Shown here: positions 1-64,000 of the stretch, in pieces
How positions within the stretch are numbered: position 1 is the first letter of the stretch
Layout: each line of letters begins with the position of its first letter
DNA from: Polaribacter vadi
GTDB taxonomy: Bacteria; Bacteroidota; Bacteroidia; Flavobacteriales; Flavobacteriaceae
DNA: 64,000 bases
Assembly (NCBI RefSeq): GCF_001761365.1
Contig: NZ_CP017477.1
Span: 890,501 to 954,500 of the forward strand
Direction: 5' to 3'
Program-made: the position numbers and the translations under genes
The notes under the pieces: model-generated
Told to the model about the DNA's origin: nothing
The model's database searches: none
The model's input: only the letters and a program-made list of their open reading frames with translations

Positions 1-285
1 AATGACAACCCTACTGATGCAGGGTTTTATTACATCATCAGAAAAAAAGATACGCTACAAACCATCGCTTTTAACAATCCTAAAGAGGAAAGTTTACTAC
101 AATTTTTAGATATCAATACTCTAAAAGACATCAATCCAGAAATAAATTTTTCTTCTTCTATTGAAGATTTTTTTATCAACCTAAATAATAAAAATGAAGT
201 TCATTGGCTTTGGAAATGGTTTTTAGCCTTGGCAATTGTATCTTTGTTATTAGAAATTTTGATTTTAAAATTCTATAAACCATGA
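1..285 (+). CDS. BatA-like membrane protein, 3' end only
   Basis: The window opens inside a reading frame that runs to a TGA at 283-285. The visible 94 residues are soluble and end in one strong hydrophobic helix (residues WLWKWFLALAIVSLLLEIL) followed by a short basic tail, so the protein ends with a membrane anchor. In flavobacteria the gene directly before this type of dihydroorotase is usually a BatA/von Willebrand-related membrane protein, and the tail fits that, but the domain that would prove it lies outside the window. The stop overlaps the next start by 4 bases (ATGA), so the two are probably translationally coupled. Confidence 0.6.
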   Translation, partial: NDNPTDAGFYYIIRKKDTLQTIAFNNPKEESLLQFLDINTLKDINPEINFSSSIEDFFINLNNKNEVHWLWKWFLALAIVSLLLEILILKFYKP

Positions 286-1544
286 GTATGAGTACGCTTC
301 TTAAAAATGCAACGATTATAGATGCATCAAGTCCTTATCATCAACAAAAAAAAGATATTTTAATTAGTGATGGGAAAATTGAAAAAATTGAAGATTCAAT
401 TCAGCAAAAAAAGAACTATACAGTTGTAAACGTTGATAATTTACACGTTTCTTGTGGATGGTTTGACACCAGTGTTTCTTTAGGTGAACCTGGTTTTGAA
501 GAACGAGAAACCATTAAAAATGGCTTGCAAGTTGCCGCAAAAAGTGGCTTTACTACAATTGCTGTAAATTCGAACACAAATCCTATTATCGACTCGAAAT
601 CTGATGTTGAGTTTTTAATTAACAAGGCTCAAAATTCTGCTGTAAAACTATACCCAATTGCTGCTTTAACCATAAATAGTGAAGGTGTTGACATGGCTGA
701 ACTGTATGACATGCAACAATCTGGAGCTGTAGCTTTTGGCGATTACAACAAACCTATTGAGAATGACAACTTAATGAAAGTTGCACTTTTGTACGCTCAA
801 AATTTTGATGGTTTGGTATTGAGTTTCCCAAAAAACAACAAAATTGCTGGAGAAGGAATTGCAAACGAAGGCATTAACAGCACTAAATTAGGGTTGAAAG
901 GAATTCCTGCTTTGGCTGAACATATTCAAATTGCTAGAGATATATTTTTGTTAGAATATACAGGTGGAAAATTACACATACCAACAATTTCATCTGCAAA
1001 ATCGGTTGAACTGATTAAAGATGCCAAGAAAAAAGGACTGAAAGTTACTTGTAGTGTTGCTGCACATCACTTGGTTTTGACAGATAATGAGTTGCATGGT
1101 TTTGATAGTAACTTTAAAACGAATCCGCCTTTAAGAACTAAAGACGATATTAAAGTTTTACAAAAAGGAGTCAAATCTGGGGTGATAGACATCATAACTT
1201 CCGATCATAATCCTATTGATATTGAACATAAAAAAGTAGAATTTAGCGAAGCAAAAGATGGTGTGATTGGTTTAGAAACTGTTTTTGGTGCTTTAAATTC
1301 GGTTTTAGATTTAGAAGATTTTATCAACTGTATCACAACAAAACCAAAAGAAATTTTTGGGATTGAAAATTATTCTATAAAAGAAGGAAACATTGCTGAT
1401 GTAACTTTATTTGACCCAAATAGCGATGTAACTTTTACAAAAGAACATATTTTATCGACTTCTAAAAACAGCCCTTTTATCAACAAAAAACTAAAAGGAA
1501 ATGTTTATGGAATTTTTGCAAACAATCAATTAATTTTAAAATAA
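282..1544 (+). CDS. Dihydroorotase-like protein lacking the HxH metal site
   Basis: A 420-residue amidohydrolase-fold protein of the length of dihydroorotases (pyrimidine synthesis, carbamoyl-aspartate to dihydroorotate). The usual D-x-H-x-H-x-R-E-P-G signature appears at residues 62-71 as DTSVSLGEPG: both zinc-binding histidines are Ser (64, 66) and the substrate Arg is Gly (68). The late TSDHNP motif with the catalytic Asp is kept, as is HIPTIS in the middle. Flavobacterial genomes commonly carry this variant under the name pyrC, but by sequence it should not bind metal normally and may be a structural partner of aspartate transcarbamoylase or have another role. Two in-frame ATGs (282, 288) are possible starts; 282 overlaps the upstream stop. 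Confidence 0.85.
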   Translation: MSMSTLLKNATIIDASSPYHQQKKDILISDGKIEKIEDSIQQKKNYTVVNVDNLHVSCGWFDTSVSLGEPGFEERETIKNGLQVAAKSGFTTIAVNSNTNPIIDSKSDVEFLINKAQNSAVKLYPIAALTINSEGVDMAELYDMQQSGAVAFGDYNKPIENDNLMKVALLYAQNFDGLVLSFPKNNKIAGEGIANEGINSTKLGLKGIPALAEHIQIARDIFLLEYTGGKLHIPTISSAKSVELIKDAKKKGLKVTCSVAAHHLVLTDNELHGFDSNFKTNPPLRTKDDIKVLQKGVKSGVIDIITSDHNPIDIEHKKVEFSEAKDGVIGLETVFGALNSVLDLEDFINCITTKPKEIFGIENYSIKEGNIADVTLFDPNSDVTFTKEHILSTSKNSPFINKKLKGNVYGIFANNQLILK

Positions 1545-1550
1545 TACAAA

Positions 1551-1895
1551 ATGGAAAGAATAGACATAAACAACGAAGAAACTGTAAACGAAGGAAAAAT
1601 CGCTGCCATCATTAGCCATTTATGGATTGTAGGTTTGGTGATTGCTTTTATAATGAATCTGAATAAAAAAAACTCGTTTACAAGCTTTTACATAAGACAA
1701 ATGATTGGTTTAAATTTAGCGCAGTTTTTAAATGGCGTTTTAATTTATGAGCTTTTAGGAAGAACTGCTGGTTTAATTGTTGGTGTTTTACTATTTATTT
1801 GTTGGTTTATTTCTTTGTTTGGCGCATTTAAAGGTGAAGAAAAACTAATACCATATATTGGTGAATATTTTCAAAAAGGGTTTCAAGGAATTTAG
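1551..1895 (+). CDS. Small membrane protein, DUF4870/Tic20-like
   Basis: A 114-residue protein with about three hydrophobic helices (roughly residues 20-36, 50-68, 70-92) and a GEEKLIPYIGEYF tail. The opening pattern, an acidic start and then KIAAIISHLWIVG, resembles the DUF4870 family of small bacterial membrane proteins, often labelled import component protein; no function is established. It starts 6 bases after the dihydroorotase-like gene, so it is probably the last gene of that operon. Confidence 0.7.
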   Translation: MERIDINNEETVNEGKIAAIISHLWIVGLVIAFIMNLNKKNSFTSFYIRQMIGLNLAQFLNGVLIYELLGRTAGLIVGVLLFICWFISLFGAFKGEEKLIPYIGEYFQKGFQGI

Positions 1896-2029
1896 GATAA
1901 ATTTCAAAAAAAACCAATTTTAATAAATTTTTAATACAAAGTCCTGCTGAAAAGAGGGATTCATTAAAGTTGCTATTTTGAATTTATTACGTTTTAATTT
2001 TCAAAAGTAGACATCATAAAAAAGCATGT

Positions 2030-2668
2030 ATGAGTTTAGAATATATTGTTAGACAACCAACGAAAGTTTCTGAAAATCCGCCATTATTAATTTTATTACA
2101 TGGTTATGGAAGCAATAAAGAAGATTTATTTTCTTTTGCTGAAGAATTACCAGAAGAACTACTTATTATAAGTGCGCAAGCACCTCACGAAATGGGTTAT
2201 GGAGGTTATGCTTGGTATGCGATTAATTTTGATGATGTAAAAGGTAAGTTTTCTGACTTAAAACAAGCCAGAGAATCTTTGGATAAAATTGCCATTTTTA
2301 TTGATGAAATAAAAGCAAAATACAACACAAATGCTGATAAAACTTTCTTATTAGGATTTAGCCAAGGTGCCATTTTAAGCTACTCTTTAAGTTTTATGTA
2401 TCCAAATAAGGTACAACATGTAATTGCTTTGAGTGGTTATATAAATGATGAAATGATTCCTAAAACTATCTCTAAAGACATCAAAACCGATTATTATTGT
2501 TCTCATGGTTCTGTAGACCAAGTTTTACCTGTAGATTGGGCAAGAAAAAGCAAACCTTTTTTAGATAATTTAGGTTTACAAAATGTATATTCTGAATACA
2601 ATGTTGGTCATGGAGTTGCTCCGCAGAATTTTTATAGTTTTAAAAAGTGGATTGAGGAACGACTTTAA
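2030..2668 (+). CDS. Alpha/beta hydrolase (carboxylesterase/phospholipase family)
   Basis: A 212-residue cytoplasmic hydrolase without a signal peptide. It has the family's LILLHGYGSNKEDL oxyanion region near the N-terminus, the nucleophile elbow GFSQG around residues 108-112, an acid in GSVDQVLPV, and the catalytic His in VGHGVAPQ near the C-terminus. These form the Ser-Asp-His triad of small carboxylesterases such as YpfH/EstB, which hydrolyse short esters or lysophospholipids; the real substrate cannot be read from sequence. It stands alone, about 130 bases after the previous gene. Confidence 0.85.
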   Translation: MSLEYIVRQPTKVSENPPLLILLHGYGSNKEDLFSFAEELPEELLIISAQAPHEMGYGGYAWYAINFDDVKGKFSDLKQARESLDKIAIFIDEIKAKYNTNADKTFLLGFSQGAILSYSLSFMYPNKVQHVIALSGYINDEMIPKTISKDIKTDYYCSHGSVDQVLPVDWARKSKPFLDNLGLQNVYSEYNVGHGVAPQNFYSFKKWIEERL

Positions 2669-2760
2669 AACTATGTAAAAACACAGTTGTTTTTTGATTT
2701 AAATATCTTAATTTCGAAGTTGTATAACTTATATTAAAAAAAAACACTAACTATTTATTT

Positions 2761-2880
2761 ATGAAAATTTTATTATGGCAATTATTATTAATTTTAGTTC
2801 CAATTATTATTGTAATACTTATTGTTAGATTAATTAGAAAAAAGAAAAATGGGAACTTGGGGTCCAGCAATATTTTCTGA
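2761..2880 (+). CDS. Tiny single-pass membrane protein (39 aa)
   Basis: A short ORF starting ATG AAA ATT TTA. It encodes a continuous hydrophobic segment (residues 2-24, rich in Leu, Ile and Val) followed by a basic RLIRKKKN stretch, a plausible N-out/C-in membrane peptide. It overlaps the next gene by 32 bases in another frame. Composition and the positive-inside pattern support it; no homologue is recognised, so it could be a chance ORF. Confidence 0.4.
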   Translation: MKILLWQLLLILVPIIIVILIVRLIRKKKNGNLGSSNIF

Positions 2881-3622
2881 TGATTTAGCCTGTGACATCA
2901 GAAATGACTTTAAAGAATTAATTGGTGATGGTTTCGATTCAGAACAAGCTACATCTGCACTTATAAAGGAACATCAAGATTCAATAAATGACAGCGATGA
3001 GAGCTCTGTATTTTGGTTTGCGCTTGCAGACACTCAATGGAAAACTGGACGTCTAATTGATATAGTTCTGAAAAAAACTCTTGAAATTATTGAGTTTGGA
3101 TCTGATTTGGAAAGATGGAAAGAAGACCCTAAAAACCTTAAGAAAAGAAAAGTTGCGATTACAAAACTCAAACAACAACTTTTAACTGAACAACCTAAAG
3201 AAAAAAGAATTCCAAAAATTTATCGAGAAGAATCAATATTCAATATTGGCGATATATTTAGCTATAAAAGCAAATTAGAGAAAAAAGCCTTATTCAGAGT
3301 AATTGGTATTCATCAAGACAAAGGTGGGAGATTCTCAGTTTGTGAGCTACTTGATTGGTTTGAAAAAGAATTACCGATTAAAAATGGACTTCTCTCAAAA
3401 GGTAAAATAGACACCAACAAACTATCTAAATTAAAAGTTAGGACTTTCGAAAACGAAAAAAAGCAATTCATGTTGGGCGAAATTACTACTAAATACAAGC
3501 CAAAAGATGAATGGTTTGAGTTGATAACAACAAAAAGTAAACCACATCAAAAAGATACAGGCTATTCTGTTATCTTTTGGAGAAACCTAGATAAACTGTT
3601 AATCAATGAATTTGAGAAATAA
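2849..3622 (+). CDS. Conserved uncharacterised protein, DUF4259-like N-terminus
   Basis: A 257-residue soluble protein. It begins MGTWGPAIFSDDLACDIRND, typical of a widespread family whose members start MGxWGxxxFxxD and are sometimes labelled DUF4259. The N-terminal ~90 residues look helical and contain FWFALADTQWKTGRL; the second half (from about 130) looks beta-rich, with FRVIGIHQDKGGRF. No catalytic motif is evident. These proteins are often scattered accessory genes. It is followed by a 55-base gap and the convergent kinase gene. Confidence 0.7.
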   Translation: MGTWGPAIFSDDLACDIRNDFKELIGDGFDSEQATSALIKEHQDSINDSDESSVFWFALADTQWKTGRLIDIVLKKTLEIIEFGSDLERWKEDPKNLKKRKVAITKLKQQLLTEQPKEKRIPKIYREESIFNIGDIFSYKSKLEKKALFRVIGIHQDKGGRFSVCELLDWFEKELPIKNGLLSKGKIDTNKLSKLKVRTFENEKKQFMLGEITTKYKPKDEWFELITTKSKPHQKDTGYSVIFWRNLDKLLINEFEK

Positions 3623-3677
3623 ACGAATAACAACACTATGCAAAATGAATTTCACACAAAAACTTCAGCAAAATAAC

Positions 3678-5198
3678 CTAAAAACACCTTTCAATCTTTC
3701 CAATCAACTCATCAAACTTATAAGGTTTAAAAATTACATCTGTAAAACCTAAATTTAAATAATTTTCTTTGTGTTCTTGAGTGGCATTTCCTGTTAACGC
3801 TAAAAAAGGAATTTTATTATTTTTTTTAAAAGTAGCTTTTTGCTGAATTAATGTATCTCCAGTAATTTCTGGCATATTAATATCTAAAAGAGCAACATCA
3901 AAATCTTGTGTATTCAATATTTCTAAAGCTTCTAAACCATTTTTTACAACGGTTATTATAACATCTTCTTTATTTAAAATATGTGCTGTTATTTTCTGAT
4001 TCAACAAATCATCATCTGCCAATAAAATTCGTTTTCCTTTTAAACTTTGTAAGGTTAATTTTTCGTTTTCTACAAGTGGTTTCTTAGCAGTTTTCAAAGC
4101 TTTTTTAAACGGAATTTCCACAGAAAAAGTAGAACCAACATTTAATTCGCTTGCTACAGTTATGGAACCGTTCATAGCACTCACCAAACGTTTTACGATG
4201 GATAAACCCAAACCTGCACCACCAAAAACTCGATTATCATCCAACTCAGTTTGCCTATATTCTTCAAAAATCTTTACAGTTTGCTCTTCAGTCATTCCTC
4301 TGCCTGTATCTGTAATTTTGAATCTAATTTCAGCTGTTTTTTTGTTTTCTGATATAATTTCTGTTTGTATAGAAACCTTGCCTTTTTTGGTGAATTTAAG
4401 TGCATTGTTCATCAAATTCGCCAAAATTTGATTCACTCTAACTCCATCACCAATTAAAGTTGCTGGAATGGCATCTGACATAGAAATATCTAAAGCAATC
4501 AACTCATTTTTATGCTGATTTTTAAAATTGACAAAATTGCTTTTTACAACTTGGTTTACATTTATTTCTTCAAGAGCCAATTCTAATTTACCAGCTTCAA
4601 TTCTAGATAAATCTAAAATATCATCTACAATCACTTTTAAATTCTTACCAGATAAGGCTAAATAACTAACATATTCTTTTACTTTACCGCTTAAATCTTC
4701 TTCAGCAATCATTTTTGTATATCCTAAAATTGTGTTTAAAGGATTCCGAACTTCATGACTCATAATTGCCAAAAAACGAGATTTTTCTTCATTGGCTTTG
4801 TCCGATGCTTTTCTTAAAATAGCCAATTCTTTATTTTTTTCTGAAATTTCTCTTTTCATAAAAAACAAATCATTTCTATTTTGATTTAACTCTTTCACAA
4901 TTTTATAAACACTAGTTCTATTATGAATTAAAATGGTGAATTCATCAGCATCTTTAAACAATTCTAAATCTACATTATATTCATTTTCTTTAGAGTTAAT
5001 CATCATTCCTTCCATTAAAAAAGATTCTTTTTCTGGAAGTGATTCTAAAGTACCAAATAAAAAAGGACAGGTTTCAAAAATTGAAGTTTCAACAACAAAA
5101 TCTTCAATAGCAAATTTACCCGCAAGTATTTTTTTAATAATTCCTTGCTGATTGGTCGTTAATTCTAAAAAAACATTTTCAATTTTAGCTGGAGTCAA
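3678..5198 (-). CDS. Hybrid sensor histidine kinase/response regulator
   Basis: A 506-residue soluble hybrid kinase. Residues 1-105 form a sensor-like region (PAS-like by size, no obvious cofactor motif), 108-140 a coiled coil, and the H-box IMSHEVRNPLN has the phosphorylated His at 148. The ATP-binding domain has N-box NLMNNALKF, G1 DTGRGMTEE and G2 FGGAGLGLSIV. A receiver domain occupies about 388-506, with LLADDD, phospho-acceptor Asp in LLDINMP and Lys in FKPYK. There is no membrane segment, so it senses a cytoplasmic signal or partner. It starts 5 bases after the small GTPase gene, as the last gene of that operon. No DNA-binding output is present, so it probably acts by protein contact or phosphorelay. 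Confidence 0.93.
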   Translation of the reverse strand: MTPAKIENVFLELTTNQQGIIKKILAGKFAIEDFVVETSIFETCPFLFGTLESLPEKESFLMEGMMINSKENEYNVDLELFKDADEFTILIHNRTSVYKIVKELNQNRNDLFFMKREISEKNKELAILRKASDKANEEKSRFLAIMSHEVRNPLNTILGYTKMIAEEDLSGKVKEYVSYLALSGKNLKVIVDDILDLSRIEAGKLELALEEINVNQVVKSNFVNFKNQHKNELIALDISMSDAIPATLIGDGVRVNQILANLMNNALKFTKKGKVSIQTEIISENKKTAEIRFKITDTGRGMTEEQTVKIFEEYRQTELDDNRVFGGAGLGLSIVKRLVSAMNGSITVASELNVGSTFSVEIPFKKALKTAKKPLVENEKLTLQSLKGKRILLADDDLLNQKITAHILNKEDVIITVVKNGLEALEILNTQDFDVALLDINMPEITGDTLIQQKATFKKNNKIPFLALTGNATQEHKENYLNLGFTDVIFKPYKFDELIGKIERCF

Positions 5199-5203
5199 AA
5201 GTT

Positions 5204-5689
5204 TTATTTTAAAGATTGTTTGGCAAGAATAGCAAAAGCATCTTCTACATTTTCATTTTCTTTTGCACTTGTAATTAAGTCTATAGGAATTTCAACTATT
5301 TTTTTTACTTGATTTATTTCGTTCAACGTTAACAAGTCTTTTTTGTTACCAACCAACAAAATATCTTTTAAACCCGATAATTCTCTAACAGTTTCCAGTT
5401 GATTTTTTAAATTTAAATACGTTTCTTCTCTATTTAAATCGAACACATACATGGCTGCACTTGCTCCTAAAAAATAAGCTTTTGGTACTTTTTCATCATC
5501 TTTTGTACCTGCAACATCCCAAATTAAAAGTTTAATTTGCTCATCGTTTAAATTTACAATTTTTGTACTTACTCGAACACCAATTGTACTAATATAATCT
5601 TCAGAAAATTCATTTAACACAAATTGCCTAATTAAGGATGTTTTACCAACACCAAAATTACCAACAAGCAGTACTTTTTTTGCAATCAT
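5204..5689 (-). CDS. Rab/Ras-like small GTPase
   Basis: A 161-residue single-domain GTPase of the eukaryote-like Ras superfamily. G1 is GNFGVGKTS (residues 10-18, Lys16), switch I is STIGV with Thr35, G3 is WDVAGT (57-62), G4 is NKKD (114-117) and G5 is TSAKEN (139-144). The catalytic Gln that follows G3 in Ras/Rab (AGQ) is Thr62 here, which predicts slow intrinsic hydrolysis and need of a partner. No C-terminal lipid motif. It lies between a roadblock-like protein gene (11-base gap) and a hybrid kinase gene (5-base gap), as in MglA/MglB-type switches. The direct output is unknown. Confidence 0.92.
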   Translation of the reverse strand: MIAKKVLLVGNFGVGKTSLIRQFVLNEFSEDYISTIGVRVSTKIVNLNDEQIKLLIWDVAGTKDDEKVPKAYFLGASAAMYVFDLNREETYLNLKNQLETVRELSGLKDILLVGNKKDLLTLNEINQVKKIVEIPIDLITSAKENENVEDAFAILAKQSLK

Positions 5690-5700
5690 TATATATCCTT

Positions 5701-6516
5701 TTATGTTGGTACTTTAATTAAAATTTCTTCGATCAAAGCATTTAGCCTTTTTTCGTCTGATAAAAACGATCTATCTCGTAAAATTTTTTCTGCTAATGTG
5801 TTCAAGTTATCTGCTAGTTCTTCTTTAAATTCGGAAGTGATAACACCAGAAGTTGCAGTTGCAATGTAAATAGATTTGAAGTTATACATTGATAATTGAA
5901 ATGTTTCAAATTTTATATCTTCTAAATCTTGTCCTTGTTTTGAAAAGGCATCTTCTGCAAAAGATTTAATTGCGGTTAACATTCCAGAAATCATATCTTT
6001 ATCTGCAATATTACCTCTAGAATAATTACCAATTAACAAACCTGAGTTTTCTTCAATCACAAAAACTTCTTCTATAGTTGATGCAAAAACAGATTGTAAA
6101 ACATCTTCTGCATCTGTTTTTTTTCCTTTAAAAAATCTTTTTAAAATATGTGTTAAAGAAAATTTATCGTTAATGGTTTTGTTAATGGTACCTGAGAGTT
6201 TTGTTATTTCTGCGACAATAAATTTCTGAATCAATTTACCCATAATTGGGTAAAGTGCTTCTATGACTTCGTCTTGAGATTCTCTAATTTGAACTTTTAT
6301 AGCTTGCGTAACTTGATTCCCAAAATAATCGGAAAAATTATCTTTTAAATCATCAATTTTATCATCTAAAACAGGTTTTACTTCTTTTTTGAAATCATCT
6401 TTCTTTAAAAACTCTTTTCTTAAAGATTCAAATTCTTTTCTGTCTTCTGTTAATAAAAGTTCTTTTAGTAGCTCAAATCGATTTTCTTTTTTATGATCTA
6501 CAGGTAGGTTTTCCAT
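5701..6516 (-). CDS. Roadblock/LC7-like protein with helical N-terminus
   Basis: A 271-residue soluble protein. Residues 10-130 are highly charged and helical, including VLDDKIDDLKDNF and a region around residues 80-105 with DEVIEALYPIMGKLIQKFI. Residues about 147-245 resemble a roadblock/longin module: EEVFVIEENSGLLIGNYS, then a helix DKDMISGMLTAIKSFAEDAF, then strands ending SIYIATATSG. Roadblock proteins such as MglB are GAPs or scaffolds for small GTPases, and this gene directly precedes one. Its start follows the previous stop with no gap (TAAATG), indicating tight coupling. The domain call is by pattern; a profile or structure comparison would settle it. Confidence 0.7.
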   Translation of the reverse strand: MENLPVDHKKENRFELLKELLLTEDRKEFESLRKEFLKKDDFKKEVKPVLDDKIDDLKDNFSDYFGNQVTQAIKVQIRESQDEVIEALYPIMGKLIQKFIVAEITKLSGTINKTINDKFSLTHILKRFFKGKKTDAEDVLQSVFASTIEEVFVIEENSGLLIGNYSRGNIADKDMISGMLTAIKSFAEDAFSKQGQDLEDIKFETFQLSMYNFKSIYIATATSGVITSEFKEELADNLNTLAEKILRDRSFLSDEKRLNALIEEILIKVPT

Positions 6517-6870
6517 TTATTCTTGCAACATCTGTGCAATTTTCTCTAAAGCTTTTCCTAATTTTCTTCTATCGGCTTTTTCATCATCTAAATCTGCCAA
6601 TCTTTTGTCTAAATCATCATTCAAATCCTGAAATTTATGATCTACCAAACTCTCTAAATCAGCTAATTTATTTTCGATATTGGCAATTGCTTCAGATAAT
6701 GACTTGGAATTTTTTTCTTGAAGTATATTTATTTTGTCGTAAACATCTGCAATTTCAGAATCATATTTTTGAATATTTTCTCCAAATATAAGGTCTCTTA
6801 CTGCTGCAATTCTAGAATCAACTTGCTGATTAGAAGCTGGTTCATTAGTTTCTTCGGGATTTTTTTTCAT
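6517..6870 (-). CDS. Small acidic coiled-coil protein
   Basis: A 117-residue protein, first gene of the four-gene signalling operon. After a disordered N-terminus there is a conserved-looking block VDSRIAAVRDLIFGENIQ (residues 17-34), and from about 35 to 115 a continuous heptad pattern (IADVYDKINILQEK, ADLESLVDHKFQDLNDDLDK), so a long coiled coil is expected. No catalytic motif or signal peptide. It probably oligomerises or bridges the roadblock-like protein to something else; this is inferred from position only. Confidence 0.75.
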   Translation of the reverse strand: MKKNPEETNEPASNQQVDSRIAAVRDLIFGENIQKYDSEIADVYDKINILQEKNSKSLSEAIANIENKLADLESLVDHKFQDLNDDLDKRLADLDDEKADRRKLGKALEKIAQMLQE

Positions 6871-6947
6871 ATCTTTTTTGTTAGATTGGTAGTACTATAA
6901 ATTATTTTTAGCTTTTAGTAAATAGCTGTAAATAATAGCTTTGTAGA

Positions 6948-6955
6948 CAAATATA
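6948..6955 (-). promoter_or_regulatory. -7 promoter box for the GTPase/kinase operon
   Basis: On the minus strand this reads TATATTTG, a perfect match to the Bacteroidota -7 consensus TAnnTTTG. It lies 77 bases before the start of the coiled-coil gene, in the gap behind the metallo-hydrolase gene. No good -33 TTG is seen at 17-19 bases. Confidence 0.5.
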
Positions 6956-6979
6956 CACTAAATATCAAATTATAAAAAC

Positions 6980-7762
6980 CTATAAAGTAATTTTTAAACC
7001 ATCAAAAGCTAAAAAAACATTTTCAGGTAATGTTTTAGAAACTTCCTCATGGAAACCTAATTTATGGCTAATATGTGTAAAATATACTTTTTTTGGTTGC
7101 AATTCTTCTACAAAATTTAAGGCTTCTTGCAAATTAAAATGAGTTGGATGTTCTTCAATTCTCAAAGCATTAACCACCAAAACATCTAAATTTTTCAACT
7201 TTTCTATTTGCGATTTGCTAATACTTTTAACATCTGTTAAATAGGCAAAATCTTGAAACCTGTATCCTGTAACTGGTAAGTTTCCATGCATAACTTCTAT
7301 AGGAATTACCTGCAAATCATCTACATAAAAAGAGGTTTTATCTACAACATTAGGACAAACACTTGGAGCTCCTGGATACCTATTTTCAGTAGAAAATATA
7401 TATTGAAAACGCTGCTCTAAACTATGTAAAGTTCTCTGATTTAAATAAATAGGCATCCCTCCTATTTGATAACAATAAGGTCTTAAATCATCTATACCTG
7501 CTGTATGATCTGAATGTTCGTGCGTAAAAAAAACACCATTGATAAGCTGCACATTTTCACGCAACATTTGTTGTCTAAAATCAGGACCACAATCTATGGT
7601 ATAGTTTACATCATCCCATGAAATTAAAATAGAAGATCGTAAACGTTTGTCTTTTAAATCTTCTGACAAACAAACAGGATCTTTACTAGCAATCATTGGA
7701 ATGCCTTGTGAGGTTCCTGTACCTAAAAAAGTAATCGTTAACAGTTTTTTATCAGTATTCAT
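6980..7762 (-). CDS. MBL-fold metallo-hydrolase (PhnP-like)
   Basis: A 260-residue metallo-beta-lactamase-fold hydrolase. The motif HEHSDHTAG supplies the HxHxDH metal ligands, followed by MHGNLPVTGYRF and a late FTHISHKLG. An early TGTSQGIP loop and several cysteines fit the PhnP/lipoate-metabolism-like subgroup that cleaves cyclic phosphodiesters, but the substrate is not fixed by sequence. Full-length, no signal peptide, so cytoplasmic. It is divergent from the gene at 7840. Confidence 0.88.
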   Translation of the reverse strand: MNTDKKLLTITFLGTGTSQGIPMIASKDPVCLSEDLKDKRLRSSILISWDDVNYTIDCGPDFRQQMLRENVQLINGVFFTHEHSDHTAGIDDLRPYCYQIGGMPIYLNQRTLHSLEQRFQYIFSTENRYPGAPSVCPNVVDKTSFYVDDLQVIPIEVMHGNLPVTGYRFQDFAYLTDVKSISKSQIEKLKNLDVLVVNALRIEEHPTHFNLQEALNFVEELQPKKVYFTHISHKLGFHEEVSKTLPENVFLAFDGLKITL

Positions 7763-7808
7763 TACAACAAAAATAAGATAAAAATTGACTGGTAGCGTTC
7801 TTATTTAG

Positions 7809-7816
7809 TACATTTG
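7809..7816 (+). promoter_or_regulatory. -7 promoter box before the 482-aa conserved gene
   Basis: TACATTTG matches TAnnTTTG. A TTG at 7785-7787 lies 21 bases upstream, longer than the usual 17-19, so the -33 assignment is weak. The start codon is 23 bases downstream. Confidence 0.45.
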
Positions 7817-7839
7817 TTTACGAAAATAAAAATCCATAC

Positions 7840-9288
7840 ATGGCAATTTCTTTAAGAGGAGATCAAGAAATTAGTAGTGTACCAACTACTAAAAGTAAAG
7901 CATTAAGAATAAATTTAAATACAGACATTTACGGAACTTTTGCAGAAATTGGAGCTGGACAAGAAACGGCTCGTAATTTTTTTAGATCTGGAGCTGCATC
8001 TGGTACTATTGCAAAAGCAATGAGTGCTTATGATAAGGATTTTTCTGACGCTATTTATGGAATGGAAGAGGATAAACGTTATGTTACTCAGCCTCGTTTA
8101 CAAACCATGTTACGTCATGAAATTGATTTAATAGAAGACAGGTTAAGCAGACAAAAACATCCTGATAAATTGTTTTTTAGTTATGCAAACACAGTAACTA
8201 CGATAGATTTTGCAAGAAAATTTAAAGGTCATGGTTGGGTTGGAATTCGTTTTCAATTAGATCCTTTAGAAGGATATAATGAAATTGTTTTACACTTACG
8301 TTTTAAAGAAACAGATGCTCGTTTACAACAAGAAACATTGGGTATTTTAGGTGTAAACTTAATTTATGGTGCTTTTTATTTAAATGATAATCCTAAAGAT
8401 TTGGTAAAATCTTTTTATGATAATTTAGGAAATCATCAGTTAGAAATTGATATGATTAATTTCTCTGGCCCACGTTTTATGTATGTTGATAACAGATTAA
8501 TGAGTTTACAACTCCTTAAAAATGGCATGACAAACGCAGTTATGTTTGGTCCAGATGGAAACAACTTATTACCTGCACAAGTTTTATATAAAAAGAACAT
8601 TTTAGCTTTACGTGGTAGTTTTAGACCTGTTACAAAAGTGAATATGGATATGTTTGAACAATCCAAAAAAATGTTTTTAAATGAAGCAAAAGTTAAAGAA
8701 GATAAAACGCAAGTAATTTTTGAAATTACTTTAAGTAATTTATCTGCAGAAGGTAAAATTAATGAAAGAGATTTTTTAGATAGAGCAGAATTACTTTGTT
8801 CATTAGGACAAAATGTAATGATTACAAGCTTTCAGCAATATTTTAAATTGGTAGAATATTTTAGTGAATTTACCAAAGAAAGAATGGCTTTAGCCATGGG
8901 CGTTTACAACTTAATTCAAATTTTTGATGAAAAATACTACAGAGATTTAAGTGGTGGTATTTTAGAAGCATTTGGTAAATTATTCCATAGAGATTTAAAA
9001 GTATATATGTATCCTTATCATGATCAAGAATCTGACGAATATATAAATAGTTCCAACTTAAAAGTACACCCAAGAACTAAAGAGTTATACAAATACTTTA
9101 AAAATAATGGTAGACTTGTAGACATCAAAGATTTTGATAAAGATAGTTTAGATATTTTTTCTAGAACCGTTTTAAAGATGATTATGAATGGTGAAAAAGG
9201 TTGGGAAGAAATGTTGCCAGAAGGAATTGCAGAAACTATTAAACAAAAACGTTTATTTGGCTACTCTAGAACTAGAGGAAAAAATTAG
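7840..9288 (+). CDS. Conserved uncharacterised 482-aa cytoplasmic protein
   Basis: A soluble 482-residue protein with no signal peptide or transmembrane helix. Recognisable blocks include RNFFRSGAASGTIAKAMSAYD near residue 50, DAIYGMEEDKRYV, and a C-terminal IMNGEKGWEEMLPEG. The family is widespread in bacteria and often mislabelled TonB-dependent receptor or nicotinate-nucleotide adenylyltransferase in public annotation. Neither fits: there is no barrel, plug, signal peptide or nucleotidyltransferase HxGH motif. The function is unknown. It is monocistronic, with a -7 box of its own, and followed 53 bases later by a sigma factor gene. Confidence 0.8.
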   Translation: MAISLRGDQEISSVPTTKSKALRINLNTDIYGTFAEIGAGQETARNFFRSGAASGTIAKAMSAYDKDFSDAIYGMEEDKRYVTQPRLQTMLRHEIDLIEDRLSRQKHPDKLFFSYANTVTTIDFARKFKGHGWVGIRFQLDPLEGYNEIVLHLRFKETDARLQQETLGILGVNLIYGAFYLNDNPKDLVKSFYDNLGNHQLEIDMINFSGPRFMYVDNRLMSLQLLKNGMTNAVMFGPDGNNLLPAQVLYKKNILALRGSFRPVTKVNMDMFEQSKKMFLNEAKVKEDKTQVIFEITLSNLSAEGKINERDFLDRAELLCSLGQNVMITSFQQYFKLVEYFSEFTKERMALAMGVYNLIQIFDEKYYRDLSGGILEAFGKLFHRDLKVYMYPYHDQESDEYINSSNLKVHPRTKELYKYFKNNGRLVDIKDFDKDSLDIFSRTVLKMIMNGEKGWEEMLPEGIAETIKQKRLFGYSRTRGKN

Positions 9289-9341
9289 CCTTTTTAATTA
9301 AACCTTTTTTCTATTTTTCTGTCTAATTAAAAAAATGTTTT

Positions 9342-9890
9342 TTGATAGACGAAATTACATTAGTACAGCAACTACAAAATACTAAAACCAGAGACAAAGC
9401 TTTTGGGGTTTTAATAACGCAATACAAACAGCGTTTATATTGGCATATTCGTAAAATTGTACTAGTACATGATGATGCAGATGATGTATTGCAAAATACT
9501 TTCGTAAAAATTTTTAGAAATATTGAAAAATTTAACGGAGAAAGTAAATTGTATTCTTGGATGTACAGAATTGCCACAAACGAATCTATTACTTTTATAA
9601 ATAAAAGAGCCAAAGAAAGAAATGTAGATATTGCAGATTATCATGAACAATTAGCAAGTACTTTACAAAGCGATGTGCATTTTTCTGGTGATGAAATTCA
9701 ACTAATTTTACAAAAAGCAATTGCTACTTTACCTGTAAAACAACAACTTGTTTTTAACATGAAATATTTTGAGGAATTAAAATACGACCAAATATCAGAA
9801 ATTTTAGAAACCTCTGTTGGTGCACTCAAAGCCTCTTATTTTCATGCAGTTAAGAAAATTGAAAAATATATAAAAACAAAAACAGATTAA
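9342..9890 (+). CDS. ECF-type RNA polymerase sigma factor
   Basis: A 182-residue sigma-70-family factor. Region 2 contains HDDADDVLQNTFVKIFRN and WMYRIATNESITF; region 4 contains LPVKQQLVFNMKYFEELKYDQISEIL and VGALKASYFHAVKKI. The start is a TTG at 9342: the nearby ATG at 9335 is out of frame and an in-frame stop lies at 9324. It is followed by a single-pass membrane protein and a periplasmic helical protein, the usual set for sigma factors regulated across the inner membrane. Confidence 0.92.
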   Translation: MIDEITLVQQLQNTKTRDKAFGVLITQYKQRLYWHIRKIVLVHDDADDVLQNTFVKIFRNIEKFNGESKLYSWMYRIATNESITFINKRAKERNVDIADYHEQLASTLQSDVHFSGDEIQLILQKAIATLPVKQQLVFNMKYFEELKYDQISEILETSVGALKASYFHAVKKIEKYIKTKTD

Positions 9891-9921
9891 ACCTTTTTAC
9901 ATTTTAAAGGTCTAAACAATA

Positions 9922-10461
9922 ATGGAAAACGAATTAAAAAATAGCGTTCATTACATCAACAATAAAGTTGGCAAAAAAACTGGTTTTTCTGCTCCAACTA
10001 ATTATTTTGATAATTTGCAAGATAGCATTCAAGCAAAAATAGCTGAAGAAAGTTTCAGTAAAAAAAGTGCGTTTAAAGTTCCCGAGAATTATTTTGATGA
10101 TTTAGAAAACAACATTTTACTAAAAATTTCATCCGAAGAAAAAGAAACAAAAGTTATTTCTTTTAAAGAACGTGTTTTTAAATTGATTCCGATTGCAGCA
10201 GCAGCTTCTATTATATTGTTTATTGGTTTAAATTCTTTTGTTTTTAATACCAGTGATGAACTTACATTAGATTCACTTTCTAATAATGATATTGAATATT
10301 GGTTAGATACTAACACATTTCATTCTACTGATATTACTACAATTTATGAAGATGAAATATTAGAAGAAAATGAGTTCTTGTTTAACGAACTTAAAGATGA
10401 AAGTATTGAAGATTATATAAACTCAATAGACGATCCATCTTTATTAAATGAATTGAATTAA
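9922..10461 (+). CDS. Single-pass membrane protein in the ECF sigma operon
   Basis: 179 residues: a cytoplasmic N-terminal part carrying two similar segments (GFSAPTNYFDNLQDSI and AFKVPENYFDDLENNI), one transmembrane helix (about residues 90-108, AAAASIILFIGL) and a very acidic outer tail. The layout matches an anti-sigma-like membrane regulator, but no ZAS zinc motif is seen. The duplicated P-x-NYFD-L segments are a flavobacterial hallmark. It starts 31 bases after the sigma gene and is followed by a periplasmic protein gene. Confidence 0.75.
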   Translation: MENELKNSVHYINNKVGKKTGFSAPTNYFDNLQDSIQAKIAEESFSKKSAFKVPENYFDDLENNILLKISSEEKETKVISFKERVFKLIPIAAAASIILFIGLNSFVFNTSDELTLDSLSNNDIEYWLDTNTFHSTDITTIYEDEILEENEFLFNELKDESIEDYINSIDDPSLLNELN

Positions 10462-10472
10462 AAATATAGATC

Positions 10473-10934
10473 ATGAAAAAAATAATAATTTTTATAAGTA
10501 TTTGCCTTCTTTGCGTGCTTTCTGCAACAGCGCAAACAAAAGACGAAAGCAGAGATAAAATAAAGGCTTTAAAAATTTCCTACATCACAGAACAGTTAAG
10601 TTTAACGACGGATGAAGCTCAAAAGTTTTGGCCTATTTATAATTTGTATGATAAAGAACAATTTAATTTACGAATTAATTACAAAACTTCGTTAAGAAAA
10701 TCAATTAAAAGTATTGAAGAAATTGACAATTTAAATGAAGTTGATGCAAAAAAATTAATTGCTTTAAAATTACTTACAGACAAGCAATTATATGAATCTC
10801 AAAAAAATTTTATAAATAAAATGGAAGGGGTTTTATCAGCTAAAAAGATTATAAAATTACAAATTTCAGAAATGGAATTTGCAAGAAAATTAATGAAAAA
10901 ATACCGAAAGAAACGACCAGATTCTAAAGATTAA
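10473..10934 (+). CDS. Periplasmic helical protein, Spy/CpxP-like sensor
   Basis: 153 residues with a clear signal peptide (residues 1-20, cleavage near ATAQ). The mature part is mostly charged helix with LSLTTDEAQKFWPIYNLYDK, a flavobacterial version of the LTxxQ-type helices of Spy/CpxP periplasmic sensors. As third gene behind the sigma factor and membrane protein it may be the envelope-stress sensor of the set; this is inferred from gene order. A strong terminator follows at once. Confidence 0.75.
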   Translation: MKKIIIFISICLLCVLSATAQTKDESRDKIKALKISYITEQLSLTTDEAQKFWPIYNLYDKEQFNLRINYKTSLRKSIKSIEEIDNLNEVDAKKLIALKLLTDKQLYESQKNFINKMEGVLSAKKIIKLQISEMEFARKLMKKYRKKRPDSKD

Positions 10935-10940
10935 AGTCAT

Positions 10941-10975
10941 AAAAAAAGGAGCTAAAAATATAGCTCCTTTTTTTT
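10941..10975. terminator. Bidirectional hairpin terminator
   Basis: GGAGCTA (10948-10954) pairs with TAGCTCC (10961-10967) around a 6-base loop, with an A run before and a T run after. It ends the ECF operon and can also serve the convergent small gene at 10989-11174. Confidence 0.85.
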
Positions 10976-10988
10976 ATGTATCTAAATG

Positions 10989-11174
10989 TTACTTATTTAT
11001 CAAATTGAAACAGACAAATAATTCTGGTTTGTTTGCTGTAAATTGTTTTAGCCAAATTGTTAATTCTTGAATTTCAAAAGGCAATAATCTTTGTAAAGAT
11101 TTCTCTAATTCTCTACAAAACAATTCTGAATTAAAACTTACTTTTTTCAAAATTACTTTGGTGTACTCAAACAT
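10989..11174 (-). CDS. Small conserved flavobacterial protein (61 aa)
   Basis: The frame can be extended to 11270, but that start lies inside a strong terminator hairpin (11259-11290), so the internal ATG at 11174 is preferred; the product then begins MFEYTKVILKKVSF. A TATATTTG box at 11246-11253 (minus) supports an independent short transcript. The sequence is soluble and helical, with FCRELEKSLQRLL and ELTIWLKQF. Similar small proteins are common in Flavobacteriaceae next to unknown genes; function unknown. An ATG four codons earlier (11186) is an alternative. Confidence 0.65.
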   Translation of the reverse strand: MFEYTKVILKKVSFNSELFCRELEKSLQRLLPFEIQELTIWLKQFTANKPELFVCFNLINK

Positions 11175-11245
11175 TGCTCTAGCCATTCTTTTTAAAAATT
11201 TAATGTTACTAACTAAACGTAATTTCCTGTATTTTATTACTTTAC

Positions 11246-11253
11246 CAAATATA
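11246..11253 (-). promoter_or_regulatory. -7 promoter box for the 61-aa gene
   Basis: Minus-strand TATATTTG, a perfect TAnnTTTG match, 71 bases before the preferred ATG and directly after the terminator of the previous gene. No clear -33 TTG at the right distance. Confidence 0.45.
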
Positions 11254-11258
11254 ACAAA

Positions 11259-11290
11259 AAATACCAACATTAAAAATAATGTTGGTATTA
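11259..11290 (-). terminator. Hairpin terminator
   Basis: Thirteen-base arms AATACCAACATTA and TAATGTTGGTATT (11260-11272 and 11278-11290) with a short loop. On the minus strand it is followed by TTTTTTG, so it terminates transcription from the 11316-11576 gene. Confidence 0.85.
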
Positions 11291-11315
11291 AAGTTTTGTT
11301 TATAAACTGTTAAAT

Positions 11316-11576
11316 TTATAAGCTATTTACTTTTTCAACTAAAGCTTTTGCTTTCGTTTCTAATTCTTGATTAATTGCTTTGTAATGAGCCTTTTTATTT
11401 TCAACGTTTTTTGCGTTTACTTTTGCAATTAAACCATCGAAAGTTTCAATAGCTTCATCTACAATTTGGTCTCCTTTTTTTTGTTCGTTTTTTAAGGTTG
11501 ATACATCTAAAGTATATTCAATAACATCACCTAAAACGTAATTAATATCTTTTTTTAAATTTTTAATATTTGCCAT
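11316..11576 (-). CDS. Small conserved helical protein (86 aa)
   Basis: An 86-residue charged protein, MANIKNLKKDINYVLGDVIEY at the start and KALVEKVNSL at the end, predicted almost entirely helical. No signal peptide, membrane helix or catalytic motif. Closely similar proteins are typical of Flavobacteriaceae genomes and are unnamed. Its gene has its own terminator and sits 41 bases after the HAD gene, so it may be read from that operon or alone. Confidence 0.75.
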   Translation of the reverse strand: MANIKNLKKDINYVLGDVIEYTLDVSTLKNEQKKGDQIVDEAIETFDGLIAKVNAKNVENKKAHYKAINQELETKAKALVEKVNSL

Positions 11577-11617
11577 AATTTCTTATTCTTTAATTGCTGC
11601 AAAGTTAGTTTATTTAT

Positions 11618-12310
11618 TTAAAAGAGCGCTATAACATCTTTTATATTTGAAACAGTTTTATATGTTGCTTTTGCAGATACTTGTTCAGAAACTTCTTCAT
11701 GCATCCAAGTTGTATGGAAAGGAACATGTATTGCAGCTGCTCCAATTTTTATCAAGGGTAAAACATCTGACTTTAAAGAGTTCCCAATCATTAAAAATTG
11801 TGATGGCTCAATATCTAAATGTTGTATTAACTTTAAATAATCTTTCTCTTTTTTATCGCTCATAACCTCTATATGATGAAAATATTTGAGCAGGTTCGAT
11901 TTTTCTAATTTGCGCTCTTGATCTAACAAATCTCCTTTTGTGGCTAAAATTAATTTGTATTTACCTTGTAAATTTTTTAAAACATCCTCTATTCCATCTA
12001 ATAATTCTATTGGTTTTTCCAGCATGTTTTTACCAATATTTAAAATAGCTTCAATTGTTTTTTGTTGAACTTGATAATTAGAAATCTCCAAAGCACATTC
12101 AATCATCGATAATATAAAACCTTTAACTCCATAACCATATTGACTTAAATTTCTGATTTCGGTTTTAAAAAGTTCTTGATCTATTTTATTTTTGGTTTCG
12201 TATTTTGAAAGTAGTTCTGCAAATTCTTCTTCAGCTTCTCTAAAATAGGTTTCATTTACCCATAAAGTATCATCAGCATCAAAAGCAATAACTTTTATAT
12301 TTTTATACAT
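11618..12310 (-). CDS. HAD-superfamily phosphatase
   Basis: A 230-residue HAD hydrolase: motif I is [10 protein letters not shown] with the nucleophilic and acid Asp, motif II is LATKGD, and motif III/IV is [13 protein letters not shown] helical cap lies between motifs I and II (about 20-95). The substrate is likely a small phosphorylated metabolite but cannot be read from sequence. Its start overlaps the kdsB stop by 8 bases, so the two are cotranscribed. It is not an obvious KdsC, which is shorter and lacks such a cap. Confidence 0.85.
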
Positions 12311-13037
12311 TTTTTAAATGTTGAATCGCTTTTTCTAAATCTTCTGGAGTATCAATACCAACTGCTTCTACATTTGTTTCTACCATTTTTATTTTTTTAC
12401 CAATTTCTTGATAACGAATCGCTTCAATTTTTTCTGCTGCTTCTAAAGGCGTAATTGGTGTTTTATAAAAATCTAACAATGCTTGTTTTCTAAAGGCATA
12501 AACTCCCTTATGTTTATAATATTTTACTGCAACTTCTTTGTCTCTATGATAAGGAATTACGCTTCTAGAAAAGTAAATTGCCAAATTATTTATATCTGTA
12601 ATTACCTTTACATTATTAGGGTTTTCAATATCTTCTTGGTTTGTAATTTGAACTTTTAAAGAAGCTAAATCAATTTCTTTTTTTTCATCAGCCTTAAAAA
12701 CAGCGACTAATTTTGTTAAAGAAACAGTATCTATAAAAGGCTCATCTCCTTGAACATTAATTACTATATCTGCATCTATATTTTGTACGGCTTCTGCAAT
12801 TCTATCAGAACCACATTCGTGTTCTTTTATGCTCATTATTACATTTCCATTCGCTTTTTTAATGGTTTCAGAAATTATATCAGAATCTGTAACTACGTAA
12901 ACTTCATCAAATAAATTGGTTTTTAACGTTGCTTCGTAAGTTCTTACAATTACTGGTTTGCCACCCAAATCCTTCATTAATTTACCTGGAAAACGAGAAG
13001 CACTATATCTTGCAGGAATCATTGCAATTACTTTCAT
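12303..13037 (-). CDS. kdsB: CMP-KDO synthetase
   Basis: 3-deoxy-manno-octulosonate cytidylyltransferase, 244 residues, activates KDO for lipopolysaccharide core synthesis. The N-terminal nucleotide-binding motif is [13 protein letters not shown], and the family motifs [11 protein letters not shown] and INVQGDEPF are present. Full length with no gaps. It is the first gene of a two-gene unit with the HAD phosphatase, and a TATCTTTG box lies 21 bases before its ATG. Confidence 0.95.
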
Positions 13038-13058
13038 ATTTTTTTAATATTTACGCAT

Positions 13059-13066
13059 CAAAGATA
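13059..13066 (-). promoter_or_regulatory. -7 promoter box for kdsB
   Basis: Minus-strand TATCTTTG, a perfect TAnnTTTG match, 21 bases upstream of the kdsB ATG. No TTG at 17-19 bases upstream. Confidence 0.5.
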
Positions 13067-13074
13067 ATATTTAA

Positions 13075-13308
<234 letters not shown>

Positions 13309-13331
13309 AAAAATACCCAAAAATATTTTAT

Positions 13332-13367
13332 AAAAAAGTTCAAGACATATCTTGAACTTTTTTTTTA
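13332..13367 (+). terminator. Hairpin terminator
   Basis: AAAGTTCAAGA (13335-13345) and TCTTGAACTTT (13350-13360) form an 11-bp stem with a CATA loop, followed by a T run. It ends the Lmo0937-type gene. Confidence 0.88.
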
Positions 13368-13688
13368 GATTATATTTAGTTTTTAATAAAAAATTAGATT
13401 GCTAAAGTTTTAAATTGATAACTACAACTTTTTAAGAAACATTGGTTGCAATAGAGAATATACTCGACAAATATAGATAAAGATGATATACATTTTTATT
13501 AAAAGACATTTGTAAGGTTTTTATTTAAATTAAATTTTGAAACAAGCCAAAACTCTAAAAGTTTTAGTATTTTTATTGCCTGATTCCTCAATTTGATAAT
13601 TATATTTTTTTGGCATGAAAAATGCAATTTATTCATAAATAAGTACATTTTTATTGTCCTTTTATATTTTATATAATCCTATTAACAA
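13368..13688. other. A+T-rich intergenic stretch, nothing recognised
   Basis: About 320 bases without a gene. Only weak promoter-like text is visible (TACATTTT near 13646), which may serve the secreted protein gene at 13689. No repeat, hairpin or RNA gene was seen. Confidence 0.5.
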
Positions 13689-14603
13689 TTGAGAAAAACC
13701 ATTCTTTTCGCATTCTTTTTATGTATAGTTTTCAACATATTTAGTAATGATAGAACTTTATACGTAGATAATTTCAGCAACATTATTGGCAGCCCAAACA
13801 AGGAAGATAAACTACTTCTTTTTGCAATGAGAAACGATTTTAAAACTTTAATTTTATATGATTTAAATAAAGTTGATAAAATTTGGTCTTTATCTGATCC
13901 AAGAAAAAATAATGTTTTAGCAGAATTTATTTTAAAAGCCAAAACCGAATTTAACATTAAAAATGTTGGAGCTTCTGGTGAATGTGCTTCTTTTTTCACC
14001 AATACCATACATCTTTATAACAACTCCAGAAACAAACCTGATGAAAAGTTTGATATTTATAATTTAGAATATGAATACTGGTCTAAAAAAGCATCTGGAG
14101 AAAATGGTTATTATTGTGAAAATTACTTAAAAGCAAATTCATCACCTTGTAATAGAGAAGGCTCTTTTAATTTCTTTATTGAAAATTTAAAAGAACTAAA
14201 AAAACTAATAAAAAATAATACTCATTCTATAAAAATTGATGCGTATGTTGGTTACTATTCTCAAAAAGAAATTGAATTGATTGCTAAATATTCAGATAGA
14301 TTAATTGTACAGGCTTTTGGTAGAAACCCAGAAACAAGTTTTAAATACGCTAAGAAAAATTTAGAGCATGTTTTAAACAACAATAGTACTATAAAAACAT
14401 CTATTGTGTTTTCTACAAGAATGGATAAAATGGGTTATTTTTTTAAATTTAATGATTTAGAAAAAAGTGAAAGTTTATTTTTTGATGAAATGAATAACTA
14501 CAGTATAAATTTCAAGAAAAACTTAAACTTAGATGGCTTTAGCTACCACACATTCAGTTTTTTAGAAAAATCTGTTAGCTACTACTCTTACAGAAAAAAT
14601 TAA
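13689..14603 (+). CDS. Secreted protein of unknown function
   Basis: 304 residues beginning with a signal peptide (MRKTILFAFFLCIVFNIFSN) from a TTG start; no ATG is available near. The mature part alternates predicted helices and strands, with YNLEYEYWS, SIKIDAYVGYYSQ, LIVQAFGRNPE and TSIVFSTRMDKMG, which would suit a TIM-barrel with an acidic pair in the YNLEYE strand, as in some glycoside hydrolases. That is a guess from pattern. It contains GECASFF, YYCENY and SSPCNREG cysteines that could form disulfides. Monocistronic, convergent with queD. Confidence 0.7.
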   Translation: MRKTILFAFFLCIVFNIFSNDRTLYVDNFSNIIGSPNKEDKLLLFAMRNDFKTLILYDLNKVDKIWSLSDPRKNNVLAEFILKAKTEFNIKNVGASGECASFFTNTIHLYNNSRNKPDEKFDIYNLEYEYWSKKASGENGYYCENYLKANSSPCNREGSFNFFIENLKELKKLIKNNTHSIKIDAYVGYYSQKEIELIAKYSDRLIVQAFGRNPETSFKYAKKNLEHVLNNNSTIKTSIVFSTRMDKMGYFFKFNDLEKSESLFFDEMNNYSINFKKNLNLDGFSYHTFSFLEKSVSYYSYRKN

Positions 14604-14645
14604 ACTATTTTTTATTATTGATATATAATTCGTAAGTAAAAACCA

Positions 14646-15059
14646 CTATTCTCCTGCATAACTTACAAAGTTTCTAGGAGTTTCATAAAGCGTGATTTTT
14701 AAATCTAAATGAGTTGGAATATGAGGTCTTAATTTATCATAAATAACAACAGCAATATTTTCTGCTGTAGGATTTAAATTTTTAAACTCTTTAACTTCTA
14801 CATTTAAATTTTTATGATCAAAACTGTTTTCTATTTCAGCTTTAATTAAAGAACTTAATACACCTAAGTCATATACATAACCTGTTTCCTTGTCAATTTC
14901 TCCTGTTAAAGAAACAATCAATTCGTAATTGTGTCCATGAAAATTAGGGTTGCTACATTTGCTAAAAACTTCAAGGTTTTTTTCTTCAGACCAATCTTTT
15001 CTATACAACCTATGAGCTGCATTAAAATGTGCTTTTCTATGAACTGTAACTTTAGGCAT
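14646..15059 (-). CDS. queD: 6-pyruvoyl-tetrahydropterin/6-carboxytetrahydropterin synthase
   Basis: 137 residues of the PTPS/QueD fold. Zinc ligands are seen in HFNAAHRL and FHGHNYEL, the catalytic Cys in FSKCSNPN, and the purine-binding Glu in the C-terminal ITLYETPRN. In bacteria it usually makes 6-carboxy-tetrahydropterin for queuosine; other queuosine genes are not in view, so a pterin role is possible. It overlaps the idi stop by 8 bases. Confidence 0.9.
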   Translation of the reverse strand: MPKVTVHRKAHFNAAHRLYRKDWSEEKNLEVFSKCSNPNFHGHNYELIVSLTGEIDKETGYVYDLGVLSSLIKAEIENSFDHKNLNVEVKEFKNLNPTAENIAVVIYDKLRPHIPTHLDLKITLYETPRNFVSYAGE

Positions 15060-15570
15060 TTGTTAGTTTATCAAAAGATTTATCAAAAATTATTTTAAAC
15101 CATTCAGTGTAAATCTCAGGATTATTTTCAATATCCTTTTTCACATCTTTTAAAGGCATCCATTTATAAGATGCTACTTCCTCCTTATTAATATTTGGTT
15201 TGTCTTCAAAAGAGCCAATTAACACAAAATCTAATTCGTGTTCAGTTAAACCATTATCAAAAGGTGCTTTATAAATAAAAGAAAAAACCTCTTTTAAATC
15301 TGTTGTAAAACCCATTTCTTCTTGCAAACGTCTTCTACCTGCTTCTACATTACTCTCTCCTTCTCTTTGATGAGAACAACAGGTATTTGTCCATAATAAA
15401 GGCGAATGATATTTAGATGCTGCTCTTTGTTGCAACATTAATTCTCCTTTTTCATTAAAAACAAACACAGAAAATGCTCTGTGTAAAACAGCTTTTTCAT
15501 GTGCTTCCATTTTAGGCATTAAACCTATTTGGTTATTTTTTTCATCAACTAAAACAACTAATTCCTCCAT
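15052..15570 (-). CDS. idi: Isopentenyl-diphosphate delta-isomerase, type 1
   Basis: A Nudix-fold isomerase that interconverts IPP and DMAPP. Motifs LWTNTCCSHQREGE (catalytic Cys) and the Nudix-like EAGRRRLQEEMGF are present, with the acidic LTEHELDFVL later. The frame extends to 15600, but a TATATTTG box occupies 15576-15583, so the start at 15570 (MEELVVLVDEK, 172 residues) is chosen; transcription would then start at about the ATG, giving a leaderless or near-leaderless message. It forms an operon with queD. Confidence 0.92.
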   Translation of the reverse strand: MEELVVLVDEKNNQIGLMPKMEAHEKAVLHRAFSVFVFNEKGELMLQQRAASKYHSPLLWTNTCCSHQREGESNVEAGRRRLQEEMGFTTDLKEVFSFIYKAPFDNGLTEHELDFVLIGSFEDKPNINKEEVASYKWMPLKDVKKDIENNPEIYTEWFKIIFDKSFDKLTNA

Positions 15571-15575
15571 AATTG

Positions 15576-15583
15576 CAAATATA
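15576..15583 (-). promoter_or_regulatory. -7 promoter box for idi, leaderless arrangement
   Basis: Minus-strand TATATTTG ends only 5 bases before the idi ATG. This decides the start codon and implies almost no 5' untranslated region. Confidence 0.55.
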
Positions 15584-15659
15584 AAGGAATCAAACAGCAA
15601 TAAAAACTTAAAGTTATTATAAAGTCATTAGATTTATCTATTCTTTTATGTTGATGATT

Positions 15660-15667
15660 TATCTTTG
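15660..15667 (+). promoter_or_regulatory. -7 promoter box for the cyclophilin lipoprotein gene
   Basis: TATCTTTG matches TAnnTTTG. It overlaps the TTG at 15665 that opens the longest frame, which argues for the downstream GTG start at 15692. Confidence 0.5.
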
Positions 15668-15691
15668 AGTTTTATAAAAAATATTTTAAAA

Positions 15692-16399
15692 GTGAAGTTT
15701 TTATTTCGATTGTCTTTTGTTGTTCTGTGTGTTTTTTTTTATCAATGTGATGATGCTCCAAAAAAAAAGGAGATTTCAAAAAAGGAAAATCTAAAAAGTG
15801 AAAAAATCATTGAAAAAGATACGATAGCAATTGACGAGGAAAAAAAATGGAATACCATAAACAGTTCTAATACCGAAGATTTTTTATTAGCTTATGGTAA
15901 AGAAAATCCAGAAACCAAGGTTATTATCAAAACTAAATTTGGGAATATAAAAATTCGTCTGTTTGAAGATGTTCCTGCTCACAGAGCTAGCTTTATTTAT
16001 CTTACAAAAAATGAATATTTTAATACAACAGTTATTTATAGAGTCGCCAAAAACTTTGTAATTCAGGGAGGTAATTCCGATAATTATTTAACTGTAGAAG
16101 AAAGAACAAAACACGGAAATTACTTAATAAAACCTGAATTCAAAAAACACAGAATTCATAAATATGGTTCTTTAGCAGCTGCAAGAGAATGGGATAATAA
16201 CCCAAATAAATTATCCAATCCTTTTGAATTTTATGTGGTTCAGAATAAAAAAGGAGCTCCGCATTTAGATAATCAACATACCGTTTTTGGGGAGGTTTTT
16301 GAAGGTTTTGATACTATGACTAAAATATCTAAAGTAGAAGTTGGCGCAGATGATTGGCCTATGGATGAAATTCCAATCACTGTTGAAATTTTGGAGTAA
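15692..16399 (+). CDS. Cyclophilin-type peptidyl-prolyl isomerase lipoprotein
   Basis: About 235 residues from the GTG at 15692. The N-terminus is a lipoprotein signal (LSFVVLCVFFYQCDD, lipidated Cys), followed by a Lys-rich linker and a cyclophilin domain from about residue 80: IYRVAKNFVIQGG, then LAAAREWD, then HTVFGEVFEGFDTM. Active-site residues are diverged (YR instead of FHR), so activity is uncertain. It likely acts as a folding helper in the periplasm or outer membrane. The longest frame starts at TTG 15665 but overlaps the promoter box. Confidence 0.8.
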   Translation: MKFLFRLSFVVLCVFFYQCDDAPKKKEISKKENLKSEKIIEKDTIAIDEEKKWNTINSSNTEDFLLAYGKENPETKVIIKTKFGNIKIRLFEDVPAHRASFIYLTKNEYFNTTVIYRVAKNFVIQGGNSDNYLTVEERTKHGNYLIKPEFKKHRIHKYGSLAAAREWDNNPNKLSNPFEFYVVQNKKGAPHLDNQHTVFGEVFEGFDTMTKISKVEVGADDWPMDEIPITVEILE

Positions 16400-16586
16400 A
16401 TTTCCACTTTGCCTTTCAGAAATTTTTCCAAATAAAAATGTTTTGATTATTTGATGTTTGTTTTTAATTCGTGAATTTCTAGCATCCATCAAAAGATCAA
16501 TTATAATCTTTATGAGCATCAAAAATCAGCAAAAATTACCTCTTATTTTCAAGCAAAATTCAACGCAAAAATTATAGAATAAACCC

Positions 16587-16594
16587 TATCTTTG
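16587..16594 (+). promoter_or_regulatory. -7 promoter box for prfC
   Basis: TATCTTTG, a perfect TAnnTTTG match, 17 bases before the ATG. No clear TTG at the -33 position. Confidence 0.5.
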
Positions 16595-16611
16595 CACCTC
16601 AAATTTTGTAG

Positions 16612-18204
16612 ATGAGTTTTTTAAAAGAAATAGCACGTAGAAGAACATTTGGAATCATTTCGCATCCAGATGCAGGTAAAACTACACTTACTGAAAAATT
16701 ATTATTATTTGGTGGCGCCATTCAAGAAGCAGGTGCTGTAAAAAATAATAAAATTAAAAAAGGCGCAACTTCCGATTTTATGGAAATTGAGCGTCAAAGA
16801 GGAATTTCTGTAGCAACTTCTGTCTTAGCTTTTATTTATAAAGACAAAAAAATAAACATTTTAGATACACCTGGTCACAAAGATTTTGCAGAAGATACTT
16901 TTAGAACTTTAACAGCTGTAGATAGTGTTATTGTTGTAATTGATGTTGCAAAAGGTGTAGAACCACAAACCGAAAAATTAGTTGAAGTTTGTAGAATGAG
17001 AAGCATCCCAATGTTGGTTTTTATCAATAAATTGGACAGAGAAGGTAAAGATGCTTTTGATTTGTTAGATGAAGTTGAGCAAAAATTAGGTTTGCGAGTT
17101 ACCCCCATGAGTTTCCCAATTGGAATGGGTTACGATTTTAAAGGAATTTACAATATTTGGGAAAAGAAATTAAATCTTTTTTCTGGCGATAACAAAACCA
17201 CAATTTCAGAAGGTGTTCAGTTTGATGATTTATCAAACCCTGAACTAGACAAAGCTGTTGGTAAAAAAGCGGCAGATACTTTACGTGAAGAAATCGAATT
17301 AATTAGTGAGGTTTATCCTGATTTTAATAGAGATGAATATTTAAAAGGAGAATTACAACCTGTATTTTTTGGATCAGCTTTAAATAATTTTGGAGTTAAA
17401 GAATTGTTGGAAGCTTTTATTGAAATTGCTCCTTCTCCTCAACCTAAAAAAGCTGAGGAACGTTTAGTAGATTCTAAAGAGAAAAAAATGACAGGTTTTG
17501 TGTTTAAAATCCATGCAAATATGGATCCTAAACACAGAGATAGATTGGCATTTATTAAAATAGTTTCTGGAACTTTTAAAAGAAATTCGCCATATTTACA
17601 TGTTAGAAATGGTAAAAAAGTAAAATTTTCGAGTCCGAATGCATTTTTTGCTGAAAAGAAAGAAATTGTTGACGAGTCTTTTCCTGGAGATATTGTTGGT
17701 ATTCATGATACTGGAAATTTTAAAATTGGAGACACTTTAACTGAAGGTGAAGATTTGAATTTTAGAGGGATTCCAAGTTTTTCTCCAGAACATTTTAGAT
17801 ATGTAAACAATGCAGATCCAATGAAGTCTAAACAATTATACAAAGGTTTAGATCAGTTGATGGATGAAGGTGTTGCTCAATTATTTATCCTAGAAATGAA
17901 TGGACGAAGAGTAATTGGTACTGTTGGTGCTTTGCAATTTGAGGTTATTCAATACAGACTAGAACACGAATATGGTGCAAAATGTACCTATGAAAATTTA
18001 AGTGTTCACAAAGCTTGTTGGGTAGAACCTGAAGATAAAAAGAACGATGAATTTAAAGAGTTTAAAAGAGTTAAACAACGTTATTTAGCAAAAGACAAAC
18101 AAGGGCAATTAGTGTTTTTGGCAGATTCTGCATTTACAATTCAAATGACACAGAGTAAATATCCGTCTGTAAAATTGCATTTTACAAGCGAATTTAAAAA
18201 ATAA
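16612..18204 (+). CDS. prfC: Peptide chain release factor 3
   Basis: A 530-residue translational GTPase that recycles RF1/RF2 from the ribosome. G1 is SHPDAGKTT (residues 17-25), G3 is DTPGHKDF, and G4 is NKLDRE; ERQRGISVATSV is the switch region typical of RF3. Domains II and III follow (FVFKIHANMDPKHRDRLAF; GALQFEVIQYRLEHEYGAKC). Length is normal for the family. The next gene starts 1 base after its stop. Confidence 0.97.
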   Translation: MSFLKEIARRRTFGIISHPDAGKTTLTEKLLLFGGAIQEAGAVKNNKIKKGATSDFMEIERQRGISVATSVLAFIYKDKKINILDTPGHKDFAEDTFRTLTAVDSVIVVIDVAKGVEPQTEKLVEVCRMRSIPMLVFINKLDREGKDAFDLLDEVEQKLGLRVTPMSFPIGMGYDFKGIYNIWEKKLNLFSGDNKTTISEGVQFDDLSNPELDKAVGKKAADTLREEIELISEVYPDFNRDEYLKGELQPVFFGSALNNFGVKELLEAFIEIAPSPQPKKAEERLVDSKEKKMTGFVFKIHANMDPKHRDRLAFIKIVSGTFKRNSPYLHVRNGKKVKFSSPNAFFAEKKEIVDESFPGDIVGIHDTGNFKIGDTLTEGEDLNFRGIPSFSPEHFRYVNNADPMKSKQLYKGLDQLMDEGVAQLFILEMNGRRVIGTVGALQFEVIQYRLEHEYGAKCTYENLSVHKACWVEPEDKKNDEFKEFKRVKQRYLAKDKQGQLVFLADSAFTIQMTQSKYPSVKLHFTSEFKK

Positions 18205-18205
18205 A

Positions 18206-19792
18206 ATGATGAAGAAGATTCTATTTTTATTGCTTGTTCTTTTAAGTTTCAATAGCTTTTCTCAAAATTATAGTTTAGATAATTTAGAAGGAAAAGAATT
18301 AAAAAACAGTATTCGTTTAAATTATATTTTAATTGATCAACCAGATAGAACTTATACTTATGGAGATGGAAGCACCTATAAATTAGACCCAACCATGGGT
18401 TTATTTGGTTTAAATTATAATATTCCTTTAAATGATTGGTTGTACACAGGTGCTGGTTTTCATGGAGCTGTTTATGGAGATCAAGGTGGTTTATTTACTT
18501 TAGGAATTAATTTAGGAGTCAACAAACAACTTTATAAAAATTTATATTTTGATGCCAATATCCATTTTGGTGGTGGAGGTGGTTTTAGAAGTTTGGTAAA
18601 TGGTGGTGGAATTTTGTATCCAAATGCTGGTTTACAATATAAAACAGACCAGTTTGCTTTTGGTATTCAATATGGGTATGTAAATTTCTTTACAGGTGTA
18701 CAAAAAGGTGATAATATTTCTTTCTTTGTAGAAATACCAACTACAATTAGAGCTGCTTCTTACAGAGATGCTCAAGAAAAATTCGAAGTAAATAATAATT
18801 CCGAAGTTGAATATTGGCAGAAACCTGCTGTAAAAAGTGTTCAACAAATAACTTTTGATTTTCTTTTTCCTATTGGTGATACTAGAAATGATGGAATTGG
18901 AAACTTCAACAACACAACTCCTATTACGCAAACATTAAGTTTAATCGGTTTTGAATATCAACGATATTTAACAAAAAATACATTTGCTTATGCTCATTTA
19001 GATGCTATGTATGGTGGTTTAAGAGCTGGTTTTATGGATGTTTTTGTTGGTATTGGTAAAAACTTTGTACAAACAAAACATGTAAACTTATTTGCCAAAG
19101 CTGGTATTGGAGCTGCAGGAGGTAGAATTTTTCCTGAAGGTGGTTTAACAATGTATCCAAGTTTAGGTGCAGATGTAAAAGTTACCGAAAAAATTGGTGT
19201 AAGTCTTCATGGAGGTTATCACAGATCTGTTGGTGGTACTTTTGAAGCATATACAGCTGGTTTTAGTTTAAAGTATTATGGTTTAAGTGGAGGAACAAAA
19301 GATCCTTATTCACCAGCAAAAATCAAACAAATAAAAACACAAGGTGTTCAAATAGGCTTTCAGAATCAAACGTATTTTGATGTTGCTATTCTTGACAAAC
19401 CTGATAATGATTTACAACTATTAGCAGTAAAAATTAATTACGATATTAACAAACGTTTTTATGTAGCTGGTGAAGCTTCATTTGCTTATTTAGGAGGTGC
19501 AGGTGGTTATGCTCATGGAATTTTTGGATTAGGAATAAAATCAAATAAATTTTTAAATGATAATTTTTCATTATTTGTAGAAGCTGCAGGTGGTGTTGCA
19601 GGTGGTGGAGGTGTAGATTCTGGAGAAGGAATTTTAGTAAGACCAACTGTTGGTATTAATTATCATGTAACAGACGATTTATCTTTTCATGCTTCTGGAG
19701 GACAAATGTGGTCTCCTTATGGAAATGTAAATTCATCAAACGTAAATATTGGATTGTCTTATGGATTATCTATCTTAAATGCTAAAAAATAA
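18206..19792 (+). CDS. Exported glycine-rich repeat protein, probable beta-barrel
   Basis: 528 residues with a signal peptide (cleaved near SFSQN). The mature protein is dominated by alternating strands and Gly-rich turns. A similar unit recurs at least three times: HFGGGGGFRSLVNGGG, AGIGAAGGRIFPEGG and AAGGVAGGGGVDSGEG, each followed by (L/M)YP or VRP and a G-x-x/Y strand. It suggests an outer-membrane barrel or repeat-built secreted protein. The family is not recognised. It follows prfC by 1 base, but the link is probably only transcriptional. Starts at 18206 and 18209 (ATGATG) are equivalent. Confidence 0.75.
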   Translation: MMKKILFLLLVLLSFNSFSQNYSLDNLEGKELKNSIRLNYILIDQPDRTYTYGDGSTYKLDPTMGLFGLNYNIPLNDWLYTGAGFHGAVYGDQGGLFTLGINLGVNKQLYKNLYFDANIHFGGGGGFRSLVNGGGILYPNAGLQYKTDQFAFGIQYGYVNFFTGVQKGDNISFFVEIPTTIRAASYRDAQEKFEVNNNSEVEYWQKPAVKSVQQITFDFLFPIGDTRNDGIGNFNNTTPITQTLSLIGFEYQRYLTKNTFAYAHLDAMYGGLRAGFMDVFVGIGKNFVQTKHVNLFAKAGIGAAGGRIFPEGGLTMYPSLGADVKVTEKIGVSLHGGYHRSVGGTFEAYTAGFSLKYYGLSGGTKDPYSPAKIKQIKTQGVQIGFQNQTYFDVAILDKPDNDLQLLAVKINYDINKRFYVAGEASFAYLGGAGGYAHGIFGLGIKSNKFLNDNFSLFVEAAGGVAGGGGVDSGEGILVRPTVGINYHVTDDLSFHASGGQMWSPYGNVNSSNVNIGLSYGLSILNAKK

Positions 19793-19855
19793 TTTTAATT
19801 AAAAATTATTTTAGTGTATTTCAACTATTAAATACAATTAAAAATCAAAATACCA

Positions 19856-19874
19856 GACTGAACTTGTTGAAGTC
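19856..19874. repeat. 19-bp palindromic repeat, copy A
   Basis: GACTGAACTTGTTGAAGTC, an imperfect palindrome in an intergenic gap. Close relatives lie at 40445-40463 and 47861-47879. Confidence 0.65.
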
Positions 19875-19901
19875 TATTTTTTAAATATTAAATTAAAAAT
19901 T

Positions 19902-20834
19902 ATGAATAACGGAATTTACGCAAAATTCACTACTACAAAAGGTGATATTTTAGTACAATTAGAACACGAAAAAACACCTGGAACTGTTGGTAACTTTGTT
20001 GCTTTAGCAGAAGGTAATTTAGAAAATGCTGTAAAAGAGCAAGGAACTCCTTATTATAATGGATTAAAATTTCATAGAGTAATTCCAGATTTTATGATTC
20101 AAGGTGGTTGTCCACAAGGAACAGGAACAGGAAATCCTGGTTATAAATTTGATGATGAATTTCATCCAGATTTAAAACATGATGCTCCAGGAAAATTAGC
20201 AATGGCTAATTCTGGACCAGCAACTAATGGAAGTCAATTTTACATTACCCACGTTCCTACTCCTTGGTTAGATGGAAAACATACCGTTTTTGGATCTGTT
20301 ATTGAAGGGCAAGATATTGTAGATGCTGTTGCACAAGGAGATGAGTTAAAATCTATCGAAATTATTAGAGTTGGTGATGCTGCTGAAAAATTTAACGCTG
20401 TTGAAGCTTTTAGAACTTTTGAAGGTTCAAGAGAAAAACGTGAAGCAGAAGAAAAAGCAAAACAAAAAGAATTGTTAGATTCTGTTGCTGCTGGTTATGA
20501 TGAAACTGCAAGCGGTTTACGTTATAAAGTGTTACAAAAAGGAGATGGAAAAAAAGCAACAAAAGGTGCTGGAGTTTCTGTACATTATAAAGGACAATTA
20601 TTAGATGGAACTGTTTTTGATTCATCTTACAAAAGAAAACAACCAATCGATTTTAATGTTGGTGTTGGTCAAGTAATTTCTGGTTGGGATGAAGGAATTC
20701 AATTGTTACAAGTGGGTGATAAAGCTCGTTTTGTAATTCCATCTGATTTGGCTTATGGTTCTGCAGGAGCTGGAGGTGTAATTCCACCAGATGCAACACT
20801 TATTTTCGATGTTGAATTAATGGATGTAAAATAA
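19902..20834 (+). CDS. Dual-family peptidyl-prolyl isomerase (cyclophilin-FKBP fusion)
   Basis: 310 residues with two complete isomerase domains. Residues 1-165 are cyclophilin (FHRVIPDFMIQGG with the catalytic Arg, then GSQFYITHVPTPWLDGKHTVFG). A charged helical linker (about 170-200, SREKREAEEKAKQKE) leads to an FKBP domain (about 205-310: VSVHYKGQLLDGTVFDSSY, GWDEGIQLL, IPSDLAYGS, LIFDVELMDVK). The active-site residues of both look intact. No signal peptide, so cytoplasmic. Such cyclophilin-FKBP fusions are known in some Bacteroidota and a few other organisms. A terminator follows. Confidence 0.95.
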   Translation: MNNGIYAKFTTTKGDILVQLEHEKTPGTVGNFVALAEGNLENAVKEQGTPYYNGLKFHRVIPDFMIQGGCPQGTGTGNPGYKFDDEFHPDLKHDAPGKLAMANSGPATNGSQFYITHVPTPWLDGKHTVFGSVIEGQDIVDAVAQGDELKSIEIIRVGDAAEKFNAVEAFRTFEGSREKREAEEKAKQKELLDSVAAGYDETASGLRYKVLQKGDGKKATKGAGVSVHYKGQLLDGTVFDSSYKRKQPIDFNVGVGQVISGWDEGIQLLQVGDKARFVIPSDLAYGSAGAGGVIPPDATLIFDVELMDVK

Positions 20835-20857
20835 ATTACAAACATATTTTTTATAGA

Positions 20858-20894
20858 AAAGCTCTTCAATTTTTGATAACTGAAGAGTTTTTTT
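20858..20894 (+). terminator. Hairpin terminator
   Basis: CTCTTCA (20862-20868) pairs with TGAAGAG (20881-20887) across a 12-base loop, flanked by A and T runs. It ends the dual isomerase gene and overlaps the 5' end of the longest frame of the next gene, arguing for its later start. Confidence 0.75.
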
Positions 20895-20928
20895 ATGCAA
20901 TCAAATTCACAAAATCCATACATTTAGG

Positions 20929-20936
20929 TATATTTG
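20929..20936 (+). promoter_or_regulatory. -7 promoter box, leaderless arrangement
   Basis: TATATTTG lies only 5 bases before the ATG of the RNA methyltransferase gene. A transcript would start at or near the ATG. Confidence 0.5.
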
Positions 20937-20941
20937 TACTA

Positions 20942-21739
20942 ATGAAGGAAATTACAAGCATCCAGAATTCTTACATCAAAAATTTACTAAAAATTCAAGA
21001 GAAATCTCGTGAACGTAAAAAACAAGGTTTATTTTTAGTTGAAGGTAAAAGAGAAATTTCTTTAGCAATTGCTGCTAACTATGAATTTGAAGATGTTTTA
21101 TTTTTAGAAAGTTTTATATCCGAAGAAGAAATTCTACACCTTTTTAATAAAAACATCAATAGAACTATTATTTCTAAAGAAGTATATCAAAAATTAGCCT
21201 ACAGAGCATCTACAGAAGGCATCATTGGGGTTGTTAGAGCGAAAGATTTCTCCTTAAAAAATATTGTTTTCAAAAACGAAAATCCATTAATTTTAGTTGC
21301 TGAAGGTATTGAAAAACCTGGCAATATTGGTGCTTTGCTAAGAACTGCAGATGCTGCAAATATTGATGCCGTTTTTATTGCAGATCCTAAAAGCGATTTA
21401 TACAACTCAAATATTATTCGCTCTAGTGTTGGTTGTGTTTTTACCAATCAAATTGCCATGGGTTCCTCAGAAGAAATTATTGCTTTTTTACAAGAAAATA
21501 ATATTGATGTGTATGCAACTACTTTGCAGAATTCTAACGAATATCATCAAGAAAACTACACAAAACCAACTGCAATTGTAGTTGGAACAGAAGCTACTGG
21601 TTTGTCTGAAATTTGGCGAGAAAAAGCAACTCAAAACATCAACATACCTATGCAAGGCAACATAGATTCTATGAACGTTTCTGTGGCTGCTGCTATTGTG
21701 ATTTTTGAAGCGAAAAGACAAAGAAATTTTAAAAAATAA
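20942..21739 (+). CDS. TrmH/SpoU-family RNA 2'-O-methyltransferase
   Basis: 265 residues from ATG 20942 (MKEITSIQNSYIKN). An N-terminal substrate-binding domain contains REISLAIAANY and RASTEGIIGVV. The SPOUT knot has the three family motifs: EKPGNIGALLRTADAA, IVVGTEATGLS and NIPMQGNIDSMNVSVAAAI. It methylates a ribose in rRNA or tRNA; the exact target is not fixed. The frame opens at 20873, but that region is a terminator and the promoter box lies at 20929, so the later start is taken. Confidence 0.93.
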   Translation: MKEITSIQNSYIKNLLKIQEKSRERKKQGLFLVEGKREISLAIAANYEFEDVLFLESFISEEEILHLFNKNINRTIISKEVYQKLAYRASTEGIIGVVRAKDFSLKNIVFKNENPLILVAEGIEKPGNIGALLRTADAANIDAVFIADPKSDLYNSNIIRSSVGCVFTNQIAMGSSEEIIAFLQENNIDVYATTLQNSNEYHQENYTKPTAIVVGTEATGLSEIWREKATQNINIPMQGNIDSMNVSVAAAIVIFEAKRQRNFKK

Positions 21740-21740
21740 T

Positions 21741-22036
21741 TGCCACAAATACACAAATTAAAATTGGATTCTCTTTTTTAGTTTACTAAAAAAACAAGCC
21801 AATATCTAGGTTAAATTCATCGATTTTTTGCAGACTAAAAGTCTGCTTTGTGAAATACGAAGCATAATAAATATATTTAAATCAAATCCGTGAATTCGTG
21901 GCTGATAAGTTTAAGAAACTAAAGTGAAAAATACGAATTCACTTAATTTTAACTAAATTTGAAATCAATAAAAAATTTATTTTTAGATAAAAAAATCGTG
22001 AATTCGTAGCAGAAAATATAATTTATAGCACAAAAA
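21741..22036. repeat. Intergenic stretch with GAATTCGTGGC-type repeat fragments
   Basis: Nearly 300 bases without a gene. GCCACAAATACACAAATT begins at 21742, AATCCGTGAATTCGTGGC lies near 21885-21902 as its imperfect inverted partner, and TCGTGAATTCGTAGC appears again at about 21998-22012. A related CACGAATT/ CTGTGTCAC pair flanks 24880-24955. No coding sign is seen. Confidence 0.55.
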
Positions 22037-22037
22037 A

Positions 22038-22781
22038 ATGAAAATATTAGGAATAGATATTGGTGGAACAGGAATGAAAGCTGCAATTGTAGATACAAAA
22101 ACTGGAGAATTATTATCTGAAAGACACAGAATTCCTACGCCAAAACCAGCAACACCAGAAGCTGTAGCAAAAGCGGTTAAAGAAATTGTAAAACATTTTG
22201 ATTGGAAAAAAGCAGTGGGTTGTAGTTTTCCTACAACTATTGTAGATGGCAAATGTATTCATACTGGAAATTTAAGCGAAAAGTGGTTAAATGTTAAGGT
22301 TGATAAACTTTTTAAAAAAGAATGTAAACTTCCTTTTTATGTAAGTAATGATGCTGATTTGGCTGGACTTGCAGAAGTTAGTTTAGGAGCTGGAAAAAAG
22401 GAAAAAGGTGTTGTTATTGTTATTACGATTGGTACAGGCATTGGCTCTGGTTTATTTTTTAATGGTCAATTAATTCCGAATTTAGAATTGGGTAAAATGC
22501 TCCATTCAGATGGAAAGATTATTGAACATTTTACTGCAGATTCGGTTAGAAAAAAAGAAGGTTTAACTTTAAAAAAATGGGCGTTAAGATTTGATGAATT
22601 ATTGAATTACACAAAAATTGTTTTTTCGCCAAGTTTAATTATTTTAGGTGGTGGTATTAGCAAAAGATTCGATGGTTTTAAAGAGTTTTTAAATGCAGAT
22701 GTGAAAGTAAAAGTTGCTGAATTTAAAAATAATGCTGGTATTATTGGTGCTGCAATGTATGCTCACAAAAAAGATAAGTAG
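22038..22781 (+). CDS. ppgK: Polyphosphate glucokinase (ROK family)
   Basis: A 247-residue ROK-fold sugar kinase. The phosphate loop is [14 protein letters not shown] (residues 6-19), followed by SFPTTIVDG, the acceptor region [11 protein letters not shown] with the catalytic Asp, and a second phosphate loop [14 protein letters not shown]. The short length, [11 protein letters not shown] and [18 protein letters not shown] patterns match strictly polyphosphate- or ATP-using glucokinases rather than repressor ROK proteins; no helix-turn-helix is present. It phosphorylates glucose to glucose 6-phosphate. Monocistronic. Confidence 0.88.
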
Positions 22782-22834
22782 TTCTTTTATAAAATCTGTT
22801 TATTAAATTTTCATATAAATTTCATTTAATATTG

Positions 22835-23629
22835 ATGAAAAAGTTACTCCATTTTATAATCATTATACTTTTAACTGTTGTAACACAAATTGGAGGAATT
22901 TTATATTTTGCAGCTATTTTAGTTATTAAAAATAATACAGAAAAAAGAAATCTAAAACGAATCTTTACATTTGTAGCATTATATTTATTTTCAACATTTT
23001 TCGTAGTTCCTCATATTGCTAAGTTATTTGGTCGTGAAAAGATTAAAGAGACTGAAATAATTCAAGCAAATACATTTTTCACCAAATTACTTAACCGAAA
23101 TTATGTAAAACCATCGTTAAATAATGTGCTCCAAAAAATTTCTATCAACTTTGAAAAGAAACAAAAAGGAATTAAAATTATTTATTTAGATGCTAATTTT
23201 CCATTTATTGATAAATTCCCTCTTCTTCCTCATTTGAGTCATAATGATGGAAAAAAAATAGATTTATCTTTAATATATGAATTAAACAATGGAGAAATCA
23301 CCAACAAAAAAACTTCAATTAGTGGTTATGGAGTTTATGAAAATCCAAAGAAAAAAGAAATTAAACAATTTGATATCTGTAGTAAAAAAGGATATTGGCA
23401 GTATGATTTTCCTAAATATTTATCTTTTGGAAAAATCAATAAAGAAATTCTATTTTCTGAAAAAGCAACTAAAGATTTATTAAACTCTATTTTAAAACAA
23501 CCTGAAATAGGCAAAATATTTATTGAACCTCACCTTAAAATAAGAATGAATTTAAAAAACTCTAAAATAAGGTTTCATGGTTGCAAAGCTGTAAGACATG
23601 ATGATCATATTCATTTACAAATAAAATAA
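22835..23629 (+). CDS. Membrane-anchored protein with LAS-peptidase-like motifs
   Basis: 264 residues from ATG 22835 (a TTG one codon earlier is less likely). Two N-terminal helices (about 4-31 and 42-60) anchor it, and the rest is extracytoplasmic. HxxxxxxD is seen at His136-Asp143 within SHNDGKKIDL, and the C-terminus carries RHDDHIHLQI with Asp257, His258 and His260. This is the ligand layout of LAS zinc peptidases such as MepA, VanX and DacB-like enzymes that cut peptidoglycan peptides. Similarity elsewhere is low and the family is not recognised, so the function is proposed only. Confidence 0.6.
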   Translation: MKKLLHFIIIILLTVVTQIGGILYFAAILVIKNNTEKRNLKRIFTFVALYLFSTFFVVPHIAKLFGREKIKETEIIQANTFFTKLLNRNYVKPSLNNVLQKISINFEKKQKGIKIIYLDANFPFIDKFPLLPHLSHNDGKKIDLSLIYELNNGEITNKKTSISGYGVYENPKKKEIKQFDICSKKGYWQYDFPKYLSFGKINKEILFSEKATKDLLNSILKQPEIGKIFIEPHLKIRMNLKNSKIRFHGCKAVRHDDHIHLQIK

Positions 23630-23645
23630 TAATCAACAAATTAAA

Positions 23646-24878
23646 ATGCAACCAAACACACTTTTCTATATTCTAGTTTCAATCATTAGTATCAGTTTTA
23701 TTATTGATAAAATTTTAGATACTTTAAACGCGAAACATTTTGATGATAAAATTCCAGCAAAATTAGCGGATGTTTATGATGAAACAGCATACAAGAAATC
23801 TCAAGCGTATAAAAAGACGAATGAGAAATTTTCAAACATATCATCTACATTTTCAATTGTATTGACATTAGTTTTTTTCTTTGTTGATGGTTTTAAATAT
23901 GTAGATGATTTTGCAAGAAGTTTTACAGACAATCCTATTTTAGTAGCGCTGATATTTTTTGGCGTTATTATGTTAGGTTCAGATATTTTAACAACGCCTT
24001 TTTCGTATTACAAAACTTTTGTTATTGAAGAAAAATTTGGATTTAATAAATCTACCAAGAAATTATTTTGGCTCGATAAAATAAAAGGTTGGTTGATGAG
24101 CATCCTTTTAGGTGGAGGAGTTTTAGCGATAATCATTTGGTTTTATCAATTTGCAGGAAAAGATTTCTGGATCTATGCTTGGGCTTTAGTCGCCGTTTTT
24201 TCTTTAATCATGAATATGTTTTATGCAAAATTAATTGTACCATTATTCAACAAACAAACACCTTTGGAAAATGGAGAATTAAAGACTGCTATCGAAAATT
24301 ATGCTCAAAAAGTTGGTTTTACGTTGAATAATATTTTTGTAATTGATGGTTCTAAAAGATCAACAAAGGCAAATGCTTATTTTTCTGGTTTTGGTTCTCA
24401 AAAAAGAATCACACTTTTTGATACTTTAATAAATGATTTAGAAACTGATGAAATTGTGGCTGTCTTAGCACACGAAGTTGGTCATTATAAAAGAAAACAT
24501 ATCATTTTTAATTTGGCTTCCTCTATCCTACTCACAGGATTAACGTTGTTTATTTTATCTCTTTTTATAAATTCATCTTTATTATCAGAAGCTTTGGGAG
24601 TTTCTATACCAAGTTTTCATATTGGCTTAATTGCTTTTGGAATTTTATATTCCCCAATTTCTGAAATTACGGGTTTATTTATGAATTATATGTCGAGAAA
24701 ATTCGAATATCAAGCAGATAATTTTGCCAAAGAAACCTTTGAGGCAACTCCTTTAATTACATCACTTAAAAAGCTATCAAAAAATAGTTTGAGTAATTTA
24801 ACACCTCATAAAGCATACGTTTTTATGCATTATTCTCATCCAACTCTGTTGGAAAGAATTGAGAATTTAGAGAAGTAA
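23646..24878 (+). CDS. M48 zinc metallopeptidase, Ste24/CAAX protease type
   Basis: 410 residues with several membrane helices. The catalytic HEVGH lies at residues 276-280 and the third zinc ligand Glu in the EYQADNFA region. The order N-terminal Peptidase_M48_N region then catalytic domain, and the SKRSTKANAYFSGFG segment, match Ste24-like proteases. In bacteria these act on membrane or envelope proteins; no prenylation is implied. It starts 16 bases after the LAS-like gene, a possible operon. Confidence 0.92.
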   Translation: MQPNTLFYILVSIISISFIIDKILDTLNAKHFDDKIPAKLADVYDETAYKKSQAYKKTNEKFSNISSTFSIVLTLVFFFVDGFKYVDDFARSFTDNPILVALIFFGVIMLGSDILTTPFSYYKTFVIEEKFGFNKSTKKLFWLDKIKGWLMSILLGGGVLAIIIWFYQFAGKDFWIYAWALVAVFSLIMNMFYAKLIVPLFNKQTPLENGELKTAIENYAQKVGFTLNNIFVIDGSKRSTKANAYFSGFGSQKRITLFDTLINDLETDEIVAVLAHEVGHYKRKHIIFNLASSILLTGLTLFILSLFINSSLLSEALGVSIPSFHIGLIAFGILYSPISEITGLFMNYMSRKFEYQADNFAKETFEATPLITSLKKLSKNSLSNLTPHKAYVFMHYSHPTLLERIENLEK

Positions 24879-24956
24879 AAATGACACGAATTACACTAAT
24901 TGGACAAATAACATATTTTCTTTAGCATAACTCATCAAATCTGTGTCACATTTTTT
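24875..24956. repeat. Imperfect inverted repeat after the M48 gene
   Basis: AAAAATGACAC at the left and GTGTCACATTTTT at the right enclose about 55 bases. It could fold as a loose terminator for the M48 gene; the CACGAATT text links it to the repeat fragments at 21742-22012. Confidence 0.5.
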
Positions 24957-25089
24957 TAATCCAAATTTGTAAAACACCTTCATTTAATAATATCTTTTTT
25001 ATCAAAATTAATAAACGTTAATCCTTGTCTGTTAAAATAGGTTTTCCTAACTTCACTTTACATTTAACAAGAACCCAACAGCGCAGTTT

Positions 25090-27312
25090 ATGGCATATAC
25101 AGCAACCATAGAAGAAGAAAATAAAGAAATTGCAAGTCGATATAAAGATTTACTAAAAATCACCTATGAAGTTTTATCAAAAGAAGATAAAGAACTGATT
25201 AGAAAGGCTTTTGACATTGCTGTAGATGCACATTCTAAACAACGTAGAAAAACAGGCGAACCTTACATTTTTCATCCAATTGCAGTTGCAAAAATTGTAG
25301 CCATGGAAATTGGTTTGGGAGCAGTTTCAATTGCTTCTGCATTATTGCACGATGTTGTAGAAGATACAGAATATACTGTTGAAGATATTGAACATTTATT
25401 TGGAGAAACCATTGCAAGAATTGTAAACGGATTGACCAAAATATCACGTTTAAACAAAGAACAAAACGCCTCCATTCAAGCCGAAAATTTCAGAAAAATG
25501 CTCTTAACATTAAATGATGATGTTAGGGTTATTTTGATAAAAATTGCTGACAGATTGCATAATATGCAAACTATGGATGCAATGCCTTCTGATAAACAAG
25601 TAAAAATTGCTTCTGAAACTTTATATATTTATGCTCCTTTAGCACACAGACTTGGTTTATATAATATAAAAACGGAACTTGAAGATTTAGGCTTAAAATA
25701 TACAGAACCAGAAGTTTACAATAGCATTGTAGCCAAAGTAAAAGCTAGTAAAGAAGAACAACAAAATTATTTAGAACGTTTTACAGAAACTATTAAAAAT
25801 GGTTTAAGCAAAGAGAATTTTAATTATGAGATAAAAGGTAGGTTTAAGTCTATTTTTTCTATCAAAAGAAAAATGCTAAAACAGAATGTAACTTTTGATG
25901 AAGTTTTTGATAAATATGCAATTAGAATAATTTTTAGTCCAATTTCTGAAGATGAAAAACACGATGCATGGAAAATATATTCAATTGTAACCGATAATTT
26001 TAGACCAAATCCTGCACGTTTACGAGATTGGATTTCGCAACCAAAATCTACAGGTTATGAAGCATTGCATATTACAGTTGTTGGGCCAGATGCACAATGG
26101 GTAGAAGTGCAAATTAGATCTGAACGAATGAATGAAATTGCAGAAAAAGGTTATGCTGCACATTTTAAATACAAACAAGGTGAGGAAAATGAAAGTGGTT
26201 TAGAAGGCTGGTTAAACAAATTAAAAGAAACTTTAGAAAGTCAGAATATTAATGCTGTAGATTTTGTTGAAGATTTTAAACTGAATTTATATGCGAAAGA
26301 AATTTATGTTTTTACGCCAAAAGGCGAGCTAAAATCACTCCCAAAAGATGCTTCTGCCTTAGATTTTGCATTTTCTGTGCATACAGATGTTGGTTTAAAA
26401 TGTAGAGGCGCAAAAGTAAACGGAAAATTAGTTCCTTTAAGTCATACTTTAAGCAGTGGAGATCAAATTGAGGTGATTACAAGTTCTACTAATAAACCAA
26501 ATTCTAGATGGTTAGATTTTGTGATAACAGCAAGAGCAAAAACTAAAATTAGAGCTGCTCTAAAAGATGAAGAAAAGCAAATTGCTGAGGAAGGAAAAGC
26601 TATTTTAACAAGAAAATTACGTCATTTAAAAATTCCTTTTAACGAAAAATCAATTAACGAATTAGTTGTTTATTTTAAATTAAGAACAAGTTTCGATTTA
26701 TTTTACAGATTTGGAAATGGTGCTATAGACAACACACAGTTAAAAGCCTTTGTATCACAAAAAAATAGTAGTATTTTAAACTTCTTTAAAACAAAGTTAA
26801 GAAGAAGTCCATCTGCTAAAGAAAATCAAGAAAATACTGAAGAAGTTACCCATAAATATGATGCTTTAGTTTTTGGTAAGGATGAAGAAAAATTAGATTA
26901 TACATTATCAAAATGCTGTAACCCAATTCCTGGTGATAAAGTTTTTGGATTTTTAACTATAAATGATGGTATAAAAGTTCACAAGAAAAATTGCCCAAAT
27001 GCAATTTCTCTACAATCTAATTATGCTTACAGAGTTATGTTGGCTAAATGGATAGATTCTACAAAGCAAGACTTTAAAGCTATTTTACATATTAATGGTG
27101 TAGATAATAGTGGAATTGTAAATAACGTTACACGAATTATATCTAGCAATATGGGTGTTTTTATTCACAGTATAAATATTTCTGGAGATGAAGGGGTTTT
27201 TGATGGTAAAATATCGTTAAGTGTAAAAAATAGTTCTCAAATACAAAAGCTCATAAAACGTATTCAAAAAGTAGAAGGAGTAAAAACTGTAGAACGTGTT
27301 AATAGAATGTAA
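25090..27312 (+). CDS. Bifunctional (p)ppGpp synthetase/hydrolase
   Basis: 740 residues of the long Rel/SpoT type controlling the stringent response. The HD hydrolase domain (about 40-190) is intact: FHPIAVAK, LLHDVVEDT with His87-Asp88. The synthetase domain (about 240-370) has ARLRDWISQPKSTGYEALH. TGS (about 400-465, VFTPKGELKSLPKDASALDF) and a C-terminal ACT domain (about 665-740, NNVTRIISSNMG) follow, with KCCNPIPGDKV before the ACT domain. Both activities look possible. Monocistronic. Confidence 0.95.
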   Translation: MAYTATIEEENKEIASRYKDLLKITYEVLSKEDKELIRKAFDIAVDAHSKQRRKTGEPYIFHPIAVAKIVAMEIGLGAVSIASALLHDVVEDTEYTVEDIEHLFGETIARIVNGLTKISRLNKEQNASIQAENFRKMLLTLNDDVRVILIKIADRLHNMQTMDAMPSDKQVKIASETLYIYAPLAHRLGLYNIKTELEDLGLKYTEPEVYNSIVAKVKASKEEQQNYLERFTETIKNGLSKENFNYEIKGRFKSIFSIKRKMLKQNVTFDEVFDKYAIRIIFSPISEDEKHDAWKIYSIVTDNFRPNPARLRDWISQPKSTGYEALHITVVGPDAQWVEVQIRSERMNEIAEKGYAAHFKYKQGEENESGLEGWLNKLKETLESQNINAVDFVEDFKLNLYAKEIYVFTPKGELKSLPKDASALDFAFSVHTDVGLKCRGAKVNGKLVPLSHTLSSGDQIEVITSSTNKPNSRWLDFVITARAKTKIRAALKDEEKQIAEEGKAILTRKLRHLKIPFNEKSINELVVYFKLRTSFDLFYRFGNGAIDNTQLKAFVSQKNSSILNFFKTKLRRSPSAKENQENTEEVTHKYDALVFGKDEEKLDYTLSKCCNPIPGDKVFGFLTINDGIKVHKKNCPNAISLQSNYAYRVMLAKWIDSTKQDFKAILHINGVDNSGIVNNVTRIISSNMGVFIHSINISGDEGVFDGKISLSVKNSSQIQKLIKRIQKVEGVKTVERVNRM

Positions 27313-27355
27313 ATATCATTTTATAAAAAAGTAGAAGTTTATTAAGAAATTACAG

Positions 27356-27363
27356 TAAATTTG
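27356..27363 (+). promoter_or_regulatory. -7 promoter box for the Fur-family gene
   Basis: TAAATTTG, a perfect TAnnTTTG match, 21 bases before the ATG at 27385. It overlaps the TTG that opens the longest frame (27361), so that start is rejected. Confidence 0.55.
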
Positions 27364-27384
27364 TGTTTCGTAAAAATTAAAATT

Positions 27385-27834
27385 ATGAGTAATTCTCTTG
27401 AAAACCAAGAACTAGTTAAAAAAGTTTTTACCTCTTATCTGCAAGAGCATAAACACAGAAAAACACCTGAACGTTATGCTATACTCCAAGAAATTTATGA
27501 TGCTGAAGAGCATTTTGATATAGAATCGCTCTATATTAAAATGAAAAATAAAAATTATAGAGTTAGTAGAGCAACTTTATACAATACCATCGATTTATTA
27601 TTAGACTGTAATTTAGTTCGTAAGCATCAATTTGATGGGCAATCTATGGCTCGTTACGAAAAAAGTTACTTCGATAAAAATCACGATCATGTAATTTTTA
27701 CAGATACTGGAGAAGTAAAGGAATTCTGTGATCCAAGGATTCAAATTATAAAAAAAACGATTGAAGATATTTTTGAAATTGATATTCATAATCATTCACT
27801 TTATTTTTACGGAACAACTAAGAAAAAAGAATAA
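27385..27834 (+). CDS. Fur-family transcriptional regulator
   Basis: 149 residues from ATG 27385 ([14 protein letters not shown]). An N-terminal winged helix ([29 protein letters not shown]) is followed by a dimerisation domain containing [17 protein letters not shown] with metal-site histidines and a single Cys after EF. The CxxC structural-zinc motifs of Fur/PerR are absent, so it could sense iron, zinc or peroxide. No target operator was identified. It is followed by purA after 84 bases. Confidence 0.9.
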
Positions 27835-27845
27835 GCAATATTTAG

Positions 27846-27877
27846 TAGGCAGTTTTCAGTATCAGTCTGCAGAAAAA
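27846..27877. repeat. Short CAGT/ACTG-rich repeat
   Basis: GGCAGTTTTCAGTATCAGTCTGCAG lies here in pieces; the same short words recur at 40661-40712, 43017-43122 and 48661-48712. Confidence 0.5.
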
Positions 27878-27918
27878 CAAATAAACGATTATACAAATAA
27901 ACAATTACACAAAACAAA

Positions 27919-29190
27919 ATGGCTGTAGATTTATTACTAGGATTACAATGGGGAGATGAAGGAAAAGGTAAAATTGTAGATGTTTTAACCAACAATTACG
28001 ATATTATTGCACGCTTTCAAGGTGGACCAAATGCAGGACATACTTTAATTTTTGACGGATTTAAACATGTTTTACACACAATTCCTTCAGGTATTTTTCA
28101 CAAAACAGCATTAAATGTTGTTGGAAATGGTGTGGTTATAGACCCAGTAATCTTTAAAAAAGAATTAGAGAATTTAGACAAACACAATATCGATTATACA
28201 TCTAGATTATTAATTTCTAGAAAAGCACATTTAATTTTACCTACACATAGATTATTAGATGCAGCTTCTGAAACATCTAAAGGAAAAGCAAAAATTGGTT
28301 CTACTTTAAAAGGAATTGGTCCAACTTATATGGACAAAACTGGTAGAAATGGAATGCGAGTTGGTGATTTAGAATTAGAAAACTGGAAAGAAAAATACGA
28401 TGCTTTAACAGAAAAGCATTTAAAAATGTTACAATTTTTTGATGTTCAGGTTGAGTATGATTTGAAAGAATTAGAAAATGAATTCAAAAAAGGAATTGAT
28501 AAACTAAAAACATTAAAATTTATTGATAGCGAAGAGTTTTTAAATCAAGCTATTAAAGATAAAAAAACAATTTTAGCAGAAGGCGCACAAGGTTCTTTGT
28601 TAGACATTGATTTTGGAACCTATCCTTTTGTAACCTCATCTAACACAACAGCTGCAGGTGCTTGTACAGGTTTAGGGGTTGCTCCAAACAGAATTGGTGA
28701 TGTTTTTGGAATCTTTAAAGCCTATACAACAAGAGTTGGTTCTGGACCTTTTCCTACAGAATTGTTTGACAAAGATGGAGAAACAATGGCAAGTGTTGGG
28801 CACGAATTTGGTGCAACAACTGGTAGACCAAGAAGATGTGGTTGGTTAGATCTAGTAGCCTTAAAATACGCAGTAGATGTAAATGGTGTTACACAATTAA
28901 TGATGATGAAAGGAGATGTACTTTCTGGTTTCAAAACTTTAAAAATTTGTACTTCTTACAATTATAAAGGGGAGGAAATTACGCATTTACCATATAACAT
29001 AGAACCAGAAAACGTTTCTGTAAACTATACAGAGTTTAAAGGTTGGGAAGAAGATTTAACAAAAATGACTTCTGCAGATCAATTGCCTAAAAACTTAATG
29101 GACTATGTTGCTTTTATTGAAAAAGAAACAGGAGTTCCTGTAAGTATTGTTTCTGTTGGACCAGATAGAAAACAAACAATTAACAGATAA
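27919..29190 (+). CDS. purA: Adenylosuccinate synthetase
   Basis: 423 residues. It converts IMP, aspartate and GTP to adenylosuccinate in AMP synthesis. The N-terminal WGDEGKGKI (residues 11-19) GTP/catalytic loop, GPNAGHT, KGIGPTYMDK, EGAQGSLLDID and the C-terminal TTGRPRRCGW are all intact, and the length is normal. A bidirectional terminator follows. Confidence 0.97.
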   Translation: MAVDLLLGLQWGDEGKGKIVDVLTNNYDIIARFQGGPNAGHTLIFDGFKHVLHTIPSGIFHKTALNVVGNGVVIDPVIFKKELENLDKHNIDYTSRLLISRKAHLILPTHRLLDAASETSKGKAKIGSTLKGIGPTYMDKTGRNGMRVGDLELENWKEKYDALTEKHLKMLQFFDVQVEYDLKELENEFKKGIDKLKTLKFIDSEEFLNQAIKDKKTILAEGAQGSLLDIDFGTYPFVTSSNTTAAGACTGLGVAPNRIGDVFGIFKAYTTRVGSGPFPTELFDKDGETMASVGHEFGATTGRPRRCGWLDLVALKYAVDVNGVTQLMMMKGDVLSGFKTLKICTSYNYKGEEITHLPYNIEPENVSVNYTEFKGWEEDLTKMTSADQLPKNLMDYVAFIEKETGVPVSIVSVGPDRKQTINR

Positions 29191-29210
29191 GTTTATTCAA
29201 TTAATTACAT

Positions 29211-29249
29211 AAAAAAAAGCATCTTTTAAATTCTAAAAGATGCTTTTTT
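29211..29249. terminator. Bidirectional hairpin terminator
   Basis: AAAAGCATCTTTTA (29215-29228) and TAAAAGATGCTTTT (29234-29247) form a 14-bp stem, with A and T runs on either side. It serves purA and the convergent decarboxylase gene. Confidence 0.9.
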
Positions 29250-29267
29250 ACATTGATAAAAGTAGCT

Positions 29268-30701
29268 TTACTTCCACTCTTCTAAAATTTCTGTTGCAAA
29301 ATTACTACATTCATTTAAGGTATCTTTTATATGCTGAATTGTAGTATTAGGATTTATCAAACACATTCTAATAACCACTTGATTTTGTAAAATAGTTGTT
29401 ACTAATAATGCTTCTCTAGAATCAATCATTCTAGAAGAAATTTCTTGATTCAATTTGTCTAATTTATCTTCGGGTAATTCTAAATGAATAGGATTATATC
29501 TAAAATTGATGATGGCCAAAGTTGCTTGCGATACAATTTCCCAATTGCTACTTTTTCTTAATAAATCTTCAGTTTCTTCTGCTAAATCAATATTATAAGT
29601 TACCGCTTTTTTAAACGCATTTAAACCATAAGTTTTTATAGACATATAGAATTTTAAAGCTCTAAATCTTCTAGTTAATTGAATTCCATAATCGTAAAAA
29701 TTAATTTCAGATTCATTCCCTTCAATATCTCTTAAATACTCTGGTTTTTCACTGAAAGTACCACTCAACCACGATTTATCTTTTACAATTAAACAGCCAA
29801 TTTCATAAGGCTGAAAAAACCATTTATGAGGATCTACAGTTAAAGAATCTGCTCTTTCAATACCTTTTAAAGCAAGATTTCCTTTTTTTGATAACATAGC
29901 TGCAGCACCATAAGCACCATCAATATGAAACCATAAATTTTCTTTTTCACAAATATCTGCTAACGTATCTAAAGGATCTACAGTTCCTGTATTTGTAGTT
30001 CCTGCAGTGGCAATAATGCAAAAGGGTTCATTGCCTTTTAATCGATCTCTAGCAATTTCATTTTTTAGTTTGTTAATGCTAATTCTAAACTCGATATCTG
30101 TAGGAATAATTCTAATTTGTTCTTTTTTAAAGCCTAAAACTCGAATTGCTTTTATGTTTGATGAATGTGCTTGATCTGACAAATAAATTATTGATTTCGA
30201 AAAATCTTCACCACATTTTACTCTTCTTGCAGTAGTTAATGCAGTTAAGTTAGCCATAGATCCACCACTTGTAAAAATACCTCCACCATTTTCAACAGGA
30301 AAATTAAAAATTTTCAAAATCCAGTTTAAGGTTACAATTTCTAACTCAGCAGCTGCAGGAGCAATATTCCATCCACCAGAAAAAATATTAAAACCTGTTG
30401 CCAAAGAATCTGACATAGCACTAATAAAATTACTTGGTCCAGGTACAAATGAAAACGATTTTGGGTGCGAAATAATAATACTATTTGGCATTACATTTTT
30501 CATTACAAAATCTAATACGTCATCTGCACTTGTAGCTTCATCAGGTGCTTCACTTAAAAAAATGGTGTCCATTTCTTTACGAGAAGCCTTTTTTACAGGC
30601 TTTTTATGTTCAACTTCAGTAAAGTGATTAACTATCTGATCTACAATTTTATATCCATAAGAAGTCATTTCTTCTTTGGTCATTTCAAAAGGTGAGTTCA
30701 T
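29268..30701 (-). CDS. PLP-dependent group II decarboxylase
   Basis: 477 residues of the aromatic-L-amino-acid/glutamate decarboxylase fold. The PLP lysine is in DPHKWFFQP, the cofactor Asp in HIDGAYGAA, the catalytic His in LSDQAHSS, and the family's GGSMANLTALT is present. It is close in length and order to aromatic amino acid decarboxylases; the amino acid used cannot be read directly. TAATTTTG (30720-30727, minus) is a good -7 box 18 bases before the ATG. It is unrelated to the neighbouring nitrite operon. Confidence 0.92.
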   Translation of the reverse strand: MNSPFEMTKEEMTSYGYKIVDQIVNHFTEVEHKKPVKKASRKEMDTIFLSEAPDEATSADDVLDFVMKNVMPNSIIISHPKSFSFVPGPSNFISAMSDSLATGFNIFSGGWNIAPAAAELEIVTLNWILKIFNFPVENGGGIFTSGGSMANLTALTTARRVKCGEDFSKSIIYLSDQAHSSNIKAIRVLGFKKEQIRIIPTDIEFRISINKLKNEIARDRLKGNEPFCIIATAGTTNTGTVDPLDTLADICEKENLWFHIDGAYGAAAMLSKKGNLALKGIERADSLTVDPHKWFFQPYEIGCLIVKDKSWLSGTFSEKPEYLRDIEGNESEINFYDYGIQLTRRFRALKFYMSIKTYGLNAFKKAVTYNIDLAEETEDLLRKSSNWEIVSQATLAIINFRYNPIHLELPEDKLDKLNQEISSRMIDSREALLVTTILQNQVVIRMCLINPNTTIQHIKDTLNECSNFATEILEEWK

Positions 30702-30719
30702 TTGTTTTGTTTAAGCTTT

Positions 30720-30727
30720 CAAAATTA
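30720..30727 (-). promoter_or_regulatory. -7 promoter box for the decarboxylase gene
   Basis: Minus-strand TAATTTTG, a TAnnTTTG match, 18 bases before the ATG at 30701. Confidence 0.45.
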
Positions 30728-30821
30728 TAACATCTATAAAAACTAAAAGCGAAATAACTGATTAATTTTTCAGTTATTTCGCCATTTACGATAATGTGTG
30801 AAAAAAATCTAAGAAGTTAAA

Positions 30822-31163
30822 TTAACCTTCAATTACTTTTTCAACTCTACTCATTTCATCATTTTTTGTTAGTGTTAATTTAACAATGCTATTTTCTAAT
30901 GCATTTAAATCATGAGGAACATTACTATTCAAAGAAATTAAACTTCCTTTTTTTAGATTTAAAATTTCATTATTAACTCCAAAATCAATAGTTCCATCTA
31001 CAATTTCTACAACAATAGGAAACGATGTTTTATGTTTTTTCATTTCAGTTCCACTATGCATCGCTATTCTAATTTCTTTTGTAAAAGGAGTTTCAAATAG
31101 TACGTTTATCAATGGTCTTTTTTCATTGAATTCTAAATCGGTATATAAGTTTGCTGTTTTCAT
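30822..31163 (-). CDS. Small cupin-domain protein
   Basis: 113 residues forming a single cupin barrel: IRIAMHSGTEMKKHKTSFP, VEIVDGTIDFGV and LKKGSLISLNSNVPHDLNA, with two or three histidines that could hold metal. Its start is 34 bases after the truncated globin stop, making it the probable last gene of the nitrite-reductase operon. Small cupins in nitrite and NO clusters are often unassigned regulatory or metal-binding proteins; the role here is unknown. Confidence 0.75.
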   Translation of the reverse strand: MKTANLYTDLEFNEKRPLINVLFETPFTKEIRIAMHSGTEMKKHKTSFPIVVEIVDGTIDFGVNNEILNLKKGSLISLNSNVPHDLNALENSIVKLTLTKNDEMSRVEKVIEG

Positions 31164-31197
31164 AATGCTTAATTTAATAATTGTTTAAAATGCATTT

Positions 31198-31581
31198 TTA
31201 ACGATGATTCCACATTGCCATAAATTGCCCATGTGCCATTCTTCTTGAAGCTTCTTTGGCTTTTAACGCTAAAGTTCCTTCAAAATTTTCGTCTAATGTT
31301 TCAAACCAAAGTTGCAGCCATTGCCCAAAATGAGTTTGACTTGTAGTATGGTTTAAGTTACGATCTACTGCAATATGTTTTTGAGTAGGGTTTCCTTTAA
31401 ATTTTGCAACACCAAACAGATTCGTTTCCCAAAAGTCAGTTAATTTTAAAAGATGTTCTGGCCATTTTTCATCAGGAATATGACTATTAAAAATAGGTCC
31501 TAATAAAGAATCTTTTCTAATTTTGCCATAAAACTCATGCACAAGAAATGAAACATCTTTTCTAGTTTCAATAGTTTTCAT
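31198..31581 (-). CDS. Group III truncated hemoglobin
   Basis: 127 residues of the short globin fold. The opening FLVHEFYGKIRKDSLLGPIF, the WPEHLLKLTDFWETNLFG block and the proximal-His region NLNHTTSQTHFGQWLQLWFETLDENF match group III (ctb/trHbP) proteins, and the C-terminus ends in RRMAHGQFMAMW. These bind O2 or NO and are frequently linked to NO stress. It starts 7 bases after the SCO gene in the nirK operon. Confidence 0.92.
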   Translation of the reverse strand: MKTIETRKDVSFLVHEFYGKIRKDSLLGPIFNSHIPDEKWPEHLLKLTDFWETNLFGVAKFKGNPTQKHIAVDRNLNHTTSQTHFGQWLQLWFETLDENFEGTLALKAKEASRRMAHGQFMAMWNHR

Positions 31582-31588
31582 AAAATTA

Positions 31589-32299
31589 TTATTGGTTTAC
31601 TGTTTCTATAATTTTTGCAATTGTTTCTTTATTATCAACTCCTAAACCTTCTTGTTGATGAACCAATTCTCCACCAGGATTAAAAACACTTATAATGTTT
31701 GAATGTGAAAAATCTAAGGGTGAAATCTGCTTATATTTTACAGCTAAAACATTGGCAAATTCTCTAACATTGCTTTCTGTTCCTTGTAAAAACGTCCATT
31801 GTTCTCCATCTATATAATTGTCAACAGCAAATTGTTTTAGTTTTTCTGGTGTATCATTTTCTGGATCGATGCTAATAAAAACAAACTGAACATCGTCTTT
31901 ATATTCTGCTGGAATTTTTTGCTCAATATTTCTCATATCACCAGTTAATCTTGGACAAGCAGCTTTACAAGTAGTATAAACCATGACCATAACTAAAGTT
32001 TTACCTTTTAGTTCTTTTAAGGTGATGGTTTTACCTTCTTCTGTATTCCAACTTGAAGTTAAATTAAAAATAGATTCTTCAGAAATCTCAGTACTTAAAA
32101 CTTTTTTTGATGCTTTTGAAAGGAGTCTTAAATCCATTTCACAAACAGGACAAGTACCTTTTTCTGAATAGACTTTTTCACCTTCACATTTCATTGGACA
32201 TTGATATTCAATTTTAGCTGTCTCGTCTTTACTTTTTTTATCACAAGAAACTAACAATGTGAGTGTTGTAAATAATAGAATGAATTTTATTGATTTCAT
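31589..32299 (-). CDS. SCO-family copper chaperone with N-terminal metal-binding domain
   Basis: 236 residues; the lipoprotein signal ends LLVSC with Cys19. Residues 32-60 form a small heavy-metal-binding (YHS-like) module with CPMKC and GTCPVCEMDL. An SCO1/SenC thioredoxin fold follows, with CKAAC (Cys111, Cys115) and the copper-binding His199 in DFSHSN. SCO proteins load copper or reduce cysteines for copper enzymes; here the client is probably the neighbouring copper nitrite reductase. It is separated from its operon neighbours by 7 and 10 bases. Confidence 0.9.
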   Translation of the reverse strand: MKSIKFILLFTTLTLLVSCDKKSKDETAKIEYQCPMKCEGEKVYSEKGTCPVCEMDLRLLSKASKKVLSTEISEESIFNLTSSWNTEEGKTITLKELKGKTLVMVMVYTTCKAACPRLTGDMRNIEQKIPAEYKDDVQFVFISIDPENDTPEKLKQFAVDNYIDGEQWTFLQGTESNVREFANVLAVKYKQISPLDFSHSNIISVFNPGGELVHQQEGLGVDNKETIAKIIETVNQ

Positions 32300-32309
32300 A
32301 ATTGTTTCT

Positions 32310-33074
32310 TTAATTATCTTTTACACATCTAAAACCTAGGTTTTTCATGGTATATTTTGCTTTTAAACTCCCTCTAATTGCATAACGCATAAACGCTGCA
32401 TAATTCATTAAATCTGTTGCATTTATAGCTGCACTTCCACAGAATAAATTACTATCCTTATCTACATCTTTTCTAGATTCTCCTGTAATTAAAACAGAAT
32501 TAAAATCGGAGGTCCATTCCCAAACTAATCCATGTAAATCGTACACTTGCCAATAATTTTTAAACGTTGAACCAATTGTTTGATTAAATGTTTTTGGTTT
32601 TTCGTACCAACTTAATATAAATTGGTTGTAGTTTTTTAAGGATCTAGCATCTGGCATCGTTTTATTTGCCATTGCAACATACTCCCATTCATCTACAGTT
32701 GGCAATCTTTTTCCTTGATTTTCACAATAACTTTTGGCTGCAAACCAAGATATATTTGTGATGGGTGAATTCAATTTTTGATTTGCATTTAAAAGTGTAT
32801 CATTTTGCCAATCTCTTAAATAACTTTCATCAACAAATAATTTTATGGCTTTAGATCTTTGCCAATTTGGTTTTTTTTTCACATAATCCACATACTCTTT
32901 ATTGGTTACAGGATATACATCTATCCAGAAATCATCAATAGTAACCATCAAAGAATCTCTACCATATAAAGGAATATATTCTCCTCCTTTAATTTTTACA
33001 ATTTTAGACTGACAATTTAAATTTATTGAATTTAGAAATATCAAAAAAATTGCCAGTCTTAAAATAATTTTCAT
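32310..33074 (-). CDS. Formylglycine-generating-enzyme-like protein (NirV-like)
   Basis: 254 residues with a signal peptide (LRLAIFLIFLNSINLNCQ). The body is the FGE-sulfatase fold: KGGEYIPLYG, DVYPVTNKEYVDYV, ISWFAAKSYCENQGKRLPTVDEWEYVA, DLHGLVWEWTSDF and the terminal LGFRCVKDN. Proteins of this family sit beside copper nitrite reductases in several bacteria and are called NirV; their role is not settled, and the sulfatase-type catalytic cysteines are not evident here. Eleven bases after nirK. Confidence 0.88.
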   Translation of the reverse strand: MKIILRLAIFLIFLNSINLNCQSKIVKIKGGEYIPLYGRDSLMVTIDDFWIDVYPVTNKEYVDYVKKKPNWQRSKAIKLFVDESYLRDWQNDTLLNANQKLNSPITNISWFAAKSYCENQGKRLPTVDEWEYVAMANKTMPDARSLKNYNQFILSWYEKPKTFNQTIGSTFKNYWQVYDLHGLVWEWTSDFNSVLITGESRKDVDKDSNLFCGSAAINATDLMNYAAFMRYAIRGSLKAKYTMKNLGFRCVKDN

Positions 33075-33085
33075 TGTAATTTGTT

Positions 33086-34543
33086 TTATTTATTTTTAAC
33101 TTCTTGCACCATTTTTATACTAACATTCGTTTTATTATTTCCCCAAGAATTGTACACATAAGTCATAACATCTGCAACCTCTTCCTCTGTTAAAGTTTGT
33201 CTCGTCATTACACTGTTATACTTCTTACCATTTACAGTGATTTCTCCTGTTTTTCCATTTAAAACGATACCAATTGCTCTATTTACATCAGCATTTAAAT
33301 AATCTGATTTCGCTAAAGGAGGAAATGCATTTGGTATTCCTTGACCTTCTGCTTGATGACATGCAAAACAAGTATTCATATAAACTTGTTTTCCATCTTT
33401 CAATTTCTTTAACAATGATTTTTCTTTAACAACAGCCACTACTTTTTCCTTAGTCTCTTTTGTTTCAGGCATTGTTTGAATTGTTCCTCCTTCTGGATGA
33501 TAAATTCCTTCTTGTTTTACACCTGAATATAAACTCTTTTTTTCTTCTCCTGTAACTTTTAACATTCCTAAAGCACCTTTATTAAAAGCTCTAAAAATTG
33601 CATGGTCCACTAAAATAAAGGTACCAGGAACCTCTACTTTAAAATCTACAATTGCAGCACCTCCAGCAGGTATTGATGTAGTTTGCACATTTTTATTGAT
33701 TAAATCTCCACCTTCTACATGTACATTATCAAAAATTTCTCCAATAACGTGAAAAGACGATGTTAAGTTTGGCCCACCATTACCAACAAATAAACGAACA
33801 GTTTCACCCACATTTGCAGTAATTGCATTATCTCCTGTTAAGGCATTTACAGCACCATTAAAAACTACATAATCTGCATCTTCTTTAATCGCTTTTGTCA
33901 TATCAAAAGGCTGTAATCCTCTTTCGCCAGTTGCTCCTTTTGTATAAAAATCTCCTTGCATAATATAATATTCTTTATCTACAGGTGGCAAACCTCCTTC
34001 TGGTTCTACTAAAATTAAACCATACATTCCGTTTGCAATATGCATTCCTACAGGTGCAGTTGCACAATGATAAACATATAAACCAGGATTTAAAGTTTTA
34101 AAAGAGAATGTTTTTTCATGACCTGGAGCAACAAAAGATGATTCTGCTCCACCTCCAGGACCTGTAACTGCATGTAAATCTATGTTATGAGGTAATTTAT
34201 TATCTGGATGATTAGATAAGGTAAACTCAACCAAATCTCCTACTCTAGTTCTTATAAAACTTCCAGGTACAGAACCTCCAAAAGTCCAATATAAATATTG
34301 CACACCATCAGTCATGGTTCCTTCTTTTTCAATAATTTCCATATTAACAAGCAACTTTTTAGCAGATCTGTTACCAACTGGTGCTGGCACAAAAGGGGGT
34401 GATGTTAATTCTGCATCCATAGTTCCTTTAACATAGATATTTGCAGTATCTACAATTGCTATTTCTTGTTTTGATTCATTTTTACAGCTTGTTACTAACA
34501 AACTTACAATGAATAACAAACAGACTAATTTTAAAAATTTCAT
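33086..34543 (-). CDS. nirK: Copper nitrite reductase fused to cytochrome c
   Basis: 485 residues. It reduces nitrite to NO, and lies outside the inner membrane via a lipoprotein signal (LLVTSC). Two cupredoxin domains of the AniA-like class carry a type 1 copper site (His119, Cys160, His168, Met173, in YHCATAPVGMHIANGM), a type 2 site (His124, His159, His314 in VDHAIF) and the active-site pair Asp122 and His265. A Lys/Glu-rich linker leads to a cytochrome c domain with CFACH at 392-396 and a possible axial Met446, which should pass electrons to the copper site. First gene of a five-gene operon with FGE-like, SCO, globin and cupin genes. Confidence 0.96.
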   Translation of the reverse strand: MKFLKLVCLLFIVSLLVTSCKNESKQEIAIVDTANIYVKGTMDAELTSPPFVPAPVGNRSAKKLLVNMEIIEKEGTMTDGVQYLYWTFGGSVPGSFIRTRVGDLVEFTLSNHPDNKLPHNIDLHAVTGPGGGAESSFVAPGHEKTFSFKTLNPGLYVYHCATAPVGMHIANGMYGLILVEPEGGLPPVDKEYYIMQGDFYTKGATGERGLQPFDMTKAIKEDADYVVFNGAVNALTGDNAITANVGETVRLFVGNGGPNLTSSFHVIGEIFDNVHVEGGDLINKNVQTTSIPAGGAAIVDFKVEVPGTFILVDHAIFRAFNKGALGMLKVTGEEKKSLYSGVKQEGIYHPEGGTIQTMPETKETKEKVVAVVKEKSLLKKLKDGKQVYMNTCFACHQAEGQGIPNAFPPLAKSDYLNADVNRAIGIVLNGKTGEITVNGKKYNSVMTRQTLTEEEVADVMTYVYNSWGNNKTNVSIKMVQEVKNK

Positions 34544-34587
34544 AGTGTATCGTTTTAAATGTATTACTTCAGTTAAAAAAGACCTTT

Positions 34588-34600
34588 TTATCTTTTTATG
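34588..34600. promoter_or_regulatory. Half-site resembling the Rrf2-region palindrome
   Basis: TTATCTTTTTATG matches one arm of the 30-bp palindrome at 34646-34675 over 12 of 13 bases. It lies just downstream of the nirK -7 box, a position where a bound regulator would block transcription. Confidence 0.5.
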
Positions 34601-34603
34601 TTA

Positions 34604-34611
34604 CAAAAATA
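34604..34611 (-). promoter_or_regulatory. -7 promoter box for the nirK operon
   Basis: Minus-strand TATTTTTG matches TAnnTTTG, about 60 bases before the nirK ATG. The 30-bp palindrome lies 34 or more bases upstream, and a half-site directly downstream. Confidence 0.5.
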
Positions 34612-34645
34612 CAATCTCATTACTTTTAAAAACATGATAAATATC

Positions 34646-34675
34646 ATATAAAAAGATAAAATTATCTTTTTATAT
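34646..34675. promoter_or_regulatory. Perfect 30-bp palindrome, probable regulator binding site
   Basis: Arms ATATAAAAAGATAA and TTATCTTTTTATAT (14 bases each) with AA between them, exactly symmetric. It lies between the divergent nirK and rrf2 genes, 16 bases before the rrf2 ATG. Its AAGAT/ATCTT core resembles Rrf2/NsrR-type operators, so the adjacent regulator is the natural candidate. A terminator role is unlikely since no gene ends here. Confidence 0.65.
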
Positions 34676-34691
34676 TAGCCAAAAGAATTTT

Positions 34692-35129
34692 ATGTTATCA
34701 AAAGCTAGTAAATACGCCATTGCTGCAGTTTTATACCTAACCAATAATGCTACAAAAGAGCAAAAAATAGGGTCTAAAATTATTGCAGAAAAATTAGAAT
34801 TACCTGCACCTTTTTTAGCAAAAACAATGCAAGAACTCACAAAAAAAGGTTTAATAAAATCTGTAAAAGGTCCTCATGGAGGTTTTTATTTAAGTAAAAA
34901 AGATAAAGAAAATACAGTTTATGAAATTATTGATTGTGTAGATGATATTACAAAATTTGATCAATGTTACTTAGGGCAATCTGAATGTAGTGAAGAGAAT
35001 CCTTGTGTAGTGCATTATTTGTATGTTCCATTTAAAAATGAGTTACTAAATAAATTTAAAAACAAAACAATTTTAGAAATGGCAACTGAATTTGCAAAAA
35101 ATAATAAATTGAATGAAATTATAAAATGA
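34692..35129 (+). CDS. Rrf2-family regulator with NsrR-like cysteines
   Basis: 145 residues. A winged helix at the N-terminus (LSKASKYAIAAVLYL, IIAEKLELPAPFLAKTMQELTKKGLIKSVKG) is followed by a cluster-binding segment with Cys82, Cys92, Cys99 and Cys105 and His108. The spacing Cys92-x6-Cys99-x5-Cys105 is close to the iron-sulfur ligands of NsrR/IscR, which sense NO or cluster supply. The gene is divergent from the nirK operon, next to a palindrome, and overlaps the next gene by 4 bases. It likely regulates the nitrite island in response to NO; NsrR identity is an inference. Confidence 0.88.
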   Translation: MLSKASKYAIAAVLYLTNNATKEQKIGSKIIAEKLELPAPFLAKTMQELTKKGLIKSVKGPHGGFYLSKKDKENTVYEIIDCVDDITKFDQCYLGQSECSEENPCVVHYLYVPFKNELLNKFKNKTILEMATEFAKNNKLNEIIK

Positions 35130-36340
35130 TTTCCATAAAAAAACAAATTCTAGTAAGCCTTTTCTATTTTTTAATTGCGAGTAGTTTAGGAATTTTACTA
35201 CGCCTTTTTCCTGTAGCCAATGTAAATGCCACCTATAAATATTTAGTTCATACACACTCTCACATTGCACTTTTAGGTTGGGTGTATGTTGCTTTAACAT
35301 CATTAATTTTTCATTTATGTATTAAAGATGATGTTCAAAAAAAGTATTCAAGAGTATTTTGGTGTACGCAAATAACAATTATAGGCATGCTTTTAAGTTT
35401 TCCGATAACTGGGTATGCAGTATTCTCAATTATTTTTTCTACTCTTTTCTTAATTTGCTCTTATTGGTTTTATCTTTTTTTTAGAAAAAATAATACGTGC
35501 GAAAAAAAAAGCTATTCTTATAAATTCATAAATACTTCCCTCCTATTTATGGTGTTTTCTAGCATAGGTCCTTGGGCTTTAGGAATTATCATGAACACTT
35601 TAGGAAACACTTCTCATTGGTATAAAAATGCCATTTATTTCTATTTGCATTTTCAATATAATGGCTGGTTTATTTTCTGTTTACTAGGAATCTTTTTAAT
35701 CTTTATTGAAAAAAACAAGATTAATATTGATACAAAAACACTTTCTACCTTTTATAGAAACTTAACAATCAGTTGTTTTCTTACCTTGTTTTTATCATTT
35801 CTATGGATAAATCCTCCAAAATACATCTTTGTTTTATCTACTTTAGGTGTTATTTTTCAACTGATAGCATTGTTCCAATTTCATCAAATATTAATCGGAA
35901 TTAAATCTCAAATAGCTGAAATTTTAACGCCGTTTTTATATCAATTATTTAAATTTATATATGTTCTTTTTATCTCCAAAATTATACTACAATTTTTGTC
36001 TGATATTCCTTATTTATCAACCCTTATTTCACAAATTATAGATTTTGTTATTGGTTATTTACACCTTACATTTCTAGGTTTGGTCAGTTTAAGTTTGTTT
36101 ATATTTCTTGCCTATTTTAAGTTGATAAAACTATCTGAATTTTGGGTAAAAATTTATCTTCTTGGTTTTATTATTTCCGAAGTTTTAATCTTTTATAAAG
36201 GTTTCTGTAATTGGCAACAATTGTCAATTTTCGAAAATTATTATCTTACACTTGTTTTGGTAAGTGGCTTAATTCCAATAAGTGTTTTTGGAATCTTCTT
36301 TCAAAATATTGTAAAAAGAAGGATTTTAATTAACAAATAA
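35126..36340 (+). CDS. Polytopic membrane protein coupled to the Rrf2 gene
   Basis: 404 residues with about 11-12 hydrophobic helices and little soluble sequence. The conserved-looking His patches HTHSHIALLGWVYV (residues ~43-56) and FYLHFQYNGWF (around residue 178) recall heme-binding helices of oxidase/NO-reductase-like membrane proteins or NnrS; neither identity is proven. It starts within the rrf2 stop (ATGA overlap), so it is translated with that regulator and is probably its main partner or target in NO handling. Confidence 0.7.
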   Translation: MISIKKQILVSLFYFLIASSLGILLRLFPVANVNATYKYLVHTHSHIALLGWVYVALTSLIFHLCIKDDVQKKYSRVFWCTQITIIGMLLSFPITGYAVFSIIFSTLFLICSYWFYLFFRKNNTCEKKSYSYKFINTSLLFMVFSSIGPWALGIIMNTLGNTSHWYKNAIYFYLHFQYNGWFIFCLLGIFLIFIEKNKINIDTKTLSTFYRNLTISCFLTLFLSFLWINPPKYIFVLSTLGVIFQLIALFQFHQILIGIKSQIAEILTPFLYQLFKFIYVLFISKIILQFLSDIPYLSTLISQIIDFVIGYLHLTFLGLVSLSLFIFLAYFKLIKLSEFWVKIYLLGFIISEVLIFYKGFCNWQQLSIFENYYLTLVLVSGLIPISVFGIFFQNIVKRRILINK

Positions 36341-36367
36341 TATCATCAACTTTCACTTTTATTTAAG

Positions 36368-36396
36368 TTGCAACAATATTCTTTTCATTATTTTTG
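36368..36396 (+). promoter_or_regulatory. Complete Bacteroidota promoter: TTG, 18-base spacer, TATTTTTG
   Basis: TTG at 36368-36370 and TATTTTTG at 36389-36396 are separated by exactly 18 bases, the ideal spacing. The TTG also opens the longest frame of the OstA-like gene, so that start is promoter sequence; the real start is the TTG at 36413. Confidence 0.75.
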
Positions 36397-36412
36397 TCGC
36401 AAAACAAACCTT

Positions 36413-38053
36413 TTGAAAAGAATCTTTTTTTTATTGCTGACTTTTTCTACACTATTTTCTTTTTCTCAAACAGAAGAGAAAGAAACAAGAAAAATTGAAT
36501 ACAAAGCTGAAATTCAAGAAGCTGATGAAGAGAAATATCCTGGAGCAACTGTGCTTATAGGAAACGTACAAATGAATCATGAAGGCATTGATTTAACTTG
36601 CCAACAAGCATTGTACTACAGAAAACAAAATTTCTTTAAAGCCATTGGAAACGTTCTTATAAAACAAGGTGATACCATTACTCAAACTAGCGATTATGCA
36701 GATTATGATGCGAATGCTAAACAAGCACTTTCTTGGGGAAATGTAGTCTTGAAAGACCCAACAATGACGTTAACTACAGATACTTTGCAGTTTGACAGAA
36801 TTAATCAAAAATTGTATTACCAAAGTTATGCAACTATAAAAGACGAAACCAATACCTTAAAAAGTAAATACGGAAATTATTATTTAGAAGATAAAAAATT
36901 CATTGCAACTACAAGAGTTACAGTCGTAAATCCTGAACATAATTTAGAATCCGAGCATTTAAATTATTACACAGAAACTGGACATACGTATTTGTATGGA
37001 CCATCCACCATTACAAACACACAAAACGAGAATAGAATTTATTGCGAAAAAGGTTTCTATGATACCAAAACCGATATTTCTCACTTTTTAGACAACGCAA
37101 AAATCTATTCTAAAGAAAGAACGATTGAAGGTGATAGTTTGTATTATGATAAAAAAAGAGGTTTTGCATCTGCCACCAACAATATTCAAATTATAGATAC
37201 CGTTCAAAATTTTATTTCAAGAGGGAATTATGCTGAACTTTTTGAATTGAAAGATTCCTTATACATCATCAAAAAAGCGGTTGCCATTTCAATTATTGAT
37301 AAAGATTCGATGTTTATTCATGGAGATACTTTATTGGTTACTGGAAAACCAAAAAAGCGAATTGTAAGAACCTATCACAATGTAAAAATATTTAAATCGG
37401 ATTTGCAAGGAAAGTGCGATTCTATCCACACAAACCAAACAACTGGCTATACAAAAATGTATAGAAACCCTGTAATTTGGTCGGATCAAAATCAAATTAC
37501 TGGAGACAGTATTTATCTACAATCCAATACAGAAACCGAAAACTTAGATTCTTTAAAGGTTTTTAATAACGCTTTTATTATTTCTAAAGATTCTTTATCT
37601 AAAGACGATTTCAACCAAATAAAAGGAAGAAATATGTATGGAAAATTTCTAGAAAATAAGCTAAAAACGTTGTTTGTAGAAGGAAATGCAGAGTCTGTTT
37701 ACTTTAATAGAAACGAAGAAACTGATGTTTTAGAAACAATTACCAAAGAAATCTCCAGCAATATTGAGTTTGTTTTTGATAATGGCGAAATTGAATCTAT
37801 CAAATATTTAAAAGCTTCAGAAGGTAAAACCTATCCTCCTTCCATGTTTCCTGATGAAGATAGAAAATTAAAAAACTTTATTTGGAGAGAAGATGAACAG
37901 CCTAAAAAAATGGAAGATATTTTTATAGTTGATAAAAATGATGGCAAAAAACCACCCTTAAAAAAGAAGTCTTCTAAAAATTCATCAGCAGTTATTCAAG
38001 ATAAAAAATTAAAGGAGAAAAAGAAAGTTTCAAAGTTGCAAGATAATGAGTAA
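36413..38053 (+). CDS. OstA/LptA-like lipopolysaccharide transport protein
   Basis: 546 residues from TTG 36413 (start KRIFFLLLTFSTLFSFSQTEE; signal peptide). The body holds repeated OstA-type beta-jellyroll strands: VLIGNVQMNHEGIDLTCQQA, AIGNVLIKQGDTITQTSDYADYD and YLYGPSTITNTQNENRIY. These are typical of LptA/OstA modules, which bind and pass lipopolysaccharide through the periplasm. A Lys-rich tail follows. Long multi-module OstA proteins are typical of flavobacteria. The longest frame's start at 36368 overlaps a promoter. It overlaps the aminotransferase gene by 8 bases. Confidence 0.85.
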   Translation: MKRIFFLLLTFSTLFSFSQTEEKETRKIEYKAEIQEADEEKYPGATVLIGNVQMNHEGIDLTCQQALYYRKQNFFKAIGNVLIKQGDTITQTSDYADYDANAKQALSWGNVVLKDPTMTLTTDTLQFDRINQKLYYQSYATIKDETNTLKSKYGNYYLEDKKFIATTRVTVVNPEHNLESEHLNYYTETGHTYLYGPSTITNTQNENRIYCEKGFYDTKTDISHFLDNAKIYSKERTIEGDSLYYDKKRGFASATNNIQIIDTVQNFISRGNYAELFELKDSLYIIKKAVAISIIDKDSMFIHGDTLLVTGKPKKRIVRTYHNVKIFKSDLQGKCDSIHTNQTTGYTKMYRNPVIWSDQNQITGDSIYLQSNTETENLDSLKVFNNAFIISKDSLSKDDFNQIKGRNMYGKFLENKLKTLFVEGNAESVYFNRNEETDVLETITKEISSNIEFVFDNGEIESIKYLKASEGKTYPPSMFPDEDRKLKNFIWREDEQPKKMEDIFIVDKNDGKKPPLKKKSSKNSSAVIQDKKLKEKKKVSKLQDNE

Positions 38054-39233
38054 TTCGAAAGCCGATTTTTACAAACACCAAGCACAAACATCACCTTATC
38101 CATTAGCTATAGAAGTTAGTCATGCAAATGGGAGTTATATTTATGATGTTGATGGAAAAAAATATTTAGACTTTGTTGCAGGCGTTTCTGCCAATAGTTT
38201 AGGACACAATCATCCAAAAGTATCAGAAGCTATTAAAAATCAAGTTGATAAGTACGCTCATGTAATGGTTTATGGCGAATTTATTCAACAACCACAAGTT
38301 GATTTATGTAAACTATTAGCAACTACTTTACCTGAAAATTTACAATCAATATATATTACCAATTCTGGAACAGAAGCTACAGAAGGTGCTTTAAAACTAG
38401 CTAAAAGAGTTACCAATAGATCAGAAATTATTGCCGCAAAAAATTCCTATCATGGAAACACAATGGGTGCCATGAGTGTTTCTGGTGTAGAAAAACAAAA
38501 TGCAGCTTTTAGACCTTTAATTCCTGGATCAAAATTTATTGCTTTTAATTCTGATTTCGATTTGCAACAAATCACCACAAAAACTGCTGCAGTAATTTTA
38601 GAAACCATTCAAGGTGGAGCAGGTTTTATAGAGCCGCAAAAAGATTATTTATCCAACGTAAAAAAACGTTGCCAGGAAGTTGGAGCGTTACTAATTTTAG
38701 ATGAAATTCAAACAGGAATTGGTAGAACAGGAACTTTTTGGGGTTTTGAAAATTACAATGTTGTTCCAGATATTATAATTACAGGAAAAGGTTTGGGTGG
38801 TGGAATGCCAATTGGCGCATTTATTGCTTCTTTTGAACATATGAGCTTATTAAAAGACAATCCTAAATTAGGACATATTTCTACTTTTGCTGGTCATCCC
38901 ATAATTGCTGCAGCTGCTGTTGCTACAGTTACAGAAATTTTGGAGAAAGAGTATCTTTCAGAAAGTTTGCGCAAAGAAAAAATCATAAGAAAACATTTAC
39001 AACATCCTGAAATCAAAGAAATTAGAGGCAAAGGTTTAATGTTGGCTGCCATTGTAGAATCGCCAGAATTAGCTGCAAAAATTGTTCTAAAATGTTTAGA
39101 CAGAGGCTTAATTTTATTCTTCTTGTTGTTTGAAGCAAAAGCCATGAGAATTACACCTCCACTAACAATTTCTGATGAAGAATTGATAGCAGGTTGTCAA
39201 CTAATATTAGAAGTTATCGAAGAAGTTTCTTAA
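38046..39233 (+). CDS. Class III PLP aminotransferase (acetylornithine/ornithine type)
   Basis: 395 residues. The PLP lysine is in ITGKGLGGGMPIGAF, the cofactor Asp in LILDEIQTGIGRTG, and FVAGVSANSLGHNHP and NSGTEATEGALKLAK are present. This is the acetylornithine/GABA/ornithine aminotransferase group. The neighbour genes are not arginine genes, so the substrate is not assigned. Its start overlaps the OstA-like stop by 8 bases. Confidence 0.88.
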   Translation: MSNSKADFYKHQAQTSPYPLAIEVSHANGSYIYDVDGKKYLDFVAGVSANSLGHNHPKVSEAIKNQVDKYAHVMVYGEFIQQPQVDLCKLLATTLPENLQSIYITNSGTEATEGALKLAKRVTNRSEIIAAKNSYHGNTMGAMSVSGVEKQNAAFRPLIPGSKFIAFNSDFDLQQITTKTAAVILETIQGGAGFIEPQKDYLSNVKKRCQEVGALLILDEIQTGIGRTGTFWGFENYNVVPDIIITGKGLGGGMPIGAFIASFEHMSLLKDNPKLGHISTFAGHPIIAAAAVATVTEILEKEYLSESLRKEKIIRKHLQHPEIKEIRGKGLMLAAIVESPELAAKIVLKCLDRGLILFFLLFEAKAMRITPPLTISDEELIAGCQLILEVIEEVS

Positions 39234-39246
39234 AACTAATTCAAAT

Positions 39247-39298
39247 AAAAAATGCGTTAAAGTTATATTCTAAAATATAATTTTAACACATTTTTTTA
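39247..39298. terminator. Bidirectional terminator between convergent genes
   Basis: A long imperfect hairpin (AAATGCGTTAAAGTTATATT paired with AATATAATTTTAACACATTT), with A and T runs, ends the aminotransferase gene and leuB. Confidence 0.75.
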
Positions 39299-39312
39299 TT
39301 GTAATATATTTC

Positions 39313-40368
39313 TTAAATATTCGCTGCTAACCAGTCACCAACTTCTTTAGTTCCGTAACTTTTTGCGCCATCAGATAAATCTTCTGTAACAATTCCTTTT
39401 TCTAAAGCACTATTTACAGCATCTCTAATTGCTTTTCCTTCTGCTTGTAAACCAAAGTTTTCGAACATCATTGCTGCAGATAAAACTGTAGCCATTGGGT
39501 TGGCAATATTTAAACCAGTTGCTTGTGGGTAAGAACCGTGAATTGGTTCAAACAAACCAATATCTGCACCTAAAGAAGCACTTGGCATTAAGCCCATAGA
39601 ACCAGAAATTACAGATGCTTCATCTGTTAAAATATCTCCGAATAAATTCTCGGTAATTAACACATCATAACTATTTGGCCACTGAACTAAACGCATAGCA
39701 ACTGCATCTACAAACTCATAAGAAACCTCCACTTCAGGATAATCTTTTTCCATAGCTTGCACAGTTTCTCTCCATAATCTCGATGTTTCTAAAACATTGG
39801 CTTTATCTACACAACATAATTTTTTAGAACGCGTCATGGCTAATTCAAAACCTTTTTTTGCTAATCTAATTACTTCAGCTCTTGTGTATACACAGTTGTC
39901 AAAAGCTGTTTCTCCATCATCTCTTCTACCCTTTTCTCCAAAGTAAATTCCACCTGTTAATTCACGTAAAAAAACCAAATCTGTTCCTTCAATACGTTCT
40001 CTTTTTAAAGGTGATTTATCTAACAAAGAAGGAAATGTAAACGTTGGACGAACATTCGCAAATAAGCCTAATTTTTTACGCATTTTTAGCAATCCTTGTT
40101 CTGGACGTACTTTTGCTGATGGATCGTTATCGAACCTTGGATGCCCAATTGCACCAAATAAAACTGCATCTGAAGACGCACAAATTTCGTGCGTTGAATC
40201 TGGATAAGGTTCTCCAACTGCATCAATGGCTGCAGCTCCAGTTAAAGCTGGTCTCCATGTAATTTCATGATTGAATTTCTTTGCGATAGCATCTGATACT
40301 TTTACTGCTTGGTCTATTACTTCAGGACCAATTCCATCTCCTGCTAATAATGCGATATTTAATTTCAT
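39313..40368 (-). CDS. leuB: 3-isopropylmalate dehydrogenase
   Basis: 351 residues. It oxidises 3-isopropylmalate in leucine synthesis. The family motifs GDGIGPEV at the N-terminus, RELTGGIYFGEKG, VDKANVLETSRLWRE and FGDILTDEASVISGS are complete. It is the last gene of the leuC-leuD-leuA-type-leuB cluster, separated by a 350-base gap from the previous gene that may contain its own promoter. Confidence 0.97.
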   Translation of the reverse strand: MKLNIALLAGDGIGPEVIDQAVKVSDAIAKKFNHEITWRPALTGAAAIDAVGEPYPDSTHEICASSDAVLFGAIGHPRFDNDPSAKVRPEQGLLKMRKKLGLFANVRPTFTFPSLLDKSPLKRERIEGTDLVFLRELTGGIYFGEKGRRDDGETAFDNCVYTRAEVIRLAKKGFELAMTRSKKLCCVDKANVLETSRLWRETVQAMEKDYPEVEVSYEFVDAVAMRLVQWPNSYDVLITENLFGDILTDEASVISGSMGLMPSASLGADIGLFEPIHGSYPQATGLNIANPMATVLSAAMMFENFGLQAEGKAIRDAVNSALEKGIVTEDLSDGAKSYGTKEVGDWLAANI

Positions 40369-40444
40369 ATAATATAAGCTTTTTGCTTTTTACGATTGGC
40401 TATTCGCACAATAAAAAAGCGACAATTTAATTTCTATTTATTTC

Positions 40445-40463
40445 GACTTCAACAAGTTAAGTC
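40445..40463. repeat. 19-bp palindromic repeat, copy B
   Basis: GACTTCAACAAGTTAAGTC, relative of the repeats at 19856-19874 and 47861-47879, in reverse orientation. Confidence 0.6.
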
Positions 40464-40506
40464 TGATATTTGTATTTTTACTAATATTCTTATTATATTT
40501 TAAAAT

Positions 40507-40556
40507 GTTCTCGATACAATTTTTTCAAAAAATCGAACATCACTCGAACTGACAAT
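40507..40556. repeat. TTCTCGA-type inverted repeat element, copy 1
   Basis: Starts TTCTCGATACAATTTTTT and ends CATCACTCGAACTGACA. The same frame occurs at 48542-48588 (TTCTCGATACAATTTTG ... CACTCGAAGTGACA), and a related hairpin at 42314-42371. Confidence 0.65.
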
Positions 40557-40660
40557 TCTTTTAATCTTTATTAATATTGACCACATAGGAACATAGAAAA
40601 CATAGACTATGTGAACTTTCATTTCTATGTAATCAGTTCTTGATTTTATTCTCAAACAAG

Positions 40661-40712
40661 CTAACTGAAAACTGCTACTGCCAACTGCCAACTGAAAACT
40701 GCCAACTGTAAA
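40661..40712. repeat. ACTG-rich repeat cluster
   Basis: Several copies of AACTG/AACTGCCAACTG follow one another. Similar clusters occur at 27846-27877, 43017-43122 and 48661-48712. It fills part of the 350-base gap before leuB. Confidence 0.55.
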
Positions 40713-40718
40713 CTTATT

Positions 40719-42239
40719 TTATATAATATTCAACATTTTCTCTGTCGCTTTTATAGCAGATACTGTTTGATCTGAATCTAAACCACGTGTTATAAATTCG
40801 TTTTTTTCTCTTTTCCAAGTGATGATTGTTTCACACAAAGCATCAGAATGACTTCCTGGAGGAATACGAACTGCATAATCTATCAAAGCTGGTAATTCTT
40901 TTTTACTATGTGTTTTGTACAACTTTTTTAAGGCGTTCATAAAAGCATCAAACTGTCCATCTCCCTGTGCATGGGCTTCATATAAAACACCTTCAACAAT
41001 TAGTTGTAATGTTGTAGAGGGTTTCATGCCTTTTGCATGTCCTAAAACATAATTTTCTACAACAACGCGTTTCTCAATCGTATCTGAATCTAAAACATCA
41101 GAAATAATATAAGGTAAATCATCTTGAGAAACCACCTCTTTTTTATCTCCTAGCTCTATAATTCTCTGTGTTACTTTTTTTAATTCATCATCATTTAAAC
41201 TGATGCCTAAATCTTGTAAATTCTTTTGAATATTTGCTTTTCCAGATGTTTTTCCTAAAGCATATTTACGTTTTCTACCAAAACGTTCTGGCATTAAATC
41301 GTTAAAATATAAGTTGTGCTTGTTATCTCCATCTGCATGAATTCCTGCAGTTTGTGTAAAAACATTGGCACCAACAACTGGTTTATTTACAGGAATTCTA
41401 AATCCTGAAAATGTTTCTACCAACTTACTAACTTTGTGTAATGCTTTTTCATTGGTTGTGATATTTACATCAACCAAAAAATCTTTAATAACAGCTAAAA
41501 CACTAGCCATTGGTGCATTTCCTGCACGTTCACCCATTCCATTAATCGTTAAATGCAAACCATTTGCACCCGCTTTTACAGCTTCCATAACATTGGCAAC
41601 TCCTAAATCGTAATCATTATGACCATGAAAATCGATATGAATTTCTGGGTATTTTGTGCGGACTTCATCAATATATAAAAACGTTTCTTTTGGAGTTAAA
41701 ATCCCTAAAGTATCTGGCAATAAAATACGTTCTATATTTTGAGTTACTAAAAAGTCTAAATATTCAAAAACATAGGCTTTAGAATTTCGCATTCCATTGC
41801 TCCAATCTTCTAAATACACATTGGTTTTAATATTATTTTTCGCAGCTAAATCTATAGTCGCTTTAATGTCTGCAAAATGTTCTTTTGGTGTTTTTTTAAG
41901 TTGATGTTTTAAGTGATTTAAAGAACCTTTGGTTAATAAATTCTGAACTTTTGCACCAGTATCTAACATCCAATCAATAGATTTTCCTCCATCAACAAAC
42001 GTTAAAACCTCTATTTTATCGATATTATTATTTTCTGATGCCCAAGCAGTAATTTTTTTAACAGCTTGTAATTCGCCCTCAGAAACTCTTGCAGAAGCAA
42101 TTTCTAAACGATCTACTTTTAATTCTTCTAACAGTAATTTTGCAATGGTTAGTTTTTCTGAAACCGAAAAAGACACGCCTGATGTTTGTTCTCCATCACG
42201 CAATGTGGTATCCATTATTTCAATCTTTCTCTTGGTCAT
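40719..42239 (-). CDS. 2-isopropylmalate synthase-family protein
   Basis: 506 residues. The HMGL-like catalytic domain has MDTTLRDGEQTSG at the start, HGHNDYDLGVANV with the metal-binding HxH and substrate residues, and NGMGERAGNAPMA. A C-terminal LeuA regulatory (allosteric) domain runs from about 380 to 506. Together with leuC, leuD and leuB it makes a leucine operon; a citramalate synthase role cannot be excluded by sequence alone. Confidence 0.9.
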   Translation of the reverse strand: MTKRKIEIMDTTLRDGEQTSGVSFSVSEKLTIAKLLLEELKVDRLEIASARVSEGELQAVKKITAWASENNNIDKIEVLTFVDGGKSIDWMLDTGAKVQNLLTKGSLNHLKHQLKKTPKEHFADIKATIDLAAKNNIKTNVYLEDWSNGMRNSKAYVFEYLDFLVTQNIERILLPDTLGILTPKETFLYIDEVRTKYPEIHIDFHGHNDYDLGVANVMEAVKAGANGLHLTINGMGERAGNAPMASVLAVIKDFLVDVNITTNEKALHKVSKLVETFSGFRIPVNKPVVGANVFTQTAGIHADGDNKHNLYFNDLMPERFGRKRKYALGKTSGKANIQKNLQDLGISLNDDELKKVTQRIIELGDKKEVVSQDDLPYIISDVLDSDTIEKRVVVENYVLGHAKGMKPSTTLQLIVEGVLYEAHAQGDGQFDAFMNALKKLYKTHSKKELPALIDYAVRIPPGSHSDALCETIITWKREKNEFITRGLDSDQTVSAIKATEKMLNII

Positions 42240-42313
42240 TGTTTATGAAAAGTAATTGAGGTTTTTCATTTTGATTCTTATTATTAAAATTCTATTTATA
42301 ATAAATTTTATGC

Positions 42314-42371
42314 TGTCTGTTCGAGCGCAGTCGAGAACTCAACTTAGGTCTCGACTGCGCTCGACCTGACA
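42314..42371. repeat. Strong hairpin repeat with 16-bp arms
   Basis: TCGAGCGCAGTCGAGA (42321-42336) and TCTCGACTGCGCTCGA (42349-42364) are perfectly complementary across a 12-base loop, with outer TGTC/GACA pairing. It is much richer in G+C than its surroundings, between the leuA-type gene and leuD. There is no T run, so it is not a classical terminator. Confidence 0.8.
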
Positions 42372-42407
42372 TATTTAATTAAACAAAATTTTATATAAAT
42401 ATCAAAC

Positions 42408-43007
42408 CTAAAAAGGTCTTGTTTCTGCGAAATCAACAATTTCTCCTTCAATATTTTTTAGATAATCAATATCATCAAAACCATTTAACATATTGTCTTT
42501 TTTGTAGGTATTAATATCAAAAGATTCACTTTCTCCTGTAGCTACTAACGTTACAGTTTGGCTTGGTAAATCGACCTTAATTTCTGTTTTTGGATCTGCC
42601 ATAATTGCATCAAACAAGCTATCAGCAAAACCTGCAGAAACTTGCACAGGCAAAACCCCAACATTTAAACAGTTGTTCTTAAAAATATCTGCAAAAGCCG
42701 ATGAAATTACACAACGTAATCCAAAATCATATACAGACCAAGCTGCATGTTCTCTAGACGAACCTGAACCAAAATTTCTACCACCTACCAAAATTTTAGA
42801 ACCTGCATAAATTTCTTTGTTCAAAGGAAAATCTGCTTTTGGTGTTCCATCTTGGTTGTATCTCCAATCTCTAAAAAAGTTGGTATCAAAATCAACACGT
42901 TCTGTCGCTTTTAAAAAACGAGCCGGAATTATTTGATCTGTATCTACATTCTCAATTGGTAATGGATATGCTGTACTTGTTAGTGTTGTAAATTTATCGT
43001 ATGCCAT
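42408..43007 (-). CDS. leuD: 3-isopropylmalate dehydratase small subunit
   Basis: 199 residues. Swivel domain of isopropylmalate isomerase, partner of LeuC. TDQIIPARFLK and GRNFGSGSSREHAAW (loop motif) are present and the length is normal. It lies 114 bases after leuC. Confidence 0.96.
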   Translation of the reverse strand: MAYDKFTTLTSTAYPLPIENVDTDQIIPARFLKATERVDFDTNFFRDWRYNQDGTPKADFPLNKEIYAGSKILVGGRNFGSGSSREHAAWSVYDFGLRCVISSAFADIFKNNCLNVGVLPVQVSAGFADSLFDAIMADPKTEIKVDLPSQTVTLVATGESESFDINTYKKDNMLNGFDDIDYLKNIEGEIVDFAETRPF

Positions 43008-43016
43008 TTTATTTGG

Positions 43017-43122
43017 TATTCAGTCTGCCAGTATTCAGCTGGCAGTCATTATGTTATTAAAATATTATTATGCTTGTAAAGAATCAGTTTTTGACTGTAA
43101 ACTGATACTGTAAACTGCAAAC
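43017..43122. repeat. ACTG/CAGT-rich repeat cluster between leuC and leuD
   Basis: The gap holds inverted and direct short words such as CAGTCTGCCAGTATTCAGC, then GACTGTAAACTGATACTG and TAAACTGCAAAC. It resembles the clusters at 27846, 40661 and 48661. Confidence 0.55.
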
Positions 43123-44519
43123 TATACAAGAAGCGTCCTAGGATCTGTAACAACTCCTTGAACTGCAGAAGCTGCTGCTACTAAAGGACTTGCCAATAAA
43201 GTTCTAGAACCTGGACCTTGTCTTCCTTCAAAATTTCTGTTAGATGTTGAAACCGATAATTTTCCTGCTGGAATTTTATCATCATTCATAGCCAAACAAG
43301 CAGAGCAACCTGGTTCTCTTAACACAAAACCTGCGTCTGTAATAATTTTATCTAAACCTTCTTCTTTAATTTGATCTACCACTTTATGAGATCCTGGCAC
43401 TAACCAAGCTGTAACATGTGCTGCTTTTTGTCTTCCTTCTACAATAGAACAAAAACCTCTAAAATCTTCAATTCTACCATTTGTACAAGAACCTAAAAAC
43501 ACAAAATCAATCGGTTTGCCAATCATAGAATCGCCTTCATTAAAAGACATATAACCTAACGATTTTTTGTAGGTTTCTACACCACCTTTTAAACTTTCTG
43601 CAATCGGAATCGATTTTGTAACCCCCATTCCCATTCCTGGATTGGTTCCATAAGTAATCATTGGTTCAATATCTGAAGCTTGATAAGTAAATTCCTGATC
43701 AAAAACAGCATCCTCTTCTGTATATAAAGTTTGCCAATAATTCATGGCTTTGTCCCAAGCATCTCCTGTTGGCGTTTGAGAACGTCCTTTTAAATATTCG
43801 AAAGTTTTTGCATCTGGAGCAATCATTCCTCCTCTTGCACCCATTTCTATCGATAAATTACACACTGTCATTCTACCTTCCATAGACATGTCTTCGAAAA
43901 CTTCACCTGCATATTCTACAAAATAACCAGTAGCTCCAGAAGTAGTTTGTTTTGCTATAATGTATAAAGCAACATCTTTTGGAGTAACTCCCAAACCTAA
44001 TTTACCAACTACGTTAATACGCATTTTTTTAGGTTTTGGTTGCATAATACATTGTGTAGACAATACCATTTCTACTTCACTAGTTCCAATTCCGAATGCA
44101 ATTGCACCAAAAGCACCATGAGTTGATGTGTGAGAATCTCCACAAACAATTGTTGCTCCAGGCAATGTAATTCCGTTTTCTGGACCAACAACATGTACAA
44201 TTCCGTTGTTTTTATCACCTAAACCCCAATGTGAAATTCCGTGCTTTTTAGCATTACTTTCTAAAGCATTTAACTGATTTGCAGACAATGGGTCTTCTAC
44301 AGGCAAATGCTGATTGATGGTTGGCGTATTATGATCTGCTGTTGCAAATGTGCGTTCTGGATATAATACAGCGTTATTTCTGCTTTCTAATCCTAAAAAA
44401 GCAACAGGACTTGTAACTTCGTGAATAAAATGACGGTCTATAAAAAACACATCTGGTCCGTCTTTTATGCTACGAACTACGTGAGAATCCCAAACTTTAT
44501 CAAATAATGTCTTTGCCAT
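43122..44519 (-). CDS. leuC: 3-isopropylmalate dehydratase large subunit
   Basis: 465 residues. An aconitase-type [4Fe-4S] enzyme that isomerises isopropylmalate. [30 protein letters not shown] and [14 protein letters not shown] provide the cluster cysteines. It is first of the leu genes in this direction and has a -7 box at 44557-44564. Confidence 0.97.
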
Positions 44520-44556
44520 TTTTGTATATTTTTTTTTCGATTTTAATATCAGCTAC

Positions 44557-44564
44557 CAAAAATA
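44557..44564 (-). promoter_or_regulatory. -7 promoter box for the leu operon
   Basis: Minus-strand TATTTTTG, 37 bases before the leuC ATG. No matching TTG at 17-19 bases. No leucine-rich leader peptide was found. Confidence 0.4.
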
Positions 44565-44912
44565 CTTTTTTTATGCGTTTTTAGGTGGATGGTTTTGGTT
44601 CTTGCATTATTTTCAACTGTTCATGATGAACATATCTTTTTGATTATTAGATTTTTATACCGTTTTCAAATACGATGTCTATTTATTTTAGGAAGTTTTG
44701 CATTTGCTGTTGATAAGTTTAGCATAAGTGTTTTTAGAATTGATTTTGAATTTTGGTATATTTATGATTCTTAAATTCTTCTTATTTGCTATGGAGGTGT
44801 TTCTTATTGATTTTATAAAAGTAAAAAGTAAGTATATGCTTTTGATTGGTAAGGATATGAGGAATTAAAGTGTTTATATAAACATGTTGGACACAATTAA
44901 AATCAAAATCGT
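44565..44912. other. Gap upstream of leuC; no gene supported
   Basis: About 350 A+T-rich bases between leuC and the plus-strand membrane protein. It holds a 61-codon frame of low complexity (44589-44774) without a recognisable product, which I regard as spurious. No repeat was seen. Confidence 0.5.
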
Positions 44913-45362
44913 ATGAACGAAAGATTTGAATTACAAAAACAATTCAGGCAAAAACAAGAAAAATATGTCTATTATGTAATAGCTTTATCAGTTGCATCAA
45001 TTGGATTTGTAGTAAACCAAACTAATGAGGAAAGTTTAAATTTTTATCAAATCCCTGCTGGATTAGCAATATTATCTTGGGGGTATAGTGTTTATTGTGG
45101 TTTAAGTTTTATGAAGTATATCATAAGTACACTTTTCGCAAATGATACTTATTTAGCTATTCTTGAAGGAAATCATCCTGAAATAGGAAAAGATAGTATA
45201 AAACAAGAATTAGCTGCTAAAGGAACAATGGAAGCTATTAAATTTAATTCAAAAACGGCAATGAAATTATCTAAATCCCAAAACTTATTTTTCATAACAG
45301 GAATGATTTTATTTTTAATTTGGCATCTTTTAGAAATGTTTAATAATACTTTACTTTCTTAA
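44913..45362 (+). CDS. Membrane protein of unknown family (149 aa)
   Basis: 149 residues with a charged N-terminus and three hydrophobic helices (about 20-36, 45-64, 122-140). The middle has FMKYIISTLFANDTYLAIL. No motif is recognised and no function is proposed. It ends next to a frameshifted GIY-YIG-like gene. Confidence 0.65.
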   Translation: MNERFELQKQFRQKQEKYVYYVIALSVASIGFVVNQTNEESLNFYQIPAGLAILSWGYSVYCGLSFMKYIISTLFANDTYLAILEGNHPEIGKDSIKQELAAKGTMEAIKFNSKTAMKLSKSQNLFFITGMILFLIWHLLEMFNNTLLS

Positions 45363-45733
45363 AATTTATGTAATTAAAATAGAAGATTCTTTAGTTTTTC
45401 AATATAAAAAAATAGAAAATTATTTTATAGACAATAACAAAGTTTTTGAAGTTTCAAAAAATGAAAAAATTGACTTTGGACTGATTAAAAACATAATTAA
45501 TAAATCGGAAGTTAAATCCAATATTTATGGAATTCTTATACGAGAAAAAAAACAAAAAAGAATGGGAATTAAAATATATTGGACAAAGAAAATCAAAATT
45601 TATAAAAGATCGGTTAAGACAACATTTATTTAAAAAACATAATAAAACTGGAACTCAATTAGACAAAGTTTTATTAGAACTGAAAAAAGTAAACGAAATT
45701 GGTATCAAATTATTTTCAGTAATTCCAGACTAA
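45361..45733 (+). pseudogene. Frameshifted GIY-YIG-nuclease-like gene
   Basis: Frame 1 from about 45361 gives IEDSLVFQYKKIENYF and later SNIYGILIREKK; frame 2 from about 45545 gives KNKKEWELKYIGQRKSKF, then DRLRQHLFKKHNKTG to the stop at 45733. Read across the junction this is YGIL...YIGQRKS, a GIY-YIG-like core with the following Arg/His region. The break falls in an 8-A run (45545-45552); removing one A restores one frame. No ATG precedes the first part, so the start is also lost or non-canonical. An error in the assembled sequence is possible. Confidence 0.65.
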
Positions 45734-45948
45734 CTTAGACAGTACTATGAACAAAAATTACTACAAAGTTAAAAAAGTACTACTTGGAATAAACAAAATA
45801 AAAGTGCCCAACAAAGAACTCAGCTAAAAACAAAATAAATGCGTCGTTAAATCTAGTCAATAGTTTTCTAGCATAGTTAAAGCAAAATAATCAACATAGC
45901 ATTCTAAATTATTCCAATTCACCTATCTTACAAGCCTAAACCAAAACC
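45734..45948. other. Intergenic stretch, nothing recognised
   Basis: About 215 bases before the small gene at 45949. No hairpin, repeat or convincing ORF was seen. Confidence 0.4.
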
Positions 45949-46173
45949 ATGTATATAAACTTACTTTCTTGTGATGCTCAAAGACCCGATAAAAGAGCCA
46001 TTGCCAAATGCATTGCTGAAATTTCTGTAAATGTTAGTGATTCTTTAGCAAATGAATTCACCGAAATTTTGTTAGAAGGTGATGTTGTAGACATCGAATT
46101 AAATGATAAAAGCAAAGGTTCTGGTTTAAGAGCTTTGCGTAAATTAGATATCGATTATGAAATTGTGGAATAG
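45949..46173 (+). CDS. Small conserved protein (74 aa)
   Basis: 74 residues beginning MYINLLSCDAQRPDKRAIAKC and ending LRALRKLDIDYEIVE. It has a helix, a beta hairpin and a KSKGSGLRAL segment, and no membrane helix. Such short proteins are common in flavobacteria and carry no name. The ATG at 45949 is the only suitable start. Confidence 0.6.
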   Translation: MYINLLSCDAQRPDKRAIAKCIAEISVNVSDSLANEFTEILLEGDVVDIELNDKSKGSGLRALRKLDIDYEIVE

Positions 46174-46210
46174 TTTTAAGAGCTAAGGTTTTTTATTTAG
46201 TTAATTGTAT

Positions 46211-46306
46211 TCCTCACAGTTTGTCTTGCTGAAAGCATCTCACACAAGAGTAAAAATTGTATCCTAAAAGCTTGATGTGGGATTTCTACGAAATGACAAA
46301 GTGAGT
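46211..46306. repeat. About 95-bp dispersed element, copy 1
   Basis: Starts TCCTCACAGTTTGTCTTGC, contains GAAAGCATCTCACA and ends GATTTCTACGAAATGACAAA. Copy 2 lies at 46344-46458 in the same orientation. Confidence 0.65.
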
Positions 46307-46343
46307 GGGAATTGAGCGTTAAAAAAGCGGAATTAAAACAAAC

Positions 46344-46458
46344 TCCTCACAGTTTATCATGTTGAAAGCATCTCACAGAAAAGAGAAAACCATTTTTTAA
46401 TAAATTATTTTCTTAAAAATTTATTATGGAATTTCTACGAAATCATAAAGTAGATGAG
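46344..46458. repeat. Dispersed element, copy 2
   Basis: Starts TCCTCACAGTTTATCATG, with GAAAGCATCTCACA and AATTTCTACGAAATCATAAA near its end. It is a diverged copy of the element at 46211-46306. Together they fill most of the 370-base gap before the TPR gene. Confidence 0.65.
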
Positions 46459-46544
46459 CATTCATATTTTAAAAAACTTTACATTTTCTGTAACAAAACG
46501 ACTAAATTGGTCGTCTAAAATAGAGAATCTATTAAACATCAACC

Positions 46545-47225
46545 ATGAAAAAACTAAGCTACCTTTTAATTTTATGCATTCTAATAAGCAGTTGTACTTC
46601 ACAAAAAAATACGGAAGATTTTATCAATGCAACTTCTGGCAGATATTTATTTAACGCTAATGAAGTTTTAGAAATTTATTTTGAGGAGGCAGAAATGCAT
46701 GCAAAATGGCGTGGAAATGATAATATTGAGTTGTTAAAAGTAAGTGACAGCTCATTCTACATGAAAGAATTGAATGAAAAAATGATTTTTGTGAGCAATC
46801 CAACAATGCATATTGAACTGGCTCCCAAAACAGAACATGATGGAATTATATATCGTTTTGATAAAATGGCTAAAGGTGAAAAAACACCAGATGAATATTT
46901 TAAAGCCAAAGAATATGAAAAAGCATTGACTGGGTATTTGAATATTCAACTAAAAGATTCTTTAAATCCTACGATTAAAGAACGTACTTTAAATAAATTA
47001 GGCTATAATTATTTACGAAATAAAGAATATGACAATGCCATTGAAATTTTTAATATAAACAAAGCATTATATCCAAAAAGTTCTAATGTGTATGATGCTT
47101 TGGGTGATGGTTATTTAGCTAAAAAAGATACTACAAACGCTATCGTTTATTATCAAAAAACATTAGCTATAAATCCTGAAAACTCTAATGCTAAAAAGGC
47201 GTACAAAAAATTAACAGCGGAATAA
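46545..47225 (+). CDS. TPR-containing lipoprotein
   Basis: 226 residues. The lipoprotein signal ends ILISSC (Cys17). A beta-rich segment to about 105 is followed by tetratricopeptide repeats: EYFKAKEYEKALTGYLNIQL, GYNYLRNKEYDNAIEIF and DGYLAKKDTTNAIVYYQKTL. Lipid-anchored in the envelope, it probably mediates protein contacts. Function unknown; monocistronic. Confidence 0.85.
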   Translation: MKKLSYLLILCILISSCTSQKNTEDFINATSGRYLFNANEVLEIYFEEAEMHAKWRGNDNIELLKVSDSSFYMKELNEKMIFVSNPTMHIELAPKTEHDGIIYRFDKMAKGEKTPDEYFKAKEYEKALTGYLNIQLKDSLNPTIKERTLNKLGYNYLRNKEYDNAIEIFNINKALYPKSSNVYDALGDGYLAKKDTTNAIVYYQKTLAINPENSNAKKAYKKLTAE

Positions 47226-47288
47226 ATTAGCTTTAAATTTTATATTTCTTTCTTAAAATTACTATCTTTAAATTTCAATTTAAAGAAC

Positions 47289-47753
47289 ATGAAAACTGCC
47301 CAAGAATACTTTGATGAATATGCTCTAAGTCATCAAAATGAAACGAACCAAGCTATCCACTATATTTGTGTTCCGCTTATTTTTTTTAGTGTAATTGGTC
47401 TGTTAATGAGTATTCCTGCTACTTTTTTAAGAGATACTTTTGGTTTGTATAATCCTTTGTTAGAAAATTGGGCTGCTGTTGTTGGCGTACTTATTTCTTT
47501 CTTTTATTTAAAATTAGGCTTTTGGCATTTTGTTGAAATGCTTTTTGTGATGCTGCTTTGTATCATTCTTAATTTTTGGATTGGTAATAATTTTAATTTG
47601 CTCTATGTTTCCCTTGCCATTTTTGTGTTGGCCTGGATTGGTCAATTTTATGGTCATAAAGTGGAAGGCGCAAAACCATCGTTCTTAAAAGATTTAGAAT
47701 TTTTATTAATTGGCCCACTTTGGGTGATACAGAAATTAGGGAAAAAGAAGTAA
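47289..47753 (+). CDS. Mpo1-like (DUF962) membrane protein
   Basis: 154 residues with four membrane helices. NQAIHYICVPLIFF at the N-terminus, then YGHKVEGAKPSFLKDLEFLLIGPLWVI at the C-terminus, contain the His residues that bind iron in the Mpo1 family, a dioxygenase that shortens 2-hydroxy fatty acids in yeast. Full length. The substrate in bacteria is likely a long-chain fatty acid but unproven. Confidence 0.88.
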   Translation: MKTAQEYFDEYALSHQNETNQAIHYICVPLIFFSVIGLLMSIPATFLRDTFGLYNPLLENWAAVVGVLISFFYLKLGFWHFVEMLFVMLLCIILNFWIGNNFNLLYVSLAIFVLAWIGQFYGHKVEGAKPSFLKDLEFLLIGPLWVIQKLGKKK

Positions 47754-47755
47754 CA

Positions 47756-47787
47756 AGTTGGAAGTTGGAAGTTGGAATTTGGAAGTT
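47756..47787. repeat. Short tandem repeat AGTTGGA
   Basis: AAGTTGGAAGTTGGAAGTTG, a seven-base unit repeated about four times, then imperfect. It lies in the gap between DUF962 and the CsaA-like gene. Confidence 0.7.
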
Positions 47788-47860
47788 TAAAATAGTGTGA
47801 TTTTTTAATACAACAAATACAGTTCTAAAGTAACAATTACAGTTAAAACTACAAATGCAA

Positions 47861-47879
47861 GACTGAGCTTGTCGAAGTC
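47861..47879. repeat. 19-bp palindromic repeat, copy C
   Basis: GACTGAGCTTGTCGAAGTC, the most G+C-rich member of the family at 19856 and 40445. It is intergenic. Confidence 0.65.
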
Positions 47880-47915
47880 ATTTTTATCCCAATTAAATTT
47901 ATAATTACACAATCA

Positions 47916-48254
47916 ATGAAACCAGCAATAACCTTCGAAGATTTTTTAAAAGTTGATATCAGAATAGGAACCATTATTGAAGTAAACGACTTTCCAAAAG
48001 CCAGAAAACCTGCATATCAACTTAAAATTGATTTTGGTGTTTTAGGGATTAAAAAATCGAGTGCACAAATTACAGATTTATATACGAAAGAAGATTTGCT
48101 AAATAAACAGGTTAGTGCAATCATCAACTTTAAACCAAGACAAATTGCCAATTTTATGAGCGAATGTTTGGTTTTAGGTATTTATAATACTGATGGAAAT
48201 GTAGTTTTATTACAAGCGAATAAAAGCGCTAAAAATGGAGAGGAGATTTCTTAA
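47916..48254 (+). CDS. tRNA-binding/CsaA-like protein
   Basis: 112 residues, a single OB-fold of the tRNA-binding domain family. VDIRIGTIIEVNDFPKARKPAYQLKIDFG and IINFKPRQIANFMSECLVLG are characteristic of CsaA, a small chaperone-like protein related to the C-terminus of methionyl-tRNA synthetase. Full length. Its stop overlaps that of the next gene on the other strand. Confidence 0.92.
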   Translation: MKPAITFEDFLKVDIRIGTIIEVNDFPKARKPAYQLKIDFGVLGIKKSSAQITDLYTKEDLLNKQVSAIINFKPRQIANFMSECLVLGIYNTDGNVVLLQANKSAKNGEEIS

Positions 48255-48409
48255 TTCTTTGGATTATTCAAAATCACCAAAGCTCCAATAATACCAGGAA
48301 TCCAGCCACAAAGCGTTAGCAAAAATATAATTATAAAAGAACCACAACCTTTGTCGATCACAGAAAGTGGTGGAAAAAAGATGGCAAAAAATACTCTAAA
48401 AATACTCAT
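48251..48409 (-). CDS. YqaE/Pmp3-family small membrane protein (52 aa)
   Basis: Reading the minus strand from ATG at 48409 gives a 52-residue protein with two helices: MSIFRVFFAIFFPPLSVID and IIIFLLTLCGWIPGIIGALV, ending NNPKN. This is the UPF0057/Pmp3 pattern (FFPPL then LTLCGWIPGIIHA), a stress-related membrane family. It is tail-to-tail with the CsaA-like gene, sharing 4 bases at the stops. Confidence 0.88.
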   Translation of the reverse strand: MSIFRVFFAIFFPPLSVIDKGCGSFIIIFLLTLCGWIPGIIGALVILNNPKN

Positions 48410-48541
48410 GTATATATGGGTTAGTTATCAATAAGACGAATTACATCTAATTTTGTTACAGAAAAAATGCCATCAATTCACGAATTAAAAACTCAGGAAT
48501 TAATGGCAAAAAAATTTATAAGTTTTTAGAGTTTTAAAAAC

Positions 48542-48588
48542 TTCTCGATACAATTTTGATAAAAAAATCAAAATCACTCGAAGTGACA
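48542..48588. repeat. TTCTCGA-type inverted repeat element, copy 2
   Basis: TTCTCGATACAATTTTG at the left and CACTCGAAGTGACA at the right; inside, ATTTTGAT and ATCAAAAT form a hairpin. Compare 40507-40556. Confidence 0.65.
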
Positions 48589-48606
48589 TTTTCTTAATAA
48601 TAAAAA

Positions 48607-48637
48607 GACCTCACAGGTTTTAAAAACCTGTGAGGTC
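48607..48637. repeat. Perfect 15-bp-arm palindrome (terminator-like)
   Basis: GACCTCACAGGTTTT and AAAACCTGTGAGGTC with one A between. The element occurs widely in flavobacterial intergenic regions. It lies 75 bases after the M14 peptidase stop (minus) and could end it, although the T run is short. Confidence 0.75.
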
Positions 48638-48660
48638 TCGTTTTATATTAATAATTTTCA

Positions 48661-48711
48661 ATCAGCTTATTGACTGCCAACTGAGGACTGAAAAACTGCC
48701 CACTGAAAAAT
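48661..48711. repeat. ACTG-rich repeat cluster
   Basis: GACTGCCAACTGAGGACTG, then AACTGCCCACTG; fourth such cluster in the window. With the two preceding repeats it fills most of the 300-base gap before the M14 gene. Confidence 0.55.
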
Positions 48712-51201
48712 CTACATTTTATCGCCAAAGAAAATAGTATTCATTAATAACTTATTAGTTCCGAACCAAAAAGCTCTAAAGTTGGTATTATCAGTAAAAA
48801 CAATCACTCTACCTCTTCCAAAACGTTGTGCTTTAAAAGGAACAGTATTCGGAATTATTTTTGCATTTTCTTTAGATATATATCCACTTAATAATGGCTT
48901 TGCAGTATATTGAATTGGATTGTTATAACTGTTTTTATCAGCAGTAATAAACATGGTAGAGTTTCTAAACAAAGCCAATTTATCATTTTTATAACCGAAG
49001 TTTACAGGGTGAGATCTATCAACCTTTGCTTCAAAAATTGCGCCTCCAATAACTTGTGCTCCAGATTGTAAAGAACGGTTTTCAAAAGAAACATTTTTAA
49101 CTGAATCTCTTTTTCGGCTCTCAAAATTTAAACTAATCATTTTATTACTTGCCAACCAACTTGCAGTATTTTTATACCCAACAATAATTCCTCCATTTTG
49201 TACCCAAGTTTTTAATTTTTCTACAGCAGTTTTTTCTAATCTACTACTTGGAATTATAATGTGGGTATATTTTGCAATGTTCATTCTATTAAAATCACGC
49301 GTATCTAAACGTGTTAAATGCATATCAAAACGTTGATCGAACAAATGCCAAATTTCTCCAGAATCGTTTCCTGTAACTCCATCTCCAACTAACATCGCTA
49401 CTTTTGGTTTGGTAATAGATGAAAAATTATTTGAACCTAAATCAATTCCATCATTTAAACCAGTTGTAACACCAGCAATTTTAACGTGACTTTCAGCTGC
49501 AACTGTGTTCAAAAATTGATACAATTCTGCTGCATTTAATTCTTGGTTTTGCACAGGAATAAAAATGGTTCCATAATCGTAAGAATTCCCACCATTTTTA
49601 AAGTTTTTCATAGACACTTTTGCACGCAAACCTTTTTGCAAAATTGTATTTAAAGCTTTTGGAGCGTAAAATTCATTCCAAGGCATTAAATAACCATAAT
49701 CACTTTTAAAAGAAACATTTCCTGCATTCATTTTTAAATCTGTGATTTCATTTCCTGCTTTTGAAATTGATACATTTTCTGCAAAATCAACTCCAAAAGA
49801 ATGGTTGAAAGTCCAAGCAGAAACGTCATAAAACAAACTATCTTTAAACTTTGTTCTAACTTCAAACATCGCTTTTACCAAACGTTGGTTTTTCTGATTC
49901 ATAGGAACTATATAACTATAACCTTTTTTAAAGGTTTTTCCATTTTCAGTAAAATCTTCTTTTACTTCATGAATTTTAATATGTTGCTTTTTCATTACTT
50001 CTGCCAAATGAAAACTTTTAGCAGCGTCTTTTTCATCACCAAAAACAATCGCTTTATTAGAGCCAGTATTTCTAGATTCTTCATAAAAATCTTGCTGAAA
50101 TTGTAAGATTTTTACTCTCATACTTTTTGCAGCTTCTAAAGTAGATAAGGCTGCAGTAAATTGATTTCTAATAGTAAATGGAAACGTTAAGATTCCGTTT
50201 TCAGTTTCTTGTGCATGTCCTCTAGAACTTGCTTGTTCAAACAAAATACCAATACTTCCATTAATGTCTGGAAATGTAGATCCTTTTCCATAATAAAAGT
50301 CATCGAAACTTTCTTCTGAATAATACATAGAGCCAATTTTGTCTAACGCTTTTGCATGATAAGTTGCAATTTTTTTGGTTAAATCTTGGTTCATTTGTGG
50401 TGTAGAAGGATTTGTTCTACTTGGAATTCCTGGCTGAAAAAAGAAGCTAGAATTGCTACCCATTTCATGATGATCTGTTAAAATGTTAGGCAACCATTTA
50501 TGAAAACTTGCAATTCTTGCAGTACTTTCTGGTAATTGAACTGGCAACCAATCTCTATTCATGTCAAATTGATAATGATTGGTTCTTCCTCTTGGCCAAA
50601 TCTCAGAATATTCTCTATCATTAGAATCTGGATTGATGTTTTTACTTCTGTTTGTATTTGCCCAATAAGCAAAACGTTGTAAACCATCAGGATTTAAAGA
50701 AGGATCAAAAAGGATAACAGTATTGTTTAATAAATCATCTATATTATCTGCTGCAGCTAAATAATAGGCAACTGCCAAAGCTGCATTAGAGCCACTTGGC
50801 TCATTACCATGAATCGAAAATCCTTGGTAAACAACAATTGGATTTTTTGAAACATCAACAGAATTATTATTGGTAGCTTCTATATGTTTTTCACGAATAT
50901 TATCTAAATTTTTATGATTTTCTGGAGAAGTAATTGTCAATAATAATAAAGGTCTTCCTTCGTACGTTTTACCTCTATTTTCTATGGAAATTCTATCTGA
51001 AGAAGCTGCCAAAACTTTCATATATTCCACTAACTTATCATGTGTAATATGCCACTCACCTACTTCATGACCAATTACAGATGCTGGAGTTGGTATGTTT
51101 TCGTTATAATTTGTATTTGCTGGCAAATAATAAGATAAATCTGTTTTTTGAGCAGATAACGTTATTGAAAATAACAATACAATAAAAAGAATTTTCTTCA
51201 T
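48712..51201 (-). CDS. Secreted M14-family zinc carboxypeptidase
   Basis: 829 residues with a signal peptide (LLFSITLSAQ). The N-terminal half is a carboxypeptidase domain with zinc ligands in SIHGNEPSG (His131, Glu134) and DHHEMGSN, and a downstream catalytic Glu in FEQASSRGHAQETENG. The C-terminal ~400 residues form a second region that carries a predicted glutamine-amidotransferase-like fold (VQNGGIIVGYKNT, GRVIVFTDN). It probably digests peptides outside the cell or in the periplasm. A TATATTTG box lies 31 bases before the start. Confidence 0.9.
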   Translation of the reverse strand: MKKILFIVLLFSITLSAQKTDLSYYLPANTNYNENIPTPASVIGHEVGEWHITHDKLVEYMKVLAASSDRISIENRGKTYEGRPLLLLTITSPENHKNLDNIREKHIEATNNNSVDVSKNPIVVYQGFSIHGNEPSGSNAALAVAYYLAAADNIDDLLNNTVILFDPSLNPDGLQRFAYWANTNRSKNINPDSNDREYSEIWPRGRTNHYQFDMNRDWLPVQLPESTARIASFHKWLPNILTDHHEMGSNSSFFFQPGIPSRTNPSTPQMNQDLTKKIATYHAKALDKIGSMYYSEESFDDFYYGKGSTFPDINGSIGILFEQASSRGHAQETENGILTFPFTIRNQFTAALSTLEAAKSMRVKILQFQQDFYEESRNTGSNKAIVFGDEKDAAKSFHLAEVMKKQHIKIHEVKEDFTENGKTFKKGYSYIVPMNQKNQRLVKAMFEVRTKFKDSLFYDVSAWTFNHSFGVDFAENVSISKAGNEITDLKMNAGNVSFKSDYGYLMPWNEFYAPKALNTILQKGLRAKVSMKNFKNGGNSYDYGTIFIPVQNQELNAAELYQFLNTVAAESHVKIAGVTTGLNDGIDLGSNNFSSITKPKVAMLVGDGVTGNDSGEIWHLFDQRFDMHLTRLDTRDFNRMNIAKYTHIIIPSSRLEKTAVEKLKTWVQNGGIIVGYKNTASWLASNKMISLNFESRKRDSVKNVSFENRSLQSGAQVIGGAIFEAKVDRSHPVNFGYKNDKLALFRNSTMFITADKNSYNNPIQYTAKPLLSGYISKENAKIIPNTVPFKAQRFGRGRVIVFTDNTNFRAFWFGTNKLLMNTIFFGDKM

Positions 51202-51232
51202 ATAAATGATGATTTTAAAGTTTGGTTTTGCA

Positions 51233-51240
51233 CAAATATA
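51233..51240 (-). promoter_or_regulatory. -7 promoter box for the M14 peptidase gene
   Basis: Minus-strand TATATTTG, a perfect TAnnTTTG match, 31 bases before the ATG. No TTG at the -33 position. Confidence 0.5.
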
Positions 51241-51530
51241 AGAAATGGAAAACTTTATAAGATAGACTTTAACATACAGTTGTATCTATCTAAAAATTAG
51301 AAAATGCATTTCTAAGGAATAATTATTGACAGTTGTAATTTTAGTTTTTTTTTAATTTTAGCTAGTTCTTCAAATAAAAATATATTTAAAAATACTCACC
51401 AATAAAAAATTATTAATGCATCAAATTCTGAAGTTTTATTTTCAGCGCAAAAATCAATTTTAGAAATAACAAAAATTTTTATTTTTTTTTAAAATCATAT
51501 TAAAATTTATAGTGCATTTATAAAAATAAA

Positions 51531-51556
51531 TTGGTTAACCAATCTGGGTAACCAAA
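51531..51556. promoter_or_regulatory. TTGGTTAACCAA palindrome upstream of the alginate-lyase gene
   Basis: Perfect palindrome TTGGTTAACCAA at 51531-51542, followed at 51546-51556 by GGGTAACCAAA, an imperfect second copy. It lies 35-60 bases before the PL6 gene start, where an inducer-controlled repressor or activator would bind. The regulator is not in this window. Confidence 0.6.
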
Positions 51557-51591
51557 ATAAATATCATGTTTAATTATAAAAAATCAATTTT

Positions 51592-54210
51592 ATGGAAACA
51601 ACAATTACTTCTCTTACACCTTATTATAAAAATCACAAAATAATAGAATCCTATTTAATCTTAGTTTTTTTGTTTGTTTTTCAATGTATAATTGCTCAAG
51701 AAACATACAATATTACAGATCCTGAATCACTTTCTGATTTAACGTTAAACCCTGGAGATGTTGTTATTCTGCAAGATGGTGTTTATGATTCTGATGCAAG
51801 AATAAAATTTAAAGCTGGTACTTCTGGCACAGCTGCTTTACCAATTACTTTTAGACCACAAACTCCTGGAGGTGTAAAATTTACAGGTGGTTTAAAAATG
51901 AGTATTGGTGGAGATTATCTTATTATTGATGGTTTTCATTGGAAAGGTGGTTTTGGCGCAAGCAATTTTATTGAGTTTAGAGATGGTTATACCTACTCAA
52001 ATTATAGTAAAATTAAAAATTGTGCAATTGATGGTTTACAAGTTGATCCAGATGATTTAGAAACTGGCACTAGTGTAAAACATAGATGGATTGTTTTATA
52101 TGGAACAAATAATACAGTAATTAATTGTAGTTTTATGAACAAACCAAGTGCTGGAGCTTTGGTTTTAGTAGAGTTAGAATACAATGCAACTCCAGATGAT
52201 GGTGCTACAAATACACGTTGTGCAACAGTTAGTCATACCATTAGTAATAATTATTTTTATAAATATGCTAAAATAGATGAAACACTTACCAATGCAGGAG
52301 ATAGTGAAACAATTCGTGTAGGAACAAGTGAGTTTCAAAATGTAAATAGCAATACAACTATTAGCAATAATTATTTTGTGGAAGCAGATGGAGAGAATGA
52401 AATTATTACCAATAAAAGTAAAAATAACAAGTATATAAACAACACATTTAGAAGGTCTAGAGGTTCTTTGGTTTTACGTCATGGATCGAATGCAACTGTT
52501 GAAGGCAATTATTTTTTAGGCGAAAATGTAGATGGAACTGGAGGAATTAGAATTACAGATAGCAATCACACCATTACCAATAATTATATTCAAGATTGTA
52601 TTACTGTTTTAGACCAAGCTAAATGGAATAATGGAATTACTTTTATAGGTGGTGGAGATAATGCTGATGTAAATTGTAACTCTACAAGTGTTTCAAATGG
52701 TTATCAAAAAGCTTTAAATATTACACTTTCTAACAATACAATCATCAACACAAATGCTCCTTTATTTTATAATACAGATAAAGGTTCGAATAATGTAACT
52801 GGTACAGTTTCAAATAATTTAATTTATTTTGATGCTGGCAATGCCAATAGTACAGACGTTATTTCTGGTGATACTCCCAATTCTTACACCAATTTAGGAA
52901 CTTCTTTAATCTATACTGGTAATGTTTTTAAAGGGGCTAGTTTAGGGGTTACAAACGCAGGTTTCTCTGAAAATAATGGAATTACACTTACTCCAGATGA
53001 TGAAATATTTACAATCACTGGAGCTGCAGGAAAAGGCGCAGATTTAGGTACTTACAAGCCAATAACAGATGCTATGGTTGGTAGTGGAATTGGTGCTTGT
53101 TTTTTAAATAGTTTAGGAGCAAATATTACAGCTACTAATTGCTCTATTCAAGTTGGCGAAACTTTAAATGTAAGCAGTTTACCAACACTTTCTTCGGATG
53201 CAGATAGTTATGATATTACTGTAGCTGCAAACGTAAGTTGGATTGCTGTTTCTAATGATACTTGGATTTCTATCAATACAGCTTCTGGAACTAATGATGC
53301 AACTGTTACTATTTCTGTAACTAAAAATGAAACCACAAACCCAAGAACTGGTTCTGTAACTTTTTCTCAAATTGCTGGTGGAGATGATATTGTTAAAACA
53401 CTTACTATAACACAAGAAGGTTTAGACATTACAGATTTATATAAACTTATAAATACAGGTGATGCTGGAGATCCAGTTTCAGTCGATTCTTATTCAAAGC
53501 AAGAAGACACTAATGGAAAAACCAATTTTGCAACAAATACTTTAGATAAAGACATCAATACTCAATGGACAGCTGATGATGGAGCTATTTTAAGTGGAGA
53601 TTTTAAAGGTGATGGAGAATTTGTTATTTTCGATTTAAGCAAAGAATACCAATTAGATTTAATTCAAATTGCTACTGATGATAAATCTGATCCTTATGGA
53701 ATTCAATTTTGGGTTTCTACAACAGGAACTGATGCAGCAGATTTTACTAAGATTATACCAACTTCTGGAGATTTAGCCATTACAACATCTACAGGAACTC
53801 GTGAAACTTATGATCAATATCAAATATCAGCAAATGCACGTTTCGTAAAATTAATTTCTTTTGGACGTTTTAATGCTGATGGAAATTCTAGAAAAAGTCA
53901 ATGGACGAATATTACAGAAGTAGAGTTTTTTGGAGAAGCAGTAGCATTATCAACCACAAAATTTGATGTTCAAAATATTGAAATGTATCCTGTTCCCACT
54001 AAAGATTTCTTGATCATTAAAAGCAAAGTAAATATCAATAGTTTACGTGTGTATAGTTTAGAGGGCAGATTAATCATCAATCAAGAATTAAAAAATAATA
54101 CAAATGAATTTAAACTAAATATAGCGCAACTTTCAAACGGAACTTATTTTATAAAATTTAAAAATGATGCTGGTTTAAATGAATCAAAAAGGATTGTAAT
54201 TGCTCATTAA
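51592..54210 (+). CDS. PL6-family alginate lyase with BACON, discoidin-like and T9SS domains
   Basis: 872 residues, secreted. After a long n-region and signal peptide (about 20-36), a right-handed beta-helix (about 38-500) carries the PL6 core: SETIRVGTSEF, ADGENEIITNKS and SLVLRHGSN. Glu268 and Glu270 fit the calcium ligands, and Lys275 and Arg296 the catalytic pair, with the 21-residue spacing of chondroitinase B. Residues about 505-600 form a BACON-like domain (VTKNETTNPRTGSVTFSQ), 625-785 a discoidin/F5-8C-like domain, and 795-872 a type IX sorting domain. It probably cleaves alginate at the cell surface. A terminator follows. Confidence 0.88.
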   Translation: METTITSLTPYYKNHKIIESYLILVFLFVFQCIIAQETYNITDPESLSDLTLNPGDVVILQDGVYDSDARIKFKAGTSGTAALPITFRPQTPGGVKFTGGLKMSIGGDYLIIDGFHWKGGFGASNFIEFRDGYTYSNYSKIKNCAIDGLQVDPDDLETGTSVKHRWIVLYGTNNTVINCSFMNKPSAGALVLVELEYNATPDDGATNTRCATVSHTISNNYFYKYAKIDETLTNAGDSETIRVGTSEFQNVNSNTTISNNYFVEADGENEIITNKSKNNKYINNTFRRSRGSLVLRHGSNATVEGNYFLGENVDGTGGIRITDSNHTITNNYIQDCITVLDQAKWNNGITFIGGGDNADVNCNSTSVSNGYQKALNITLSNNTIINTNAPLFYNTDKGSNNVTGTVSNNLIYFDAGNANSTDVISGDTPNSYTNLGTSLIYTGNVFKGASLGVTNAGFSENNGITLTPDDEIFTITGAAGKGADLGTYKPITDAMVGSGIGACFLNSLGANITATNCSIQVGETLNVSSLPTLSSDADSYDITVAANVSWIAVSNDTWISINTASGTNDATVTISVTKNETTNPRTGSVTFSQIAGGDDIVKTLTITQEGLDITDLYKLINTGDAGDPVSVDSYSKQEDTNGKTNFATNTLDKDINTQWTADDGAILSGDFKGDGEFVIFDLSKEYQLDLIQIATDDKSDPYGIQFWVSTTGTDAADFTKIIPTSGDLAITTSTGTRETYDQYQISANARFVKLISFGRFNADGNSRKSQWTNITEVEFFGEAVALSTTKFDVQNIEMYPVPTKDFLIIKSKVNINSLRVYSLEGRLIINQELKNNTNEFKLNIAQLSNGTYFIKFKNDAGLNESKRIVIAH

Positions 54211-54239
54211 TAAATTATTAATATCTATTAAATAATTAT

Positions 54240-54271
54240 AAAAGCTAGTAATCAAATGATTACTAGCTTTT
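54240..54271 (+). terminator. Hairpin terminator after the PL6 gene
   Basis: AAAAGCTAGTAATCA (54240-54254) and TGATTACTAGCTTTT (54257-54271) form a perfect 15-bp stem around two bases. Confidence 0.9.
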
Positions 54272-54436
54272 ATAATTTTAACTCAATACAGAACCTTAAA
54301 TGTCAATTAGAATCTTTTAATAGAATTGCTTTTTTTTGATACAGAAAATTTTTATTAAAGTTAAAGTCTAAGTCAATTGAGTTCATTTTTGAGTTCAACC
54401 ATAAATTATATTTGTTGAACAAAATAAAATGATTTT

Positions 54437-54967
54437 ATGACAAACTTAGAGACACTTATAGAGAAGTTTCAAAATAAAGAAGAAAAGGCTTTCGAAGAAT
54501 TACACAACATGTATTCTGATAGTGTGTATGGTATTATTTTAAAAATTGTTAAAAATAAAGATGTTGCAAGCGAATTAACACAAGATGTTTTCTTAAAAGT
54601 TTGGAACAATGCTACTAATTATTCTTCTAAAAAAGGGCGCTTTTTTACTTGGGTTTTAAATATTGCAAGAAATTCTGCTATTGATTATACAAGATCTAAA
54701 TTTTCAAAAAAATCTTTAAAAAACATAAGTGCAGACAAATTTGCCAATAAGTTCATTTCTTATTCAGATTCAGAAGCTACAACCAATACAATTGGTTTAG
54801 ATAAAATTGTAGATAACTTAGAACCTAAAGTTAGAAATATTTTAAACTTATTATATTTTGAAGGTTTTACTCAAAAAGAAATTTCAGAAGAATATAACAT
54901 TCCTTTAGGAACTATAAAATCTAGAAAAAGAAATGGTTTATCTCAATTAAAAGCAATATTCATTTAA
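54437..54967 (+). CDS. ECF-type sigma factor without adjacent anti-sigma gene
   Basis: 176 residues. Region 2: ELTQDVFLKVWNNAT and TWVLNIARNSAIDYTRSK; region 4: LEPKVRNILNLLYFEGFTQKEISEEYNIPLGTIKSRKRNGLSQL. In flavobacteria this subtype usually precedes an anti-sigma gene; here the next gene is an opposite-strand FKBP. It may be an orphan or its regulator may lie elsewhere. Confidence 0.9.
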   Translation: MTNLETLIEKFQNKEEKAFEELHNMYSDSVYGIILKIVKNKDVASELTQDVFLKVWNNATNYSSKKGRFFTWVLNIARNSAIDYTRSKFSKKSLKNISADKFANKFISYSDSEATTNTIGLDKIVDNLEPKVRNILNLLYFEGFTQKEISEEYNIPLGTIKSRKRNGLSQLKAIFI

Positions 54968-55037
54968 AATATAGGAATTTAAGAGTTTTAAATATCTACT
55001 GTTGATATTGCTTTAAATAAATTCACTTAAAACAAAA

Positions 55038-55070
55038 TAGCCTGACAATTTTTAAAAAACTGTCAGGCTA
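55038..55070. terminator. Hairpin terminator
   Basis: TAGCCTGACA (55038-55047) pairs with TGTCAGGCTA (55061-55070), the inner A/T-rich bases pairing weakly. It lies between the convergent sigma and FKBP genes. Confidence 0.8.
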
Positions 55071-55091
55071 ATTATAAAAAAATTAAAAGTA

Positions 55092-55520
55092 TTATTTAAT
55101 TTCTAAAACTTCTAAATCAAAAACAAGGTCTTTACCTGCTAATGGATGATTCCCATCAACCACAATCGTTTTATCTTTTACCTCCACAACCAATAAATTA
55201 ATTTCTTGTCCATCTGGAGATTTAGATACTAAACCCATTCCAACTTCTGGAGCCATATCTTGTGGTAATTGTTCTTTATCTACTTCCTGAATTAAGGTAG
55301 TATTTACATCTCCATAAGCCTCATCTTTAGCTATGGTAATCGTTTTTTTCTCATTTAATTTCATATCAATTAAACCCTTTTCAAAACCAGGGATTAACTG
55401 TCCTTGTCCTAAAGTAATTTCTAAAGGTTCTTTACCTTCAGAACTATCAAAAATTTGTCCATCAGCTAATTTTCCTGTGTAATTTACTTTTACTGTGTTG
55501 TTCTCTTTTACTTGAGTCAT
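55092..55520 (-). CDS. SlyD-like FKBP-type peptidyl-prolyl isomerase
   Basis: 142 residues. The FKBP fold has VKVNYTGKLADGQIFDSSE and LGQGQLIPGFEKGLIDM, and an inserted IF segment (about 70-120) typical of SlyD, which gives chaperone activity. It lacks the His-rich metal-binding tail of E. coli SlyD. No signal peptide, so cytoplasmic. Confidence 0.93.
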   Translation of the reverse strand: MTQVKENNTVKVNYTGKLADGQIFDSSEGKEPLEITLGQGQLIPGFEKGLIDMKLNEKKTITIAKDEAYGDVNTTLIQEVDKEQLPQDMAPEVGMGLVSKSPDGQEINLLVVEVKDKTIVVDGNHPLAGKDLVFDLEVLEIK

Positions 55521-55901
55521 ACTAATCTTACTGTTTTTAGAAATACTATTTGCATAATTTTTATACTATAGTTATTTCTGTTAAAAATTATACCTTATAA
55601 ACCACTAAAACCAAGCCAAACATCAAAAAAGAATACTAAATTTCTGTTTTTTTAAAAATGACACATATAAAAATTGCTATAAAGCACTTCTAGTAGGAGT
55701 CTGATAGCTTTTTAAGCTTCTTCAAAATAATACATTAAAAACATAAGTCAGTAAAAATGTCAGGCTTTTAAAGTTGATATCCATATTTTTTTGAATTGTT
55801 TTTTAAAGAATCAATAAAAATAATCAAAGAAGTTTTTGAAGAGAAGTTTATTGATTTTTTTATTCAGATATTTGTAAATAAGATATTTTACACTTTTTTT
55901 G
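55521..55901. other. A+T-rich gap, nothing recognised
   Basis: About 380 bases between FKBP and the dehydrogenase gene. No complete hairpin, repeat, promoter consensus or ORF worth reporting was seen. Confidence 0.5.
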
Positions 55902-58799
55902 ATGATAGCTATTTCAGTATTAGAAACTTTACACAATGCACTTTCTGGTGATGTTTTATTTGATAATTTACACAAAACTTTATATGCAACAGATGCATCA
56001 GTTTACAGAAAAATTCCTTTAGCAGTTGCGTTTCCAAAAGATGAAAACGATCTTAAAATCTTAATTGATTTTGCTACTAAAAATAACATCACTTTAATAC
56101 CAAGAACTGCAGGAACATCGCTTGCTGGGCAATGTGTTGGAGATGGAATTGTAGTAGATGTTTCTACACATTTTACTAATATTATTTCTTTTGATGAACA
56201 AGCAAAAACCATCACTTTACAACCAGGAATTGTTAGAGATTCTTTAAACGTATTTCTAAAACCTTTTGGGTTATTTTTCGGACCAAACACATCAACCTCA
56301 AACAGATGTATGATTGGTGGAATGGTTGGTAATAATTCCTCTGGAAGTACTTCTATAAAATATGGAGTTACTCGTGATAAAGTGTTGCAAATTGATGCCA
56401 TTTTAAGTGATGGAAGCACAGCAATTTTTAAAGAAATTTCTTCGGATGAATTTAAGGAGAAAACAAGATTAGATTCTTTAGAAGGTAAAATTTATAAAAG
56501 TATTTATACTGAATTATCATCAAAAGAAAATCAACAAGAAATAAAAAACGAATTCCCAAAACCAACAATTCATAGAAGAAATACAGGTTATGCAGTTGAT
56601 GAATTTTTAACTTCAGATTTATTTGGAGGAACTGAACCAACCATAAACGTTGCTAAATTTTTATCTGGAAGTGAAGGAACTTTGGCTTTTTCAACAGCAA
56701 TTACGTTGCAATTAGACAACTTACCTCCTACTGAAAGTATTATGGTTTGTACGCATTTTAAATCGATTAACGAAAGTTTAAAAGCCACTGTAATTGCCAT
56801 GAATCACAATTTGTATAATTGTGAGTTGATGGACAAAACCATTTTAGATTGTACAAAAAACAACAGAGAATTAGCAAAAAGTAGGTTCTTTTTGCAAGGC
56901 GATCCTGAAGCTGTTTTAATGTTAGAAGTTTCTGCAAATACTTTGCCAGAAGCCGAGCTTTTAGCAGATAAATTAATTGCAGACTTAGAACAAAATAACT
57001 TTGGGTATCATCATCCAAAAGTTTACGGAGCAGATATTGCCAAAGTCCATTATTTAAGAAAAGCAGGTTTAGGTGCTTTAGGAAATATGGTTGGCGATAT
57101 GAAAGCTGTTGCCTGTATAGAAGATACTGCTGTTGCTTTAGAAGATTTGCCAAATTATATTGAAGAGTTTACAGAAATCATGACAAAATATCAGCAAAAT
57201 GCTGTGTATTATGCACATGCAGGAGCTGGAGAATTGCATTTACGTCCGATTTTGAATTTAAAAAAGAAAGAAGATGTTGTTTTATTTAGAAAGATAACCA
57301 CAGAAACTGCTGAGTTAGTCAAAAAATATAAAGGTTCTTTTTCTGGTGAACATGGAGATGGAATTGTTCGTGCAGAATTTATTCCATTGATGATTGGCGA
57401 GCAAAATTATCAACTTTTAAGACGAATTAAAAAAGCATTTGACCCAAACAACGTTTTTAATCAGGGAAAAATTACAGATGCTTTTTCAATGGATAAAAAC
57501 TTGCGTTATGAAGTGGGTAGAATTGAACCAGAAATTAAGACAATTCAAAATTTTTCTGACAGTGAAGGCATTTTAAAACTCGCAGAAAAATGTAATGGTT
57601 CTGGAGATTGTAGAAAACCTGTGGAAGCTGGAGGAACCATGTGCCCAAGTTATAGAGCTACAAAAAACGAGAAAGACACAACAAGAGCAAGAGCAAATAC
57701 TTTACGTGAATTTTTAACGAATTCAGAGGAAGCTAACAAGTTTAATCACCAAGAATTAAAAGAGGTTTTTGATTTATGTTTAAGTTGCAAAGCTTGTGCT
57801 TCTGAATGCCCAAGTAATGTAGATATTGCTACTTTAAAAGCAGAATTTTTATATCAATATCAAGAAACAAATGGCTATTCTTTTAGAAATAAAATGTTTG
57901 CCAATAATGCCAAATACAATAAGTTAGGCAGCAAATTGCCAAGAATTACGAACTTTTTCACCAATTCAATTTTGGCAAAAAAGGTTTTAGGAGTTGCTGT
58001 AGAACGTTCAGTTCCTAAATTGGCAAACGAAACTTTAGAGAGTTGGTTACAAAAACATCAACCAAAATCCTCTACAAAAGTGGTGTATTTATTTAAAGAT
58101 GAATTTACAAATTATTACGATTCAGAAATTGGAAAAGATGCTGTTTTGCTATTAGAAAAATTAGGATATGAAGTTAAAAATATTGCTCATGATGAAAGTG
58201 GAAGAAGCCATATTTCAAAAGGGTTTTTAAAAGAAGCAAAAGTAATTTGCAACAATAATGTTGCTATTTTTAAAGATATAATTACTGATGAAACTCCGCT
58301 AATTGGAGTTGAACCTTCAGCAATTTTAACCTTTAGAGATGAGTACATTCGTTTAGCTGATGATAAAACATCCGCAGAAAAAATCGCGAAAAATACTTTT
58401 ACTTTTGAAGAGTTTTTAGCCAAAGAAATCGAAAAAGGAAATATTGATATTTCACTTTTTACATCAGCAAAAAAAGATATAAAAATTCACGGACATTGTC
58501 ATCAAAAAGCATTGTCTGGAACACATTCTAGTTTTCAGGTTTTGAATATTCCTAAAAATTATTCTGTTACCATAATCAGTTCTGGTTGTTGTGGAATGGC
58601 TGGAAGTTTTGGGTACGAAAAGGAACATTATAAAGTTTCTATGCAAGTTGGTGAAGACACTTTATTTCCAAAAGTGAGAAATTATAGTGCAGAAACCGAA
58701 ATTGCTGCTGCAGGAACAAGTTGTAGACATCAAATTTATGATGGTACAAAACGAATTGCAAAACATCCTATTACCATTTTAAAAGAAGCTTTGAAATAG
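55902..58799 (+). CDS. FAD-linked oxidoreductase with 4Fe-4S and CCG domains (D-lactate/glycolate type)
   Basis: 965 residues from ATG 55902 (a TTG one codon earlier is possible). Residues about 30-210 are the FAD-binding domain (PRTAGTSLAGQCVGDG), 210-550 the FAD-oxidase cap, 590-680 a ferredoxin-like region with CNGSGDCRKP and CLSCKACASECP, and 720-965 cysteine-rich CCG repeats (HGHCHQKAL, SGCCGMAGSFGY). Such fused proteins oxidise D-lactate, glycolate or similar 2-hydroxy acids and pass electrons on to the membrane. The exact substrate is not certain. Monocistronic. Confidence 0.9.
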   Translation: MIAISVLETLHNALSGDVLFDNLHKTLYATDASVYRKIPLAVAFPKDENDLKILIDFATKNNITLIPRTAGTSLAGQCVGDGIVVDVSTHFTNIISFDEQAKTITLQPGIVRDSLNVFLKPFGLFFGPNTSTSNRCMIGGMVGNNSSGSTSIKYGVTRDKVLQIDAILSDGSTAIFKEISSDEFKEKTRLDSLEGKIYKSIYTELSSKENQQEIKNEFPKPTIHRRNTGYAVDEFLTSDLFGGTEPTINVAKFLSGSEGTLAFSTAITLQLDNLPPTESIMVCTHFKSINESLKATVIAMNHNLYNCELMDKTILDCTKNNRELAKSRFFLQGDPEAVLMLEVSANTLPEAELLADKLIADLEQNNFGYHHPKVYGADIAKVHYLRKAGLGALGNMVGDMKAVACIEDTAVALEDLPNYIEEFTEIMTKYQQNAVYYAHAGAGELHLRPILNLKKKEDVVLFRKITTETAELVKKYKGSFSGEHGDGIVRAEFIPLMIGEQNYQLLRRIKKAFDPNNVFNQGKITDAFSMDKNLRYEVGRIEPEIKTIQNFSDSEGILKLAEKCNGSGDCRKPVEAGGTMCPSYRATKNEKDTTRARANTLREFLTNSEEANKFNHQELKEVFDLCLSCKACASECPSNVDIATLKAEFLYQYQETNGYSFRNKMFANNAKYNKLGSKLPRITNFFTNSILAKKVLGVAVERSVPKLANETLESWLQKHQPKSSTKVVYLFKDEFTNYYDSEIGKDAVLLLEKLGYEVKNIAHDESGRSHISKGFLKEAKVICNNNVAIFKDIITDETPLIGVEPSAILTFRDEYIRLADDKTSAEKIAKNTFTFEEFLAKEIEKGNIDISLFTSAKKDIKIHGHCHQKALSGTHSSFQVLNIPKNYSVTIISSGCCGMAGSFGYEKEHYKVSMQVGEDTLFPKVRNYSAETEIAAAGTSCRHQIYDGTKRIAKHPITILKEALK

Positions 58800-58836
58800 T
58801 TTCTTATATTTGTATAAACAACTGTAGTTATATATT

Positions 58837-59076
58837 ATGGGAACATTAGAATTGAGAAATAAATGGAAAGAAGCTATCATTAGTGTTGATGATCGCTTTT
58901 TAAGAATGATAGATGCATTACATGAAAGTTACAAAAAGGAAGATGATTTTTTTGATGAAATTCCACCTCAAATTCAAGAACTTTTAAAAGAAAGTAGAGA
59001 GGAGATAAAAAAAGGGGAATTTTCGACTCATGAAGAAGTAATGAATAGAGTGAAGGAAAAATATAATATCTCTTAG
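58837..59076 (+). CDS. Putative antitoxin of a ParE-type pair
   Basis: 79 residues, charged and helical: ELRNKWKEAIISVDDRFLRMIDALHESY and a tail STHEEVMNRVKEKY. It is of the size and form of the small proteins found before RelE/ParE toxins in Bacteroidota. The toxin gene starts 4 bases later. No DNA-binding domain is clear by eye. Confidence 0.7.
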   Translation: MGTLELRNKWKEAIISVDDRFLRMIDALHESYKKEDDFFDEIPPQIQELLKESREEIKKGEFSTHEEVMNRVKEKYNIS

Positions 59077-59080
59077 TTTT

Positions 59081-59401
59081 ATGCCTATATTGGAAGTTGT
59101 TTGGGGTAAAAAAGCTGAAAATTCTTACTTTAAAGAACTGGAAAGAATAAATAATTATCATTCTCAAAAGGAAGTTGAAAATTTCAAAAAATTAGTTGAC
59201 CAAATAATTTACAATTTAAAAACATCAGTTCTAGAGGGAAAAGTTTCTCAAAAAACTAAATTTAATTCCTTTGTTATATCTAAACAAACTACTTTATATT
59301 TTGATGTTAATAAAGAAAAATCAAGATTAGAATTACTTCTATTTTGGCAAAACAAAGAAGACCCAAGCAAATTAATTGAGTTTTTAAAAGAGTTTGAATA
59401 A
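59081..59401 (+). CDS. RelE/ParE-family toxin
   Basis: 106 residues. The C-terminal RelE fold shows SFVISKQTTLYFDVN and LELLLFWQNKEDPSK, the pattern of the flavobacterial ParE-like toxins; the helical N-terminus contains WGKKAENSYFKELE. It likely blocks replication or translation when not bound by its partner; the exact target is not known from sequence. Confidence 0.75.
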   Translation: MPILEVVWGKKAENSYFKELERINNYHSQKEVENFKKLVDQIIYNLKTSVLEGKVSQKTKFNSFVISKQTTLYFDVNKEKSRLELLLFWQNKEDPSKLIEFLKEFE

Positions 59402-59422
59402 CTATACCATTAAATTAGGTAC

Positions 59423-60688
59423 ATGCAAAATAAAAGTAAAATAACAGCAATGTTTGCCTTAATTATTGCAGGCGAAGCTATCTTTTTATTGCCATTTATT
59501 TTGATGCGTGTTTTTAAAACTGTTATTAGAGAGGCCTTTTTAATTTCTGATGCTCAAATTGGTGAAGCCCAAGCTTTATATGGAATTACAGCAGTTGTCT
59601 CCTACTTTTTTGGTGGTTTTATTGCAGACAAATGGGAACCTCGAAAATTATTATCAATTTCATTATTATTAACAGCTTTTGGTGGCTTTTGGCTGACTAC
59701 AATTCCATCGATATTTACCTTAAAAATGTTATATGCTTTTTGGGGAGTTTCTACAATTTTATTGTTTTGGGCTTCTTTGATCAAAGCAACCAGACAATGG
59801 GGAAATCAAAATAACCAAGGTTTATCTTTTGGTTTATTAGATGGTGGAAGAGGATTTTTTGCTGCAACAATAGCTTTATCAGGTGCTGGAATTTTAACCT
59901 TCTTTTTTCCACAAAAAGGAGAAGAAATCACTTTTGAAAACAAAGTAGAAACATTGCAATATATTATTGGTTCAATAACTTTAATTGTTTTTTTAATTGC
60001 GTTTTTAGTTTGGAAAGTAATTCCGAAAGAAAAAGCAGCTGCTCAAATTCAAAAACATAATAACAAAGAGTTTCAATTTAATTTTAAAGAAGCCTTTTTA
60101 TTGATGAAACAACCAAAAGTAACCTTTCATTCATTAATTATTTTTTGTGCTTATTGTTCTTATAAACTCACTGGAGTTTATGGAACCTATGCCAAAGATG
60201 TCTGGAATTACAGCTTAGAAGAAGCTACTTATTTTGCTGTTTTTATTCAGTATTTAAGGCCTATTGCAGCAATTTCTATTGGTTATATTGCTGATAAATT
60301 TTTACCCTCAAAACTAATTGTGCCAAGTTTTTCGGTGCTAATTTTTGCATCCATATTATTAGGTTTTGGTTTTTTAAATCATCAACCTATATTTTTATCA
60401 TTTACAGTATTTATCTTTATGGCTTTTGGTACGTATTCACTAAGAGGTTTGTATTTTGCCATTATCGAAGAAACAAAAACACCTTTACAACTTACAGGAA
60501 CTTTAGTGGGTATTATTTCTGTGGTTGGTTTTACACCAGACATATTTATGTCGTTATTTAACGGATATATGTTAGGCGAAAATCCTACAATTTTGGAATA
60601 TCAACATTTATTTACCACCTTTACAATTATACCTATTGTTGGTTTATTAGCAGCATTAGGTTTTCAAAAAAGTATATCAAAATTATGA
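59423..60688 (+). CDS. MFS transporter
   Basis: 421 residues with 12 hydrophobic helices. The MFS-A-like loop FIADKWEPRKLLS follows helix 2, and a similar YIADKFLPSKLIVP loop lies between helices 8 and 9, marking the two halves. The substrate is unknown; the coupling to an aldo/keto reductase (ATGA overlap, 60685-60688) suggests a sugar or small carbonyl compound. It starts 22 bases after the toxin gene. Confidence 0.88.
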   Translation: MQNKSKITAMFALIIAGEAIFLLPFILMRVFKTVIREAFLISDAQIGEAQALYGITAVVSYFFGGFIADKWEPRKLLSISLLLTAFGGFWLTTIPSIFTLKMLYAFWGVSTILLFWASLIKATRQWGNQNNQGLSFGLLDGGRGFFAATIALSGAGILTFFFPQKGEEITFENKVETLQYIIGSITLIVFLIAFLVWKVIPKEKAAAQIQKHNNKEFQFNFKEAFLLMKQPKVTFHSLIIFCAYCSYKLTGVYGTYAKDVWNYSLEEATYFAVFIQYLRPIAAISIGYIADKFLPSKLIVPSFSVLIFASILLGFGFLNHQPIFLSFTVFIFMAFGTYSLRGLYFAIIEETKTPLQLTGTLVGIISVVGFTPDIFMSLFNGYMLGENPTILEYQHLFTTFTIIPIVGLLAALGFQKSISKL

Positions 60689-61686
60689 GTAAAAAAGACA
60701 AGTATGTAGCAGATGAAAATCGCTATGAGAAAATGAACTACAGAAGAACAGGAAATAGTGGTTTATTATTACCTGAAATTTCTCTGGGTTTATGGCACAA
60801 TTTCGGAGATGTAGACGATTTTGAAAATTCAAGAGACTTATTAAAATGTGCGTTCGATAATGGAATTACGCATTTTGATTTGGCAAACAATTATGGACCT
60901 CCTCCAGGATCTGCAGAAAAAAACTTTGGTAAAATCTTAAAAAAAGATTTTAAAAACTATAGAGATGAATTGATTATATCTTCGAAAGCAGGTTATGGTA
61001 TGTGGGCTGGACCTTATGGAGATTTAGGTTCTAAAAAGTTTTTAGTTGCCAGTTTAGATCAAAGTTTAAAAAGAATGGGCTTGGATTATGTTGATATTTT
61101 TTATCATCATAGACCAGATTATGACACGCCTTTAGAAGAAACTATGGGCACATTAGATTTGATGGTAAGACAAGGAAAAGCATTGTATGTTGGTTTGTCT
61201 AATTATGAACCAGAAAGAGCTGAAAAAGCGTTTAAAATCTTGAAAGATTTAGGAACTCCGTGTTTAATTCATCAACCAAGATATAGTTTATTTGATAGAT
61301 GGATTGAAGATGGTTTGTTAGATTTATTAGGAAAATCTAACATTGGTGCAATCTGTTTTTCGCCTTTAGCACAGGGAATGTTAACCAATAAATACATCAA
61401 TGGCTTGCCAAAAGATTCTAGAGCTGTTAAAGATAGTCCATTTTTAAATACTGATAAGGTTCAGGAAATGCTCCCTAAAATTAAGGCTTTACATGAAATT
61501 GCAGCAAGCAGAAATCAGAATTTAGCACAAATGGCAATTTCTTGGATTTTAAAAGATGATAGAATTACATCTGTTTTAATTGGTGCAAGTAAAACAAGTC
61601 AGATTTTAGATAGTATAAAAGCAATTGAAAATACTGTTTTTTCTGATGAGGAATTGAAGCGTATTGAAAACGTGTTAAAAAGCTAA
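60685..61686 (+). CDS. Aldo/keto reductase (YghZ/glyceraldehyde-3-phosphate reductase type)
   Basis: 333 residues of a TIM-barrel NADPH-dependent reductase. The catalytic Asp-Tyr pair is in HFDLANNYGPPPGSAE, Lys in ISSKAGYGMW and His in YHHRPDYDTP. The GYGMWAGPYGDLGSKK loop marks the YghZ-like group, which acts on L-glyceraldehyde 3-phosphate and similar carbonyls. Translationally coupled to the MFS gene. Confidence 0.92.
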   Translation: MSKKDKYVADENRYEKMNYRRTGNSGLLLPEISLGLWHNFGDVDDFENSRDLLKCAFDNGITHFDLANNYGPPPGSAEKNFGKILKKDFKNYRDELIISSKAGYGMWAGPYGDLGSKKFLVASLDQSLKRMGLDYVDIFYHHRPDYDTPLEETMGTLDLMVRQGKALYVGLSNYEPERAEKAFKILKDLGTPCLIHQPRYSLFDRWIEDGLLDLLGKSNIGAICFSPLAQGMLTNKYINGLPKDSRAVKDSPFLNTDKVQEMLPKIKALHEIAASRNQNLAQMAISWILKDDRITSVLIGASKTSQILDSIKAIENTVFSDEELKRIENVLKS

Positions 61687-61743
61687 ATCTATGAATTCTA
61701 GAAGTTTTAAATTTTCTTTAAGATTTTTTTAAGATGATTTTCT

Positions 61744-61751
61744 TAAATTTG
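61744..61751 (+). promoter_or_regulatory. -7 promoter box before the DUF4199 gene
   Basis: TAAATTTG, a perfect TAnnTTTG match, 28 bases before the ATG. Confidence 0.5.
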
Positions 61752-61779
61752 TTTAATTATTAACCAAAAATCATAAACA

Positions 61780-62229
61780 ATGTCTACAAACAAACTTATC
61801 ATAAAACACGCCATTTTAATTTCATTAATGATTGGAGGTTTTTTCTTTCTATCTAAATTAGTGGGATTAGAAGAAAATCCATATTTAAGATTTGTAAACT
61901 TATTATTTGTAATTATTGGAATTAGGCAAGCAATTAAAGAAAATATTTATGTAAATAAAGAAACTAACCATGCAAAAAACTTTGCAACAGGATTTGCTTC
62001 AGCTGCACTAGCTGTGATACTTTCTACGATTGGTGTTGTTATTTACATCGAATTTATAAACCCTGAGTTTTTAGAAGTTATGAATCAATCTTTTTTAATT
62101 GGTGGTGATACTTCTTTATTTGAACTTGCTTTTACTTTGGTAATTGAAGGATTAGCTTCTTCTATTGTTAGTACTTTAATTGTAATGCAATTCTTTAAAA
62201 ATCATAGTAAAGAAGATGTAAAATCGTAA
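61780..62229 (+). CDS. DUF4199-family membrane protein
   Basis: 149 residues with four hydrophobic helices. The tail helix (SSIVSTLIVMQFFK) and NPYLRFVNLLFVIIGIRQAI are typical of DUF4199, a Bacteroidota family of unknown role. Monocistronic, with a promoter box and terminator of its own. Confidence 0.85.
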   Translation: MSTNKLIIKHAILISLMIGGFFFLSKLVGLEENPYLRFVNLLFVIIGIRQAIKENIYVNKETNHAKNFATGFASAALAVILSTIGVVIYIEFINPEFLEVMNQSFLIGGDTSLFELAFTLVIEGLASSIVSTLIVMQFFKNHSKEDVKS

Positions 62230-62250
62230 AAATAATTTTTTAATATCATA

Positions 62251-62282
62251 AAAAAAAGCTCCTTAATTGGAGCTTTTTTTTA
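62251..62282. terminator. Bidirectional hairpin terminator
   Basis: AAAAAGCTCC (62253-62262) and GGAGCTTTTT (62269-62278) enclose TTAATT, with flanking A and T runs. It serves DUF4199 and the convergent OmpA gene. Confidence 0.9.
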
Positions 62283-62301
62283 TGGTTATTAGTTTTATAA
62301 T

Positions 62302-63174
62302 TTAATCCTTTGCAATGACACCTTCATCCGTTAAAAGAGAGAAGAATTTATCTAGATTTGGTAGAATAACAATTCGAGTTCTTCTATTTTTTGCTCTATT
62401 TTTATTCGAACTATTTTCAACCAAAGGCATTGTAGAACCTCTACCTGCAGCAATTAATCTTTTGCCTTCTACTTGATACTTGTTCTCTAGAAGTCTAATA
62501 ATTGAAGTGGCTCTTTTTACACTCAAATCCCAATTATCTTGCACAACTGCATTGTTTATAGTTCTAGAATCTGTGTGCCCTTCAATCATAACATCCATAC
62601 TTGGTTCAGATTTTATCACTTTTGCTAATTTTTCTAATAAAGGATAAGCACTACTTTTTATGTTATAACTTGCAGTATTAAAAAGCAATTTATCAGAAAC
62701 AGAAATCATTACCACAGTTTGATCAATGTTAATTTCAATATCATCAGAATTTTCTATATCTGAAGTGTCAATAGATTTTTTTAAATTGTAAGACACTGCA
62801 ATATTTAATGAATCTTTTAACGTTTTAGCGTTTGCTAAAATAGCTGGATCTACTTTTGCCAATGTTTCCAGCATTTTTTCTTTTGTTCTTTTAGATATTA
62901 CAGCTGCATTACCAACCATATCTAACTTTATTTCATTGTCTCTTTGTAAAGAAACATTATCACTTTTTAAAGAATTTATTTTATCATTATAAGAAACCAC
63001 ACGTTCCTCAATTTTTGCAAATTTAGCTTCTAAAGCTTCTTTCTCTAAAGTCGTTTTTTGAAGTGTTCCTATTGTATTTGTATGTCTTTCTTCTAATTCA
63101 ACATATTTCTTTTTTGAAACACATGAAGTTGTAATCATTGCTAAAACAGCAACTGGTATCATAAGTCTTTTCAT
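62302..63174 (-). CDS. OmpA-family lipoprotein with coiled coil
   Basis: 290 residues. The lipoprotein signal ends MITTSC (Cys18). Residues 25-100 form a coiled coil, then an OmpA-C peptidoglycan-binding domain (about 160-275) holds MIEGHTDSRT and RLIAAGRGSTMPLV and the RRTRIVILP end. It anchors the outer membrane to peptidoglycan. A single gene; no partner evident. Confidence 0.93.
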   Translation of the reverse strand: MKRLMIPVAVLAMITTSCVSKKKYVELEERHTNTIGTLQKTTLEKEALEAKFAKIEERVVSYNDKINSLKSDNVSLQRDNEIKLDMVGNAAVISKRTKEKMLETLAKVDPAILANAKTLKDSLNIAVSYNLKKSIDTSDIENSDDIEINIDQTVVMISVSDKLLFNTASYNIKSSAYPLLEKLAKVIKSEPSMDVMIEGHTDSRTINNAVVQDNWDLSVKRATSIIRLLENKYQVEGKRLIAAGRGSTMPLVENSSNKNRAKNRRTRIVILPNLDKFFSLLTDEGVIAKD

Positions 63175-63337
63175 AATTAATGTTTTATAGTTACTTCTAT
63201 AAACTAATAAAAAGGAGCTATATTCTTTAGAGTGCTTCGTTTTTTGATTTCTTTAACGTTATAAGTTAAAAAAACCATAAGATTGGATTCTTAAGGTTTT
63301 GTAAAATTTATACTTGAAAAAAAATGTTAGTTCAAAA

Positions 63338-64000
63338 TTATTTGAGCGAATTTAAACTTCCAATAATTGTTTGAATTTTAGCCAAGGTATCAGATTCTTT
63401 TTTACGTTCTAATTCCAAGACTTTTTCTGGAGCATTTGCTACAAAACGTTCGTTAGATAATTTCTTTTGAATCCCTACTAAAAAGCCTTCTGCTCTTTTT
63501 AATTCTCCTGATAATTTTTCTATTTCTGCTTCAACATCGATATTTTCTATGGAGATTGGCACAAAATATTCATTCGATTTTACTCTAAAAGAAGCACCTT
63601 CTACTTTTTCTGTAACTGTTGTTATAGTTGCTGTATTTGTCAGTTTTTGAATAACAGCATCAAATTCTTTTGGATTTTGTTCTGCATCAATTATAAACAA
63701 TTCAATAGCATCTTTAAACGCAATATTTTTATCTTTTCTAATCGTTCTAATTCCTGAAATTACATCCGAAGCAAAATCAAAATCTGCGATTATCTGTGCA
63801 TCAAAATCTTTTATTACAGGATATTTAGCAATAATTAAAGCTTCTTCTGGAGTTCTATCAGCAATAAATTGCCAAATTTCTTCCGTTAAAAATGGCATAA
63901 AAGGATGCAACACTTTTAAATTATTTTCTAAAACTTCAATAATAGCATCAAACGTAGTTTTATCAATTGGCTGTAAATATGCAGGTTTTACTATCTCTAA
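63338..64000 (-). CDS. valS: Valyl-tRNA synthetase, 3' end
   Basis: The gene runs off the right end of the window, so only its last ~220 residues are visible. They include the anticodon-binding helices (VLHPFMPFLTEEIWQFI, the typical class I HPFMPF-T-EE), and the C-terminal tRNA-binding coiled-coil arm (EAEIEKLSGELKRAEGF and NERFVANAPEKVLELER). Frame is open to 64000, with no start in view. Confidence 0.95.
   Translation of the reverse strand, partial: LEIVKPAYLQPIDKTTFDAIIEVLENNLKVLHPFMPFLTEEIWQFIADRTPEEALIIAKYPVIKDFDAQIIADFDFASDVISGIRTIRKDKNIAFKDAIELFIIDAEQNPKEFDAVIQKLTNTATITTVTEKVEGASFRVKSNEYFVPISIENIDVEAEIEKLSGELKRAEGFLVGIQKKLSNERFVANAPEKVLELERKKESDTLAKIQTIIGSLNSLK

What the first reader, a model, noticed from the sequence alone, without database searches (positions are those of the whole stretch)
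3678..6870. Four-gene operon: coiled-coil, roadblock-like, small GTPase, hybrid histidine kinase
The four minus-strand genes are separated by 0, 11 and 5 bases and share a promoter-like box at 6948-6955. Seen: G1-G5 of a Ras/Rab-like GTPase, a complete kinase with receiver, and a preceding protein with a roadblock-like C-terminal block. Known: MglA/MglB pair a small GTPase with a roadblock GAP. Inference: the kinase may read or phosphorylate the GTPase state, a switch joining two signalling types. I know of no name for this arrangement.
Basis: partly seen in the sequence, partly recalled or inferred. Interest (0 to 1): 0.78.

Follow-up and report, generated by a model that had tools for sequence, protein, structure and literature searches.

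The report
Bacterial Rab-like GTPase signalling operon
Four neighbouring genes in a marine Polaribacter-like bacterium form a known but untested type of signalling system built round a small Ras/Rab-like switch protein, and one partner whose fold had been unknown looks like a distant cousin of the roadblock proteins that regulate such switches elsewhere.

Summary
The four minus-strand genes, gaps and order are as described. The arrangement is not nameless: it matches the Group 1 Rup system of Wuichet and Sogaard-Andersen (PMC4316618): a Ras-like GTPase without the G3 glutamine, a coiled-coil protein, a protein with an unknown domain (often followed by a membrane helix and OmpA), and an output protein whose N-terminal region holds one invariant glutamine. 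Tested here: no G3 Gln in 46 of 46 GTPases; the output Gln in 44 of 44; CC, 271-aa gene and GTPase in the same 16 of 59 genomes.

Apparently new: the unknown domain (271-aa protein, core about residues 147-245) matches true roadblock proteins profile-to-profile (scores 29-34; 93 and 97 columns in two comparisons, 35 in a third), against at most 14 for four decoy families and 21 for 100 shuffles. The 2014 paper predicts no MglB (roadblock) partner for Rup.

Best model: the roadblock-like protein is platform and probable regulator of the GTPase; the kinase is its effector.

The parts
6948..6955 (-). promoter-like box TATATTTG upstream of the first gene
   Evidence: read; TATATTT invariant in 12 of 12 aligned upstream regions, TATATTTG in 11 of 12; pattern alone not enriched in the window
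6517..6870 (-). 117-aa helical (CC) protein; carries the VRDLIFG motif (RD[IL][IL]FG type); first gene
   Evidence: (48 aligned, motif visible with variations in the distant members shown); same 16 of 59 genomes as the next gene
5701..6516 (-). 271-aa protein ('ROB'); N-terminal half with LKELLL and ALYPIMG motifs, C-terminal roadblock-like domain; short form without membrane helix or OmpA
5731..6114 (-). stretch compared as roadblock-like domain (residues 135-262; core about 147-245)
   Evidence: profile-profile match to Robl_LC7 proteins
5204..5689 (-). 161-aa Ras/Rab-like GTPase (Group 1 Rup type); G1 GNFGVGKT, G3 WDVAGT, G4 NKKD, G5 SAK
5504..5506 (-). codon of T62, in the place of Ras Gln61 (G3; Ras numbering recalled)
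   Evidence: no Gln at this place in 46 of 46 GTPases
3678..5198 (-). 506-aa hybrid histidine kinase, TTG start, no membrane helix
   Evidence: TTG kept in 12 of 13 congeners read
4881..4883 (-). codon of Q106, the invariant Gln of the N-terminal region of the output proteins
   Evidence: Q in 44 of 44 aligned output proteins
4590..4784 (-). HisKA domain
4104..4451 (-). HATPase_c domain
3693..4028 (-). receiver domain

Best explanation
It is a Group 1 Rup signalling operon, in a soluble form. Shown: gene set, order, co-inheritance, the missing G3 Gln in the GTPase, the invariant Gln in the kinase N-terminal region, and profile similarity of the 271-aa protein's C-terminal domain to roadblock proteins. 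Inferred: the 271-aa protein is a divergent roadblock/longin-superfamily protein that, together with the helical 117-aa protein, binds the GTPase and sets its nucleotide state. GTP-bound GTPase binds the N-terminal region of the kinase (PAS-like by eye only, no family hit) with its Q106 helix. That contact changes kinase output and supplies the missing Gln, so the kinase is effector and hydrolysis partner in one. In most distant relatives seen the roadblock-like protein continues into a membrane helix and an OmpA domain, so the input there is probably the state of the cell envelope. In this lineage that anchor is absent, and the input is cytoplasmic or comes from another, unlinked protein.
For: Membership: published description. 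Co-occurrence: CC, ROB and strong GTPase hits in exactly the same 16 of 59 genomes. Of 8 operon-less congeneric loci looked at, 3 show the upstream flanking gene beside a gene that lies beyond the operon elsewhere (L253 directly; L261 and L271 with one small ORF between), which fits gain or loss as a unit; the other 5 have different neighbours. Roadblock: score 33.9, 93 columns, probability 76.7; same profile against matched pieces only: 30.6, probability 73.5, but 35 columns; decoy families at most 14.3, 100 column shuffles at most 21.05, reversed 12.4; score 29.2, 97 columns, probability 49.5. Weak leads to the related longin fold: TRAPP BET5 as best PDB row (E 0.57), Fuz_longin_1 in 3 and Intu_longin_1 in 1 of 27 members (best E 0.01). 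Own genome has no PF03259 match. Effector direction: among 16 fourth-gene proteins scanned, 6 are kinases with receiver (2 of them with Hpt), 6 plain kinases, 4 sigma-54 activators, all with the Gln. CC and the ROB N-terminal half resemble each other (probability 58.7, 51 columns, no decoy control).
Against: No significant direct hit of the ROB domain to PF03259 or any PDB entry. In one search an unrelated family (GT-B_Sucrose_synth, E 0.0047) scored better than the longin families. A profile of 33 mostly Chloroflexota-type relatives gave no roadblock or longin row among the 60 of 82 PDB rows and 25 of 156 Pfam families shown. Profile probabilities of 50-77% are moderate; GAF against PAS, which I recall as related folds, gave 51.6%, so the match may be fold-level only. 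One of the three comparisons aligned only 35 columns. Three relatives have CC and ROB without a GTPase found within the fetched 15 kb (L093, L094, L096), so ROB may have other work. GAP and effector roles rest on residue conservation alone.
Confidence: 0.6

Rival explanations
1. Conservon-like order of events: the kinase is the sensor at the top, phosphorylates the roadblock-like or helical protein, and the GTPase is the output.
For: Conservons have kinase, roadblock, unknown protein and GTPase; their authors suggest CvnB or CvnC as kinase target and a downstream role of GTP-bound CvnD (PMC13343842 section 17); the 2014 authors posit the GTPase as conservon output (PMC4316618).
Against: The kinase is replaced by sigma-54 activators in 4 of 16 relatives scanned while the N-terminal Gln stays; the window's kinase has its own receiver domain, no membrane helix and no Pfam sensor domain.
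Confidence: 0.2
2. The C-terminal domain of the 271-aa protein is not a roadblock but another alpha/beta fold, and the protein is only a scaffold.
For: No significant direct family or PDB match.
Against: Profile match to roadblock proteins far above decoys and shuffles, over the whole domain in two of three comparisons; strict linkage to a GTPase in relatives.
Confidence: 0.2
3. Chance neighbourhood of unrelated genes with no common function.
For: None found; genes this close are common in compact genomes.
Against: 15 of 15 and 40 of 48 neighbourhoods keep order and direction, with the 271-aa protein down to 32-35% identity in L018 and L019; a conserved upstream box; identical presence pattern.
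Confidence: 0.01

Closest known systems
Group 1 Rup systems (Wuichet and Sogaard-Andersen 2014, PMC4316618; abstract, sections 12, 16, 17, 18 and passages read)
   Same: All four components, the missing G3 Gln and an invariant output Gln
   Different: They call the second protein's domain one of unknown function and predict that Rup does not interact with MglB homologues; here that domain looks roadblock-like. The window's form lacks the membrane helix and OmpA (they say 'often', so such forms may have been in their set). Sigma-54 activators as outputs are seen here in relatives; the passages read name c-di-GMP enzymes and histidine kinases as typical.
Actinobacterial conservons / AGPS (CvnA-D)
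   Same: Kinase, roadblock protein, a further unknown protein and a small GTPase in one operon (PMC13343842, abstract and section 17 read)
   Different: Conservon GTPases are MglA family; CvnB is a plain MglB-type roadblock; the kinase is thought to act upstream; no shared N-terminal Gln or OmpA protein is described in what I read
MglA/MglB
   Same: GTPase with a roadblock partner
   Different: MglB positions MglA's own catalytic Gln and Arg (PMC4316618 introduction passage); this GTPase lacks the Gln, and its ROB is a long two-part protein unrecognised by PF03259
Eukaryotic longin/roadblock platforms (TRAPP, MON1-CCZ1, Ragulator; functions recalled)
   Same: Longin/roadblock domains working with Rab/Rag GTPases; weak hits to BET5 and Fuz/Intu longin
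   Different: Only chance-level sequence evidence; longin and roadblock are described as circularly permuted relative to each other (PMC3521125 passages), so the class is undecided

Membership tests
Group 1 Rup system | Ras-superfamily GTPase with eukaryote-like G1-G5 | tested here: met
   Pfam Ras 6.5e-34; of the 60 PDB rows shown of 904, 57 are named Rab or Sec4 and 3 have generic names
Group 1 Rup system | No Gln in G3 | tested here: met
   0 of 46 have Gln at position 62 (a few genomes are held twice)
Group 1 Rup system | Neighbouring helical/coiled-coil cytoplasmic protein | tested here: met
   helical period 3.65, heptad not specifically shown
Group 1 Rup system | Protein with conserved unknown domain, often with membrane helix and OmpA | tested here: met
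   A hydrophobic stretch (mean at least 1.88) in 13 of 13 long relatives; of 35 short ones 31 have none over 1.6 and 4 reach 1.61-1.71; OmpA in the 3 of the 13 scanned and in many of the 118 hits; the window's own copy is the short form
Group 1 Rup system | Output protein with invariant Gln in the N-terminal region | tested here: met
   Q106 in 44 of 44; that it is the same Gln as in the published logo is inferred, since figures are not held
Group 1 Rup system | Position in the GTPase tree | not tested
   No MglA or published Rup sequences were in the tree
Roadblock/LC7 family | Match to PF03259 over the curated cut-off | tested here: not met
   no PF03259 row (complete tables) or in the first 25 families; own genome none
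Roadblock/LC7 family | Remote profile homology over the domain | tested here: met
   93 and 97 columns columns; controls
Roadblock/LC7 family | Fold and dimer | not testable with these tools
   structure prediction switched off
Conservon / AGPS | MglA-family GTPase with MglB-type roadblock | tested here: not met
   no PF03259 match in the own genome; nearest solved GTPases are Rab/Sec4
Hybrid histidine kinase | HisKA, HATPase and receiver with catalytic residues | tested here: met

The most novel reading that the evidence does not exclude
The unknown domain of Group 1 Rup systems is a roadblock/longin-superfamily domain. Then bacterial Rab-like GTPases, which the literature separates from MglA partly because they lacked roadblock partners, do have one. 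A Rab-like GTPase with a longin/roadblock platform, tethered to peptidoglycan through OmpA and read by interchangeable effectors that lend the catalytic Gln, would be a bacterial counterpart of eukaryotic Rab modules and would fit the proposal that eukaryotic Ras-superfamily GTPases came from Rup ancestors.
Probability: 0.5. Interest if true: 0.8.

Novelty: new member of a known kind. Interest (0 to 1): 0.52.

Why it matters
No Rup protein had been characterised by experiment according to the 2014 paper, and my seven literature searches listed no later experimental work on Group 1 Rup and no roadblock assignment, within the open library and by listings, abstracts and passages only. A roadblock-like partner would join two GTPase branches that the field treats as differently regulated, and makes the question whether Rab-like GTPases had their regulators before eukaryotes testable with purified proteins of a harmless marine bacterium. 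It also gives a likely role to proteins now named only 'cell envelope biogenesis protein OmpA'.

Tried and rejected
Direct PDB and Pfam searches of the 271-aa protein and of its alignments gave nothing significant for the domain (the rows shown are mostly OmpA-type proteins and match the OmpA/BON part). NCBIfam gave only generic names. A tree of Rup against MglA was planned, but no GTPase was found beside the fetched roadblock genes with the Rup profile, so it holds Rup sequences only. In the roadblock set, L106 was read in a wrong frame and dropped, leaving 25; one search used 24 re-derived pieces, which include the L106 stretch in its matched frame; A7 has 23 and leaves it out. These sets overlap, so the three comparisons are not independent. 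L095's output ORF was first taken in a wrong frame and replaced. L047 (contig end) and L064 (no output gene within reach) are not in the count of 44. My notebook speaks of 12 long relatives; one search lists 13. QxRN as a longer motif was rejected: it is in 34 of 44, only Q is invariant. Hydrophobic periodicity of the domain was mixed and is not used as evidence. Considered and rejected: MglA/MglB pair (no PF03259 match in the genome), conservon (other GTPase family), chance cluster.
Full report
What is there. Four minus-strand ORFs at 3678-5198, 5204-5689, 5701-6516 and 6517-6870 are spaced by 5, 11 and 0 bases. Pfam finds HisKA, HATPase_c and a receiver in the 506-aa protein, Ras in the 161-aa protein and nothing over cut-off in the other two. 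None has a membrane-helix-like stretch. The kinase starts with TTG, as in 12 of 13 congeners read. NCBI names for relatives of the 271-aa protein are mostly 'cell envelope biogenesis protein OmpA', although the window's copy has no OmpA domain. The named relatives listed are Polaribacter, and the window lies on one 3.8-Mb contig.

Conservation. In 59 related genomes the 271-aa protein is found in 16: the own genome, 13 of 35 congeners, and 2 of the 23 same-order genomes. The 117-aa protein is in the same 16. The GTPase is in the same 16, with three further weak hits inside ORFs of about 480 aa, two of them in genomes outside the 16. In 15 neighbourhoods read, all four genes stand in the same order and direction, though in L023 the kinase is split into two ORFs. 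In a wider set of 48 loci, which repeats some of these genomes, my reading gives 40 with four co-directional genes (in L047 the fourth is cut by the contig end), 3 with all four but in two divergent pairs (L088, L089, L092), 1 divergent without a CC gene found (L090), 1 without an output gene (L064) and 3 without a GTPase (L093, L094, L096). The gene at 6980-7762 beside the operon (metallo-beta-lactamase-like by my own label, not scanned) is in 57 of 59 genomes. Of 8 operon-less congeneric loci looked at, 3 show it beside a gene that lies beyond the operon elsewhere: a helicase-like gene directly in L253, an esterase-like gene after one small ORF in L261 and L271 (labels by eye). The other 5 have different neighbours. 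The upstream box TATATTT is invariant in 12 of 12 regions aligned.

Name. Wuichet and Sogaard-Andersen (PMC4316618; abstract, sections 12, 16, 17, 18 and passages read) described Group 1 Rup systems in Bacteroidetes, Chloroflexi, Cyanobacteria and gamma-Proteobacteria. Their parts are a Rup GTPase without the G3 Gln, a coiled-coil protein, a protein with an unknown domain often followed by a membrane helix and OmpA, and an output module with an invariant N-terminal Gln. [quoted passage not shown] Here 0 of 46 GTPases have Gln at position 62, and Phe stands at the place of Ras Gly12 in 39 of 46 (the Ras numbering is recalled). The Gln at kinase position 106 is present in 44 of 44 output proteins. 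Of 16 fourth-gene proteins scanned (the window's among them), 6 are kinases with receiver, two of these also with Hpt; 6 are kinases without receiver, one of them with a HisKA match just under the cut-off (L090); and 4 are sigma-54 activators. Long relatives of the 271-aa protein (13 of 13) have a hydrophobic stretch starting at residues 298-362, and the 3 scanned have OmpA. A last protein search found 118 proteins, scoring only the 7994 best candidates, with names from KSB1, Sulfurimonas and other Campylobacterota, Planctomycetota, Caldithrix and Chloroflexota; the last five, with E of about 1e-8 or weaker, are probably OmpA-only matches. The window is therefore a short, soluble form.

The roadblock question. 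A 182-sequence profile of residues 135-262 was compared with a profile of 25 true roadblock proteins fetched by PF03259. It aligned over 93 columns with score 33.9 and probability 76.7. Against matched pieces only (24 sequences) the score was 30.6 and the probability 73.5, but only 35 columns were aligned. Decoys fetched and treated alike gave GAF 14.3, STAS 12.2, PAS 10.3 and GNAT 9.0; 100 column shuffles reached at most 21.05 (median 10.7); the reversed profile 12.4. A smaller pair of alignments from the same pools (27 and 23 sequences) gave 29.2 over 97 columns, probability 49.5. The N-terminal half gave nothing (probability 0.24). Results against: no direct hit to PF03259 or the PDB is significant. 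The best PDB row for the domain is the longin protein BET5 at E 0.57. In the Pfam table two longin families match 3 and 1 of 27 members at best E of about 0.01, while an unrelated family reaches 0.0047. These are chance-level singly, though BET5 and both longin families belong to the superfamily expected. A profile of 33 relatives mostly from Chloroflexota showed neither roadblock nor longin in the rows listed. Longin and roadblock are described as circularly permuted relatives (PMC3521125 passages). I therefore call it roadblock/longin-like, about 0.8 likely, with the class open.

How it may work. In relatives the catalytic part of the fourth protein changes while the N-terminal Gln region stays, which fits an effector that reads the GTPase. 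The missing Gln in the GTPase and the invariant Gln in the partner suggest that the effector also completes the active site; the 2014 authors raised this idea. The roadblock-like protein and the helical protein share an N-terminal motif (profile probability 58.7, 51 columns; no decoy control was run, and helical sequences match easily) and may form one complex that holds the GTPase. In conservons the proposed flow is the other way, from kinase to GTPase (PMC13343842 section 17). The direction, the nucleotide-cycle roles and the signal are inference.

Literature limits. Seven searches of the open library listed no paper that I could recognise as assigning a roadblock or longin fold to the Rup partner or as an experiment on Group 1 Rup; most listed papers were seen only as listings. 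[quoted passage not shown] Subscription papers and supplements were not seen.

Noticed in passing
L018:4777-5424 and L019:11022-11675: In two distant same-order genomes an extra gene before the CC gene encodes a PG_binding_1 domain after a membrane-helix-like start (by eye), as if the peptidoglycan-binding part had become a separate protein.
   Followed up: partly
L093, L094, L096: CC and long ROB genes side by side (OmpA confirmed in L093 only) but no GTPase found in the 15 kb fetched.
   Followed up: no
L059:10003-13361, L060:10000-13366: Downstream of the kinase stand further two-component-like ORFs (receiver-like, large kinase-like, small protein, regulator-like; by profile hit and by eye), perhaps the rest of a phosphorelay.
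   Followed up: no
L088:1473-2933, L095:3351-4751: A response-regulator-like ORF lies just beyond the kinase in distant relatives; the L095 one continues into what looks by eye like a sigma-54 activator domain.
   Followed up: no
L023:5649-7187: The kinase gene is split into two ORFs in one congener; left as it is.
   Followed up: no
L065:9339-10757, L085:3902-5656, L086:9002-10756, L087:3895-5679: The fourth gene is a sigma-54 activator with the conserved N-terminal Gln region, an output type not named in the passages of the 2014 paper that I read.
   Followed up: partly
G309 (L089, L090): One genome carries two copies of the system, both with ROB and GTPase-kinase genes on opposite strands.
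   Followed up: no
window 5196-5198: The kinase start codon TTG is kept in 12 of 13 congeners read, which may hold its translation low.
   Followed up: partly
window 5701-6516: Database name 'cell envelope biogenesis protein OmpA' for the short form is misleading: it has no OmpA domain.
   Followed up: yes
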